From Lepidurus packardi (lineage: Eukaryota > Arthropoda > Branchiopoda > Notostraca > Triopsidae), in the NCBI GenBank assembly GCA_023053545.1, contig JAKZAN010000006.1, positions 3,477,001 to 3,541,000 of the forward strand: a stretch of DNA of 64,000 nucleotides, given 5' to 3'. Below the pieces are notes generated by a model that saw only the letters and a list, made by a program, of their open reading frames with translations, was not told the DNA's origin and did no database searches. The position numbers and the translations under genes were made by a program. Below, one piece after another: positions 1 through 64,000 of the stretch. How positions within the stretch are numbered: position 1 is the stretch's first letter; each line of letters begins with the position of its first letter.

Positions 1-3000
1 GCCAAATAGCTGAAGGACTTCTGGCCAAAAATTCTACACAGACCGTGGAACCGAAAAGGCTGGCCAAGCCAGCTGGTCAACCTCTCTGTAGTTGAAGGTA
101 TATACGCTTGCTAGAGCCTTTTGTGTCCATTTTTCGCATTCGTTCGGCCCGTCAGACAGCGTGCTTGTTAACCCCTCGGGCAAAAACGGTAGACGAAACT
201 AAACCGCTGTTCCTTTTATCACTAGACTATTTTTGGGAAATTTTCTGATAAGACAGCGAAATAATCTCACATCAAGAGTCCTCAGTTTTTACTTCTTTCT
301 TTATCGAGCTTTCTTTATTTTTTTTCAGATCTAGCTGACTATCGCTTTTCATTTGCTAGGAAATCGAAACCTATCCTAGCTAACATAAACAAAGAAAAAA
401 AAGAACCTATGCCAGCTTTTGTTATGTTAAGAAAGACATTTTAAGCCCCATTGCTCTATTCCCGCGTTTGAGTGTAACGGTTAAGCTGAAATATGCAGGC
501 GTTTCACTATATACCTTACCCTTAGGACTTATGAGTTTCTTATTGGGCCGTCTTGATTTGCAATTGCACCTTCTGGTGACCTATAGAGGCGAAGGAAACA
601 CTTCAGCTACGCATCGACAAAGCGAGAATGCGCATATGGCGTAAGCGTGCCAATTTGTCCTGTCCATCTGGCGCGTTTTGGTAGGTTCAGCCAGCTCAGC
701 AGTACCAAACGCATAAAGCAGAACCGAGTTTTAGGTATATTCTGGCTTTAGACGGGGTGGAATGGAAATGCAACATATCGGGGTAAAAGTTGGGAAGAAG
801 GAATAGAGGACAAGGAAAACGCCTAAAACGAAAGAAAAAAGGAATAAAGGATACGACACGGGGGTAAGTAGTTAAAATGGTTGGAGGAAAGGAAGTGGGG
901 GGCAAAGGCCCATAATAATGAGGAAACGGCCACATACGCACGCACCAACATCTTCCAACAAGGCTCATGAATACAGTCCGAAGTTTTGGTTCATCCCTTT
1001 TCCAACTTTCGAGCATGGACGAAATACAATAAAGATGAGGGAAAAAACACGTTGAAAACAGGCTGAGTTAGTAGTGAACAATGAGTAGGATACAGATTGA
1101 ATTTAAAAAAAAGACGGGGAGGAAGTCCGGCATTCATGTCCATCATTTTATGGGAATTGACTCTCCAACCGTGTACCTGGTTTGGTGGCTTGACACTTTT
1201 TTAAACAATCTTAGCGCCGGAGCCAATCTTGGAACAATTTCATCCATAGCGAAAATTCCGTTGCACAACGAGCACTCAAACGAGATTAAAGCATTGTTGG
1301 AAAGCATACATTCGCACGGAAGTTTCGTATAGTGGCATGTCGACATAAATATCGGCAGCTGCAGAAGCTTGCCATGGAAGCATCTTGCATTTGAGGTAGC
1401 GTGGGAAAAACGGCCTCGATAGCTGTCGCTGTTCTTTTCTTTCGCTTTTTTTGCTCTACTTCGGCCTTTTGTACCAGCATTTAGGCCTATTGTGTAATGT
1501 TATCGAGTCATCCTCTTCCCCGCCATATGCGACATGTAACTTGGCTGGCTCGCCCAATCCTACCCCCCAAAAAGTCCTACATTCTAAGCATCGAGTGGAG
1601 AATGGAACAGACGCGGGATTTTTTTTAAATGTGTTGATGCTGAGCAAATTACGAAAAGAGAACCACCAACTCAAGATGAATTATTTTATTAGTTGGACTA
1701 TACAAGTCTTTTGAGAGAGTAAATACTGAGTTAGCGGAGTTCTTTACAAGCGTCGGTAGCGTCCGTGGCGCCGCGCCAACCAGCAGCTGCCGGCCTCAAT
1801 ACCAGACGGCTAGACCCCCTTTTCAAACGAAAGACCCCCTTATTTTTTCACCACCTCCCTTTGCCTTTTCTCTACGCCTCCTATTTCGCAGCACCCAAAT
1901 TTTCGAACCGTAGCCGCGGTGGTAAAAATAGCCTTCGGGCGCAGCTGTAAGCCGAGCAGTTTTAGCCCTACTTGTTCAAGCACAGCATACCCCATATGTT
2001 ATCCCTTCACCCCATGTATATTGGTATATACCTTCACACTGGTATTCTCCCTCCTCCCCATAACATGCCCCACAACCCCACCCGCGTATTTTCCTACTAT
2101 TTTCCTTTCTATCGCTATCGGATAAGTCCCGTTCCCAGGCATTGGGTACTTGGCTTGCAACAATGAAAACTCACTACTCACTGTACTTCTTCGCCCGACG
2201 CTGGGCGGCGCTAGCATGCAGGGCTTCCTAGCTGACCCTCAAAATTCTACGAAATGATTTCAGAGGCTGCTTTTCGTTAAGTTTCGAGAGGAATTATCTG
2301 CACCACTTAGGAACTTGTCTTCTATAAGTACTTAATCATGGAAGAAAAGGGAGTCCCCCGTTTACACTTCGTTTTGATTCCTATCAAATTTGGGTCTGTT
2401 TTGGAAGCCGCTTGATAGATACCCTTGTAAAACAAGCAACCCTTTCAGATTCTTTTCACCCATTCTTGCTTGTCAACCCCTTAGGTTCATTGATAGAAGT
2501 GATAGATACAACGTGTCTACTTAAAAGGAGGGAGGGTGCACTTGTTACGGATAGGGGATAAGGTGAGAAAAGTCAAAGAATGAGGGGTAGTCCTGAACTG
2601 GCACACGACAGGTGCCTCCTTCCCTTCTTCACCCGAAAAGTCCCTCTCTGCTGCCATTACCCCCTGCACTCCCTTTGCCAATTCCACCCTCGCTCATCTC
2701 CGAGCCCCCTGTCTTTTTGCAGGAATTCGGGATTCCCTCACATCTTCTTCAACTCGGCCCCTTTCGGACGTGGCACACGCTGGTGTTTGCAGCTAGTTAG
2801 GGGGTAGGGGAAAGCCAAAACTTGTCGTAGACTCCTCATTGTAAGTGATTCCGACTGTGAGTGTGTTTTAGTTCTCCCTGTCACCCCTCCAGTGGGCCCC
2901 TCTCCCTACTTTCTAGAGCGGTAGGTTATTAGGAGGGCTTTCCCGGGTCCCGATTGAGGAAAAAGATGGGGTTGTGGTTTCTGTGGGGTTCAGGGTCAAT

Positions 3001-3258
3001 GTCGAGGCGGAGGATCACCTAACCCTCATCCGTGATGCCCTAACCGAAACAAACCCCTTGCTAAATGCTTCCACCTGTAACCCTTGCTTTGAGATTCCCT
3101 CCCCACTTGACACACCTATTTAATCCCTGTCACCGTTAGATTTGCCTAAAAAGGGAGGCCCGGATAATACGGGAGGTGTGGTTGCCTAAGAGTCCAAAAA
3201 TCTTACTTTGTTGTTTTGTAACACTGGATTTTTTTCCCCATTCCCTTTATTCTTCAAA
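1..3258. other. No supported gene; upstream flank of TET
   Basis: This stretch has several pyrimidine- or purine-rich tracts, for example around 780-900 and 2580-2800. I see no open reading frame resembling a known family. Earlier TET exons, including any CXXC zinc-finger exon, could lie here or left of the window, but I could not recognise one. Confidence 0.5.
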
Positions 3259-6200
3259 GGTTCCACGGGGTGAAAAGGAAGGACGTGGGCGTCAAGCAAA
3301 CCAAACTACTCAATCTTCGCAAGCTCCGCCTACGAATAATGTCACGGTAAGCTTCTTTTCATGAAATGCGTCTAAGTTTTAATCCCATCTTGGTCATTAG
3401 AACGTGAAAGGCCGTAAAAGAGGAGGCAAAAATTTCGTGACAAGAGAACAGGAGGAAACCATCACATACGGGGTAAGGGGTTATCAAGATGGGGGGCTAT
3501 ATTTTTCCCTATGTAAGTCATTCCAGGTGCCATAAAATGCAAGTAACAGCAGAGGTAGTGGAGGGGGGGCTTCCCGTCATCAAACTTTGGGGCTTAAAAG
3601 TGCAGTTTATATGGCCTTACCCGTTACCAGGGTAACAACTGAATGTAAGAACCTTGCTTATCGATCCGGGAATCCGCCCCTACAATCTACATGTTTCAGT
3701 ACCTTTACATGACTTGTGTAGGAAAAAATAATCAATGAGCGCGTCCACGGATATGTCAGTGTGTTTTTTGCTTCAAGTAAATCTGACTAAATTTCCGTTT
3801 TTTATTTACTAATTAGCAGCAGGCACCTACACCGATGATGCCGTTTTATGGTCAAAATATTGGACCGGATGCAAACATGAACATCCAGGAATCAGCCCAG
3901 TTTCGAGCGACATCGGGAGGAGGTGGTTCCTGGAATCCCCAAGCCCCACCAGCGGACGAGGGAGCTAATGCAGGATGGCCACCTTACCATCAGCCTGCGC
4001 CTAATATGGACGATTCCCATCGCTACGGTGGCACTGGTAACGGCCCTACTGCGCCAGGTTTTGGCGTACCGGGACCTGCGCAAACAACGCTTGGGCCTAA
4101 TGTAGGCGGTTACGCGGGCTTTGCCAGTCCGTCACAAGTCAACGGGGGCGGACCAGGTGGACAACCTCCCAACACTCCAGCCTACATGTCCCAGAGTTTT
4201 GGAGGACCAGGGGATCATTTTACTGCGCCACAAGCTCATTCCCCCCTCCACGGCCACGCCTCCTTTAACCAGCGTCATCACCGACCTAGTCCTGGTCCCC
4301 AGCACCAACAGGCGGGTCAAGCTCAAGGCAATTACAGTCCTCACCCCCACTTATCTCCCCATGCGCAATCGCAACAACCACATCCTTCACCTGGGCCGCT
4401 CCATGTCAACGGGAATCGGTGTAGTAATTTGCCGCATGGTTATATGGAAGTACCTTCTTCCAACGGAGCGTCAATGGCGAGGTAACTTGCAAACGATCCA
4501 AGACAAGAAAAAAAATGTGATACATTGTATCTATCTGTACAGTTACGTAAATGGGAGTCCATATCCGGGAGGACACGCACCCAGTCCGAGTCCTCGCAGC
4601 GGCTCGCAAGCGTCAGCTAATGGCACCGAAGTCAGTAACTCGTCTTCGAGTGGCAATGCAGACGCTAGCAAAGATCTCCAGCCCAGCTATTCGCCTTCTA
4701 ATGCACCCCCGCCCCCAAACTCACAGCCTGGGTACCTGCTCCTTCCACTTCCCCAGCAGAGTTCACTTAACTCTAACGGGTACTCAGGCTCCGTCTTGGG
4801 CACAGGGGACAAGTCGCGTTTGCAACAAACGCAAACACCTCACCAGTCAAACCAACAGGCTTCACCGCCTGAATCCGCTGAAGATCAAACAAAAACAGGT
4901 TCCAGTCGCGAGCAATTGCAACATCGCCTTAAAGAGATGATTCTAAACAAGCAAAGGCAAGGTCAGGTCTCAAGCCAAAACGAGTATCTCACTGAGGACT
5001 ATGCCGCTCATTACGGCCACATGATGACACCGGAAACTACTACCGATCCCCCGTCAGTAGCTACGGAACCACCCGACCCGGGTTCCTCCAATTCCATATC
5101 TTTTAATCTTAATCTCAACTACCAAAATTTGTCCGAAGAAACGCCCCTTTCGTCGGAAGATATGTCTCCTTGCACGCCCATTTCGTCGGCTGCCGACTGC
5201 AATGCCAGTACTAACGCATTGACAACCACTAACCATGCCGGTAATTTTTTAGGGGTCAGCCACCCTCAGGCGTCAGTGTTTAATCACTTAGCTGAGGGTG
5301 GCAATTACTCGGATGAATCCTCTCCGCATTCCCAGACCCTAGCCCCGTCAGACTTGTTAACACCTCCCCTCTCGATCCTTTCTTACCAAGATACACCTAC
5401 AACGATGCGTTTTTTAGACAAAGCCCACCCTCAACCTGAACCCTTTCCCGCGCCCGAGGGTGGGCCCTTGATTCAGCAAGAGTGGGAGCCACAGTTAGAT
5501 TGTGTTAACGACGGAGATGGCTACGTTCAAGGGGGAATACCTACGATAGAAATAGAAAAGAGCAGTGGAGAAAATGTCACAGTATACGATGCACCTGCCA
5601 AAGTATCTACCTCACAAGACCAGTTACATTCGAGCCACATGTCCTTGTCTAATCTTGAGCCTCACAATAACCCACGGGTTCCCAGCCCAAACAAGTCGTT
5701 AGCGATAGCAGCCTCCGAGCAGGAAACCTTTCGAACATCCAGGATAAAATCCTCTCCCGAAATCCAAGTCGCAACTTTTGTTGCACCACCGTGTGAGTGC
5801 CACTTGAATAATAATGGTAACGCTATTAAACCATCTCTATAACTGCACTAACGTAAGCTTGTGTTTATTTTCATGTTTTTTTTTTATGGTTTTCAGCGCC
5901 TGACTCTGGACCCATCTATAGTCAACTTGGGTTTGAGAGCAGTTTCCCTGCCCTTCGACTTCTCATGGAAACTAGATCTGGTCATCGCGGCCACGCGCTT
6001 CGCTTCCACAAGCTCCTTTTCACCAGTAAAGAAGGATCCACGCCTGAAGGTTGTCCGATAGCCAAAACGGTAAACAGCCTGAAATAGAAGTATTTATAAA
6101 GCTTATGATAGCCTTATCTTTTTTTTTTCAAATTGATAGATACTACGTCGCTCCCATCCTGACGAGAAATTTTTGTATCTAATTAAACACCGGGAAGGCC

Positions 6201-8589
6201 ATCACTGTGCCAAAGCGTGGTTAGTAGTCTGTATTGTAGCATGGGAGGGTTTAGCCATGTCAGACGCCGATCTATTGTACGAGCAATTGGTGGCCCAACT
6301 GAATAGTTGTGGCACCCCGACAAACCGCAGTTGTGCTCTGAATGCTACCCAAACGTGTGGCTGTCAAGGCATCGATCCCGAATTGTGTGGAACTTCTTTC
6401 AGCTTTGGCTGTTCGTGGAGCATGTTCTATAATGGGTGCAAGTACGCGCGGAGTAAACAAATAAGAAAATTCAAACTCCGTGAAGTCAGTGAGGTTAGCA
6501 AAAACTAGACCGAACTATTTTAGCGACGTTGTGGGAGGTTTAACAAAAATGCCTTTGACAGGAGACCGCCTTGGAAGAACGTTTGCAAAAATTGGCTACA
6601 ACAACTGCCCCGCTTTATAGACGTCTGGCACCTGAAGCGTACGCCAATCAGACGAGAAGGGAGGATGTTGCTTATGACTGCAGATTGGGATTGAAACCAG
6701 GCAGACCGTTCGCTGGCCTTACAGTTTGTTTGGATTTCTGTGCTCACGCACATAAAGACAAAAATGATATGCCAGACGGATGCGCTGTGGTAAGCTTCCC
6801 CCTCATCCCCCCCTTTTTTTTTCTTCTTTTCTTTAGAACATGTAAATACAGGTGAAAGTTGATAGGCTTTAATAGGATGAAGTTTCGATGATCCCCCGGT
6901 TGCCAAGTTATATATTTTGAAAGGCAATGGACAAAAGGGGAGGGAATAGGGCTTTGGGACTTGTAATTTGTCTGCGGCTAACGAAAATTACCTTGTGGCT
7001 TTGTTGGCGAATCCGAGAAAATTTAAAAAAAAATGTAACCTTGTGCTCTCGTTCCAGATAACAACATTAACCCGGCATCGAGGCTGGTCTTCTCCAGACG
7101 ATGAACAACTTCATGTGTTGCCAACATACACCTTGGACCAAACTTTTGAAGACATTCCGGGAAGCAACTCTTGGTTGCGAGGATGTGGCGCTGTCAATAT
7201 GCTAAACAAGTACGTAAGTGACTTGTACACAGGAAAGCCTGTCAAGACTTCAGGTATGGGAGAGCTTCAGTTTAGATTTCGCACATCTTCCTTGTGTCTT
7301 TCAGTGCGGGTGTAAGTTTGTCTAAGACTTGCTCCACGTCTCAGAATGTTCTACAACCTATGCAAAAAGAATTTAATTTCGTGGACATTTATAAGACTCG
7401 AACTTCTGTTTAACTGTTAATGAAATGAGTAAGACGTTGTAGAGCTCGTTGCTAAACGTCGTCATCCGGTCATGTTATAACTAAATCCGATTGCGCTAGT
7501 GCTAGTTGGAGAAAAGGAAAGTGTCTGGCCAGGAAAAGAGGATAACTTGAATGAAGGCTTTTAAATGTGGGAGGAAAAAAAATTGTTTTTGTTAACTTTT
7601 ATGTAAACAGAAAAGGATTACCAAAAGGTCACGTTCAAAGGATCACATACATAAGAAACTATATCCGACCCTACACAGAATTAAGTATGTGCGCAGATGT
7701 AAGTGAATTGTATATGCCATAAAAACGTAGCTTTTCTATGTCAGTCGTGTAATTTTCATTAGCTTTTATCTAATCGGACCTGTACGTAACTGGATCATTC
7801 TGGTTCCGTCTGATTAAAGTAACAAAAATGTGCATTAAAAGTAGACAAAGCACGAGATTTCGTATCTCGTCAACTTCTTTTTCGGCTTGTCAACAAAGTT
7901 AGTCTCGTAGGCAAAGATAAAGAAAACCCGTCGATTGTGCATGTAAGAAAAGTTCCTGTTTACAAACGAAACACGATACAAATGTTTGCCTTTATTTCGT
8001 TTGTAGATTCCCTGTCGAAGTCCGTACACAAATGGGAGATCGCAAACCAAAGAGGCTTGTGCCAGGCAAAGGCAAAAGCAAAGCTATGGAAGAAAGCGCG
8101 CCGTTGCTTAAGCCTTATGGAGACTCCTTTCTTCCGTTCCCAGTAAACTTACCCCCACAACTACCAAGTTATTCCCCATTTCCGTCAAATTCCGACTGGG
8201 ATCCTTTAGGAGCTTCAAGCGGAGATCCCAGTCATCGAGTGATCCAGCCACCACCTTGGTCACCCTATTCGTCATCGATACATAGGCCTCGACCCCCTAC
8301 ACCGCCTCCGTCACCTACCCCTTACACCATCAGTCATGAGGATAATGAGGAAGTATGTCGAGATGCTAACTTTGGAGGCGTTGGAATTTCCCTAACTCAC
8401 GGCTCGGTTATATTGAAAGTGGCAAGCGCGGAAGTACATGCTACGACAGCACTGAAGAAACCTAATCGCCGTCAGCCAAGCACGATTTCATTAGTATTAC
8501 ACCAGCAGCGAGGCATGGACCGGGCCAAACATGGCGCCGAAGCATGGGAATTTAGATTTCAAAACAAAAATCAGAATAGCAGCCAATGA
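3259..8589 (+). CDS. TET: TET methylcytosine dioxygenase (5' end open)
   Basis: TET enzymes oxidise 5-methylcytosine in nuclear DNA using Fe(II) and 2-oxoglutarate. I read eleven phase-consistent exons: 3259-3345, 3401-3472, 3817-4481, 4543-5816, 5897-6069, 6140-6493, 6562-6789, 7058-7213, 7611-7698, 8007-8142 and 8232-8589, giving at least 1,196 residues. The first 700 residues are Pro/Gln/Ser/Asn-rich and disordered-looking. The Cys-rich region follows ([32 protein letters not shown]), then the first half of the double-stranded beta-helix with the iron motif HKD at codons 6751-6759 and EQLHVLP. A basic and Pro-rich linker of about 110 residues leads to the second half, with NFGGVGI and the last iron histidine in EVHATTAL. 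The first two small exons are less certain than the rest. No CXXC domain is visible. Several substrate- and cofactor-contacting residues differ from human TET2 (see findings). Confidence 0.93.
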
Positions 8590-11500
8590 ACGCGTCGTCT
8601 ACTGGAGCGCATATCGGAAACGGTCAGGATTATGGGGAGAGCTTCCTTGGTCAACAGTGAAATTTAGGTTTTTGTGAGAAGGGGAACGATGGCAACTGCA
8701 TCAGTTTTCAGTTCATCTTCCTAGAACGATTATGTTGCAGAAGGAAGAACAGATTGGATTTTTGCTCAAAAATGAAGGATGATTGGTACAAGGGGTCTGA
8801 TATTTTTTCTCTCAGCGAAGCAACGAATTGAAGATGAAGAAAACAATATAGGAAGATGGCTAGCAAAAAAAAAGTGGAGAAAGCCGATATGACAAATGAT
8901 ATTTCTTGAACTCGGGGTCCAAATTATGTACAAAATTGCAGTGCATTAACCGTCTTGGACTTTTTCGGAATTTTTGCAACACTTTTTCGGACGTTTGTAT
9001 AATGAGAGAAAAATTACCTCATCGTGTCCCTAAAAAACCCCAAATTATTCGCCTAAGATGGAAGTGTCATGTCGTATTATCGCGATCCACGTGAAAGGAA
9101 ATTGGACTGAATAGATGGAAGAAAGCAGATTTTTGTCTGGGGGAGGGGGACAGCAATAATGATGGTGGAAGCGAATTGAGTCAATGTACCCGCCCCTTTA
9201 TGCCAATTGTAAGCGAATTAAGAATTCCTCTTGATTTCTCGTGTCTCTAGGCACGAGTTGAAGAAAGTGACTATACGGACCTACCAAGTGTGGAGTACAT
9301 AGCGGAATCAAAGTTTCACAAGAAAAATGAATGAAATTATGCATTGATCGTCGAGTGCCCAAAATTTCGGCAGGGATTTCCCTCAGCGTATTCCCCCCAT
9401 TGAAAAATAATAAGGTGATCGCAATTTGTGTGTGGACGTTTCGACAAAGTACTTTTGTTAAAAAAAAAAAAGAATAATATGGAATTCCGGAACGTTTTGC
9501 CACCCCCTTTTATGTATAAACGTGACTAACTTTGAGAAACTTAGTTCTCCACCTTGACAAAGTCAAAATCGAATTAACTTGAAACATTCGCTAAACGGAG
9601 CTTACCATCCTTCCCCCCGCGCCCTGATGTACATCCATGTACATATCGAAGCAAACCCACCAGTCTGTCCAAAAACAACATTTAACCGCCCAGCGAATCT
9701 ATCCAGCCAACAATTTGTGAGTCCATCCTACTGATCATAATCATTTGATCTCAGAAATTGGAGCCTTTTGTGTTCACCTCGCCCTCGGTACGTCCTGTAC
9801 AACACGAGCTACCCAATTAAAAGGCTTGGGAAACAAAAAACTGGTTTCCATATGTTTAATTGAAAAGCTCAGACTGGATATTTCGAAGCTGTAACTTGAA
9901 AAAAACAAAATTGTTTTCCCCAACACTCCCCAATTCTTACAAACCCACGGCCTTTGGTTTACAACATTAGCAAGGAAGACCGTAGATGTGCACGTGACGT
10001 GTTCTATTCTGTTTTTGCCAAGTGCCATTGTAATGTGTGCTGTCGCGCCATGCTATTGTTTTTCAGTGAGCTTTGCTAGGGAGTAATACCCCTTAAAATT
10101 AATACGAAAATGCGGAGGAAGTGCAGATTAGAAAGTGTGGTTTTGGACTCATCCACTACCAGACATTTTACATCCATGAAAACCTTTACAAAAGTGTAAG
10201 AAGCAAGCTTAGAAGGGACCGTGAGCAGAGAATTCTCCCTAAATTATACCCGGGAAAAAAAGGGCTTTTAAGTCAGCGAACGCTCAGCCAGGGCGTTTGT
10301 GACTCGGTGTGGATGCAACAAATAGACGAGGCAGCATTAATTGTAAAGAACTTATTTATGAACTATTGCCGAACTGGAGAAAAAGCTGCTCCTCTTTTTG
10401 TTGTCATACGAAGCGAGGCTCCGAACGGTTTCAGTTGGAATTACCCTCCCCTAAATTTTGTTCGTTGGGATATTCTGTGAAACTTTCCCTGAATTCTGGT
10501 AAATCCACATAAAGCAAAAAGAAACTCCGTAACTTTGAGAGTAGCTATCAGTATTTTGTATCGCCCCTCCCTTTTTATTTTTATTCTCTCAAGAAACGGA
10601 TGTTGGCTTGTGTTTTAAGCGAAGCTAAATTCTCAGTCGTTTTGTATATAGTTGATTTTTTTTTTCTTATTAGTCTTTTATTTTTGGTGTAAAAAATATG
10701 ACACTTGCGAATGAAAAGGGAACGGATTCCAGATTCGGTAGAGTTATCCCTCATATGGCCGATGCCTTTACCTTAGAAGGTCGTTATTCTCTTGATAAAT
10801 GACAACATGTCGCGAACGGTAATTTGCCCGAATCTGGAGTTCCCAAGCCTTTCCTTTTCACCGCACTTTACCCACCACCCAAATATTGATTGCCCCGGGT
10901 ATACTTTTTTATTTGACTGATATTTTAGTAAGGATGTAGCCAATTATCTTTGTTATGAACCCTGATCTCGCCTCGCCCCTCCTTCTCTTGTCTATTGTTA
11001 ACGTATAGAATGAGTTTTGCAAACAAATTTGTTGGGATGAGATCACAAAATTTCGTTGAGGGTGGGGTTCGACATTTGAAAAAAGAAGACGTCTGGAGCT
11101 TTTTGAAGTGGTTTGACGTGGCCGGTCTGCAGTCATCTCGTCAAAGACTGTCGTGACGTTGGAATTCCATACCATTGTAATGTTTTCTTAATTTTCTAGA
11201 TTGTTTCCGATTTTATTTCATTTAGCAATAGCCGGCCCAGTTCTTGCTTATTTTGCTGGTGATTGAGACTGCGTTTGTTGCCCGTGGATTTTTTTTTGGT
11301 CCGTACCACTTGTATAACTTTCTGTCCAAGAATCCTCTGAATAATAAAATAAAGACTCGAACCCCTTGAAATACCAAGTTAAGTTTACCCCTGAATTGCA
11401 CGATATACTTTTATCACAGGCTGAGCGAAGAAAAGCGCGAGGAAATGAAAGTATGCGATATATTCGTATTTTGTATTGTTGTGCTCGTTTTCACTATTGT

Positions 11501-11823
11501 TGTCCGACAAAAGTACGAACAAAAACGACATGTCGCCGTCAGTTATATCCCAGCGAAGCAAGTTTTTGGGGATGTTGATGAAGAGCGGACAGGTTTATAT
11601 CAAGAAGCGGGAGAGATTGAAGTTATAGATATAGGGCGCTACATGAATTTGGGAAGTATGTTGTGTTGGACACGATGAATGAATGCCATGCATATGCAGA
11701 TCTTGGTGACACAGGAAACGGAGGATTTATCATATACCCATTGGGTCCACAGCTAAACCGAGCTTGTTACTATACAACCTTCGCCCTGACATTTCTAGTG
11801 ATAGGTGATTTTCAATTTCAACT
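8590..11823. other. Intergenic, no supported gene
   Basis: This spacer lies between the TET stop codon and the stop codon of the receptor gene on the other strand. Scattered ORFs of 60-120 codons do not resemble known families and lack convincing splice partners. Part of it is probably TET 3' UTR. A + strand ORF at 11445-11678 begins with a hydrophobic run (IFVFCIVVLVFTIVV) but is otherwise unsupported. Confidence 0.45.
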
Positions 11824-14800
11824 TTACATATGTGACTCGGTACAATTTACAGCTTGGGTTCCGCACGGCGTGAAATGACTTTTAAAACAATAGGTCTGAC
11901 TGTGACTCCTACTTCGTCTTCCTGAACGTACCAAGGAAGACTCCGTCCCATGGGCATGACTTTGACTATGGACTACGGGACCATGGGTAGACGACCCTGC
12001 ATGCAGAAGGACGCGGCACGACCCTTGTTTAGAACGCGTACTTCCGTTTGTACATGTATAAGTAGTCGTGAAGGTATTCACGCGCTGCAAAGGTTCTGAT
12101 TCTCTTGCAGCAGCATCACGCGATACGCACCCACAGCTTGCTGCTACGACAACCAAACCCTACAACACACAAATAATAAGTGACTTCACTACGCAACGAC
12201 ATAGCCCTCGGAAATGTTAAATAAATCTTGTTGCGAATTTCACGTCTAATTTAATCCGAAAAAATCTTAAAGTATATTACACATTCTTAAAATGTTCTCG
12301 CAATGTTGCAACACTCAATCCTTTACCACTCGTCCGTGTACTTAAGTACGAATAGCTAATGCCTTTGAAATTTTAAGGGCAAACCTTACAGCGAAGGAAA
12401 GACCAAATTTGATTTACTCTGAAAGACTTTCGGAGCCACATCTATCCTGTAATGAGCGTTGGCGCGCGAACTTTAGGAGACGGTAATCCCCAAAGACAGT
12501 GCGTTCTGTAGGACTACATTAGCGGCTACTTTCCTCATTGTACGGTTCCCAATATTTTTAACGTTTACACATGACTTGGAATGTCTATATGTGCCCAAGA
12601 ATCATATAACTCAAGTAGTTACTTGTCTAAACTTGGCGTTGAAGCAGCAATAAATGAGTGGATTGTAGGCGGAATGCGACATGGCCAACCAATGACAACC
12701 GAACCAAACATAAGGAATTCCGTACCAATTCCATATCCACGTGTAGTTGTCTCCAATCATCTAGCATAAAAAACAGAAGGAAGGGGAAACGAAACTGAGT
12801 TAGTTGGTGATTTCAACAACTATCCTTGAATAAAATATCATCACTATGACGACACTGTCGTTGGGTTTATGATTGATATACCTGCAAAACCTACAAGATT
12901 TTTTTTTTTTTTTACAAAAAGGGCGAGGGATTACATTTTCTCTCTCTTTTCGTTAACGAGTTCTCACAAAGCTACACTATTCCAACTTTTTAATTACTAA
13001 CGTTTTTAAGGACAGCGGCAAAACAAAACGACATATAAATAATTTCTCACCTGGAGAATGTTAAGTGGGAGCCAGCACACGACAAACACCGCGACTACAA
13101 TCATCATCATCTTTATCATCTGTAGGGTGAAAAATAGAGGCAATGCATTAACACATCTTCCTTGTGCAACACTGAGCCAGTTGCAATTACTCTCCTACAT
13201 ACATAGGTGTACAGCTCGAAAGAACTTTAGTATCACAGCTACCCACCAGTGTCTAGGAATGAATCTCGGCAAATTCAATACTTGTGTTGGCTCATAAAAA
13301 TAGCCTCTTCTTCAGGATTTAAAAAGAATGTGATGCGCCCAGCGGATTCTTTCTTTAAAAAATGCACTTTTACGTCATATGTTTCTGCATTATGAAGTAG
13401 CGAGTGAGAAATGGATCCTGGAGACATTTACAGTCCAAATCCAAGAATTCCCCTATTCGTTAACGTCTTCCAAAGCGCTGACTCGCTGTTGTGAGAGTTT
13501 TGACGAGGATAAAAAGCCTAGTTCTTTTTAAGATTCGTAGTGGGATTTCCTTATTTTTTTGAAAAGATAATGTCCTCCCATGAATCGTAAAGCCTTCTAA
13601 GAAATGTGATGTCGTTAATTCTTAATCTTCACGAGATTACGCGTGTGTATTATTTAAAATAGAAGAACTAAATATTTTCGGGAAGCAAGCCGCAATCTAA
13701 AAGTTTAAAGCATGAAGCAGTACGTCAGAAAATTCTTACATAGCTTGTTCTAAGAAATAACGGAAGGGATGCATATATATATTTACTCTGCGTTTTGAGA
13801 GAGCTAACCGAATATCTCTGTTCCTCTGCGCTTCCCCTGGTGTTTTCTTGCCCCAAACTTCCAGGCAAATGCGTCCGTAACTGAACACGAGGATTGTGAG
13901 AGGGATGCAAAACTGCAGTAGTAGCAAAGCTAACGTGTACTGTGATTGCTGTATAGCACCGGGCCAGAGTTCCATACAGGTGTAAGTACTTTCTCGTTTA
14001 TGCCATTCAGAAGGTGCTCCTAGACCAGACACGATCAGCACAGGTAGTGCCGTAAGTGTAGCTAAAAGCCAGACCAACAGGATTAACACCTGAAAAACAA
14101 AGATCAGTTTATTTTATACATACACTGTGGAGAATTTGGGTATGAGTAAAAAATAAGATTGTCCCTGCGTTGTGATTAGGGGCTACTTTTGAAGAATAGG
14201 ATGGATGAGAGCACTTTTAAGAGATGAATTTTGTAGACTCGTTGAATGCTATCAAAATGCTGTCTTGAAGACTATCTTTTTACAAGGGAAATGACGAGCC
14301 TATATACACTAGTGACAGGATACCGGATAGAAAAGTAAATTAACATTCAAGGAGAAATGAACTAAAATAAGTTGATTAAGCATATTCAAAGTGAAGGGTA
14401 AGACAAAAAGGAAAGGTCAAACAATAAAAAGGTAGGGAAAGCTTAACAAGATACACGAAGGAATTTCACACATACACACTTGAATCTATTTATTAAAAAA
14501 AAAAAAAACAGAAATATGTATAATACAATTAACACGGCAGGTTTGCTCAAGCTCCATGGCACTAGAACGGGTTCTATTAATTTACGAAGTACAAGTCGGG
14601 TCGCCGGTGAAACGAAACCTTATTGACTTTCGGGAAGGATAAAGAGCCACATAAACACGGTATTTATCTTTGGCTTAATGGTGGTGGGTAATTAAATCCT
14701 GGAAGAAGTTTGGGCGCTTGAGGGAGAAATAGTGGTTGTAAGCTTTCTAACACTTATCTTCCTTGGCCTTTTCTTTGCCAGCCTTTTAAAGTCGGTAAAT

Positions 14801-15875
14801 ATTGTTTTATTTTCTATGTTCTTACCCACGACTTGTACTATATGTTTAACCGGTAGCGATAGCTAGAATTCGAACATGATGTAATGTATGTGAGAAGAGC
14901 AGAGAAACGAGCACTCATGCGAAAATTACACAATGTGACCTCAAATGTGACATAAGATTAGCCAGTGAAGACTTAGGAAATGACAGCTCTGTTTTTCGTC
15001 TTTCTACCTAGTTGAGCTAAGGTAATCTTGCAATTGCAGACTCTCATAACTTGGCGGTTAAGTTCTCAAAGTTTGAAAAAACAAAATTTGTTCAACTTTG
15101 TCTATGGCTATTAAGAGGTGCCTAACGTTTAGCCATGTGCCTGGAATGTGACACCTTTTTGTAGCTTTTTTATTGCTTACGAGAAACATTGATTGGATTA
15201 CGAATCCTTCGAGGCATTTACAATGTAACATGTGATACTTGTTAGCTTTCGAAATCCATATCTCACCTTTGCTTGCCTCCTCGTCATCCGAGGCCTCAAT
15301 GGATAGACGATTGCGAGGTATCGGTCACCACTAATGGCCACCATCGTATAAGCGCTGACAAAAACGGAAACTGCCTGCGAGTAATGCACGATTCGACACA
15401 TTACTTCACCAAAGGGCCAATATTGTAAAATAAGTGTGGGCACAAAAGAAAATGGAACGCAAAATAGTGTCATGAGGATGTCACCAGCCGCTAAGTTACT
15501 GATAAAATAGTTGGTCACTGTCCATTTTCGACGAGAACTGAACACGACGGCACACACTAAACCATTACCCAAAAGAGCCAGCACAAACACGACGGAGTAC
15601 AGACAGTAAATGAAAGCTTGAAACACAGGTGACGGCCGGAAGACGTCATTTTCTAGGCTTTCGGATTCAATATGATCGACTACAGCTACTACAATTGTCG
15701 AGGATACGGAATCCAAGACAGCCTGAGATGCGTTCACCGTGACAGTCCCAGATTCAGACAAAGTGGGGTTATACGAGGCGGCTGATGAATTAATCCAGGT
15801 TGCTAAAGAAGTCGGATTAATCCAATAATCCGCCATGGCGTTGTTAACAAGGGATGTTACAGGACATATCGACAA
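11824..15875 (-). CDS. RYa-R: RYamide/luqin-type neuropeptide G-protein-coupled receptor
   Basis: This is a class A peptide receptor of the plasma membrane, closest to arthropod RYamide receptors (NPY-receptor-like). Five exons read on the minus strand, all joined in phase 0: 15875-15267, 14089-13787, 13119-13051, 12760-12623 and 12159-11824, giving about 484 residues. The first exon holds a roughly 85-residue extracellular N-terminus with NSS and NAS glycosylation sites, then TM1-TM3 and the DRY motif in AISGDRYLAIVYPLRPR. The second carries TM4-TM5 and VWGKKTPGEA, characteristic of RYamide receptors. The 69-bp third exon is TM6 (VFVVCWLPLN). The fourth is TM7 with NPLIY. The last is a cytoplasmic tail with a CGC palmitoylation candidate followed by a His/Ser-rich end. 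Intron 1 is 1,177 bp, long for this window. TM6 and TM7 lie in exons too short to stand out. The ligand is inferred from family resemblance. Confidence 0.88.
12896..12913. repeat. Poly-T tract
   Basis: A short T homopolymer inside the receptor gene's third intron (read on the minus strand as poly-A). It is a simple low-complexity tract with no assigned function. Confidence 0.7.
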
Positions 15876-18800
15876 GGGCTACAGAGAAATGTGCTGGCAC
15901 GATCCGTAAATTGCGTTGAACAAACGATGAACTGTTCCCAAAGACTGATTTATCAGAATAGGATTCCCAACTCGATAGTGGAAAAGCTTTGCGCTTATCA
16001 TATCAGCCTCTCGTGTGCCAAGTGAGAAGCATTGCCCATTGCCCAACCAATTCACACATCTTGTTTTCCCATAAGGAATTACACTACAACGTCTAATACA
16101 GCATGTTATCCAACCTGCGGAATGCACTCGGCTATGGGCAACTTTCCAGCGTTCATTTTATCTTTTCCTCCCTCATGTTCAACAAAAGGACGTTCTAATG
16201 ACCAGTAAGCCTTTGCCATAACACTAAGAGGAAAATTAGAGGAGCTCTAATGTGAAAAGAAATCCGGATTTTTCTGCTAGGTGAGACGTGAAGTCCCACA
16301 CCAAAAGCCAAATACCCAGAAAAGGTCGTCTCAAGGGGTAGCCCTAAAGATCGTCACTGTGCGAACTTGGCCAAAGAACGTAAAGCGAACCCAAGAACAT
16401 GGAAAGATTTCTTCGGAATGTGAAGCGCAGCCGCGTACTTCGACGGTTTTCCACGATAATTTGTATCGTGGGGCCAACCGAAAGATCAGCTGAGGTGGGA
16501 AAATCAAGCTGGTGGTACACAGATAAACATTACACTGTACTATTGGTGTCCAACCAATAAACTTGTAGCGATATGGTGTTTTATAACAACAGCTTTGTGG
16601 GGAGGTAAACATTAATCGATTGCTCTATAAGCCGCTATAGCAGTGCAGTATGCGCTCCATACTAAACGAAAGGTAATTACAGCCTTCTGAGTCGTGCCAT
16701 AAAAAAGAATATTAGTCGGCCTCCTTGCTGGTTTAACTACATGGCATATTGACAACTTTTATTATTAGTTCGCTATTACAGCTCCTCCCTTTTCGTTTGC
16801 TGCCTTTTTAATGTTTTTAGCTGAACTCACTTTTGACTCGCGGACAAACTTCGGTCTGTTCTTGGAAGAAGGTGTCTTACAGAAATGAGAGGCGTCGCTT
16901 TTGTGAGCGTCAAAAAAATCAATTATGCATGACGCCCTCTATGCTTGAAACCTTTCATAGTATAGCCCAAGCCGTAGCGAGAAGTGCTTTCTTATTTTAG
17001 CACTATACATGAAAGAGCATAGCTTTATACAAAGGTTCTTAATGGCGTTATAGAATCCGCTCTTAGATCTGATTCTCCAGCAGTCTGGGGCTGTATATGC
17101 CCCATAAACTTCTCTAACCCCTTGAAATACCTTATGACGGCTCTGCGAAGCGTAGAGCTACTTGGGCTACGCAGAATATGTAGCTAACTTTAGGTTCATT
17201 CGAATTTCCTAAGCTTTATAATATCCCCCACCCTGAAGAGCTAGTTATCGCCTTTGCGCATCAAGACAACAATATAATCCTCGAATGGACGGACGACCTC
17301 CCAGTTGCTGATCGACGACCGGAAGTGGCAGACGCAACTACGAGCACCACGCGCCTTTGCTGCCGACAAACCTGATGTTTATTGACGCTAATGTAAAGCT
17401 TCCCTTGCACCCAATCGGGAGAGGGGAAAAAAACCACGTTTTACTAATAGTGATGCTTGCCCTGGTCTCTATACTCTACAGCGTTTACGTTTCACGGTGT
17501 TTAAACTTCACTGGACGTTTTTGTGTACAGACCTTAGTGGGAATGTCTGCCTGAATTTTTCACTAATTGGATTAGAACTCGTGAACGCATGTTTTGAAGC
17601 ACTACATAGCTCACATACCGTTCTGGGGTAAGCCCTGGACCGGAGATAAGGAACGAAGCGTGACACACAATACAAGGCAATTGGAAACTTCGCAGATGCG
17701 GTTTTAAAGCGACAACGAGAGGTTTATAATACCCACCTGATAGAGAGCTCTGCGTCGAGATAAAGCTATAGCTGCATAGCTCATAGCTCGTGCGAGGGGT
17801 GGATTCCAACCTGCATAAAGGAACCTCCAATAAGATTATGCTACAAAGAAAATCAAAAGTAGGAAACTTTTCCGCCCATCACAAAGGCATAGAAAAAAAC
17901 GACATGTAGAATAGAGATAAGCTGCTGCGGATCTCGCCCGGTACCTAACCTTTGCTCCCTTTTCCTGGCCTCACACTCGGGCTAAAAGAACAAGTAATAA
18001 CGCAGACCTCTTATATATACAACGAAGGCATGCCAAGCCCTGAGACCGTCCGTGTGTGGCACACGCACATCTTATCAACATGTCCCGTTTCCTATAAGCT
18101 CTGCCTTTTTTTCTTTTTCCCTCCTGCCAACATCGGACAGCTAGGGATTTACGAGCTTTATCTTCCAGCTTCCACAAGCTATACAGTTGAAAAGGAGAAC
18201 TTCCCTGACGGAGTCCGCAAGCTGGAGGAGGTCCGGTCCAGCCAGTAATGCCTACGGAGTAAAGGGATCGTCCAATTTAAGCACATACACACTTTGGAAA
18301 GGACAATAAACACAAGCGAAGAAATTATGAGAGAAGCATGTTGCTGTATCAGCAACGCTGGCTAAACAGCTCATGTCCGCCAGAGAACGATACATGACTC
18401 ACGGCACTTTCCGATTGTATAATATAGACCTACGCTATTTTTGCTTTGCCTCTAGCGCTGTACTACACCCCATAGTTACCCTATCGTTCAGGGATTTCTA
18501 CAAGCCCTGCACAAGTATCGCTAGTTTTATTTACGTTCTCCAACTTTTCATTAAAGTTGCAGGCAACATATTCTGTGTTTGCTTCCGGGTTCTCCTCAAC
18601 TTATATTTGAAAGAGCTGACTATAAACGACTGAAGTCGAAATACCAAACTTTTCAGTTCTTCCGGCTGACCTGTCGAAATAAAGATACACAGGTCTTATT
18701 GCTGGTCGCTGACTTTAAAAAATGTTGTCGTTCTGGCAATACTTAACACGATTTTTGACGTTTTTAAGAGTACTTCCTCGCCATCGGAATTCGCAATGAC

Positions 18801-20503
18801 GGTAAGATACAACGACACGCCGTGACGCTTCTGTAGCCTATTTAGATATGTATAAGGGGAACTATGCTCGCAGAATAGGGACAAAAACGTCCAGGATGCA
18901 AAAAGGCTATCATGGAATTTTTTCTTTTAATCAACACGTCTTGATCCTGAGTGAGGTCCGGTGTAACTCCCGGCTACGGTCGGACGGCGCATTGATTCCG
19001 AACAAAGGCATCCAAAAATGCACTAAGTTGCTTGACTGATGGACAAAATAATAGCACTAAAGAAATCCAAGGTCCCATTTCACTGAACAAATAGCTTTTC
19101 CACGTTTTAGAGGCAACTGCGAATCTGAGTTTTTGTATGGAAATAAATAAAACCCTTTTTATTGTCACACTGCGGAATACCAGCTTAATTATTTTTCTTT
19201 TCGTTTTCTTCAGGAGGTGCCTATGCCGAATTGAAAGTCCTTGTCGATATTATATGATAGTCCAAGAAGCCTTACGATTAGAGTTTGCACAGCAGACACC
19301 TTCAGTAACAGTTCCCGATATGTGTCTGTCAACTTGGGGCTGCAGTACGACGAACAAATAAACAAGGCTGACACCGACACTTCCTGCTTCGCCTTCTCCT
19401 ACCTGGTTTCTCTTCACTAATTCATTTTGTTACACAATGCACGAACTTCTAATAACACCTAGTAGGCGCAGGCTCAAAATGCTTAATTACTATTAAAAAA
19501 GAAAACTTTGTTCCCTGTCGTCTAACAGCTGAAGCCCAACCATTTTTCCTTTCTCTTTAAGCAAACAAAACCCTAATGGAACTGCTTGACTTACACAACA
19601 AATGACGTAAGCCAAATGGCTGTGCTAAACGGAGCTAAATTATCTATTTACTAATTCAATTTTAGTTCCTGGCCAGGAATCCTTGAGGGGGCTACGCTCA
19701 TTTACGTCCCAGCCTTTTAAGGGGGCGTTGAGAGCATACGCAAACCTGGCGGGATAAGGATAAATGTGTTAACCGCAAGTAAAGTTAAAATTCAGCATGG
19801 CAATAGGGCGAGTATAGCCCTGAAAATGATTTAGAAACGTACACTTTAGTCTACTATACGTTTTAAGTACATTTCGTCTTAAAAGTTAATAATACACGAT
19901 GAGACATCATATTTTCTTTCATGGTATAACAGATGAGCCGTGTCTTCCTTCTAGAACTCCTGACTTACCTTATTTTGGCTTATCACAGCCAACTTTCTTT
20001 TTAACTACCGTAATAACGATGCATTCAAGGGTTTTCCCTATGGGGATGAACAATATTTGTATTGGAGCATACAACGATGGGTAACAATGTCAGCTTATAT
20101 ACGAATATACATGTCTTTCTGCAGGAAAGGATAAACTTTCTGAGCATAACGTGAGGCGAAATTGACGTGTACCATAAACTTAAGGAAAACAAGACTGCAG
20201 AAATGATACAATAAAAGGCTGACTCCTATTAATCAAAGCTTTGGCCTAGAAGGAATGCAATTTTCTTTGCTTTTTCTTTCTCCGAATATATTCACATTTA
20301 CGCTAAACACCGTCAACTACACCTCACGCCTAGTTTACATTTTCCCCCAGTTTTTAAATGGTTTGTTTATTGTTTTAACATAAAAATCGACAAAAAAAAG
20401 TGTGTGGTAGTAAAGCGAAACATGGAACGTCTGGCCTAGTTTTGCTAGCACCTGGTGCACAAGTATTGTACTCCGCGGGACCAACAAGATTGCTAGTGAC
20501 ACT
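15876..20503. other. Intergenic, no supported gene
   Basis: This is 4.6 kb between the receptor start and the elongase stop. ORFs up to about 98 codons exist on both strands, but none resembles a known protein or joins into a consistent spliced chain. I saw no RNA gene here. Small unrecognised exons cannot be excluded. Confidence 0.4.
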
Positions 20504-21882
20504 TCATGCATTTTTCCGGCGCAAGATGTCCGCATCTACCGCTCGCGAAGTTCTGGAAGGGGCGCGGTCATGGCTCTTATTCCTATCCATGTATGCCTTG
20601 TAAAAGAACCGCGCGAAAAGGACGAAATACGAAAAGTACATAAGCAGAGAAAGCTTGATGTTCTGCTGGCTAACGTGACAACCGTCTCCCCGCTCTATCA
20701 ACTGTGAAATAGGACAAATAGCGTCACAAAATTGCAAAGTAATTCAGCATTAAAAATACCTGATACGCCCATACGTTTACAGCGCAGCCCGCTACCATCT
20801 GAATAAGTTGGGCAGTAGTAATGACCATGGCTATGCCTTTGGGTATTTTAAATTGCAACGCTCGGAGAGCATAATACGTGTACATCATAGAATGTACGAC
20901 ATAGTTCATCACAATGAACCAGCGAGCTGGAGCGGTGTACTCGGCAAAAGCGTACCACGAGTACAATAAGACCGTGGCGTGATGATACCAGTGGAGGAAG
21001 ATGAGCGGCTGTTTACGCAAGACGATGAAGATTGTGTCTCCCAACTCCGGAACTTTGGACAAGACAAACATCCAGGTCCAAAAACCCGATACTTTATTGT
21101 GCTGAATAAAACTACGGAAAACCGGGAAAAATGCAACATGTCTAATTTAGTCTCATTCTTCAAATGTGCCCTACGTGTATGAACCCATATCCAGCTAATA
21201 ATAGCGTGTCAAACACGCACACACAAAACCAGTCTTCTCAGTTCAGGAGAAAGTGAAGTAGCCTCTTTCCCTTTATCGACAGACTAACATGACAAGCAAT
21301 GCGTAAGCCACGCCCGCTATACACGAGTTCGAAACGAAAGACGTCCTTCTCGGTCGATACGAACCCACTGCAATCTTACCACATGCCATGCCGACTGTAG
21401 GCAAGACACAGTCGCTTTTGGATGACTTCAATAAAGCACTAAATGGAAGCCAGAGTATGTAACCACGAAGGGGGTTATGTAGAGATGGCCATGCTGCTAT
21501 AGTTATATATTGCCAAGCTGCAACACATACATTTAGAGAAGAAATAACAAATAAAATACCTGGGCACGCAGACCGAGTGATAGATACCATGGTGCCGAAG
21601 CACGTGGAAGAACTCCGGTACCGTTCTACATGCTCCCATGATGCTGAAGACTGCCAAAAACACGTTCCAAAATACGAGGGGGCCTCTCAGCTCAAAACGG
21701 GGTCGATCGGCCATCCACTGCTGACCCCCAAAGATTAAGAGCATATAAGCGCCCACGTAGTAGAAACACACTGTCCAATGCTGGGACATCCATGAGCGCA
21801 CATCAGTGTGTTGAAAATCCTCCTCAAACTGGAACACGTACGAATAGTTCGGCGAAGTGACAACCGTGTCCAAGGAATTCAT
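20504..21882 (-). CDS. ELOVL6: ELOVL6-type very-long-chain fatty acid elongase
   Basis: The product is the condensing enzyme of the ER fatty-acid elongation cycle, adding malonyl-CoA to C12-C16 acyl-CoAs. Exons on the minus strand are 21882-21560, 21111-20760 and 20701-20504, giving 290 residues (human ELOVL6 has 265). Diagnostic features are [15 protein letters not shown], the catalytic histidine box HWYHH followed by [23 protein letters not shown], and the late TM segment [19 protein letters not shown]. Several hydrophobic segments agree with a polytopic membrane protein. The first junction joins SVCVP to [12 protein letters not shown], which matches the family once the acceptor next to 21112 is used; a nearer acceptor at 21102 would require a poor donor. 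The C-terminus is basic (LRRKN). ELOVL6 is the closest remembered subfamily, as in insect Baldspot-like enzymes. Confidence 0.92.
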
Positions 21883-24800
21883 GATTCCTATCTAATATCG
21901 TGTGCAAAGAAATTGTTGCCGCACTCACTCACAGGAATGTCACGCGAGTCACACGGGCTTCTAAAAATTCAGCTAACCGTCTCCAGTATGCGACTTCACG
22001 CTTCCAAAGCGGAGCAACGTGTGGAACAAGATTGTAGGGAGTCGATCAGGTAAATTCTGTATCTAACGAACACGACACTATGCTTCTATCCACCCTTTTC
22101 CGGCGCTTGGGAATACAGGTGGAGGTGAGCATAAAGCTCCAGGGCAGCAAACTTGAATATGCGGCTCAGCACCGTTATAAAGCTGTAGCCAAGGCTTCTA
22201 TGTTTCTGCTAGCCTTTCGCCTAAAAGTTAAAGAACCGCAGAAACCGCACCCACAACAGGATTCGTGAATCCCAGAACCAAGGAAAAGGGAACCTGGAGC
22301 TAGAAGATCACGTGCATACTCGGCACAGCAGCAAGCACACAGCAGACTAGGATTTGGACAAAAAAGAAGACTAGATCAAGCCCTAGGCTCTTATCGATCA
22401 GTACTTTTCCATACGTAGCACTAACAGTAGCAGTTGGTAAGCAACTATGCACGTGATATACTAGGGAAAGAGTAATAAGATACGGAAGAGACTGTCGTAC
22501 GATTTGACGTACCCTAGTTGCAACAGAACAAATTTCTGACGCCGGTTAAAAACGACTACGTTTGGCTTTTGCGGATAGGGTTAACATTTTCGTCTGTCAC
22601 CGTGTCTCTTCTAGTTCTATTGCGCCAAGACTGCTGGCAAGTTAAACGCGGCTGCGCAAGTCATTCCAGACGACACTGTATTCCTCGTTTATCGTAGGGT
22701 GGAAATATCACGAGAGGGAAGGGATATTTGGGGGAAAACAAAAACAAATAATGACAAATGTGGTTTGTTTAACCAGTTAAGTCTTTTAACGTTTAGTTCT
22801 CAAATGTCGAATGACCGACAAAACCCACCAATTTTTTTACTACCCCGGCTTGAATTATCGTCTTTCGAACTTTGACCGCACCTCTCGACTCGTATGATAA
22901 GATCAATGGAAAATCCACCCTTGAAGCCAAAAACCGAACGAGGCTATGGCTATTACACTTGGCTAAATAATATTTGGAACTGAACTCGTCCGAGATACAG
23001 GAGTCGCGCTACCCATCACAATAATCAATGAATTTCGTCCCGAGCTAAACTGAACCGAGCTATGAACACAAGGTCAGTAGTGTAAGGCGTGCTACTTATA
23101 CGTGCTAGATTTCCCCTAGCTCCAATTCGAAAAAGGTCCCGCACAAGGAGCATGGGATTTGGCACAGTATAATCGTACGATGCAGGAGAAAACTGACCAT
23201 AAGTGAAAAACGAAACGACCTCGACACTTGGGATGGGACTCTCGGCAAACCCGAGTCCGCTTAACAAGGTATTGAACAAAACCTTCTAACTTTCCCTTAC
23301 TACGTGAAAACACTTTTTCCTTTGGCCCACTCTCGAACTTTGCTACGCTAGGTAACGTCTACGAAAACTCTCTCCTGAGACCGCATACCTACATGGTCAG
23401 GGCTCACATAAAGATATTAGGTCTTCTCGGCAGGTGCCAATGGAAAGCCTTTAAAGGCGGCTCGGAAATCTTACACTTGATTGCTTGGAAAAAAAATTAA
23501 TGTAGTTCTTTAACAAGTTACAAAGGCTAGACTTGAAAACCAAGGAATTTGAAATGAACTGGGAGACAATATTCATAATCCTGTTCGGAATAGGCTGTCT
23601 GCTGCGGATCACGGCCTGTGCTAAACAAGCATCACTTTCCCACAAACTTCAGCGAAGTCTGCCATGAGCATGACATGGCATTTTTCGGTGAACATGTATA
23701 ATGTTCTAAGAACTTCGCATTGCAGTGAGTTGCATTCTTCATATTGCTTCAAGGGTAAGTAATTGACCAGAGTCAAGGTCACCTCGACATTGTCGCGGTC
23801 AATAACCTTGACCAAAATCCTTTCCAGCATTTCAGTTATACTTGCATAATATATTAGGTCCATTGGCCCATAAGCTAGGTCAGTCTTTAGGATCTTCAAA
23901 TTACCGGATCAATACCGGATGAACCTTGTAGTCTCCAAACAACGTCTCACGGCTTACTTTGTTATAACTTATGATTACTGATTTACGTCTTACACAGAAA
24001 AATTATCGTTTTTCTTAGCAGCCAATTTAGCTGCGGAAACGATCCGACCTAATGACATATTATATTTTTCTGTCATTCTAGCATGCTACATGGCTTTTCC
24101 AAAATATGTATAATACTACAAACACTTGAGACAGCGACAAAATCACGCAATCTATTTGGAAAATGCGGTTCATGGATTACGATAAGAAACGCAAACTCTG
24201 ATTTAAATTCGAAGAAAAATCATATAATTTTATTTGTAAACCACTGAAGTGACGACAACCAGCTAAACAGTCGAAATATACAGAGAAGGGGTGAAACCGT
24301 CTTTGGTGTTCGTGCAAATATAAAGAAGAGACCATTTATATCTTAATTCAGAAAGAAAGAGGTTCACGTTAACCTATTCACATTAGCCGAAGCCAGGAAA
24401 TTAAGTTGCTTATATTTCTTATCCTATGAAATCAGACGCCAGAAAATTTGACCTCCACACCAACACTAAGGACAACCTTGGTCAGAGCTCCTGCTGTGTA
24501 TGAAATGTTGATACAACCTGTCTTTCCCTTTCATGTCACCTTTGAAGGACAAGCAGCTGACTTCGAAACATAGAATATGCCTACCAAGTACCGACCTCAA
24601 GGGGTTCGTAAGTCGGTACCATGGTGACACGCGTAAAACTTTTAACGGACTGGTCAGGGTATACAACATTGCAAGCGATTTGAGTGACTTTTGAGCCCAA
24701 TCGACTTTGACCAACCCGATAAACAATTGAGCTGAAAACGAAACAAACAATCGAACTAACGAGTTTTACTACCTCAAGAAACAAACGCGTTTGCTATTTC

Positions 24801-25477
24801 ATGGGCTCTCGAGCGCTGTGCAATGTCGGTCAGGCGGGTAAACTCAAGAATTGCTTCTTTGCAAAAGGTAAACACGAGAGCCAAAAGGCAGCTACATGAA
24901 GCAAGAGTGGAACATAAACTTTTTATAATTTTTGCTTTCTTTGCTAATGGGCTTCTGTCTAGTATGGCTCTACCGGAAGCATCTGTGGTAAAACCAGGTT
25001 TCACCTAGTAATTATTGCTAGATTACACACTGAGAAGCTTTGTAGGAGAAATAGGTCAAGAATAACAGCTATAGAACGAATGCTATATTTACGCGGGATT
25101 CTTTTTACATCACATTCATGCCATGCGTGCAGTACTGTATTACTCGAGTGCAAAACCTACGCGTAATTGGTGTCAGTGTACCGGTTTCATAACCAGTTCT
25201 TTCTGTACACAGTGTTCACGTCATTGAACCGATGGAGAAAAGAAATGTTTTTACACGTCGTGTTTGCTTATAAGCACTACTACTTGGCGTTAAACTACCA
25301 TCTAACGCTTTTGATTTTCAGACCTTAGTGCACGTTGCTCATTCGTCATGCAACGCTACAAAGTTCTGAACTCCTCATGCCTTGAACCTTACCTTTCTCG
25401 ACAAAGTGCAAGGAGGCCTGTACTTTTTATTACTGCAATGAGAAACCCCAAATGCTAATGCCGAATAAGGACAAATC
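21883..25477. other. Intergenic, no supported gene
   Basis: This spacer lies between the elongase start and the PPM1K-like stop. The longest ORF (minus, 23621-23899, 92 codons) has no family resemblance. A cluster of GGTCA-type half-sites lies inside that ORF. No tRNA or other RNA gene was recognised. Confidence 0.4.
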
Positions 25478-27019
25478 TTAACTAAAGCGTGAGCTGATGG
25501 CCATACTTTTGCCGAAACTGTAGAACATGGAAGCCGAGTTTGAATATTTTCCCCACGAACCAAACGGTATAACCACTGCTGTAGCATTATCTTCAGTGGA
25601 ATAATGTAAGGCTTGATCCGTTAGGGCATGGGCAGCTTCAATAGGATCAGCACAGCGTTTAACGACTTCGACGATTTCCTGATCCGACAAGACACAATTG
25701 ATCCCATCCGTCGTTAAGACCAGAAACGCATCACGGCCGTGTTTTATCTAGTACCAGGTTTACCACTTAGTAAACAGTCTTAATGCTAGAATTCATTCTT
25801 TACCTGCAGTTTGCGCAAGTCGGGAACTGCGGTAACACCAAATGGTTTCAAGTCCATATCGCCAATACTTCTGGTCATTGCTAGTCTGCCATTAACAAGA
25901 CCTCGTCCAATTGAGTCTGTTAAAACCCGTCCTCCCGAGTGAACTATACGGTTCTACATCAAAATGTCAAGGAAAAAAGTGGCACATTGAACAGAAATGT
26001 CGAAATTGACTTTCAGATAGTGCTTACTCGCTCAGCTAGCAAAGAAGGGCAGTGGTCTGTTGTCAAACGTCGCGCATTCCCATCCCGACACAACAACGCT
26101 CGACTGTCTCCCACATGTCCTACTACCAATTCAACATTGTGTCGGAGTAGGCCTACCGTGGCAGTTGACCCAGACGAACTAGCTTCGTTGCCTGGACAAA
26201 ATCCCGCTGTTAGAAAGTCTCTTTGTTGCTTCTACAAGACCAACGGTCTATCAAGAAAGCGAATGTAAACGAGGAAAAACGCTGTAAGTGTTGATTCCTG
26301 CAATCAGGTTAACTTGCGCACTATGTAACCTGGTTAGTCTCAACAACGTAGTACACAGGAGTTAGGAACCACAAGACAAGGACACTAAACTTTGTGCCTA
26401 GAAGGCAAGCGATAAAAGAATTGTCCGACTTACTGTTTGCATTATAAGTAAACCACCGACCAAACGAATTATTGAGTTCAAGAAAAACTGATTCGAGTGA
26501 TCGCTCTAGATCCAATTCGTCTCGGTTTAGCCAAAACTTTAGGTGCTTTTCAAAATGACGGTAGCAATAATCAGCACACTGTGAGCCTCCGTGGCCATCA
26601 AAGACTGCAAAAAACAGGAGATGGGGACGGATTTGTTGGACGACGTGGCGGTCTTCATTATAAGTTCTCCGGCCACGTTGTGAACTTGTCCCTACGCGGG
26701 AGGGGGAAATTTTGGGAATTGGAGTGCCATAGCTCAAAGAAGAATCTAACTCTAAAGGAAAATCTAAACGCGAATCCCAAGTTCCAAGAGTATCGAAATT
26801 TATCACAGGCTTTTTTAGCTTGGTAGGGCGTTTTATAGGGTCAAACGATGAATCACTATGGTAGTTGTCCACGTACGAACGTCTTGGCCAATTAGACATA
26901 AGAAGGCCAGGACTGGAGCAGCTGGGAAGAAGAACACAGGTGCGGCTATGGCTTATGATGCTGGAGGAAATATGTTGGGCTACTTTTCGGCCTTGGCATA
27001 CTGACACAAAGGTCCACAT
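25478..27019 (-). CDS. PPM1K: PPM1K-type mitochondrial PP2C protein phosphatase
   Basis: In animals this metal-dependent Ser/Thr phosphatase acts in the mitochondrial matrix and activates branched-chain ketoacid dehydrogenase by dephosphorylating its E1 subunit. Exons on the minus strand are 27019-26434, 26206-26028, 25953-25804 and 25747-25478, giving 394 residues (human PPM1K has 372). PP2C motifs appear in order: [64 protein letters not shown] and [19 protein letters not shown]. The metal-binding aspartates in EDR, FDGHGG, TTDG and TEDN are all kept. The last segment, including the GSWGKY ending, resembles PPM1K more than other PP2C subfamilies. The first 60 residues are Ser/Arg-rich with few acidic residues, compatible with a mitochondrial presequence. 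An ATG further in ([11 protein letters not shown]) could also serve as the start. Confidence 0.92.
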
Positions 27020-27417
27020 CTACTCAAAACGGATAGGAGAAAGAAGAGAAAGCAGTGATTCATTACTTTTTAGACCCTAGGCTTGTAGGCGTCCAGTTTT
27101 ATCCTGAGAGGATTGTACAATTAATATAAAGTTCGTCTATTTCAATTGTTGGCTTTGAAAAGTTACGAGCTGTGAAGATCGCATAACTATCACAATGCAA
27201 AGCACAAAATTTGCCGCACTGTTTCATAAGTTACTGGCTCTATAAAGTCTTGTGGCGGTTATGATACTTATTTATTTTGTTAATGTGGTTTATTACTAGC
27301 ATGATTTCTGGTTCATAAAGGGGTGCTAATTGCTGACATACGGGGTTTTCAGAACGAAATGTTTAGCTATTGATTCGGCAGAATTTACCAACTGAAAACT
27401 TCTGAGTCAGATTTCTG

Positions 27418-27535
27418 AACTAACTATATCTAAACCAAAATTTAACCTAATCTAAACAAACCTTGGACCTAAGCTAATCTAACCTAATTAACCAATTTAA
27501 TGCTAATCAAATTAAGCTAATTTAACTTCATTGTA
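27418..27535. repeat. Degenerate CTAA/AACCTAA-rich tract
   Basis: This segment repeatedly shows variants of CTAA and AACCTAA, such as TAACCTAATCTAAAC and TCTAACCTAATTAACC, without a fixed period. It is visible directly as a strand-biased composition (A, C, T, few G). It resembles a decayed array of the arthropod telomere unit CCTAA, but the period is irregular, so a simple-sequence origin is equally possible. Confidence 0.45.
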
Positions 27536-27592
27536 TTAGTAAGTACATTTTTATACTAAAAGTTACCATCAACATAACGTAACGTAACGGTG

Positions 27593-27728
27593 GGTTGACT
27601 ATGAAAAAGCTATGAAAAGACGAAATCGTACTATTTGAAATAGTATCGCACTGCTGCTTCGTCAAAAAGACGAAGTTACTTTATGAAACCACTACGTCTT
27701 TTCCATAGTTCAATGGACTAAGTCAACC
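27593..27728. repeat. 136-bp inverted-repeat element with internal hairpins (MITE-like)
   Basis: The element opens with GGTTGACT, followed by CTATGAAAAGACG, and closes with the near-perfect inverse CGTCTTTTCCATAG, ending in AGTCAACC. Two more palindromes sit inside: around 27626-27648 (TACTATTTGAAATAGTA) and 27657-27674 (CTTCGTC, AAAAA, GACGAAG). It has no coding capacity. This could be a small non-autonomous transposable element or a structured non-coding element. No clear target-site duplication was seen. Confidence 0.55.
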
Positions 27729-28651
27729 ATAGCCAGATCTTACTGCTTTAAGCTTTTGTTTATAATAATACTGACGAAAATAATATTGACAATACTATTG
27801 AAAAAATACTATTGATAACATTAGCAACTCCATTTCATATCACATCAACGCTCTTACTTGAAATAGTTTTTCAAGTAAATTTTGGAAAATCCTGAAGTAG
27901 CAGTACGTAAATACGGTGCGCGGTATGAATAGATATTAGTAATATCTAGACAAAATGCAAGTCGACTGACTCCGGCCTGATTCCACTTCTCTGAGTGATG
28001 TTTGGCGTAAATCTACATTAACCCTTGATAAAACGGTACACTATTAACTTAGATTTACTTAATGGAAGCACAACCCACATACCATAACAACAACAAATAC
28101 GTTCAATAATGACGAACTTTGCCGCTGGAGGAATTTTGAACATCGCAAGTTTCCTCTAAAAAGTAGGAATTACAAGAATCACTATAATCTTCTAAGCGAG
28201 AGTAGCCAGCTGACGACTGACTATTATACTAAACTGCAACATTCTTACATTTTGTACACTCTAAGGCACTTTCTACTAGATTAGACACAGTTATGAAATA
28301 GGAAGCCCTCCATGGTAAAAAATTTGGTTTATTTCCATGTTATTTGTTCATAGCGTAAAGTGTAGGTGTTCGTAAATTTCGACACGCGAAAGTGGGTTGA
28401 ATGTTTTGCAAATTCTATGAGTTATATAAGAACTAATATAAGAAGCTCATAAAACTTGTTTTTACTGTTTAATACGTTTACTATTTTTTGCATAAATAGT
28501 GCTAAAAATAGTTATCCTTTCTTTGTCAATTATTTGAAAACCTCATTCGTCTTTCTAAACTTACCAGCAACCCAATGAAGTCGCGCCTTTTGTGCTTGGC
28601 TTAACTTTAAAAAAACCGTTAACATTTTTAAATTTTTTACGTGTATTGAAA

Positions 28652-31126
28652 ATGTCACGCCCGAAGTCCAGAGGAAATTCCAGTAAGGGTCATGAAAGTT
28701 CCTTAAATGTAACAGAGGTAAGTTAGGTAGTACGCAAAGTATTGAACTAAATTTTTCACTAACTTGCGTCATCTTCTATAGGCAAACAATCAGGTAGCAC
28801 CTGAGGCAGTTATAAGTCAATATCGAACGGCGAAAATATTATCGAGGCCAAGTCGCACCGCAGTGAATGCAAAGAAAACTGATCGAGGCACCAAAACTAC
28901 ATTCCATGATTACATTACATTACATGATGATTCGTCAGTATCCGGATCCATAACTGAAAATTCCGATGGTTACAATTGCCGTGACGATGCTAGTGCTAAG
29001 AAGAAAAGAATAATTATAAGAAAACCAGAAAGTCGCCAGCTGAACTCTGAATCGGATGAGGAAGAACCTATCCGTGACCGAACACTGATTTACTCTCCGC
29101 TTGTGGTAACTCCCGGAAGAACTAATGATATTCTGGACATTCTGCACGAAAATCACATGAGAGGTTTGGAGAGAAGTCAAGCTTTGCTTGACGATGAAGC
29201 AGACAAAGCAGATACGTCATCAATTCCAACAAAGCAAGGTAATAAGAAACCTTCTCAACAAAAGCCGGAAGATGTCCGAAGATCTTCAATGGAAAATGCT
29301 GATGTGAAGACAAGTGCTGTTGGATCCGAAGAGGAAGAGGAAGATGCTGCGCCCATCTGTAGAAAGCCAACAGTCAGATTCACCAAGAAGCCAATTAGCT
29401 ACTCAAACCAGAATCAGCTTGAATCACCTCTTAAGGGTATTCAACATAAACAAGCAAGGAAAAAGTAATTCGCTTTATAAAGTTTATTGGTTTCTGATTT
29501 TATAACCTATAGGTTATTTGGAAGACCTTCTCTATCTGTTCCGAATTCGTTGACCAGCACTTTTACTCATACAACCGAGGATTGCTCTTCTTTTCCCGCC
29601 AGAAACCGTAATGTTTTTGATTGCTTGCAAGTTGTGTTCTGATAATGTATATTCTAGGGACAAGCCAAACGGTAAGCCGCTTTGAAAAACAGTTGAATAA
29701 GTTAAGCCAATTGGGCTTTCTAGACACGCCACGTAATCTCCGAGGGCTCCCAAGTTTTGGTAATAAATATCTATCTAAATTATATAGATATAGATAACTT
29801 AGCCTATTCGCTTTCTGCAGATAAATCTCCCAAGACTCCAAGGGCGCCAACAAGTAGGACTATCGTAGAAGCAGGAACCAAATTGCAGAACTCGTTAAAC
29901 ACACCCTCTGTGAACAAGCGAATTAACGCTAGCCATCCCAATTCTGAGCACGCTGAAGCTGTAAAGCACTGTTCCTCGGCAGGAACTGTGACTGACATTA
30001 CGAAAGACATACCCGATGTCGATATCTCACCAGTCGTGTTTGCAGGAAATGCAACAATAGACCTAGAGGATAGACCTGATTTTACGCGCCCGGAAATACG
30101 AAAGGCCACTCCTCAGAAGTTAACCAGGTCCGTTATTAAAGACAGTTTCGTAGCCAGCGAGCCAAATGCTTTACCAGATGTGCGAAGTTTGCTTTCTCCC
30201 AGTAAAGTTAAAAGTACGGGCATGGATGAAATTCATGTAGTTTTGAACACGAGTTGCCAGCCGCCCTTTCAAGTTACCCAGAAGCCCTTTCAAGTTGTAT
30301 CCATTCATCACTCTGGGGGTGAAGACATTAATGGAAATCAGTCACCGGAAAAGCAGTTTGAGATTAGTGGTTCTTTTTCAAATGTTACATCTCAAAGCCT
30401 AGACCGTATTTTAAAACAATTGAATCAAAGTGGTAACGAAACACAAGGGATTCAGGAGCCCGTCAATGGGACGGAAAAAATTCTGGACGAGGAAACCACA
30501 GCGGGTCTACTGTTTGAAAAGGAAATGCGGGAACGGAAATGTGAGCTAAATAATATAATTTGTAAGTAATTAAATTATCGTTGGTACAGCAAAAAAGCAG
30601 CCTGTGCCAGTGCAGCAGTCAAAAGGAGAAAGCTTGACGGATCTAAGGAAAACTTGTATATTTCGACACAATCAGCTCAACTTTTGTACACCTGATTACG
30701 TTCCGGCTGTTGAAGAAGACCCCATTCAAGTATGTAACGCTGTCAACAGCCCAGGACTAAGGGTCAATTCGTGGAAACTTCTAACCGGAATGTCTAAGCC
30801 AATTGCGCGTTTAGCAACATCTCCTGCTGTAAGCAAACGCTATCCACTAAAGGAAGAAGATTCTAATATAACTATTTTTGCAGCTCTTGACTGTTTTGGA
30901 AGGAGAATTGGAGCTGCAAGTGACGCAAAAAGACGGGAAAAGTGACAAGACGTTTTTATCGGAAAAAGACTTTGCTTCAATTCCTGCAGGTAACCTAGTC
31001 AAAGGGAGCTAAAATTAATTTTTAATATCATTATTTGTAGAAACCGTCTATATTGTTAAAAACGTTGGGAACGTGACGTCAAATTTTCTTGTTCACCAAA
31101 TGTTTACCTCCTTATTACCAAATTGA
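28652..31126 (+). CDS. CENP-C-like protein with C-terminal Mif2/CENP-C cupin
   Basis: CENP-C proteins link centromeric CENP-A nucleosomes to the kinetochore and dimerise through a C-terminal cupin. Seven phase-consistent exons (28652-28717, 28782-29464, 29513-29607, 29821-30561, 30590-30828, 30884-30989, 31041-31126) give 671 residues. Most of the protein is low-complexity, Ser/Lys/Glu-rich and disordered-looking, with an acidic patch (GSEEEEEDAA). The last 65 residues form a beta-rich unit: TVLEGELELQVTQKDG, then FLSEKDFASIPAGE, then VYIVKNVGNVTSNFLVHQMF. This follows the pattern of the CENP-C cupin (a turn with Pro-Gly, then Y-I-KN, then LF-Q). About 90 residues upstream, DLRKTCIFRHNQLNFCTPDY lies where the CENP-C motif is expected but is only a weak match. 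The name rests on the cupin and overall architecture. A different cupin protein is possible. Confidence 0.5.
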
Positions 31127-31261
31127 CGAAGTGTCTAATGTACAGTGCACATGATTTAACAATAATCTTTTTATTATTTAATGTACATTTGACTTAACCA
31201 GTGGGCTCCAATAGCTATAGGTTACCATGCCGAAGATAGTTTGTAGTGTTGGAAATATATT

Positions 31262-31372
31262 TGTTATTTTTAGAATTGATAGTCTGCTAGAAGCGTTGGT
31301 AAAGTGATTCCAAGTTTGTGATTTACCAAGTGCTTATCTCTTGACTACCAAGCAGACAAAATATTTATACTG
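31262..31372 (+). pseudogene. Decayed duplicate of the CENP-C-like terminal exon
   Basis: The segment starts with the same TATTTxTAG acceptor-like sequence as the real last exon at 31041. It can be aligned with that exon nearly along its length, for example ACGTTGGGAACGTGA against GCGTTGGTAAAGTGA and TTCACCAAATGTTTACC against TTTACCAAGTGCTTATC, mostly transitions. Stop codons interrupt every plausible continuation, so it is probably an old tandem exon duplication that has lost coding function. Confidence 0.5.
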
Positions 31373-31508
31373 CTTGATTTGTAAATTTTTAGATGAATAT
31401 GGCTAGTAATTATTAATACACTATTATCCAAATGTAATTTTCTAATTAACCGCCTTGCTGTTTATGACCGTCAGATGTCTGTAGTTGTCTAAACACATGG
31501 AGCGCTGA

Positions 31509-31517
31509 TTTCCCGCC
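31509..31517 (+). promoter_or_regulatory. E2F-type site upstream of PCNA
   Basis: TTTCCCGCC lies 85 bp upstream of the PCNA start codon. It matches the E2F/DP consensus TTTSSCGC. PCNA is a classical E2F target in animals, so S-phase regulation through this site is a reasonable inference. Confidence 0.55.
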
Positions 31518-31598
31518 AAGTTCTTCTGTCAAGGGCCGACAAAGGGAAGACTCGCTCACAAAAACTTTTGTTCTTGGAGTTTTTCAGTTACAAAATAA

Positions 31599-32636
<1,038 letters not shown>

Positions 32637-33108
32637 TTTTATAACTTCACTTCGACATAATCGTCTGAAAGGCTATTGCCTAGACCAACGCAACTTTTCA
32701 ACTGAATACATTTGTTTCTCAATATTAACGAATATAGCGAGCTTCGAAAAACACATCTGTTAGTAAAAGCCTTTTTTGCATCCCAGATAGTACATTTATG
32801 ACTCAAACAAGTTATTGGTCCCTACAAATAGGTACGACTTACTTTCACATGGCCAGAAAGTTTGACGAAAGAATTACCCTAGCAAAGTTGGAATATGTCA
32901 TCCTCGCACTAAAAGACTTCACCTACAAAACGACACCCTTTTATGCCATTTGGCACTAAGGTGTTCCTAACTATAAGGCCTCTAATAAACCTTTAGAAAG
33001 TAAGGCACGGGGCGGTACATGCGAATAAGGCAGACAAGTCAATTTTGGAAGAATGTGCACTTTTACCTAATAAAAAGAAATTCAAATACTAACTAATTGG
33101 TTCATTAA

Positions 33109-36100
33109 TCAGGTTAAGCTTACCGCTGGCGGCTTTCGAACAGACAGGATTCCATTGTTCCAAAACACCGGATATCTCATTGGCAATGTCAATACTAGCG
33201 TATTTTCGTTAGCCAAGTTTTCGCAAAATAGAATTCTGCGTTGTCGTAAAAACGGGGCCAAACTCTGGGACCATTCTTGCCACTGTTTCTTATCACAAAG
33301 GTCCAAGTTGGACAAACCTTCGGTATTCGTATAACCAAAGCTGCTGTCGCTAGGGCCAAACAGTGCATCTTTAGCCAGACCTTCACTGGCTTTGAATGTT
33401 TCCCGTACTCTTACAACTGGTGTTACCACAGCCACAGCCTTCTTCTTCGCTTCCACTTCTCGCTTCTCTTCTTCCTTTCGCCGAAATTCTTGAGCAAAAT
33501 ACTTTGTTCGTTTCCGTAGTAGCAGTACTCGGAACAGTTTTTGCAGTACTAGGAGAGCTCGTTTTATGGTCCTATACCTTTTCCGAGCTTGATAGCTTCG
33601 ATAAAAGGTTTGAATGACATTTGTTGCACTCGCTAATGACTCTTCTCGCTTCCTTTCCAACCACTCTATACCGTCCTCTGTTAAAAACACCCTGAGCTTT
33701 CCCACATGTGCTTTTTCTGCTCCCACACATCCTACCAATTCTTCTGCAACTTTAGAACTATCTGTACACGAAAATCAGTCTTGAGGATGTGAAACGAAGT
33801 GCCAATTCAAGAGTAACAAACCTGTGCTGTTTATCTTACAGGATAGGATCCGAAAGCGGTGGTAAAACTCCTCAAGCTTTATTCTACGATAAAAAGACAA
33901 TTGATTTCCTTTATCTAACTTAGGTTTTGTTACCTTATAGGAAAACCCATTCTGGAAAACCTCACCGTTTCCATTACTCCACAAGCTTGTAATTGCGCTT
34001 CTACATAAGCGTCCTCCCAAGGCAGACCTTGCCGGCGTTTGAAAGATTCGGAACCGCCGATATAAGTGCAAATATTCTCGCAGGGCTTGACACATCGAAC
34101 GTAATGAACGTCACAATCATCTAGTGTCCGAAGAAGAGCATCCATTGACGCCTTCACCAACAGAGAAATGGTTGAACTTGTAAAAAAAAGTGTACTCAAA
34201 CAAAAACACAACCCTATGCTTACCTTGAATTTTGCTAAAACAGTGTGCTTCCTACCCGACTTTTGGTTGCCTTGATTCAGTTGCAGATCTTCTTCCCCAA
34301 AAGTAGATATCAATTTATGTCTACTTTGGCACATCAAAGTCAAAAGCTCACACGGAACCTGGGAAGGAAACGTGAAAGTTGGCAAAAAATTAAAAAGTCA
34401 GGATCACAGTATAAGGGCTTACAAACACACTATAAAGGTTTGTAAGCAATTTATACTGTAGTCAGACTTACTTGATCACCGTTTTTTTCAACAAGGCCAC
34501 GAGTAGAATACTTTACATTCCCCGCATAGTGTCTCACAGTAAAATTCAAACCTTCCCTTTTCCGAGGAGTTGTACTGCTAATTTGAGTCAACGCAGCTTG
34601 CAAGCGCTGGCAGATTTGTTCTTCATCGGAGCTTCTTTTCAATTGGCATTCCTAAATCGATGTGACGTCTAGTAAAGTCGAAGGAACTAATGCATAACTT
34701 ACTTCGTTTAAGACTCCAAACACTGAAAAGGGTCCATCCAATGCTTTAATGCGTAACATGCGTTCTTCATCATTGACAACACAATCAAGGGTTATGCCTT
34801 CGTCTTCTAAAGTTTTCTGCTGGTCGAGCAAAAAATCGCGCACAAAATATTGTTGGAGTCTTTCATTTGCATAGTTGATGCACAGCTGTTCCAAGCTATT
34901 AAATTCAAAGGACTCAAAGCCATAAACGTCCAAAATACCTAGACATGTAAAACATGAGGTTCAAGGAGATCAAGCATGTAATTAAATTACCCATGAACTC
35001 TCCTCGGCTGTCTCCAGTATTTAACTGTCTATTAACATGGTCCACGATAGTTTTAAAAAGTTTTTGGTAGATAAAACGGCTTAATGTATCCCGCCGAGCC
35101 ACACACTCCGCTTCACTTGCTAAAGGTTTCTTGAAACACGACTGTCCAGCCGTTATAATTCGTGCAGTTAATAAATCAAGTAAACCCTCCTGGTCAAACC
35201 CTAGCAGTTTGCACACTAGATTAAGTGAGCTGGTACCTTCACCATTAAAGAAAGAAAACAAAATCAGTCAGGAAACGAAAGTCATGAATAGGTAACGAGC
35301 ATACCACTACTGTGACTGTCAAGGATAACCCAGTGGTCATTTTCTTTAGAAGAAAACTTCAACTGTCCTAAATGCAGAATACCAGCTAAGGCATACCACA
35401 GTTCCTTCCTTTGATGTTGGTCAAAACCCAATTTTTCCATCGCGGACGAGGTTTCTTGAAATGCTGCCTTGTCGGCAGGGTAATACTTTCCAGGAAGCGT
35501 ATCAAAAGCAGTAAGGCACTCGTCATTGCCAAGATGTAGCTCGGGGTAAGGATTGGCAGTTACCAGTTGATAAAAAATGTGGAAGTTTCTTTCTCCAGCA
35601 GGTTGAAAGGATACTCGAGTTCGCTCAAGTAAATAGGTTTGTATGTGAGCTCGACTTAAGAGACCACGATGGAAATTCAATTTTAGAAGCTTGCCAAATC
35701 TGGAGCTGTTGTTATTGCGCAGAGTTTTGGCGTTTCCGAATGCTTCGAGTATGGGATTCGAGAGCAATACATTGGCTTCCAAAGCAGATCGAGAGCCAGG
35801 GAGAGAACTGCTTTCGATGTTGGCCAAATAGCTAAGCAAGTACTTGGCAGAGCACGTCTACAGAAAAATGGATAGAAACACTGAGTATAAATACTTGGTG
35901 AGCCTTGGATACCTTGCCTGCCCCACTTTCACCATTTACTACAATGGCCTGGTTAACTTTTCCGGCTTTCCTCGAAAGGCTTTTACGGGCTCTCTCAGCT
36001 AAGGCAAAAATATGTGGCTCGTTCTGCGAAGTACTTTCGTGAGAACAAAATTTTTGGGCAAAATCTTCAGAATATAAGTGTGGATGATCATGTAAAGGGT

Positions 36101-36378
36101 TGATTGCGACTAATGTTGGCCCAGCCCAAGTATAAAAGGCATCTACATGATATCGGTCAGACAAGCATGCTAAGGCTAAGAATAAAATTTGGAATTAGTA
36201 ACTTCAACAATATTTGTAAGTTTGTTTTAAATTTAAAAATAAAATAGAAATGGTAATACATACCAGCCTGACTGGTAAGGTGTGTCAATTTTGTCAAGTC
36301 GTCAAATAGAAATACTGAGCTGCTGTCTTTGGACACATCCTGGCTAACAGAACACAAATCATAATAGCCGCTATCCAT
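33109..36378 (-). CDS. MYO19: Unconventional myosin XIX (mitochondrial myosin)
   Basis: MYO19 is an actin motor anchored to the mitochondrial outer membrane. Ten exons on the minus strand (36378-36264, 36175-35913, 35857-35305, 35236-34991, 34938-34703, 34651-34472, 34358-34224, 34151-33934, 33883-33822, 33761-33109) give 886 residues, against 970 in human. The motor has a P-loop (NGESGAGK), switch I ([11 protein letters not shown]), switch II ([16 protein letters not shown]) and the actin-binding portion ([19 protein letters not shown]). Two IQ motifs follow ([15 protein letters not shown] and [14 protein letters not shown]). The C-terminal 100 residues resemble the MYO19 membrane-anchoring tail rather than a coiled coil. 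[10 protein letters not shown] and [10 protein letters not shown] also favour class XIX. I chose the ATG at 36378; the spliced leader upstream contains a stop in its only ATG frame. It is head to head with KAT8. Confidence 0.93.
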
Positions 36379-36951
36379 TGAAGAAACGATCTGACTAAGT
36401 TCACCTAGCAAAAAAGGGGAGTGTAACGTTTCAAAAACAACAGTGACCGTTTCTCTTTCTATTTACCTTCAAATGTTTTGCGTTTGCTGCTGGCCTTGAA
36501 GGCAAGCGCTGGAAGGCAAGGTTTCCAATACTAAGTTCTCGCTGTCCGGCTGTCAACCCTCGAAATTGTTCGTTGTCTCTCAAAGTTGAACAATTCAATT
36601 CATTCACTCATTTAGTTTTTTGTTTAAACAAGTTTTCCAAACAACGAAAATTCCAGAAAATTAAACATTGAAACTGTCAGCTATGCTGGCTTGAACTCAG
36701 TAACGAATGCATTCAATGAGATATAATGATATTCTGTAGATAATGACATCCTTTAACCTCTTAGGATTTATTTCTTTACATAATTGATGTATTTAGAGGA
36801 TAGCTTCTCTCGAGTTTTCAAAGTAGTTAAGAGACTCAACACATATGGCGTTTGGGTTGTAGCGGGTATCTTCCTATCATGTCTCCTTCTCTGCTTACAC
36901 TTCCTGGATGGCCGGCGTAGCTTGTGATGCAATCCGCTAGTGACGCTAAAC
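36379..36951. promoter_or_regulatory. Shared MYO19/KAT8 promoter region
   Basis: The start codons of MYO19 (minus) and KAT8 (plus) are 573 bp apart and point away from each other. The segment includes a probable non-coding leader exon of MYO19, ending near 36467 with a GTAAAT donor. No TATA box is obvious on either side. The KAT8 start codon sits in AACATGGCGG, a YY1-like context. Confidence 0.5.
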
Positions 36952-38607
<1,656 letters not shown>

Positions 38608-38643
38608 CCGTTGCTGATGGAGCGGAACATAACTCGGGCATCT

Positions 38644-38649
38644 TTTATT
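38644..38649 (-). terminator. Candidate poly(A) signal of the SmydA-like gene
   Basis: AATAAA on the minus strand lies about 160 bp past the SmydA-like stop codon and only 37 bp past the KAT8 stop on the other strand. If used, the two convergent 3' UTRs overlap. Confidence 0.4.
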
Positions 38650-38809
38650 TTGTAATCCAGAACCGTTATAGCTGTTGTGGGATTTCGCTGTCATGATCCC
38701 TTTCCGTGCTCTTCATTTCTCCATTTGCAAATAGCTCACTGACTGTAAGGTCTTCAATGCGGAAATACATAATCGTCAATGATGTGCATTTCACGTCCTC
38801 CTTTGAAAA

Positions 38810-40661
38810 CTAGTCCCATTCCATTTCATCAAGTAAAGTTGCCATTCGACTGTGCAGTGTGTCCTTTAAATCTGGCTCAACCAATAATATGCTCGTAGCT
38901 TCTTGCAGTTTTTGTATCGAGTCTTGCAGCAACACCTAGATATTTTTTAAAGAAAGATGCGACTCATCGAACCAATTTTCTACCTGGACTTCTCCTTTGG
39001 TGATTAGTTGCTTGTCAAATTGACGTTTGCCTTGACAAACTGTAGCAGCTTGCAATTCGTACAATACCTGGCCTCGGAAGCGTGTCAAACCAGGTTCGAG
39101 CACGTCCGCAATTTCAAGCAGTTCGTGACAGATGGCCAGTTTTCGCTCCAGTAACTCATCGGACAATTCTAATATTAAGTTCCGATGTTGGTTTAGTTTA
39201 TTCGGATTATTTCGCTCTGTAATTTTTTACCTGACAGGGTATAGCCAGGGCTATTGCCATAGATTTGAGCTAATGCGTACTTGGCATCGAGCACGTGACC
39301 ATTCTTTGGATGTAGAACGTTCGAATATTTTCGAATAAACTCTTCCAGTCGCTGTGGCACTGCTCCCATATTGCGCAGTTCTTTACGCAATTCGTCATTA
39401 CCTTTACTGATCTGTTTGCCAGGAAGATTCCGCGAGCATCCTGGACAATTGAACTTGGCATCCGGTTCCAAAGGGTTTTCGCTTATCATGGCACCGTTGC
39501 ATTGTGCGCATTTCATAGCTCCAATGTACAAGCCAAACTCGGTTGGGTCGCGGCATCGGGCACAATGGCACCAAAAATGCTTCACTGCTTGTAAATGTGC
39601 ACGACGACTCAAGGTACCCCATAAGGTTTGCGTGTACGTAACTGTTATAGGTTGGCCTGCGGGAATACGCACGGTGGAGAGAATAACGACATTCTTTTTA
39701 TGATCAAATACGTGTCGAGTATTAGGTCTGCAATCGTGGTTTAGAAGCGAGGCAGTTGGATAAAGAGCGCGGATAGAAGCATGTTCGCTGGCGCGTACAT
39801 CAAAGCAATTGATGTCTAATGCCCCACATACGCGGTGAATTTCTTCATCTTCGTAATCTTCAAACCCTAAGTACTCTTTGAGAAAGGCGACCACGTTCTT
39901 TTGTATGACGCGCTCTAGGTCAGATCCTTTACGTGCCGAGCTGTGATGTTCTAATTTCAAAAGTTGCGCATATTTGGCAGGTGTTTTTGTTTTTAAAGCT
40001 AGGGCACGCAAGGGCGTTACGCATTGGAAGGTATGGCATGGGAGTTCTTTCGGGTGTGGGTAAGTAATGGGTGGAGGCGGACGCCGGTTTTGTAGTAGAG
40101 CGCATTCTGTTGTGTGCTCTGTGCTTTTGGCGCATTTAGGGGAACATACTGGCCAGCCACATGAACTGCACCTATGTATGTATAGTACAAAGAATTACAA
40201 CCTAATATAGCCTAGTATATGTTTGCATCTCGTAGAGGTTTAGTTTTCTCACTCGCTACACTCGTGTTAGGGGTATGGCTTGGTCTCCTTGATACCTTTG
40301 ATCCGACTGAAGGTGCTTGTAACAACCTAAACAGATTGGCGCAGTGGATGGTTTAGGTCCCAAGACCAATGGAGCCTCACTTAGAATCAATTGGCCAGGT
40401 TCGATATCGCGTGCGGCCACGAGGAATCTCCCAAGCCCTGGCACTGCGGTCACCTAAAGATTTACTGTGTTAGATACAGGATATTTTCCTAGATTGTACT
40501 TGAACCGCGACCTTGTAAATTTGGCATTGTGTCTTATGTACTTTCCAGTGAGCTGTCTGGTGCTCCTTACCACAATAGCGTACACTCTTGCATCCTGCAC
40601 ACCAATGTTTAGCTTGGGCCTGACACACTGGGCATTTTCCTGAATTACTAGGACTAGACAT
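38810..40661 (-). CDS. SmydA: SET and MYND domain protein (arthropod SmydA-like)
   Basis: SMYD proteins are SET-fold lysine methyltransferases with a MYND zinc finger; the SmydA group is expanded in arthropods. Five exons on the minus strand (40661-40500, 40453-40260, 40171-39231, 39168-38984, 38935-38810) give 535 residues. The MYND finger lies at the very N-terminus (CPVCQAQAKHWCAGC, then CGKEHQTAHWKVHKTQC). It is followed by the split SET domain: GRFLVAARDIEPGQ at the start, LLNHDCRPNTRHVF for the S-adenosylmethionine-binding core, and YTQTLWGTLSRRAHL. A Cys-rich post-SET region comes next (CHCARC, then CAQC and CPGC), then a helical C-terminal region. MYND placed before the whole SET domain and the YTQTLWGT segment fit SmydA-8-like proteins rather than SMYD1-3. 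Its 5' end is 112 bp from the stop codon of the same-strand GPCR gene. Confidence 0.85.
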
Positions 40662-40772
40662 GCTGGGGTTTAATTGGGTATTATCAAGAGAAAACAACGT
40701 GTTGGGTATATAGTACAAGACAAACTGAGTTAAAAATAGAAAAACAGGGAAGCTAAAGCAGAGAGTAGCAGT

Positions 40773-42470
40773 TCAGGAGCCTTCTGATACATGGTCGGTC
40801 CAAGCCTGATGCTGCGTCGGCTCGGCCAGAGAAGTGGCTAAAGTTAGCATGGCTGGGTTTTGTGTGTCGAGAGTTGGTTCCGTAACATTTTCCGGTCGAA
40901 TGGCACCGAGTTGATTATGCTGGGCTGTGCGTAAGCCTGTTTTACGCTCAGGAGGTCTTCCTGTGTTGGGAAATTCGGGTTTCCACGTGGGAGCTTGACA
41001 GCAGACAACCGAGTCACAGCAGGAATCGCGAAAATCTTTCATAGCTTTACGCATGGGATCGCTTATCAGGACATAGAAACATGGGTTTATCGCCGTAGCG
41101 AGCGCAGATAGGTATACGAAAATCGTGCGTACCATCATAGTTACAGCGTTGGCATTCACTTGGCCCGTCATACTGAGCACAGCGAATATCCAGTTGGGCA
41201 TCCGGCAAATGAAAAAGGTGATAACTAGTGCAATGAGAGATTTTACCACTTTTTTCTTGCGATCAGTTTGGTTCCGGTATTGTTGGCAGTTATGGAGCAT
41301 GTTAGGAGCTAAGCTGCTAACCGGTTTTCGTACCCATAAAAAATGGGCAATTTTGAAGTATAGGATGAGATAGACAAAGAACAAGGGAATGAATATGAAA
41401 CAGCAGAGAAACACGTAGTAGACAGAGGCAAATTCCGGATCCGATTCCTTTAGATCCAAATTCTGTGTACAGATGGGCATTACGGTACAAAAATCGATGG
41501 TAATGGGATGGCTGGTTACATTGACTAAGAGGAAGGTGTACTGCTCCCAGACTTGTATGGTAGGGCCTGCTAATCCAAACGCCAGCAACCAGGCAAGACT
41601 CAGTATTAAGAAAACAAGATCTGCCCTACGTAACAATCCTGGATCCAAAACATGCACGACTCCCAGATAACGATCGTACGCGATGAAACAGAGCATTAGC
41701 GCGTTAGCTATGAGAGCTGCACTTTGCAGAAACGGCAAAACTCTGCAGCCGCTCTGTCCAAAAACCTGTTTGGGGAGAGTGTCATTATAATAAGCACTAT
41801 AGAAACCCGTTATCTATATATTACCCATGTCTCGGAAGAGCGATTGGCTACTGTGGATATTTCGGGAGGTACGGTAACGCATACAAAAAGCAGGTCGCTA
41901 AGTGCCAACCCGGTCAGAAGCAGGTTCGTTGAAGTCCATCGTGAACTGTTTGTTGGAAGTCGGCAAAGGGGGAAAAAGGTACATGGACATTGTTGACGGT
42001 CTATCTGTTTTAAGCTTTGTAAGCATCTGTATACCGTTGTGAAGCGATAGCGAGGCAGGTGTGGGCGTTTGATAGAACACTCCATGCCATGGTAGCTACG
42101 AAAAGCGCTGTGAAAATAACACGGAACCAGAGAGGATAAGGTATAGCCCAGCTGGCAAGGAAGATGCCATCTACGTCAAGCCACTCCAGAATGCTTTGAT
42201 ACATATCTGTGCCGTTTGTAGTCACGGCCGGCAGAAGCTTTATTTTAACGTAAAACATTTTAACATGTTTTTATACATCTTTCGTTATGTTCTACTCACA
42301 TTGCTTCCGAACGCAAGTGTTTGGATGGCTTCATTGTGAATGGTTTCATTGTGCTGAAATGCACAAAGCAAGTCCCGACTAATGTTAAAAATAGAAAAGC
42401 TTAAATCGGACGTGGAATCCTGAAATTTTAATAAGGGCTCCATGGGCTGTGAAGTTGGAAACACGATCAT
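40773..42470 (-). CDS. Orphan class A G-protein-coupled receptor
   Basis: Four exons on the minus strand (42470-42300, 42237-42035, 41945-41825, 41765-40773) join in phase to 495 residues. The extracellular N-terminus of about 85 residues has N-glycosylation sites (NIS, NET, NGT). TM1 is around FTALFVATMAWSVLS, TM2 is LLLTGLALSDLLFVCVTVPP, and TM3 has the conserved cysteine (GQSGCRVLPF) and DRY (CFIAYDRYLGVVHV). TM6 reads FFICRMPNWIF, lacking the usual CWLP, and TM7 has NPCFY in place of NPxxY's usual form. A Cys-rich patch (DSCCDSVVCC) near the end of helix 8 suggests palmitoylation, and the 90-residue tail is Pro/Thr-rich. I recognise a rhodopsin-type, peptide-like receptor but cannot name a ligand. 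The start ATG is the first in frame, and an upstream coding exon cannot be excluded. Confidence 0.82.
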
Positions 42471-42901
42471 GTTGGTTCAAATTTACCTAGGAAACTGAGA
42501 AAAATTTACTGCGGGGATTGGGTAGTTAAATGTTGACCCGCATGTTATACAACGTCATTGCGCCTTAGTTGTTTCCCCTTTATCATAAACCAACAGGTGT
42601 TCGATGATGGGAGGATAAAATTAATTAAGTCAGGTATGGGGAGATTTTTTTCGGGGGGACAAGTCTGTTTCAAGGGTTCAATGTTCAAGAAATCACGTTG
42701 TATTGCATGTACATGTGCACATATCACCTTTATCTATGGTAACACAAGGGCTTTTTTTTAAAGAAATGGGAGACTGCCGCAGATTGTGGGACGAACTTAC
42801 GCGAAGGAATAAATAACGACAATGAGGTTGAGGCAAGGAAATTACTACAAGCTAGGGTTATTGGCAGGTTTTCCTTTCTTAGCGTGTCAGTTCCTTTTTT
42901 T

Positions 42902-43783
42902 TTAATTGCTAATTACGATGGACAGGTTTTGGAGTTGGCTTTTTGGGACGTTCTCCAAAGTGTGTGTTGCGACTTGGCCATCCTTTTCGTCAGTAGTAAT
43001 GATAACGGCCACTTGTTCTTCGGATACTTTTGCGTCAATAATCACCGTGGTTGATTCTTCGGATTGTTTTTTGTTGTGAACCAAAGATTCAGATTCGACT
43101 TTAGGTTGGTCTTCGAGATCGACTTGGGAAACGGACAAGGTTTCCTGGGCGATATCAGTAGTGTCTTCGACAGATTCGCCCACTTGTTCTAGGCGTGTGG
43201 AATGACTCACACTTTCAAATTCCGGTACAACGTCGGTTGAGCCTTCAACATCGTCTTTAGCATCTGAGCGTTGGACCAAGTCGGTAGTGTCTTCGCCTTG
43301 TGTAGCAGTCCGGTCCGTTGCAGTGGGAGCATCTGGAATAAGATCCTTCGTAATTTCTACCTCCACAGACGTTTCCTGTCCTTCGTTGTTCTCCACGACT
43401 CCCAACTCGGGCTCAGCAGCGTCAAGGATGGCTGCGGTTGTGGTGGCATCACCTTTGTCATTAGCTACGGCTGCCAAGGCCAAATTAGCCAACGGTTGCA
43501 GTAAAGCGTCGACTACGTAGTCTGGTACACCTTGCACTAGTTCTCCAGTCTTCGCAATTTTTTTTGTTTTTTAATATGGACAATGCAATAATGTTTGATT
43601 AAATATACCTGGGCAGATTCGTCACTCTGGGATACCACATCCACTGTACTCGGTAACGGTATCGCGCTAGCGCACAGGACACTGGCAATCAGAATTACCT
43701 GCAAAAAGGGCATACACAGCCAGTTTAAGTATATCTTTGTTATAGTTAAATTGTACGTTAAAACTTACGCAAGTCAGCTGCAT
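42902..43783 (-). CDS. Small secreted acidic Thr/Val/Glu-rich protein
   Basis: The family is not recognised. Three phase-0 exons on the minus strand (43783-43769, 43698-43609, 43549-42902) give 250 residues. The first coding exon has only five codons. Joined to the second it makes a signal peptide (MQLTCVILIASVLCASA) followed by IPLP. The mature protein is rich in Thr, Val, Glu and Asp, has almost no aromatic residues and shows repeated EDTTD-like patches (GEDTTDLVQ, VEDTTDIAQ). It is probably disordered and strongly acidic, with no cysteine framework. A TATA-like ATAAAAG near 43885-43892 and a TCAG initiator-like sequence near 43860 precede it. The gene at 47440-48077 has the same layout and the same SAIPLP motif, suggesting a distant paralogue. 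Roles in cuticle, gut lining or egg coat are all only guesses. Confidence 0.7.
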
Positions 43784-46700
43784 GGTTTTACGGAATAAGA
43801 ATTAGAAGAGCAAGGATCTTGTCTCCTAACGAAGCTTGGATAAAGTTGAAGTTTAAAGTGAAGCTGATGGATCCGAGGTGCGCTCTTTTATGTGCTTTCC
43901 GACTTCGAATGCGGGACCTGCCCCGCCTCGGGATGGAAGACGGTAAAACAAGTCGGGCCAAAAGTTTCAGTACTGGGCGGTGAGCGAACGGCAAAGCCCT
44001 CTTGGTTCTTACTTTTTTTTTATTTCCTTATTTCCTCTGGCATTGGCAGGCATTCTTATAAAATGTAAAACCACTGGAAATAGTTCACAGAGAAGGCAGT
44101 TTCAGCAAGTAACGAGTATTTTATTTTTTACCAAATGTTGGTCCTTGTCATTAGAAAAAAAAATACAAGGCAAAAGGTAACTAGGACGGTAGGACTTTAT
44201 ATCCTCCGCAGTTTGCTGGGCAATTCCAAGGTCGCTGGTATTGTAATTATAGTTGGTAAAGAACAAAGTAGTGAGAAGTTGGTAAAAACACAAAAGAAAA
44301 TTGTGATAGATTGACGCGGATCTTGTTTCCATCACGAATTTCCGGAAGTCTAGTTGGCCGTTTCATGGAATATGCTTATATTGAGAAGGGTAACAAGTCG
44401 CTCAAAGGATTCATTTTTGATGAACTTGACCTTTTTTTCTTTAAAGATTAGGACGTCGACCTTACAGCATTGTGTGTGAGTGTTGGAGCCAAAACAATAG
44501 ATCCAGAGTTTTCGGACTGGCGCCATTCTTGTAATTAAGAATCTGACCTACAGTGCATAAGTTCGGTGTCTAGCTGGCGGGCGCTAATCTTCGACACTTT
44601 TACAGTAAATTCGCTAATGAAGCTGCTGCTGCTGATTGCATTGATTGTAGTGCTGCTGCGTGATTAAATGTATGGCTGGGATTGAAAAGGAGACGAAACT
44701 AAGATCCAGTCACATTCAAGTTACAGTGGAGCCAAATGGCACCACAAGCAAAACTATTTTTAAATCATGCTATGCTAGAAAAACAGCGTTTCCTTGGGGC
44801 GACCAAGGTCGTCTACCAAAGAAACCCAAGAAGCCAAGTCGGGGTTATCGCCCACCTTCATTTACATCACCTGTGGAACACCAGAATTTGCTGTCTTCAC
44901 CCTCCCTCCCTCCATCCCCAACCCGAAGATAATCATCCAGCTCCCATTGCTTTTTTTAGTTATCTCTGCAACTGACGCAGAGGAATGCTAGTTTTTAAGA
45001 AAAAGAGAGGGTTCACGATCCTGTTTTAGCCGATAGTGAAGAAAAACGACTTTACATCCATAATGCTATGGCAGCAGTCAGCCTATTAGCAACTTCTATA
45101 AAGTACCGTTTGACTTGACGTGGGACGCATTTAGAGTTCCCCAAACCTGATCTCGCTTACATTTTTATGGACGAGACGTAATATTACGACAGCGACCCAT
45201 GTTTCTCTGCGAAGGTTCTTTGTCCGCTTGTTCCCGGGATGAGGGTGACCATGGGGGAAAGTATAGTTTTGCGTAAGGTAGATTACCTGGAAAGATCCTA
45301 GAAACCCGAAACTTATGGTCTGAGACAGTCATCGGAAAACTGTATTACACTTTTGAAAATTGACTTTTTGCAATATCTTAATGGACTCCTCAAGATGAAA
45401 AACTAGAAACGAGTAAGAATGTAGCTGGTGCCATCCTTGGAAAGGGAACTGGCGCCAAGCATTTCCGGTACTGTGGGCTATTTCACGTTTTAAACTTCCA
45501 AGATCGTGATTCATGGAGGATTACCTGACATGCGATACTATAATTAGGCACCAAGGTTTGCTTGACGTTTTCATAAGGCAGGCAATTTTTGAGTTAGGTG
45601 CGCTTTGGTTTTATATACTTTTTTCAAACTTCTTCCCTTACCCCTCCCAAGTTTATTGCTATTGGATTCTGAACGAAATGAGCAGTCTTGAGAAGACACA
45701 CAAGCTTTTGTTTGCTTACTCGAGTAGCAGTAAATAGTGGACTTCCGAATGACACGGTCAGTGGTCTTCGGAATGGCACACTCAGTGGGAATATTGTTAT
45801 TTTGTCCGCCGCGAATGAAAGGTTTATTTCTGCGTGCCGTCAGAGAAGCAAAGTCTTCTCTGAAGGTTCAGAAAACAGAGGACTGTTTTCGAACCATTTT
45901 TGTCTACATGTATCTTTTTGCGTGAGTAAATAGAGAAAGGATGCAAATATATTTTACTCATACAAATATATGTATATATACATGTGCAAAACGGGGGACT
46001 GGCGACCTTTCTCTCGGTAGTCTTTCTCTCTTCTCTCGATACTCTGGGTAGTTTTGGACTGACGCTAAGATCCTACCGGCTTTGCGTTTTGTAAATGGTC
46101 GTGACGTTTTTGAACTGCACTGGGAGATTAAAGAATGATCCCTTTGATATTAATGCCTTTTACTTGAATGTACTCTGGGGACCGAGAAAGTCGGTCCAAA
46201 ACCTTTACATTGGAAGATACCCTTGTTATCCTATTTGTAAACCTTACTGTTTTATATTTACGAAGCGACAGCCCATCGAGAGTAGACATATTAGAGTCAC
46301 TATGTTAAAGTCATTATAATGTTAGGTTGGCAATCTTTGCATACAACTCCATGACGTACCAACAAAGCCGAAGATCTGAAGGACGTACGTGCCCTAAGTA
46401 ACTGTCATAACATTTAATGCCGTTTCTTCAAACTTGCTGTCGTGCAACAGATACAGATTGGCTAATATTTAGCGTTTTATTGACATTGCCAGCAGTCTTG
46501 GAGGTGAAGATGGTATTCGTCTGAGAAAAAAAGACGTCTTTTGTAACCGGTTTTTAGGAAGAGATCCATGCCAACGTCCCCAACTTGAACGTTTTAAAGT
46601 TGATGGGTCATACACAAAAAAAAGCTTCTATGGATTCAAGTTTGCTCTAGAAAAAGTACCAAATGCTAGAGAAAAGTCGTCATCATTTTGAACAACAAAA

Positions 46701-47439
46701 GTTAAAAACCCAAGCTAGTCCCCATTTCTGTAATTAAATGCTTCGCAATCGACGCCTCCAGAAAGAAGCTGTAAACTGCAAGGTCAAGTTATTGTTGCAG
46801 CTTTGAGCCCCCATTGAACTTTGCAATGAGATGGCAACTATGTAACGTAAAAAGAAACGGTAAATGGTTCATCCAAGCCATTGACCTGCATTGCATTGTA
46901 TGTAACGAGTTTGCTCCAAACAATTTTAGATTAAATTCTTTCCTATTAGGTATATAGATAATCGTTCTTCCATTTTGTCATGTGTTCAAGGAGTGGACCC
47001 CAATCGTTGAACTCTTTTTCTTTATCTCTGTAGTACTGACAATCTCTAGTGATTTCTATTCGTACCGACACGTCGCGGAATTCCCAACTTTTAATTCTGA
47101 TGACATGTTTGAGATTCGAGGAACACGGTATTTTGGGACAGGGTATCTTTATAATCCATTGTTTGTGGAAGTCTTTGGCTTGTAGAAGACCCCAAAAGTA
47201 TGTTGAGCATTTATTTATATTTCACCGTCCTCATTTTAGTGCCGGTCGTGATAAACTGTGTAATAGGTTTAGGTTGCGAAAAACACGAGGACGAAGACGC
47301 TGTTTCGTGCAAAGTGGCTACAAGCTCCGGGCTTGCAAAAACACATTCTTTGTACGACGTTATGTATATAGTTTTGTATTACATATTGTGCTGCATGAAA
47401 TAAATCTTTTGTATATATTAATATAATTGCAAAGATGCC
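43784..47439. other. Intergenic, no supported gene
   Basis: This 3.6-kb spacer separates the two secreted-protein genes. On the + strand at 44617 a 16-codon ORF reads as a perfect hydrophobic leader (MKLLLLIALIVVLLRD), but no consistent downstream exon was found. Other ORFs (44660-44932, 46982-47185, 47200-47403) are unsupported, though the last also begins with a hydrophobic run. Confidence 0.4.
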
Positions 47440-48077
47440 TTAAATAGCGGCAGTAGGTGGTGTAGTAGTTGAAGCACGCTGACCGCGAATGGGTTTAGGA
47501 ACAGACTGTATGGCCACAGCTATACTTCTTGATTGTGTTTGGGTGTATTTAAGTACGTACCTGCTCAGATGTGGCGCTTGGTTTCTCTGCGTTGAAAGGG
47601 TCGCTGTCTTTATCGGCATTAAATTCCGTTTCCGTGGATGCAATGGTGGAGTCATCTAGCACTGGCAAAACGGGTTTGGGAAGCCGCAAGGGAATAGGAC
47701 GAATCTTTCGGGATTTTAACAGTGAATATTCACTTATGAAAGACGTATAAGTAAACATACTGAAATTGATGGAGGCGGAATTTTGGGAACAGTATCGGAT
47801 TTCTCTTCGGTGTTATCCTTCAAAATAATCTCTTGACTCCCGGTTAAAGTTACTTTTGCATCTTTCGCATTCTATACATAACTTTTTATTTGCTTCTTTC
47901 CCCAACAGCAGTAACCAATATCTTACCTTAAGGTCGTCCGGTAATGGAATAGCAGAAACTGCCAAGCAGAGGGCTAGGAAAACGATCTGTTAACAATTGG
48001 TTAACAATAACGATTGGTTAACAAAGCAATTATGCAATAGGAAGGTTTTTAATGCAAGCGCTTACCAGGCTATTCAT
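47440..48077 (-). CDS. Small secreted protein, probable paralogue of the gene at 42.9-43.8 kb
   Basis: The family is not recognised. Exons on the minus strand are 48077-48066 (four codons), 47986-47927, 47871-47761 and 47704-47561, followed by a last exon ending at 47440. The signal peptide MNSLIVFLALCLAVSA is followed by IPLPDDLK. The mature part is Lys/Asp/Pro/Thr-rich (RPIPLRLPKPVLPVLDD; later PKPIRGQRASTTTPPTAAI). The junction into the last exon is not settled: the frame of the last exon fits the composition, but the only in-phase join I found needs a 37-bp intron, short for this window. A TATATATA box at 48123-48130 and a good Kozak context (CCACCATG) support the start. It shares the tiny first exon, phase-0 introns and SAIPLP motif with the other secreted gene. 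Confidence 0.62.
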
Positions 48078-48122
48078 GGTGGCTGTTGAGATGCTGAAGT
48101 AAAGAAGCGGAGTTGGACATCG

Positions 48123-48130
48123 TATATATA
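48123..48130 (-). promoter_or_regulatory. TATA box of the secreted-protein gene
   Basis: TATATATA lies 46 bp upstream of the ATG at 48077, with a TCAG initiator-like sequence between them (ACTTCAGCATC). This is a typical focused arthropod core promoter and fits strong, tissue-restricted transcription. Confidence 0.55.
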
Positions 48131-48962
48131 GGGGAGTGAAAGCCTCGTAAAAGACATGGTACCATGAAGAGTTATGAACGGATTAACCACGCCTGCACTT
48201 GCCGATTCCAACCAGCGGCAAGGAAATCTTCGCATCAGAAACCGTCCCCGAATTATTTGACTAATTGGCAGACTGAGCAAGGGAGAAAAACATACGAAAC
48301 TAATAGAAAGGGAAAGTTGCAGAACATAAGGACAAAGCATTACGTGGGTATTGCGTTGCCCTGCGGCATGAGTGAACGGGGGATATCCACATTGCTACTT
48401 AAAATTTCGCTTTGCAAATTCTACGATGCAATCTCCTACCTACACTACAGGTATGAAAGCGCTGGAAAAGCTGGTTCACCGTAATATAGTGTATGAAAAT
48501 TGGCAAGTAAAGTAAAAGGGGAAAACGGTACGCTAGTGTTTGGGCCATTCTCTCTTGTTGTCGAAACTTTTATACAAAACCCGAAAAGACGAACGCTCAA
48601 TCACATTAGGAAAACTTGTCTCGAATATCCGCCTGGAAGCAAACCCTTTGAAGTGACACGAAAAAAAAGTGATTCGTTAGCAGTACAATAAACTTAAGAT
48701 GTAGAGACTACAAAAGTCAGAAATAATCTCTTTCAAACATTGGTTATTCAGCATACTTTTCCGTATAAGTCAGATGAACAAAAATTTTAACACTTGTTGA
48801 ATATCCAGGACCAATGATCCGTTTAATTATTTACCCCTCGTAGAAGGCGAAAAACTCCGAAAACCAGAAGAAGGAAAAAAAAGGTCTCTTTTGCCACCAG
48901 GGTTTTCATTTAGAAACGGTGTGATTTCAACATACATCTCAAGCTAGATTTATGTTCTGCAA

Positions 48963-49971
48963 CTAAATTGTAAACTGATGTTTTGCTGAAGAGCCTGACT
49001 TATTCATCGTGTCTCTATGAGCTTCAAAAACAATGTTAACACGAGGGGGAATTCCTAAACGTTCTTTCAGTTTTTGACCTATTTTCAATATGCTGTCTCG
49101 ATTATCGGCGTTCCCCGTCCAAACACTAATTTTGTCTCCCTTGCCACGAATGTTGACAACAGCTCCGCAAATATTGTCGCTGTCCTCATCAAAAGATTCT
49201 CCAATCAAACAAAGAATCTAATAAAAAAAAACTTTAATTCGAGATAAAACTCGGAAGACCTTGTGCTAATTACCACTTCCAGCCAGAAACTATCCAAATC
49301 CGAGGTCCTCTGTTTCTTATCCAAGCTAATCAACCAGCGGCCGCCTTTTTTGTTTCGTGGGTCTTCCCACATAGGTTTAATACCTTCTTTAAATAGCGAA
49401 TAATCGCATCCTGTCGAAATCTCACTAGCAGCTTTAATATGATTGTATAACCTGGAATGAGGTACGTTAGAGAAAACACTACTTAATCATATTATAATTA
49501 CGCCCAAAAGTCTTCTACGGTGTCAAAAGTTGTAACTTCTCGTTGATTTTCCTCCCAATCCTTTGTACGGTCATTTTTGAAGAACCATAATGTCCATTTG
49601 TTCTGCAAGGGGTGTTTAATGTACATGTCGACGTCCAGATTGCCATCATCCGCATTACTGTCATCCTGCTTGGTCGGAGCTTGCAATTCCTGATAAGAAA
49701 ACACAGTAAATTAAAAGCTGAAGTTTCAAAAGCCGGGTAATTTCATCAAAGAAGTTGCTTTTCTTGGCAGTATGCAACTGTAAGGTTAATGCACACGTTC
49801 GTGCAAGTCTCTACCACACAAACAACCCTAGAATTTTCCGACTGCTCTTGTGAAAAATACGACAGATAAGACGTTAGTTATGCAAGTAAGCATGTCCTAA
49901 AAATGTGTTCTTGCATAGAAATAGAATAAAATGGCACTTACTTCCTTTTGATCCACCATATCGGCCGCCAT
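48963..49971 (-). CDS. eIF4E: Translation initiation factor eIF4E
   Basis: eIF4E binds the mRNA 5' cap and, with eIF4G, recruits ribosomes. Four exons on the minus strand (49971-49942, 49689-49502, 49451-49274, 49217-48963) give 216 residues (human 217). Cap-sandwiching tryptophans are present in TKDWEEN and KPMWEDPRNKKGGRWL, together with the adjacent glutamate. The eIF4G-binding surface is recognisable (HPLQNKWTLWFFKND; TVEDFWALYNHIK), as are LCLIGESFDEDSDNICGAVV and the C-terminal loop ending KHQFTI. The first exon encodes only ten residues, as in other animals. A perfect CRE palindrome, TGACGTCA, lies 25 bp upstream of the ATG (49996-50003), and the start codon sits in AATATGGCGGCC, a YY1-like context. 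Confidence 0.97.
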
Positions 49972-49995
49972 ATTGGGAGCTAAAAGACGGAGTCG

Positions 49996-50003
49996 TGACG
50001 TCA
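49996..50003. promoter_or_regulatory. CRE palindrome in the eIF4E promoter
   Basis: TGACGTCA is a perfect cAMP-response element placed 25 bp upstream of the eIF4E start codon. ATF/CREB-type binding near the transcription start is common in housekeeping translation genes; use here is inferred. Confidence 0.5.
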
Positions 50004-50157
50004 CATGGAAGCCATGCGATTCGGCAGTCAAGCTTTACCCGAATTGAGTTTTTCATTCATATTTTTATTTCCCTGACCCTCACTTACTAGCAATAATATA
50101 AAAATCCGATTGAAATATTATACTAAAAGAGAAAACTTATGAATCCACTGCAAGACT

Positions 50158-50163
50158 TTTATT
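50158..50163 (-). terminator. Candidate RPS14 poly(A) signal
   Basis: AATAAA on the minus strand lies 75 bp beyond the RPS14 stop codon, the expected distance for a short ribosomal-protein 3' UTR. Confidence 0.5.
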
Positions 50164-50237
50164 TTTTGCTGGTAATTATACAAGTCTTTACATTGGAACG
50201 AAGGGCTAGTTGTATTTGCCCATACATAACGCAAGTT

Positions 50238-50822
<585 letters not shown>

Positions 50823-51040
50823 GTTTACCTCGTTGCAGAATAACCGCCCTGAAACAACAACAATATGAGTTACCACTCTCTTGTGTTATCAACAGTTTTC
50901 ATAATTGTTGGAAGTCTAATTTTAACACCAATGACTTAAAGATAAAAAAGTTTATGTCACTGGTTACTTAAATGGCTTTTTCAGCTCACGATTACTAAGA
51001 TTTTGCGTGATAAAGTTTTACAAAACATGCAAAACATACC

Positions 51041-51056
51041 TTGACGAGAAAAGATG
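51041..51056 (-). promoter_or_regulatory. 5' TOP leader of RPS14
   Basis: The minus strand reads CTTTTCTCGTCAAG and then a GTATGT donor at 51039. A cytidine followed by pyrimidines at the transcript start is the TOP signature of ribosomal protein genes. The exact start site is inferred. Confidence 0.45.
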
Positions 51057-51709
51057 AGGATTCAAGACTGGCTAAAAGCTTTGGATGGTCTGCGTTTGGT
51101 GGCGCTAGTGCCCCAATCTTTCTCAACTATTGTTGAACCAATCCGCTAGAAACCGCCTAGAAACTGAAAAGGTTACTTTACAGAAAGGGGGGTTGCAGGG
51201 TTGGTTGTGTCTGGTAATTGATGTCCTTTATTGTGGTTAATTAGTGAATTTAAGCTCTCGCTTTTTATCCCTCTTAGTGTGTGAGTAAGTTGTCTGTCGA
51301 CTGGCAAAATTTGGGACGAATTTGTTGGCTTTAAAAGCCACTTTTCTTTGTGTAGTATCACTGTGTTAGTTCACCCTTGTCTTGGCCTTAGTACCCTGCT
51401 CTGCATGGGAACAGCCATGAGCCAGTCTTGTTCTGGTTCTATTTTGTAACACCTGCTGTGTTAAAAATAATAGGCCTATAATTAATTTTCTCTTTGGAAG
51501 TTCAAACCTTTTTTGTCGTTCTACTATTGATTTGCAAGTGCCCCAACTGGATTAAATTTCAAGGCAAAGCAAATTTAGTTACTGTCAAGACACCTTGTCT
51601 GTACCAGTTTTTGTCGAGAATGTGTGGCTTCTCATTTCATTACTATCGCAAGTGATTTCCATTTCTGGTAAATCCCAGTGTTGGTTAGCTAAAGAAGCAC
51701 TTCAGAACC

Positions 51710-54700
51710 ATGTTGGAGTGGGAAAGAGATCGTGATGCAGATGAGCGTTTATCCTTTGATGATTCCGATCGCTTTGAGGAAGATTCGTTATGCAGTTGGT
51801 GTAGTGAACCAGAGTCATTATGCAACAATTGGAGAGGATGGAAAAAGCAAACCGGAACAAACTCGGCACCGTCATACCCTACAAGTTCCCTGAGACGAAA
51901 CGAAGGTAACCCTAAAATTTCTCATTTGTCATTCCCACTTGTGTGTACTTCTTTAAACAGTTTCTACCATTATTCCGTAGACATTTATGGAATAATATTT
52001 TCCGTCTTGCACAAACCTTTTGTGTGTAATGGGTCAGGGTGTTTCCATGTGGTTCATATGGCTCTTGCTTTGACAAAGGAACTTCCTCATACGCACTCTT
52101 TTTTCCTTTTCCAAAGACCAAGAATCCTGGTCTTTACGGTCGCAAACTTTCGTTTGTTAGTGGCGATGAAATGAGCTATTTAAAATGTTCTTGGCATTGA
52201 GACTTGGACGTTGTAGTTATTAAATTATTATTTTTTTACCGTTAAGATGTTAAACTATTAAAAAAGTAACTAAAGCTATTTTTAGTTTGGGTGAGGTTAC
52301 TTTTCTCGAAAAGCGTCGCACATTTCCTACTTCGTGGGAGAGAATTTTCTCCCCTTGCTCGCTAAACTATTTATATGTTGCCTTCATTGCTGTGATCGTT
52401 GGTAATGAATGCGTACGGCTCTTTGTACAAAGAGCTTGACAACACTTTATATGCGTCTCTGGTTGTGAAAGGATTTTTTTCTGATCAAGGTTTTAGATAA
52501 AATAGGTAAATGACCCTTTAACGAACCGAAAATTTTTCTCCCTCCCCTTACTTGAGCTCTTAAAAAGTTCATTCTTTTTTTAGTGCGCCGATATATACTC
52601 AATCGGAAACCGGTTCAGGGGCCCCATTTTTGAGAAAAATCGTCTTAAGCCGGACATTTTCTTTGTGTGGATGGGGGACACCTGCCATCGTAACTTACAG
52701 TTAATTGCACACATACACACAAGTTCGTTTTGCCGTCAAACATGACATTCCGAGTCAATGTTTTTGCGCGGAAAGTAATAGCCAACCATATTTGTTCTGA
52801 TCAAGACGCCTGGGCGAAAGACTGACACTGTTAGCAGAACCCGCCCATTTAGTTTGAAACACCTTAGCCACGCCCAGTCTTACTGTTTCAAACGTAAACG
52901 AACTGAAAACCTCCAAAAAGGAAGAGCGTGACCGCCATTTGCATGCCCCGCGGGCTTTCCCTTGTATACCAGACGCGGTCTAGACGAGAGACGTACCGTG
53001 AAACTCGGGAAAAAGAATGGGTTCAGTATCCGAGCGTTGGAGATGGGTGCAAAGCAAAAGTTAGGGTCAAAGGGTTTCCTATGCGGGTTGATCCGGGGGC
53101 AGTATACTATAAAGTACCGCAAGTTTGAGTTTAGGGGAGGGGAGCATTCAGCATGCAAAGTAACGACGGGATTCAAGGCTTTTGTTCCTTTCAGGAACGA
53201 AACCTGTGCGACATGCAAAGCACAAGATAAACAACTTTTCCTTTATCAATTGTCTATGATTCCTTTTTGGATCGGATCCATTTTACACGAAGTTCATCTG
53301 GTCCGCGGCGTCAGTTTTTGACAACAAAGGAAATGTCATAAAGCCTTACTTTTAAGGAACCCCGAATGATAAAAAAACACGACTGATTATGAAGGGAATA
53401 TCGATTTAGCCCAAAACGTTTTACCGTGGTAGCGTAATAAAAACATGACATTAAGCAATATCAAAGTTTTGGGGATCTTGTATACAAGAATTAAATATTT
53501 GTGTATTCGTTTTTAGATGGGTCGTTATTATCACTGACGGAACTTTGTGCGCGGGTGGTAGCTGCGCATACGCCGTTTGAATTGGTAGAACATTCATGGC
53601 AGCCCGTTCCGGAACCGCTTCAACTGCGGATTGCGTTCTGGTCCTTCCCTGACAATGAAGAAGATATTCGGTTGTACTCTTGCTTGGCGAATGGTTCACC
53701 TGACGAGTTCCAAAAAGGCGAGCAATTGTACCGTCTTCGGGCGGTCAAAGAACCTTTGCAAATTGGTATGTCGTACGAAAACTTAACATTTGGCTGCATA
53801 GAATAGAAATAACGTAATTTTCTCGATGGCTCAGGGTTTCATTTGAGTGCAGCCGTTATTCCACCACTGACGCTGTCCCAAAATAAAACCACAGTGTACA
53901 ATGTGGCGGTCACTTTTGATAGAAGGCACATTACGTCGTGTAATTGTACTTGTACGTCCAGAGGCGCAACAATGGCCTCGTGGTGTTCGCATATCGTGGC
54001 CGTCTGTTTACACCGAATTCATCAAGCCAGTAGTGTGTGTCTTCGAGCTCCCGTGTCGGAGTCTTTATCCCGACTTCAGCGGGATCAGTTGCAAAAGTTT
54101 GCACAATATCTCATTAGTGAATTGCCGCAGCAAATCCTACCCACTGCTCAGCGACTATTGGATGAGCTTTTATCGACCCAACCGTCTGCCATTAACACGG
54201 TAATTATCCATCATAAAAGCTTGAAATTTTCATTTTGGCAGTATCCTAATGGGTTTTGCTTCAAATATCATGTCTTAGTTGCGAGGAGCACCAGACCCTA
54301 CGGCAGGAGCTTCGGCATCGGAACAGACCTCGTGGTGTTTGGATGAAAGTACACTGCATGAAAACATTCGCAAGATTCTGATAAAATTTTGTGTACCCTC
54401 ACCCACTGTTTTCAGGTACGTCCAGCGTACATATTGTTTATGTTTTGTCAAGGTTTTGCTAAAAAAAAAAATTTGTATAGTGATGTGAATTACCTCAGCA
54501 CGACTGCGCCTCCTGCAGCCGCAGAATGGAGCAGTTTGTTGCGTCCTTTACGTGGGCGGGAACCCGAAGGGATGTGGAATTTGCTTTCCATTGTCAGGGA
54601 AATGTTTAAGCGTCATGACCGCAACGCAGTCCCCATGCTAGAAGTCATCACGGAGGAATGCATGGCTTGCGAGCAAATCATGGTTTGGTGGTTTAATACC

Positions 54701-57700
54701 AAAGTAGCGCTCCATTCGGGGTCGAATCCTCAAAATGGGAAGCACGGCGGTCTCAGTAGCCAATCTCACGCGTCACAGCACGCTTGTGCGTCTCTCTGCG
54801 ATGAAGTAGTCGTATTATGGCGCTTAGCAGCATTAAATCCGGGATTGGCCGACCAAGAACGTGTTGTTTTAGCACAGCAATTTCGAGATTGGCACGTCAA
54901 AGTCATCGACAAAGTGACCAAGAGCAAAGGTTTGACTTTAGCTCCACCAAGCACCGCCTCGGGCGGTAATAACGTGGTTGGCTTGGGTGCCATGCAAGGG
55001 TCACCCGGACACGTACCTATTGGCGGAGCTGGTAGTGGTAATTTTTGTATAATTTTTTTTTGGGACAGTAAAGGGTTTGCACAGTATTGCAATTAATGTG
55101 TCTTATTTATTTTAAAAAATAGGCCATATGTCTCGTCGGGCTTCGCAAACGTTTCGAGCTGAAGTTGAAGTATTTTCTGGATTTAAACCTGCCATTGAAG
55201 CAACACGTTTGGATTGGCACGAGTATCCCATACCAGGCATTACTTACCACCCAGGGCATCGCTTCTATCACTGCCCGTTTACCTGCTTCCGGCATGTTGA
55301 TAGTGCAGCAGGAGGGAAAATGGAAGTACATGCTTCAGCAGCAGTTTTGCAAAATGATTTACCTCATCAGCAGCAGCAACCTTCTCATCACGCGCTTCGG
55401 CCACGGAGCGTTGACTTTTCGACCATAAACGGTCAGGTGGCGGCGGCAGCGGCGGCTGCTGTATCAAATCAGCGTGATGGAAACCGGAGTTCCGTGTCCA
55501 GCGAAGGCTTTTGCGAAAACGACGAAAATGTAGAGGCAGCTGAAGCGGACGCCCTCGGTAGCAGAAAATTGGGTATAAGCCGGCAGGACAGTGGCGAGTT
55601 GGAGGAAGACTGGGAACGTACGGCTGGCGGAAAAGCGAGTGATGATAGCCAAAACACGGATAAAGAAAAGTCCTCGCCGGAAGACATTGATCTTGATTCG
55701 GATTGGTCCAGTGCCCCAGAAGCTGCTGCTGCTGCAGCCATTACAACCAGAGGAGCTGGTAGCGGAGCTGCGCTTTCTTCTGGAGTACCAACGGAAGCGA
55801 ATGGCTCGGCAGGACCGAGTCAGGCCAGCAAGCCTGGAGAAACCAGCGTTCTTGCGGGTTTGAAACCGTTGGATTACCCATTGGAGATTTTGTTGGCAAG
55901 AGCGGAAGGTTTGCACGCACATGGACACAGCGCCGAAGCTTGTCGCTTAGGTGTACAATTAGCTAATGAACTTTTGGCTTCCCCGCCTGACTTGATGGTG
56001 GAGTTTCCGCCGTTGATGATTAAAGGCAAAAAGAAAAAGGTAACGCGTTCTGAATGTTGATAACTAGAAAAAATTATAATTTTTACTTTCGGCGCCTCCC
56101 AATTCGCCTTCACTAGACCAATCCAGCCTGCCATGCGATAAGTTGCTTGGCATCGGCAACTTTGGCCAAATGTGCATTCTTGTGCACGGTTCTCTCGGAA
56201 AACCCGGAACATTTTCACCTAGGATTCAAAGTTGGCTTGTTTGGGCTGGAATTGGCACGTCCGCCTGCAACCACTAAAGCATTAGAAGTCAAGTTGGCCT
56301 ACCAAGAGTCTGAGTTGGTCACCCTTTTGAAGAGGATTCCTCTTGGACCGGCAGAGATGGCCATTATACGGGATAAAGCGTCTCAACTACGTGATGGCCG
56401 TTTACGCACTCGTGGAGAAGCTCTACTACCTCTATCGCTAGCAACGTTCATCTTTGAAGCCTTGGTTATGGCAGGTAAGTTTTGCATTGAAACTTTTAGG
56501 ATTGAGAATTCCTCATTTGCCTTGTACAGGACTTCCTGGTAATGATTTGGACATGGTTTTTTTTATGTAGGTGTCCCCTGTCGTTCGCCATTTTATGGTA
56601 CGCTAAGATACCCTTCTGATGAAGTACTGGGCTTTGAAGCCGCCGTTGCCGCTCTTGGCTTGAAAGCAAATGTTTCTGAAGCTGAACATCCTTTACTATG
56701 CGAAGGCACTCGAAGACAGCGCGGAGACTTGGCCATTATGCTATTAATGCACTACAAAGATGATCCGGACAAACTGGCCAAGATTATGGATAAATTGCTC
56801 GATAAAGAAGTTCATCAGATGTACAAAGCCCCTCTTCTGTCTACGTATTATACGAGTGCGGGCTCCGCACATGCTCACGCACATGTAGCTTCCTCATCAT
56901 TGAGACCTGAAGACAACAGGAGCGAGAATAACACGCCTCTAACCTACCCACCTCCTTATGGTGATTTACGAAGTACGTTTCACGTAAACGAGGGAGAATT
57001 CTTGAAGTTTAACAGTTTTTCTTTCAAAAAGGAGAGGCTAACCAAAGCAGTGGAGTGCAAGACTTGGAAAATAACGTAGCAGCTATGAGCTTAGATCCTG
57101 CTGGAGCTGAAGCGCCTTCTGCTGTGTACCCCAATGCCACGTCCACACCGTCGCGTGTCGCCGGAGCCGTTTGCACTAAAACAACAAAGTAAGTTATATT
57201 TTGTGCTCAACATTTTTCTTTGCCAGAAAAGAAAACTTTTGGTGGGAAATTTTATGAGAGCTTGACGTGAAATGATACTTGAGAATCTCGTAATTGTTTT
57301 TTCATTCATAATTTCACTTCTGTTTTAGTAGGCGCAGAATGGGACTGCCTGATCGCAGTTCTCCTAGCTGGGACGATGAAGATACTGCATGGGAAGAACC
57401 AGCCAATGTTGCGGCCGCCAACTGTATAGCTAGTAAAACTGGGAATCGAATGTCCGGTATACGATCTTTAAGACATGCTGGTCCTGGTTCTGATTCTGGC
57501 TCTTCAGCTTCAGGTTCATGTGGTTATTCTGTTGTCTCAGAGAAGGAGGAACGTTTTATTTTCTATTTGCAGGTAAATCGTCTGGTTCGGATAGTTTCCG
57601 TACAGGGCCTAGTGCCACTGTTGGTAGTGGAAATGGTCAACCAGGAACGGTTCTACTGATGGGAAGACAGTCCCAAGGTCCTTTGTTACCCTCTGGCATG

Positions 57701-59998
57701 ACGCGTCATCATGTCGTGCTCTCGAGCGGAGAGAACGTCTTGGGCCCTCGTTCAGGTGCCATGAATAACAGCAAGATTAACAGGTACTCGTAAGTGAACG
57801 TCTGTGGTTAAGGGAATGGTTCGCATTTTAACCGCTTTTATTTTTGAATAGATACAAGAAGCGAGTATGCCCCTCTATACCTAATCAACCGTCGGAAGCG
57901 TCCGCTCACTTCATGTTTGAATTGGCTAAAACCGTTTTGAATAAAGCGGGCGGTAATTCATCTACTTCGCTTTTTACTCAACCCTCATCATCCTCCAACC
58001 CTCGAGGCGGACCTCATCGTGCATTACACATGTGCGCTTTCCAGATAGGCCTCTATGCCTTGGGACTCCATAATTGCGTCTCCCCCAATTGGCTAAGTCG
58101 GACCTATTCGTCCCACGTATCATGGATCACAGGTCAAGCCATGGAAATCGGTGCTCAAGCCATTAATTTCTTGATTGGCACTTGGGAAGGACACCTGACA
58201 CCTCCAGAAGTGGCTTCGATAGCCGACCGAGCGTCAAGAGGCCACGAATCATCAATGGAGCGTGCAGCTGCCGAGTTAGCCTTGTCGTGTCTTCCCCATG
58301 CGCACGCCCTTAACCCCAACGAGATCCAGCGGGCCATTATGCAGTGCAAAGAGCAGAGCGACGAAATGTTGGAAAGAGCGTGCATGGCAGTGGAAAGTGC
58401 TGCGAAAGGGGGTGGAGTTTACCCGGAAGTCCTATTTGACGTCTCGCGTAAATGGTACGAACTATACGAGCAGCATTCAACACCACATCGCCATCGAAAT
58501 TCCCGCCATCACGCATCAGCATCATCCTCGAATTCTTCAAATTCCTACGCCACGTATCATCCCTCGGAACCCTACGCCATGGATATTGTCCATGTGTCCC
58601 AAGCCCCACCCAACGCGGCTCCTGCGCCAGGGCCGCCCCCACAATCAGGGCCTCCACCCGGGATAGGAGTCACGGTACCCTATCCAATGGCTTCCATCAT
58701 GCCTTTCCCCTTGTACAGCTTTCTCCCGGGCGGTGCTCCACCGCCAGGCCCTGGCTGTCAGCCTTCCAATGCTGCACCCTTATCCATGCCAATGTATTTG
58801 TCCGCCTCAGCAGGACAAGGTCCCACCCCTTACTCCTTTGCTCCGCCCTTACCAGGTCTTCAGTACTTTTCATCTTTACCTATGCCTTTGAGCAACAATG
58901 CTAATACCAACAATGCCCCACCCCCTCCACCGTCTGCCGCTCTCTTACCCATGTCTCACTCGCAACAGCAACCGCCCAGAGGACCGCCCTTATTACCCAC
59001 CACGGGACCGCCCATGTCTGTTCCAGTTTCTTTGCCACTTGTTCATGTTCCCATCCCAGGTGCACTATTCGCCCAAGCACAACCCACAATACCCAATCAG
59101 GTAAACTAAACAAATTTTTTTTTTATGTATATTTATGAGTTACGTGCCTTCGTCTTGTTTACACGTGCTGGGATCTTTTATCGTAATTCGGGACGCTTCA
59201 GTCAGTTAATCTCTTGGTTTTACATTTTTAGCCGGGTATGAGATCATCACCTACAGGAGGAAATGGGACAGGTGGTTCGGTTTCAGCTGCACAGCTGCGG
59301 TATTTGCTAGCCGCGTATCGTGTTGGTATCGTTGCGCTGGAGACGTTGGGACGCAGAGCACATGATGATCGGCCACAAGCAAAATATTCCAGGAATCCGC
59401 CCTACGGTGTTGATGTGAAATGGTTGCTGTCTGTAGCTAAGAAACTAGGTAATTCTGATGGTATGCAATGAAGATGAAGTTCTCAATTCATTCTGTTGCG
59501 TTGGGGTTTCCAGGTACCGACTATTTGCAGCAGTTTTGCATTTCGACGGTAAATAGTGTAGTTTCGCCCTTCATTCTGCACGAGATCGCTGTGGAGACAG
59601 CTCATTATTTGACTTGTACAGCGCCGGCTGGGCCTTTTGTCCAGCACTTACGGTCCCGCATGCTAACGCCTCTGGTACAAAAATGCCAGCAAATGTATGT
59701 GCAGTGTGTGCACCATAAAATGTACCATATTATGGCTGCCGAGTACGATGATTTTGTGAGTATTCTCCAATCGTCGCGCGCTGCCTTCCATTTAACACCT
59801 ACGGGACCCATGCAGTTTAATGACTTGGTCCAATCCCTCCAAAGGTAAGTGTCGTGTATCGGGGAAATTTGCAATGACGTGCTTATAAGATTTTATTTTT
59901 TCTCTCTTTATTTTTTGTTTTCTGGTTTTAGATCCAAGTCCTGCTCGAAAGAATTGTGGGCAAAAATCGCAGCGGCATTGAGACAACCCATGGTGTAG
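51710..59998 (+). CDS. ZSWIM8: ZSWIM8, SWIM zinc-finger substrate receptor of a Cullin E3 ligase
   Basis: ZSWIM8 is the adaptor of a CUL3 ubiquitin ligase that degrades Argonaute in target-directed microRNA decay. Fifteen in-phase exons (51710-51905, 53517-53765, 53835-54199, 54279-54415, 54481-55037, 55123-56039, 56117-56474, 56571-56972, 57032-57188, 57329-57513, 57573-57783, 57852-59100, 59232-59448, 59514-59844, 59932-59998) give about 1,865 residues (human 1,837). The N-terminus (FDDSDRFEEDSLCSW) and BC-box-like region are conserved. The SWIM finger has CNCTCTSRG followed by SWCSH. APVSESLSRLQRDQLQKFAQ, ELARPPATTKALEVKL and SPNWLSRTYSSHVSWITGQ are near-identical to vertebrates. The middle has poly-Ala and acidic linkers, and the region encoded around 58,600-59,100 is Pro-rich. 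The C-terminus (SSRAAFHLTPTGPMQFNDL) is intact. Intron 1 is 1.6 kb and the others are mostly under 150 bp. Confidence 0.97.
51906..53516 (+). other. ZSWIM8 first intron
   Basis: This is the only long intron of the gene (1,611 bp), from GTAACC to a TTTTTAG acceptor. ORFs on both strands in it (for example 52880-53218) do not resemble known proteins. Its size compared with the other introns suggests it may hold regulatory sequence. Confidence 0.6.
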
Positions 59999-61576
59999 TT
60001 GATTAGGATTACTTTTGTGTGGTGTGTAGTTGGTTTGATTGAATGGATGAGTTTGGAAGTATGCAAGTGAGACTCTGATCCCCTTTAGCCAAAATTTCAG
60101 ACTATTTTTCTGGTAACGGACACAAGCCCAGATACAGCAACAAGATTAATAATCCCGTGGGGGGATTAAAAAAAAGAAAAAAAATCCTTCCCGGTTCCGT
60201 ATATATTCCTTTCCGTGGTTGGTTTTCATTGATCATTTTGAAATCCAGCAGGCAACTCTCAGGGAAGCTCAAACAGTTGTCCTCAAGTGTTTCAGTTCTA
60301 CCTTCCGCGTCATGATTCTCGAATGCGAAGGCATTTCTTTACATTGCCGAGTCTCATTTGGCTTCCCTCCCCCCTTAAGTAATGTTGTAACCCTGCACCT
60401 CCCCTTTCAGAAAGTTTAGATAAATCTCACTATTTGACAAGATACGCATATAAGATGAATCATGATAATGTGAAAAGATTTTTTTTTTATAAAGTAAACG
60501 GAAAAAAGCTTTATGGTTGTAGATGTTCACCGGAACATGTTTGCATGCATAATTTGAGTATACACCATACACTTTTGAATATTTTTTTGGCAAATTTGGA
60601 AGGTCTAAGCAGAAGAAACCTTGTGCTTGTGTATTTTTAGCTGGTATCGGATTAAGTTTGTGTGAAAGTGACTTGTCTACTACCCCGTTTGCTGGTAAAA
60701 ATGAGATGCTAGTATTCTCATATGTTGCGTGCCTCATTTTTCATCGCGTTGTGACGTCACTGGCTGGCGTAAAAATTTGTTCGTGTTAGTTTTTTTTTTA
60801 TTTGGGGTTTCATCCCCATTAAGAGAGCCTTTATTTTGATCCCTTTTTTATTTTTTGTTGGCATGGATAATTAAATTCTTTAGCCTGCATGTCTCGCGTG
60901 TGCGTATCTAGATTTGATTTGTCATATTTGCTCAATACATTGTTCATAATCATGGCGTTTCCTTTGTAGACTCGCCGCCAGAAAAATTGCATAAGTTTGA
61001 AACACATTGAAAATCTGTATTGTTCACCAGTTGGCCACTAAATGAGTATTGTTTGTCCACTAAGCGCGGTGTCGTTTGATATTAAACAGTACCGTTTGGC
61101 TCTCACAAAAATTTTAAATACCTAAATATCTTTAGAATTGAAGTCTCAAATATTAATGATGCTGAAGACTTGGATCTTATATCAAAATAATACATTTTAG
61201 AAATATGAACTGTTTCTCCAGCTGGCCACGAACGGCGCTTTTGCTTATTCCGGTTAGTAACCAAAATAACGTGTCAAAAACTTAAGAACCATAGTTTTTC
61301 TGTCCTGATATTAAATAATAAAACGAGTGAAAGGAAATACTATTTGACGTGGGTTCTTGTCATCAATTTTACTGTCTTAAAATGTTTCAGTCTCGTAAGT
61401 AATTAAGCTGCTTTCAACCATTTGATCATGCCGCTTTATTTTTTGCCCTTAGAAATCTTTCAGTCTTTACATTCGGTATGGGTTTACATTTATTTTTCTT
61501 TCAGTTATCTATTTCTCGAAGTTAGTATGGAATTCAGAATTATTTATTAATTATCGTCTTTAAAATTGTGTTAGGT
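59999..61576. other. ZSWIM8 3' region and intergenic spacer
   Basis: AT-rich sequence with no supported ORF. The first part is probably ZSWIM8 3' UTR. A second TGACGTCA palindrome occurs at 60752-60759. The acceptor-like TTAG at 61572-61574, just before the MRPL1 start, suggests a spliced non-coding leader for that gene. Confidence 0.4.
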
Positions 61577-63047
61577 ATGATGACTTCCATTATGCCAAGC
61601 CTACGCTGCATAGTGTTGCCTGTGGTTAGCTTTGGTGTCCAAACGGTGCAGGTTCGATGTTTTGCCGCTCGAAAGGGTACCAGAGAACGGAAAAGCAAGA
61701 ATAAAGTCAAACTGGAGATCAAGAAAGAAGACTTCATTCCCTATAAAATCAAAATGGCCATGAAGTACAATCCGTTGTCAGCTTTTATACACTGATCCTT
61801 ATGAGTATGTCTTTGCATGAATAAACAGAGAAGTCCCCACCGGTTCAAGGCGCAAGGATGATACTGGCAAGGCTCTCGCCATCGACGATGTTTTTAATAT
61901 GAAACATTGCCAAGCACGAGTTTTTTCGTTTGCGGAAGCTGTCGAAGCTCATAGAGAATCGATGCATCCAACCGTGTATGGTAGACCTGACTCCATTCTG
62001 ATGGCTTTTGTCGAGTTAGACATGAGGATGGAAAAGAAGGTATTGGAAAAATTACGCCTTCTCTTACTTTCTGAAACTTTAGTGTTTTTCTCGTTGTAAA
62101 AATTCGCGCCCTGCCATCGGTTTAGACTCGTTTCCTGGATCCATTTTCGCGCATTGTACTTTTACCTCACAATTTTCCCCTTGGGCCAGATAAAAATGTG
62201 CTAGCCTTTGCAAAAGGTCAAGACCAGCAAAGGGAAGCGATAGAGTCTGGGGCGTTAGAAGCCGGCGGACCTGAATTAGTGAAAAAAATTCTGGTAAATT
62301 TAAGCAAGTTTTTTTATTGTTTCCTTTTTTCGAAGAAAAAGTTTTTGTGTTTCCCAGATGGGAAACTACGATTTATCGGCTGTCGATTTTGTGGTAGCCC
62401 ATTCGAATATGCTTGCAGACATGGTTTCTGTGCGAGGCTTGATGAAGAAAAAGTTTCCGAGTCAAAAAGCAGGTCAGCCGTGTTTCTGATTTTATTCCGT
62501 CTTTCCAGCTTTCTCATTTTTTGTATCCTCATCCAATGTAGGTACTTTGGGGACAGACATGAAAAGTTTAGTGCTTAAATTCCTCAAAGGCCTTGAATAT
62601 CAGTGTTTTCGGGACAAGCATGAACTAGATTACGGTTTTGTTGAGATGCCTGTTGGTAGGGTAAGTTGCTTGATATCTTCTTTGGCACTTCATAGTTAGC
62701 TTTTACACGACGTTCTACTTTCACTTCTTTTTCTTTTCATGTTTGCTTTTCTTTTCTTATTTAGTTTATTTATTTTTCAGCTGGACATGGCTGATTCTGA
62801 GCTAGAAGCCAATCTATCCTTTTTGCTACGCGATTTGGATACTTGCAAACCACGCAAAGTGGATCCGTTTATTACTCGACTTATGATCAAGTGCCCACCA
62901 AGTTCGGAAAGGTTTCTGCTCGATCATTCTCAATACGTGCACAGTCAAACGTCAACAGGCAGCGCGCGATCTAGATTAGTAGATGAGATTGAAGAGGACG
63001 AAGAAAATGCTGATGAAGAAGATATGAAAGAACGTGCATCTAGTTGA
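61577..63047 (+). CDS. MRPL1: Mitochondrial ribosomal protein L1 (uL1m)
   Basis: This protein belongs to the L1 stalk of the mitochondrial large ribosomal subunit. Six exons (61577-61764, 61829-62039, 62126-62293, 62358-62472, 62542-62660, 62781-63047) give 355 residues. The N-terminus has a presequence-like stretch (SLRCIVLPVVSFGVQ, then VRCFAARKGTRERK) typical of arthropod L1m. The body has FSFAEAVEAHRESMHPTVYG, ELDMRMEKKTRFLDPF, NVLAFAKGQDQQREAIESGA and DFVVAHSNMLADMVSVRGLM, as expected of an L1 fold. The end is acidic (DEIEEDEENADEED). The end of exon 1 must be placed at the AA/GTACAA donor, giving a 64-bp intron; reading on leads to a stop at TGA. A poly(A) signal lies at 63085-63090. 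Confidence 0.93.
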
Positions 63048-63084
63048 GATAAAACCCTCGTTAGTAGACGGCGAATTGAAATAC

Positions 63085-63090
63085 AATAAA
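63085..63090 (+). terminator. MRPL1 poly(A) signal
   Basis: AATAAA lies 38 bp after the MRPL1 stop codon, the expected position for a short 3' UTR. Confidence 0.6.
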
Positions 63091-64000
63091 CGATAGAGGA
63101 AAACTAATCAGGTTTACTTTTTGGTTACATGGTAAAATAGTCTACTTTTTACAGCCCTTGCGTCTAATAACCTGAAGATGTACAACCAGCCTTGATTACA
63201 ATAGTTCATTGTCCGAGAAGAATAACCGGTATTTTTGTAATAAACTGTTGCTTGTGTGTAAGCGTTACAAGCCCCGTTAGTCTGCTGTTGTGCTTTATAT
63301 CCGTCACCGTTAAACTGCGTGTTAAATTAGATGGTTTGGCTTATTAATCCGGAAGCTGGGGAATGTGAAACCAATGATCTAACTTTCCTAGATGTGGTAA
63401 TTGTTTTTGGCAAGGTTTGCTTCCTTGATCTAAGCGAGGATGAAAGACTGGACAAAGACCCGTTTTGCGCTGGGGAAAGTCCTAGGAGAAAGCTAGTCCA
63501 TTGGACGTCGTGGAATTAAATTGCCTTAATGGGCTGTTCGAAGTTACCGTTCGTTTCTAGTATATATACCTGGCGTCATTGGCGGCAGTGTGTCGACTTT
63601 TGAGTGGGGCAATTTTCGGATCAATTGGGTGGGGAAAAGCGGAGAAAGGAGAAAGACAAAAAGGGAGAGTAAGGAGTGCTTCGTGAAGCTCATTCAACCC
63701 AGAGAAAGCTGCCTTTTTTTCTCCGTAAATCGGCGTCATGATGGCTTTTTAGTTTTAAATACTTGTTTCAATATATCCGTAAATGACGAAGCGGAGAATA
63801 TTTCCGGAACAGTCGTCCGTATTGTGAAGAGACCTACACACATAGTCAAGGAAAGCGGTCTGGAAGAGAGGGCGTCTACCTTCTCACACTGCGTCCATGC
63901 ACCTTTTGCCTTTTTGTTGTGCCCGTGGAATAGAATATTACCTCGGTTTCAGGCAGTCGCTTAATAGAAGAAGTTGCAGTGCAAAGCAAACTTGGTGTAG
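63091..64000. other. Right-edge spacer with a possible core promoter
   Basis: No gene is supported here. A TATATATA box at 63561-63568 is followed about 20 bp later by GGCAGTGTG, an initiator-like sequence. A gene reading rightwards out of the window may start here. The ORFs at 63331-63519 and 63590-63964 resemble nothing I know. Confidence 0.3.

What the first reader, a model, noticed from the sequence alone, without database searches (positions are those of the whole stretch)
6751..8508. TET with intact iron ligands but altered cofactor- and 5mC-contacting residues
Seen: His and Asp of HKD (6751-6759) and the distal His in EVHATTAL are kept. Aligned by eye to human TET2, the codon at 8482-8484 is Thr where TET2 has Arg1896 (2-oxoglutarate carboxylate), 8500-8502 is His for Tyr1902, 8506-8508 is Gln for His1904, and 6766-6768 is Asp for Asn1387. 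Known, from memory of human TET2 structures and mutants: these positions bind 2-oxoglutarate or the flipped 5mC, and the Thr1372-Tyr1902 contact supports oxidation beyond 5hmC. Inference: the enzyme may be weak, have altered substrate choice, or stop at 5hmC, or have a non-catalytic role.
Basis: partly seen in the sequence, partly recalled or inferred. Interest (0 to 1): 0.75.

Follow-up and report, generated by a model that had tools for sequence, protein, structure and literature searches.

The report
TET protein lacking its 2-oxoglutarate arginine
An animal, probably an arthropod, that seems to have lost the enzymes that methylate DNA still carries one well-preserved TET gene, but the protein has lost the arginine that grips its co-substrate and other residues that hold methylcytosine, so it may be a natural 'TET without TET chemistry'.

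Summary
The residue observation is confirmed. The window holds a TET gene with an open reading frame and no other copy detected; a CXXC finger lies just upstream of the window. Its spliced catalytic region is 48% identical to human TET2 (197 of 414 aligned positions). Iron ligands (H1382, D1384, H1881), R1261, H1416, S1898 and T1372 are kept. N1387 is Asp, but Asp is native there in Naegleria TET1 and algal CMD1, so that point is weak.

R1896 is described as strictly conserved and TET2 R1896S is used as a catalytic mutant. No alternative last exon with Arg was found. New context: DNMT2 is the only DNMT-family match over cut-off outside bacterial- or phage-looking contigs; SRA, DNMT1-RFD and CDCA7-type searches gave nothing (no positive control); CpG is little depleted.

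Best reading: after loss of DNA methylation the protein is kept for DNA/chromatin binding while its 2OG-dependent 5mC chemistry is lost or nearly lost. Not shown: enzymology, expression, other arthropod sequences. New variant of a known kind.

The parts
3817..4481 (+). TET N-terminal low-complexity coding exon (start approximate)
   Evidence: open 222-aa frame; donor ...GCGAG|gtaact in the sequence; its last two bases are carried into 4543-5816
4543..5816 (+). TET coding exon leading into the Cys-rich region (ends [10 protein letters not shown])
   Evidence: open frame and splice sites
5897..6069 (+). TET Cys-rich exon (GPIYSQLG...GCPIAKT)
   Evidence: aligned to TET2; splice sites
6140..6493 (+). 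TET Cys-rich exon ([21 protein letters not shown]; keeps R1261, W1291, M1293)
6562..6789 (+). DSBH exon with HKD (H1382, D1384), T1372 kept, N1387D, T1393A
   Evidence: Pfam Tet_JBP
7058..7209 (+). DSBH exon with DEQLHVLP (H1416 kept); an in-frame alternative ends at 7253
8007..8589 (+). last exon: low-complexity insert, then [26 protein letters not shown] and TGA (H1881, S1898, H1912 kept; R1896T, Y1902H, H1904Q); alternative acceptor gives start 8021, same frame
8482..8484 (+). Thr codon ACG at the TET2 Arg1896 position (2OG C5-carboxylate anchor)
   Evidence: role
8500..8502 (+). His codon CAC at the TET2 Tyr1902 position (stacks on 5mC)
   Evidence: role
8506..8508 (+). Gln codon CAG at the TET2 His1904 position (H-bond to 5mC)
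   Evidence: role
6766..6768 (+). Asp codon GAT at the TET2 Asn1387 position (Asp is native in NgTet1 and CMD1)

Best explanation
This is the only TET orthologue detected in the genome of an animal, probably an arthropod, in which only DNMT2 of the DNA-methyltransferase family was found. A CXXC finger, the Cys-rich region, the listed DNA-contact residues and the iron site are retained. The 2-oxoglutarate C5-carboxylate anchor (R1896T) and much of the methylcytosine clamp (Y1902H, H1904Q, T1393A) have changed. Most likely the protein no longer works, or barely works, as a 2OG-dependent 5mC oxidase and is kept as a DNA/chromatin-binding regulator. Shown here: the substitutions, the open gene, no second copy detected, DNMT1/3-type domains not detected, CpG little depleted. 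Inferred: loss of activity (from mutants of homologous enzymes) and the scaffold role (from Drosophila TET).
For: Residues. R1896/R289 strictly conserved for the 2OG C5-carboxylate; CMD1, which lacks a working basic residue there, cannot use 2OG. CcTet R385A dead; TET2 R1896S a catalytic mutant. Divergence is uneven: 6 of 10 listed 2OG/5mC pocket positions changed against 1 of 22 listed iron, zinc and DNA-contact positions (Fisher p = 0.0014; non-conservative changes only, 4 of 10 against 0 of 22, p = 0.006; lists partly recalled and drawn up after seeing the alignment). Methylation machinery: DNMT2 is the only match over cut-off outside contigs that look bacterial or phage; no SRA, DNMT1-RFD or CDCA7-type finger match. 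CpG o/e 0.90 in the window, 0.77-1.03 by 4 kb; 0.92-1.06 in 9 of 12 further loci. CXXC finger with 8 Cys upstream. Precedent: Drosophila TET acts mainly catalysis-independently, with PRC1 (passages of PMC11068012); [quoted passage not shown]
Against: No activity, binding or expression data. The iron triad and three of four listed 2OG contacts (R1261, H1416, S1898) remain, so residual activity is possible. Drosophila also lacks 5mC DNA methyltransferases, yet its TET catalytic domain strongly depletes 5mC within a minute in vitro, so losing DNA methylation does not by itself predict a decayed site. In fungal transposon-encoded TET/JBPs only the H, D/E, H iron ligands are marked as common to all three groups (figure legend of PMC12730594), so the Arg may be less universal than claimed. 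No other arthropod TET could be aligned (searches found none). The SRA, RFD and CDCA7 searches rang in no control genome, so the tool says they do not show absence. MBD-domain matches are present. Pocket positions change no more than the rest of the alignment (6 of 10 against 210 of 382, p = 1), which also fits relaxed constraint.
Confidence: 0.5

Rival explanations
1. Still a working 2OG dioxygenase with weakened 2OG affinity, acting on RNA m5C (tRNA/mRNA sites from DNMT2 and NSUN enzymes); other residues partly replace R1896.
For: Iron triad, R1261, H1416, S1898, T1372 kept; Asp at 1387 is native in NgTet1 and CMD1; RNA m5C writers: DNMT2 and NSUN-type matches, 8 of 12 stretches on C1, C3, C5 and C6. 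The H1904 position is Arg in CcTet, so this site tolerates change.
Against: Arg-to-Ala in CcTet and Arg-to-Ser in TET2 remove activity; I see no new basic residue at an obvious pocket position by sequence, but no structure was modelled; Y1902H and H1904Q should also weaken base holding (inference).
Confidence: 0.25
2. Relaxed gene on its way to loss: the C-terminal half drifts after DNA methylation was lost.
For: Pocket positions change no less than the rest of the alignment (6 of 10 against 210 of 382); each substitution is reachable by one base change (inference from the codons).
Against: No frameshift or stop in the 921 residues of the joined model from exon 4543 on, with the splice sites I chose; H1881-A-T-T1884, P1889-N-R1891 and I1897-S-L-V1900 are identical to TET2; CXXC finger has all 8 Cys.
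Confidence: 0.13
3. Changed chemistry: different co-substrate or different base, by analogy with CMD1 (vitamin C) or CcTet (6mA).
For: CMD1 lacks a working basic residue for the 2OG C5-carboxylate and uses vitamin C; position 1393 (Ala here) is the CcTet Asp337 position that affects 5mC and 6mA use.
Against: The CMD1 Trp358 position, by my spacing from Thr354/T1393, is Thr1397 here and in TET2; CcTet 6mA use is tied to Gly at the 1387 position, here Asp, a side chain said to block 6mA.
Confidence: 0.06
4. Ordinary, fully active TET; the positions vary harmlessly in this lineage.
For: Overall good conservation (407 bits).
Against: Honeybee TET, shown active, keeps the Rx5a signature (passages of PMC4150289), which here reads Tx5H; mutant data.
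Confidence: 0.06

Closest known systems
Human TET2 catalytic domain (PDB 5d9y, 4nm6)
   Same: Cys-rich plus split DSBH architecture, iron triad, R1261, H1416, S1898, T1372; 197 of 414 aligned positions identical
   Different: R1896T, Y1902H, H1904Q, N1387D, T1393A, V1395I, Y1294F among 217 differing positions
Honeybee TET (AmTET)
   Same: single arthropod TET with CXXC, HxD and Hxs motifs
   Different: AmTET keeps the Rx5a 2OG signature and makes 5hmC (passages); honeybee retains DNA methylation
Drosophila TET
   Same: CXXC-containing TET in a genome without 5mC DNA methyltransferases; largely catalysis-independent in vivo
   Different: Drosophila TET catalytic domain is a fast 5mC oxidase in vitro; here the 2OG anchor is gone
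Chlamydomonas CMD1
   Same: TET homologue without a working basic residue for the 2OG C5-carboxylate; Asp at the N1387 position
   Different: CMD1 has an aligned Arg410 that points away, Trp358 fills the space, and it keeps a 5mC-stacking Phe
Coprinopsis CcTet
   Same: TET fold; divergent residues at the 1387 and 1393 positions
   Different: CcTet has Arg385 and Phe391

Membership tests
TET (animal) by homology | Tet_JBP domain over curated cut-off and Cys-rich region matching TET2 | tested here: met
   139.2 bits against cut-off 34.9; 407 bits to TET2 chains
TET (animal) by homology | TET-type CXXC finger in the same gene | tested here: inconclusive
   PF02008 match ending about 1.8 kb before the window, same strand, 8 Cys; that it belongs to the same transcript is inferred and the label 'TET-type' is recalled
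Fe(II)/2OG dioxygenase | HxD...H iron triad | tested here: met
Fe(II)/2OG dioxygenase | 2OG signature Rx5a / basic residue for the C5-carboxylate | tested here: not met
   Thr at 1896, His at 1902; signature, role
5mC oxidase | aromatic stacker (Tyr/Phe) and His/Arg hydrogen-bond donor for 5mC | tested here: not met
   His and Gln at these positions; roles
5mC oxidase | catalytic activity on 5mC | not testable with these tools
   needs purified protein
Bifunctional 5mC/6mA TET (CcTet-like) | Gly at the N1387 position with Asp at the T1393 position | tested here: not met
   Asp and Ala (criterion)

The most novel reading that the evidence does not exclude
An arthropod lineage has turned its only TET into a pseudo-dioxygenase: catalysis was dispensed with after DNA methylation was lost, while the CXXC finger and the DNA-gripping shell were kept by selection, which would make it a natural test of the catalysis-independent role of TET. 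Bolder still: the iron site survives because it now takes another co-substrate.
Probability: 0.35. Interest if true: 0.85.

Novelty: new variant of a known kind. Interest (0 to 1): 0.62.

Why it matters
Why animals that lost DNA methylation keep TET is an open question. [quoted passage not shown] A lineage where the co-substrate anchor itself is gone would show that selection can keep TET without its chemistry, and would help separate scaffold from enzyme functions. I saw no report of such an animal TET in the listings of searches; these cover only open-licence papers, show capped lists and were not exhaustive.

Tried and rejected
N1387D as evidence of damage: rejected, Asp is native in NgTet1 and CMD1. 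Alternative last exon or paralogue with Arg: not found. CcTet-like 6mA use: rejected on residue criteria. Host DNMT1/DNMT3 among the other PF00145 matches: rejected by my reading, not by proof. Six of the 9 stretches, on C42, C52 and C60, are in uninterrupted frames of 370-512 aa; I checked G+C of three of those six loci (L005, L006, L010: 0.32-0.36) and read them as bacterial. The two pieces on C344 lie in DNA of G+C 0.59 whose frames look phage-like to me; I printed only the strand opposite to the match, so the matched frame itself was not read. One further C1 stretch at E 0.71 is below cut-off. The first splice model (donor 7254, exon start 8021) was replaced as preferred by 7210/8007, because 8007 has the better pyrimidine tract (15 against 12 of 19) and the joint reads FPVEVR, like a stretch of TET1/TET3 that I recall; the donors score alike (5 each), the two models score equally against TET2 (407.0 and 407.4 bits) and give the same last-exon frame. 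A short open stretch at 7611-7698 was considered as an exon and left out. Looking for other TETs with exon 6140-6493 gave 7 pattern stretches in viral contigs and 330 in genome contigs, none confirmed as a relative. No structure was predicted: the spliced protein is not a colinear translation of the window, so I did not hand it in.

Full report
Observation. HMMER aligns the two key stretches to human TET2 without gaps and the spliced catalytic region at 407 bits, E about 1e-120. Numbered from H1382 and H1881, 197 of 414 aligned positions are identical. R1896 is Thr, Y1902 His, H1904 Gln, N1387 Asp. Kept are H1382, D1384, H1881, R1261, H1416, S1898, T1372; the Cys/His that I recall as zinc ligands (C1133, C1135, C1193, H1219, C1221, C1271, C1273, C1289, C1298, C1358, H1380, H1912); and S1290, W1291, M1293, Y1295, K1299, S1303.

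Gene. Catalytic exons 5897-6069, 6140-6493, 6562-6789, 7058-7209 and 8007-8589 splice in frame to a TGA at 8587-8589, with an open exon 4543-5816 before them. The last intron has a second in-frame solution (7254/8021); both give the same last-exon reading frame. A CXXC finger with eight cysteines lies on the same strand, ending about 1.8 kb before the window start; that it belongs to this transcript is inferred. The window protein and the human TET2 last exon each match only this locus in the 108.6 Mb assembly, up to E 10. The third (same residues in an active arthropod TET) could not be tested by alignment; honeybee TET, active in cells, is reported to keep Rx5a (passages of PMC4150289).

What the residues do. 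From PMC7854593 (section 11, part 1 of 2, read): Arg1261 and Arg1896 each hold one carboxylate of the 2OG analogue and are strictly conserved; CMD1, lacking a basic residue for the C5-carboxylate, cannot use 2OG; 5mC is held by Asp/Asn at 1387 and His at 1904 and stacked by Tyr/Phe at 1902. From PMC11040006 (section 15 read; passages): CcTet Arg385 is highly conserved and R385A is dead; the 1387 position is Asp in NgTet1 and CMD1; the 1393 position affects 5mC binding. That Arg385 equals R1896 is my inference from the spacing to Phe391/Tyr1902; the paper numbers the two carboxylates the other way round. From PMC11574621 (passages): TET2 R1896S serves as catalytic mutant. From PMC12830177 (passages): stalling at 5hmC/5fC comes from T1372 and T1372/Y1902 changes. 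Hence N1387D says little, and R1896T with H1904Q argues for general loss of function, not for stalling. Against: in fungal transposon-encoded TET/JBPs only the iron ligands are marked as common to all groups (figure legend of PMC12730594).

Pattern. Of ten 2OG/5mC pocket positions (R1261, T1372, N1387, T1393, V1395, H1416, R1896, S1898, Y1902, H1904) six differ; of 22 iron, zinc and DNA-contact positions (those listed as kept above other than the pocket ones, plus Y1294) one differs (Fisher p 0.0014). A first version left out Y1294F (0 of 21, p 0.0003); the corrected figure is the one to use. Other printed changes such as R1262S, E1268T, R1269Q and R1383K were put in neither list. The lists rest partly on memory of the TET2 structure and were drawn up after seeing the alignment, so the p values are descriptive. 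Pocket positions change at the rate of the remaining 382 (6 of 10 against 210 of 382, p 1.0); what stands out is the conserved scaffold (1 of 22, p 2e-6).

Genomic context. PF00145 gave 9 matched stretches at E 0.001. One, on 14-Mb contig C1, is DNMT2 (150 bits to PDB 4h0n). The other 8 are on C42, C52, C60 and C344 and look bacterial or phage to me (see Tried and rejected for what was not checked). A rerun to E 10 added one stretch below cut-off. SRA, DNMT1-RFD and the CDCA7-type finger gave no match, but nothing rang in the control genomes either, so absence is not shown. Three CXXC matches exist: this gene, one that I read as CFP1-like from memory (L022), and one not read in its matched frame (L021). 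CpG o/e is 0.90 in the window, 0.77-1.03 by 4 kb, 0.83 in TET exons. Of 12 further loci measured, 9 lie at 0.92-1.06 and 3 that hold COX1 stretches at 0.56-0.84. RNA m5C writers exist: DNMT2, and NSUN-type matches, 8 of 12 stretches on C1, C3, C5 and C6. MBD matches are present, 5 stretches, so MBD alone is no guide. PMC8821070 (passages) reports arthropod groups without detectable DNMT1 and DNMT3, for example four Mesostigmata and one isopod.

Mechanism. The best-supported reading is a TET kept for DNA/chromatin binding after its substrate disappeared, with 2OG-dependent 5mC oxidation lost or very weak. Precedent for function without catalysis is Drosophila TET with PRC1 (passages of PMC11068012); but Drosophila TET remains a fast 5mC oxidase in vitro (passages of PMC10735219), which is both the contrast that makes this case interesting and an argument that substrate loss alone need not erode the site. 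A weak RNA m5C oxidase is the main rival. Not shown: expression, activity, selection, species identity, or conservation of the change in relatives.

Noticed in passing
G000 C1, C2, C4, C5, C6 (L016, L018, L020): Many COX1 stretches with TGA and other stops sit in multi-megabase contigs, suggesting abundant mitochondrial DNA inserts.
   Followed up: partly
G000 C42, C52, C60, C214, C344 (L005-L008, L010-L014): The assembly holds contigs that look bacterial or phage-like; C52 and C60 carry a like pair of cytosine methyltransferases, with an identical score for one (286.9 bits) and near-identical scores for the other (86.2 and 87.4).
   Followed up: partly
L009 (C1:7269171-7273202): A DNMT2 gene, the only DNMT-family match over cut-off outside the bacterial- or phage-looking contigs.
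   Followed up: yes
L024 (C4) and L025 (C37): MBD-domain matches exist although DNMT1/DNMT3 were not detected.
   Followed up: partly
window 31599-32018 (+), 37867-38604 (+), 20727-21146 (-), 40776-41813 (-), 15201-15878 (-): Neighbouring genes: PCNA, a MOZ/SAS acetyltransferase, a fatty-acid elongase and two rhodopsin-type GPCRs.
   Followed up: no
window 7210-8020: The last TET intron has two in-frame donor/acceptor pairs and a short open stretch at 7611-7698, so isoforms are possible there.
   Followed up: partly
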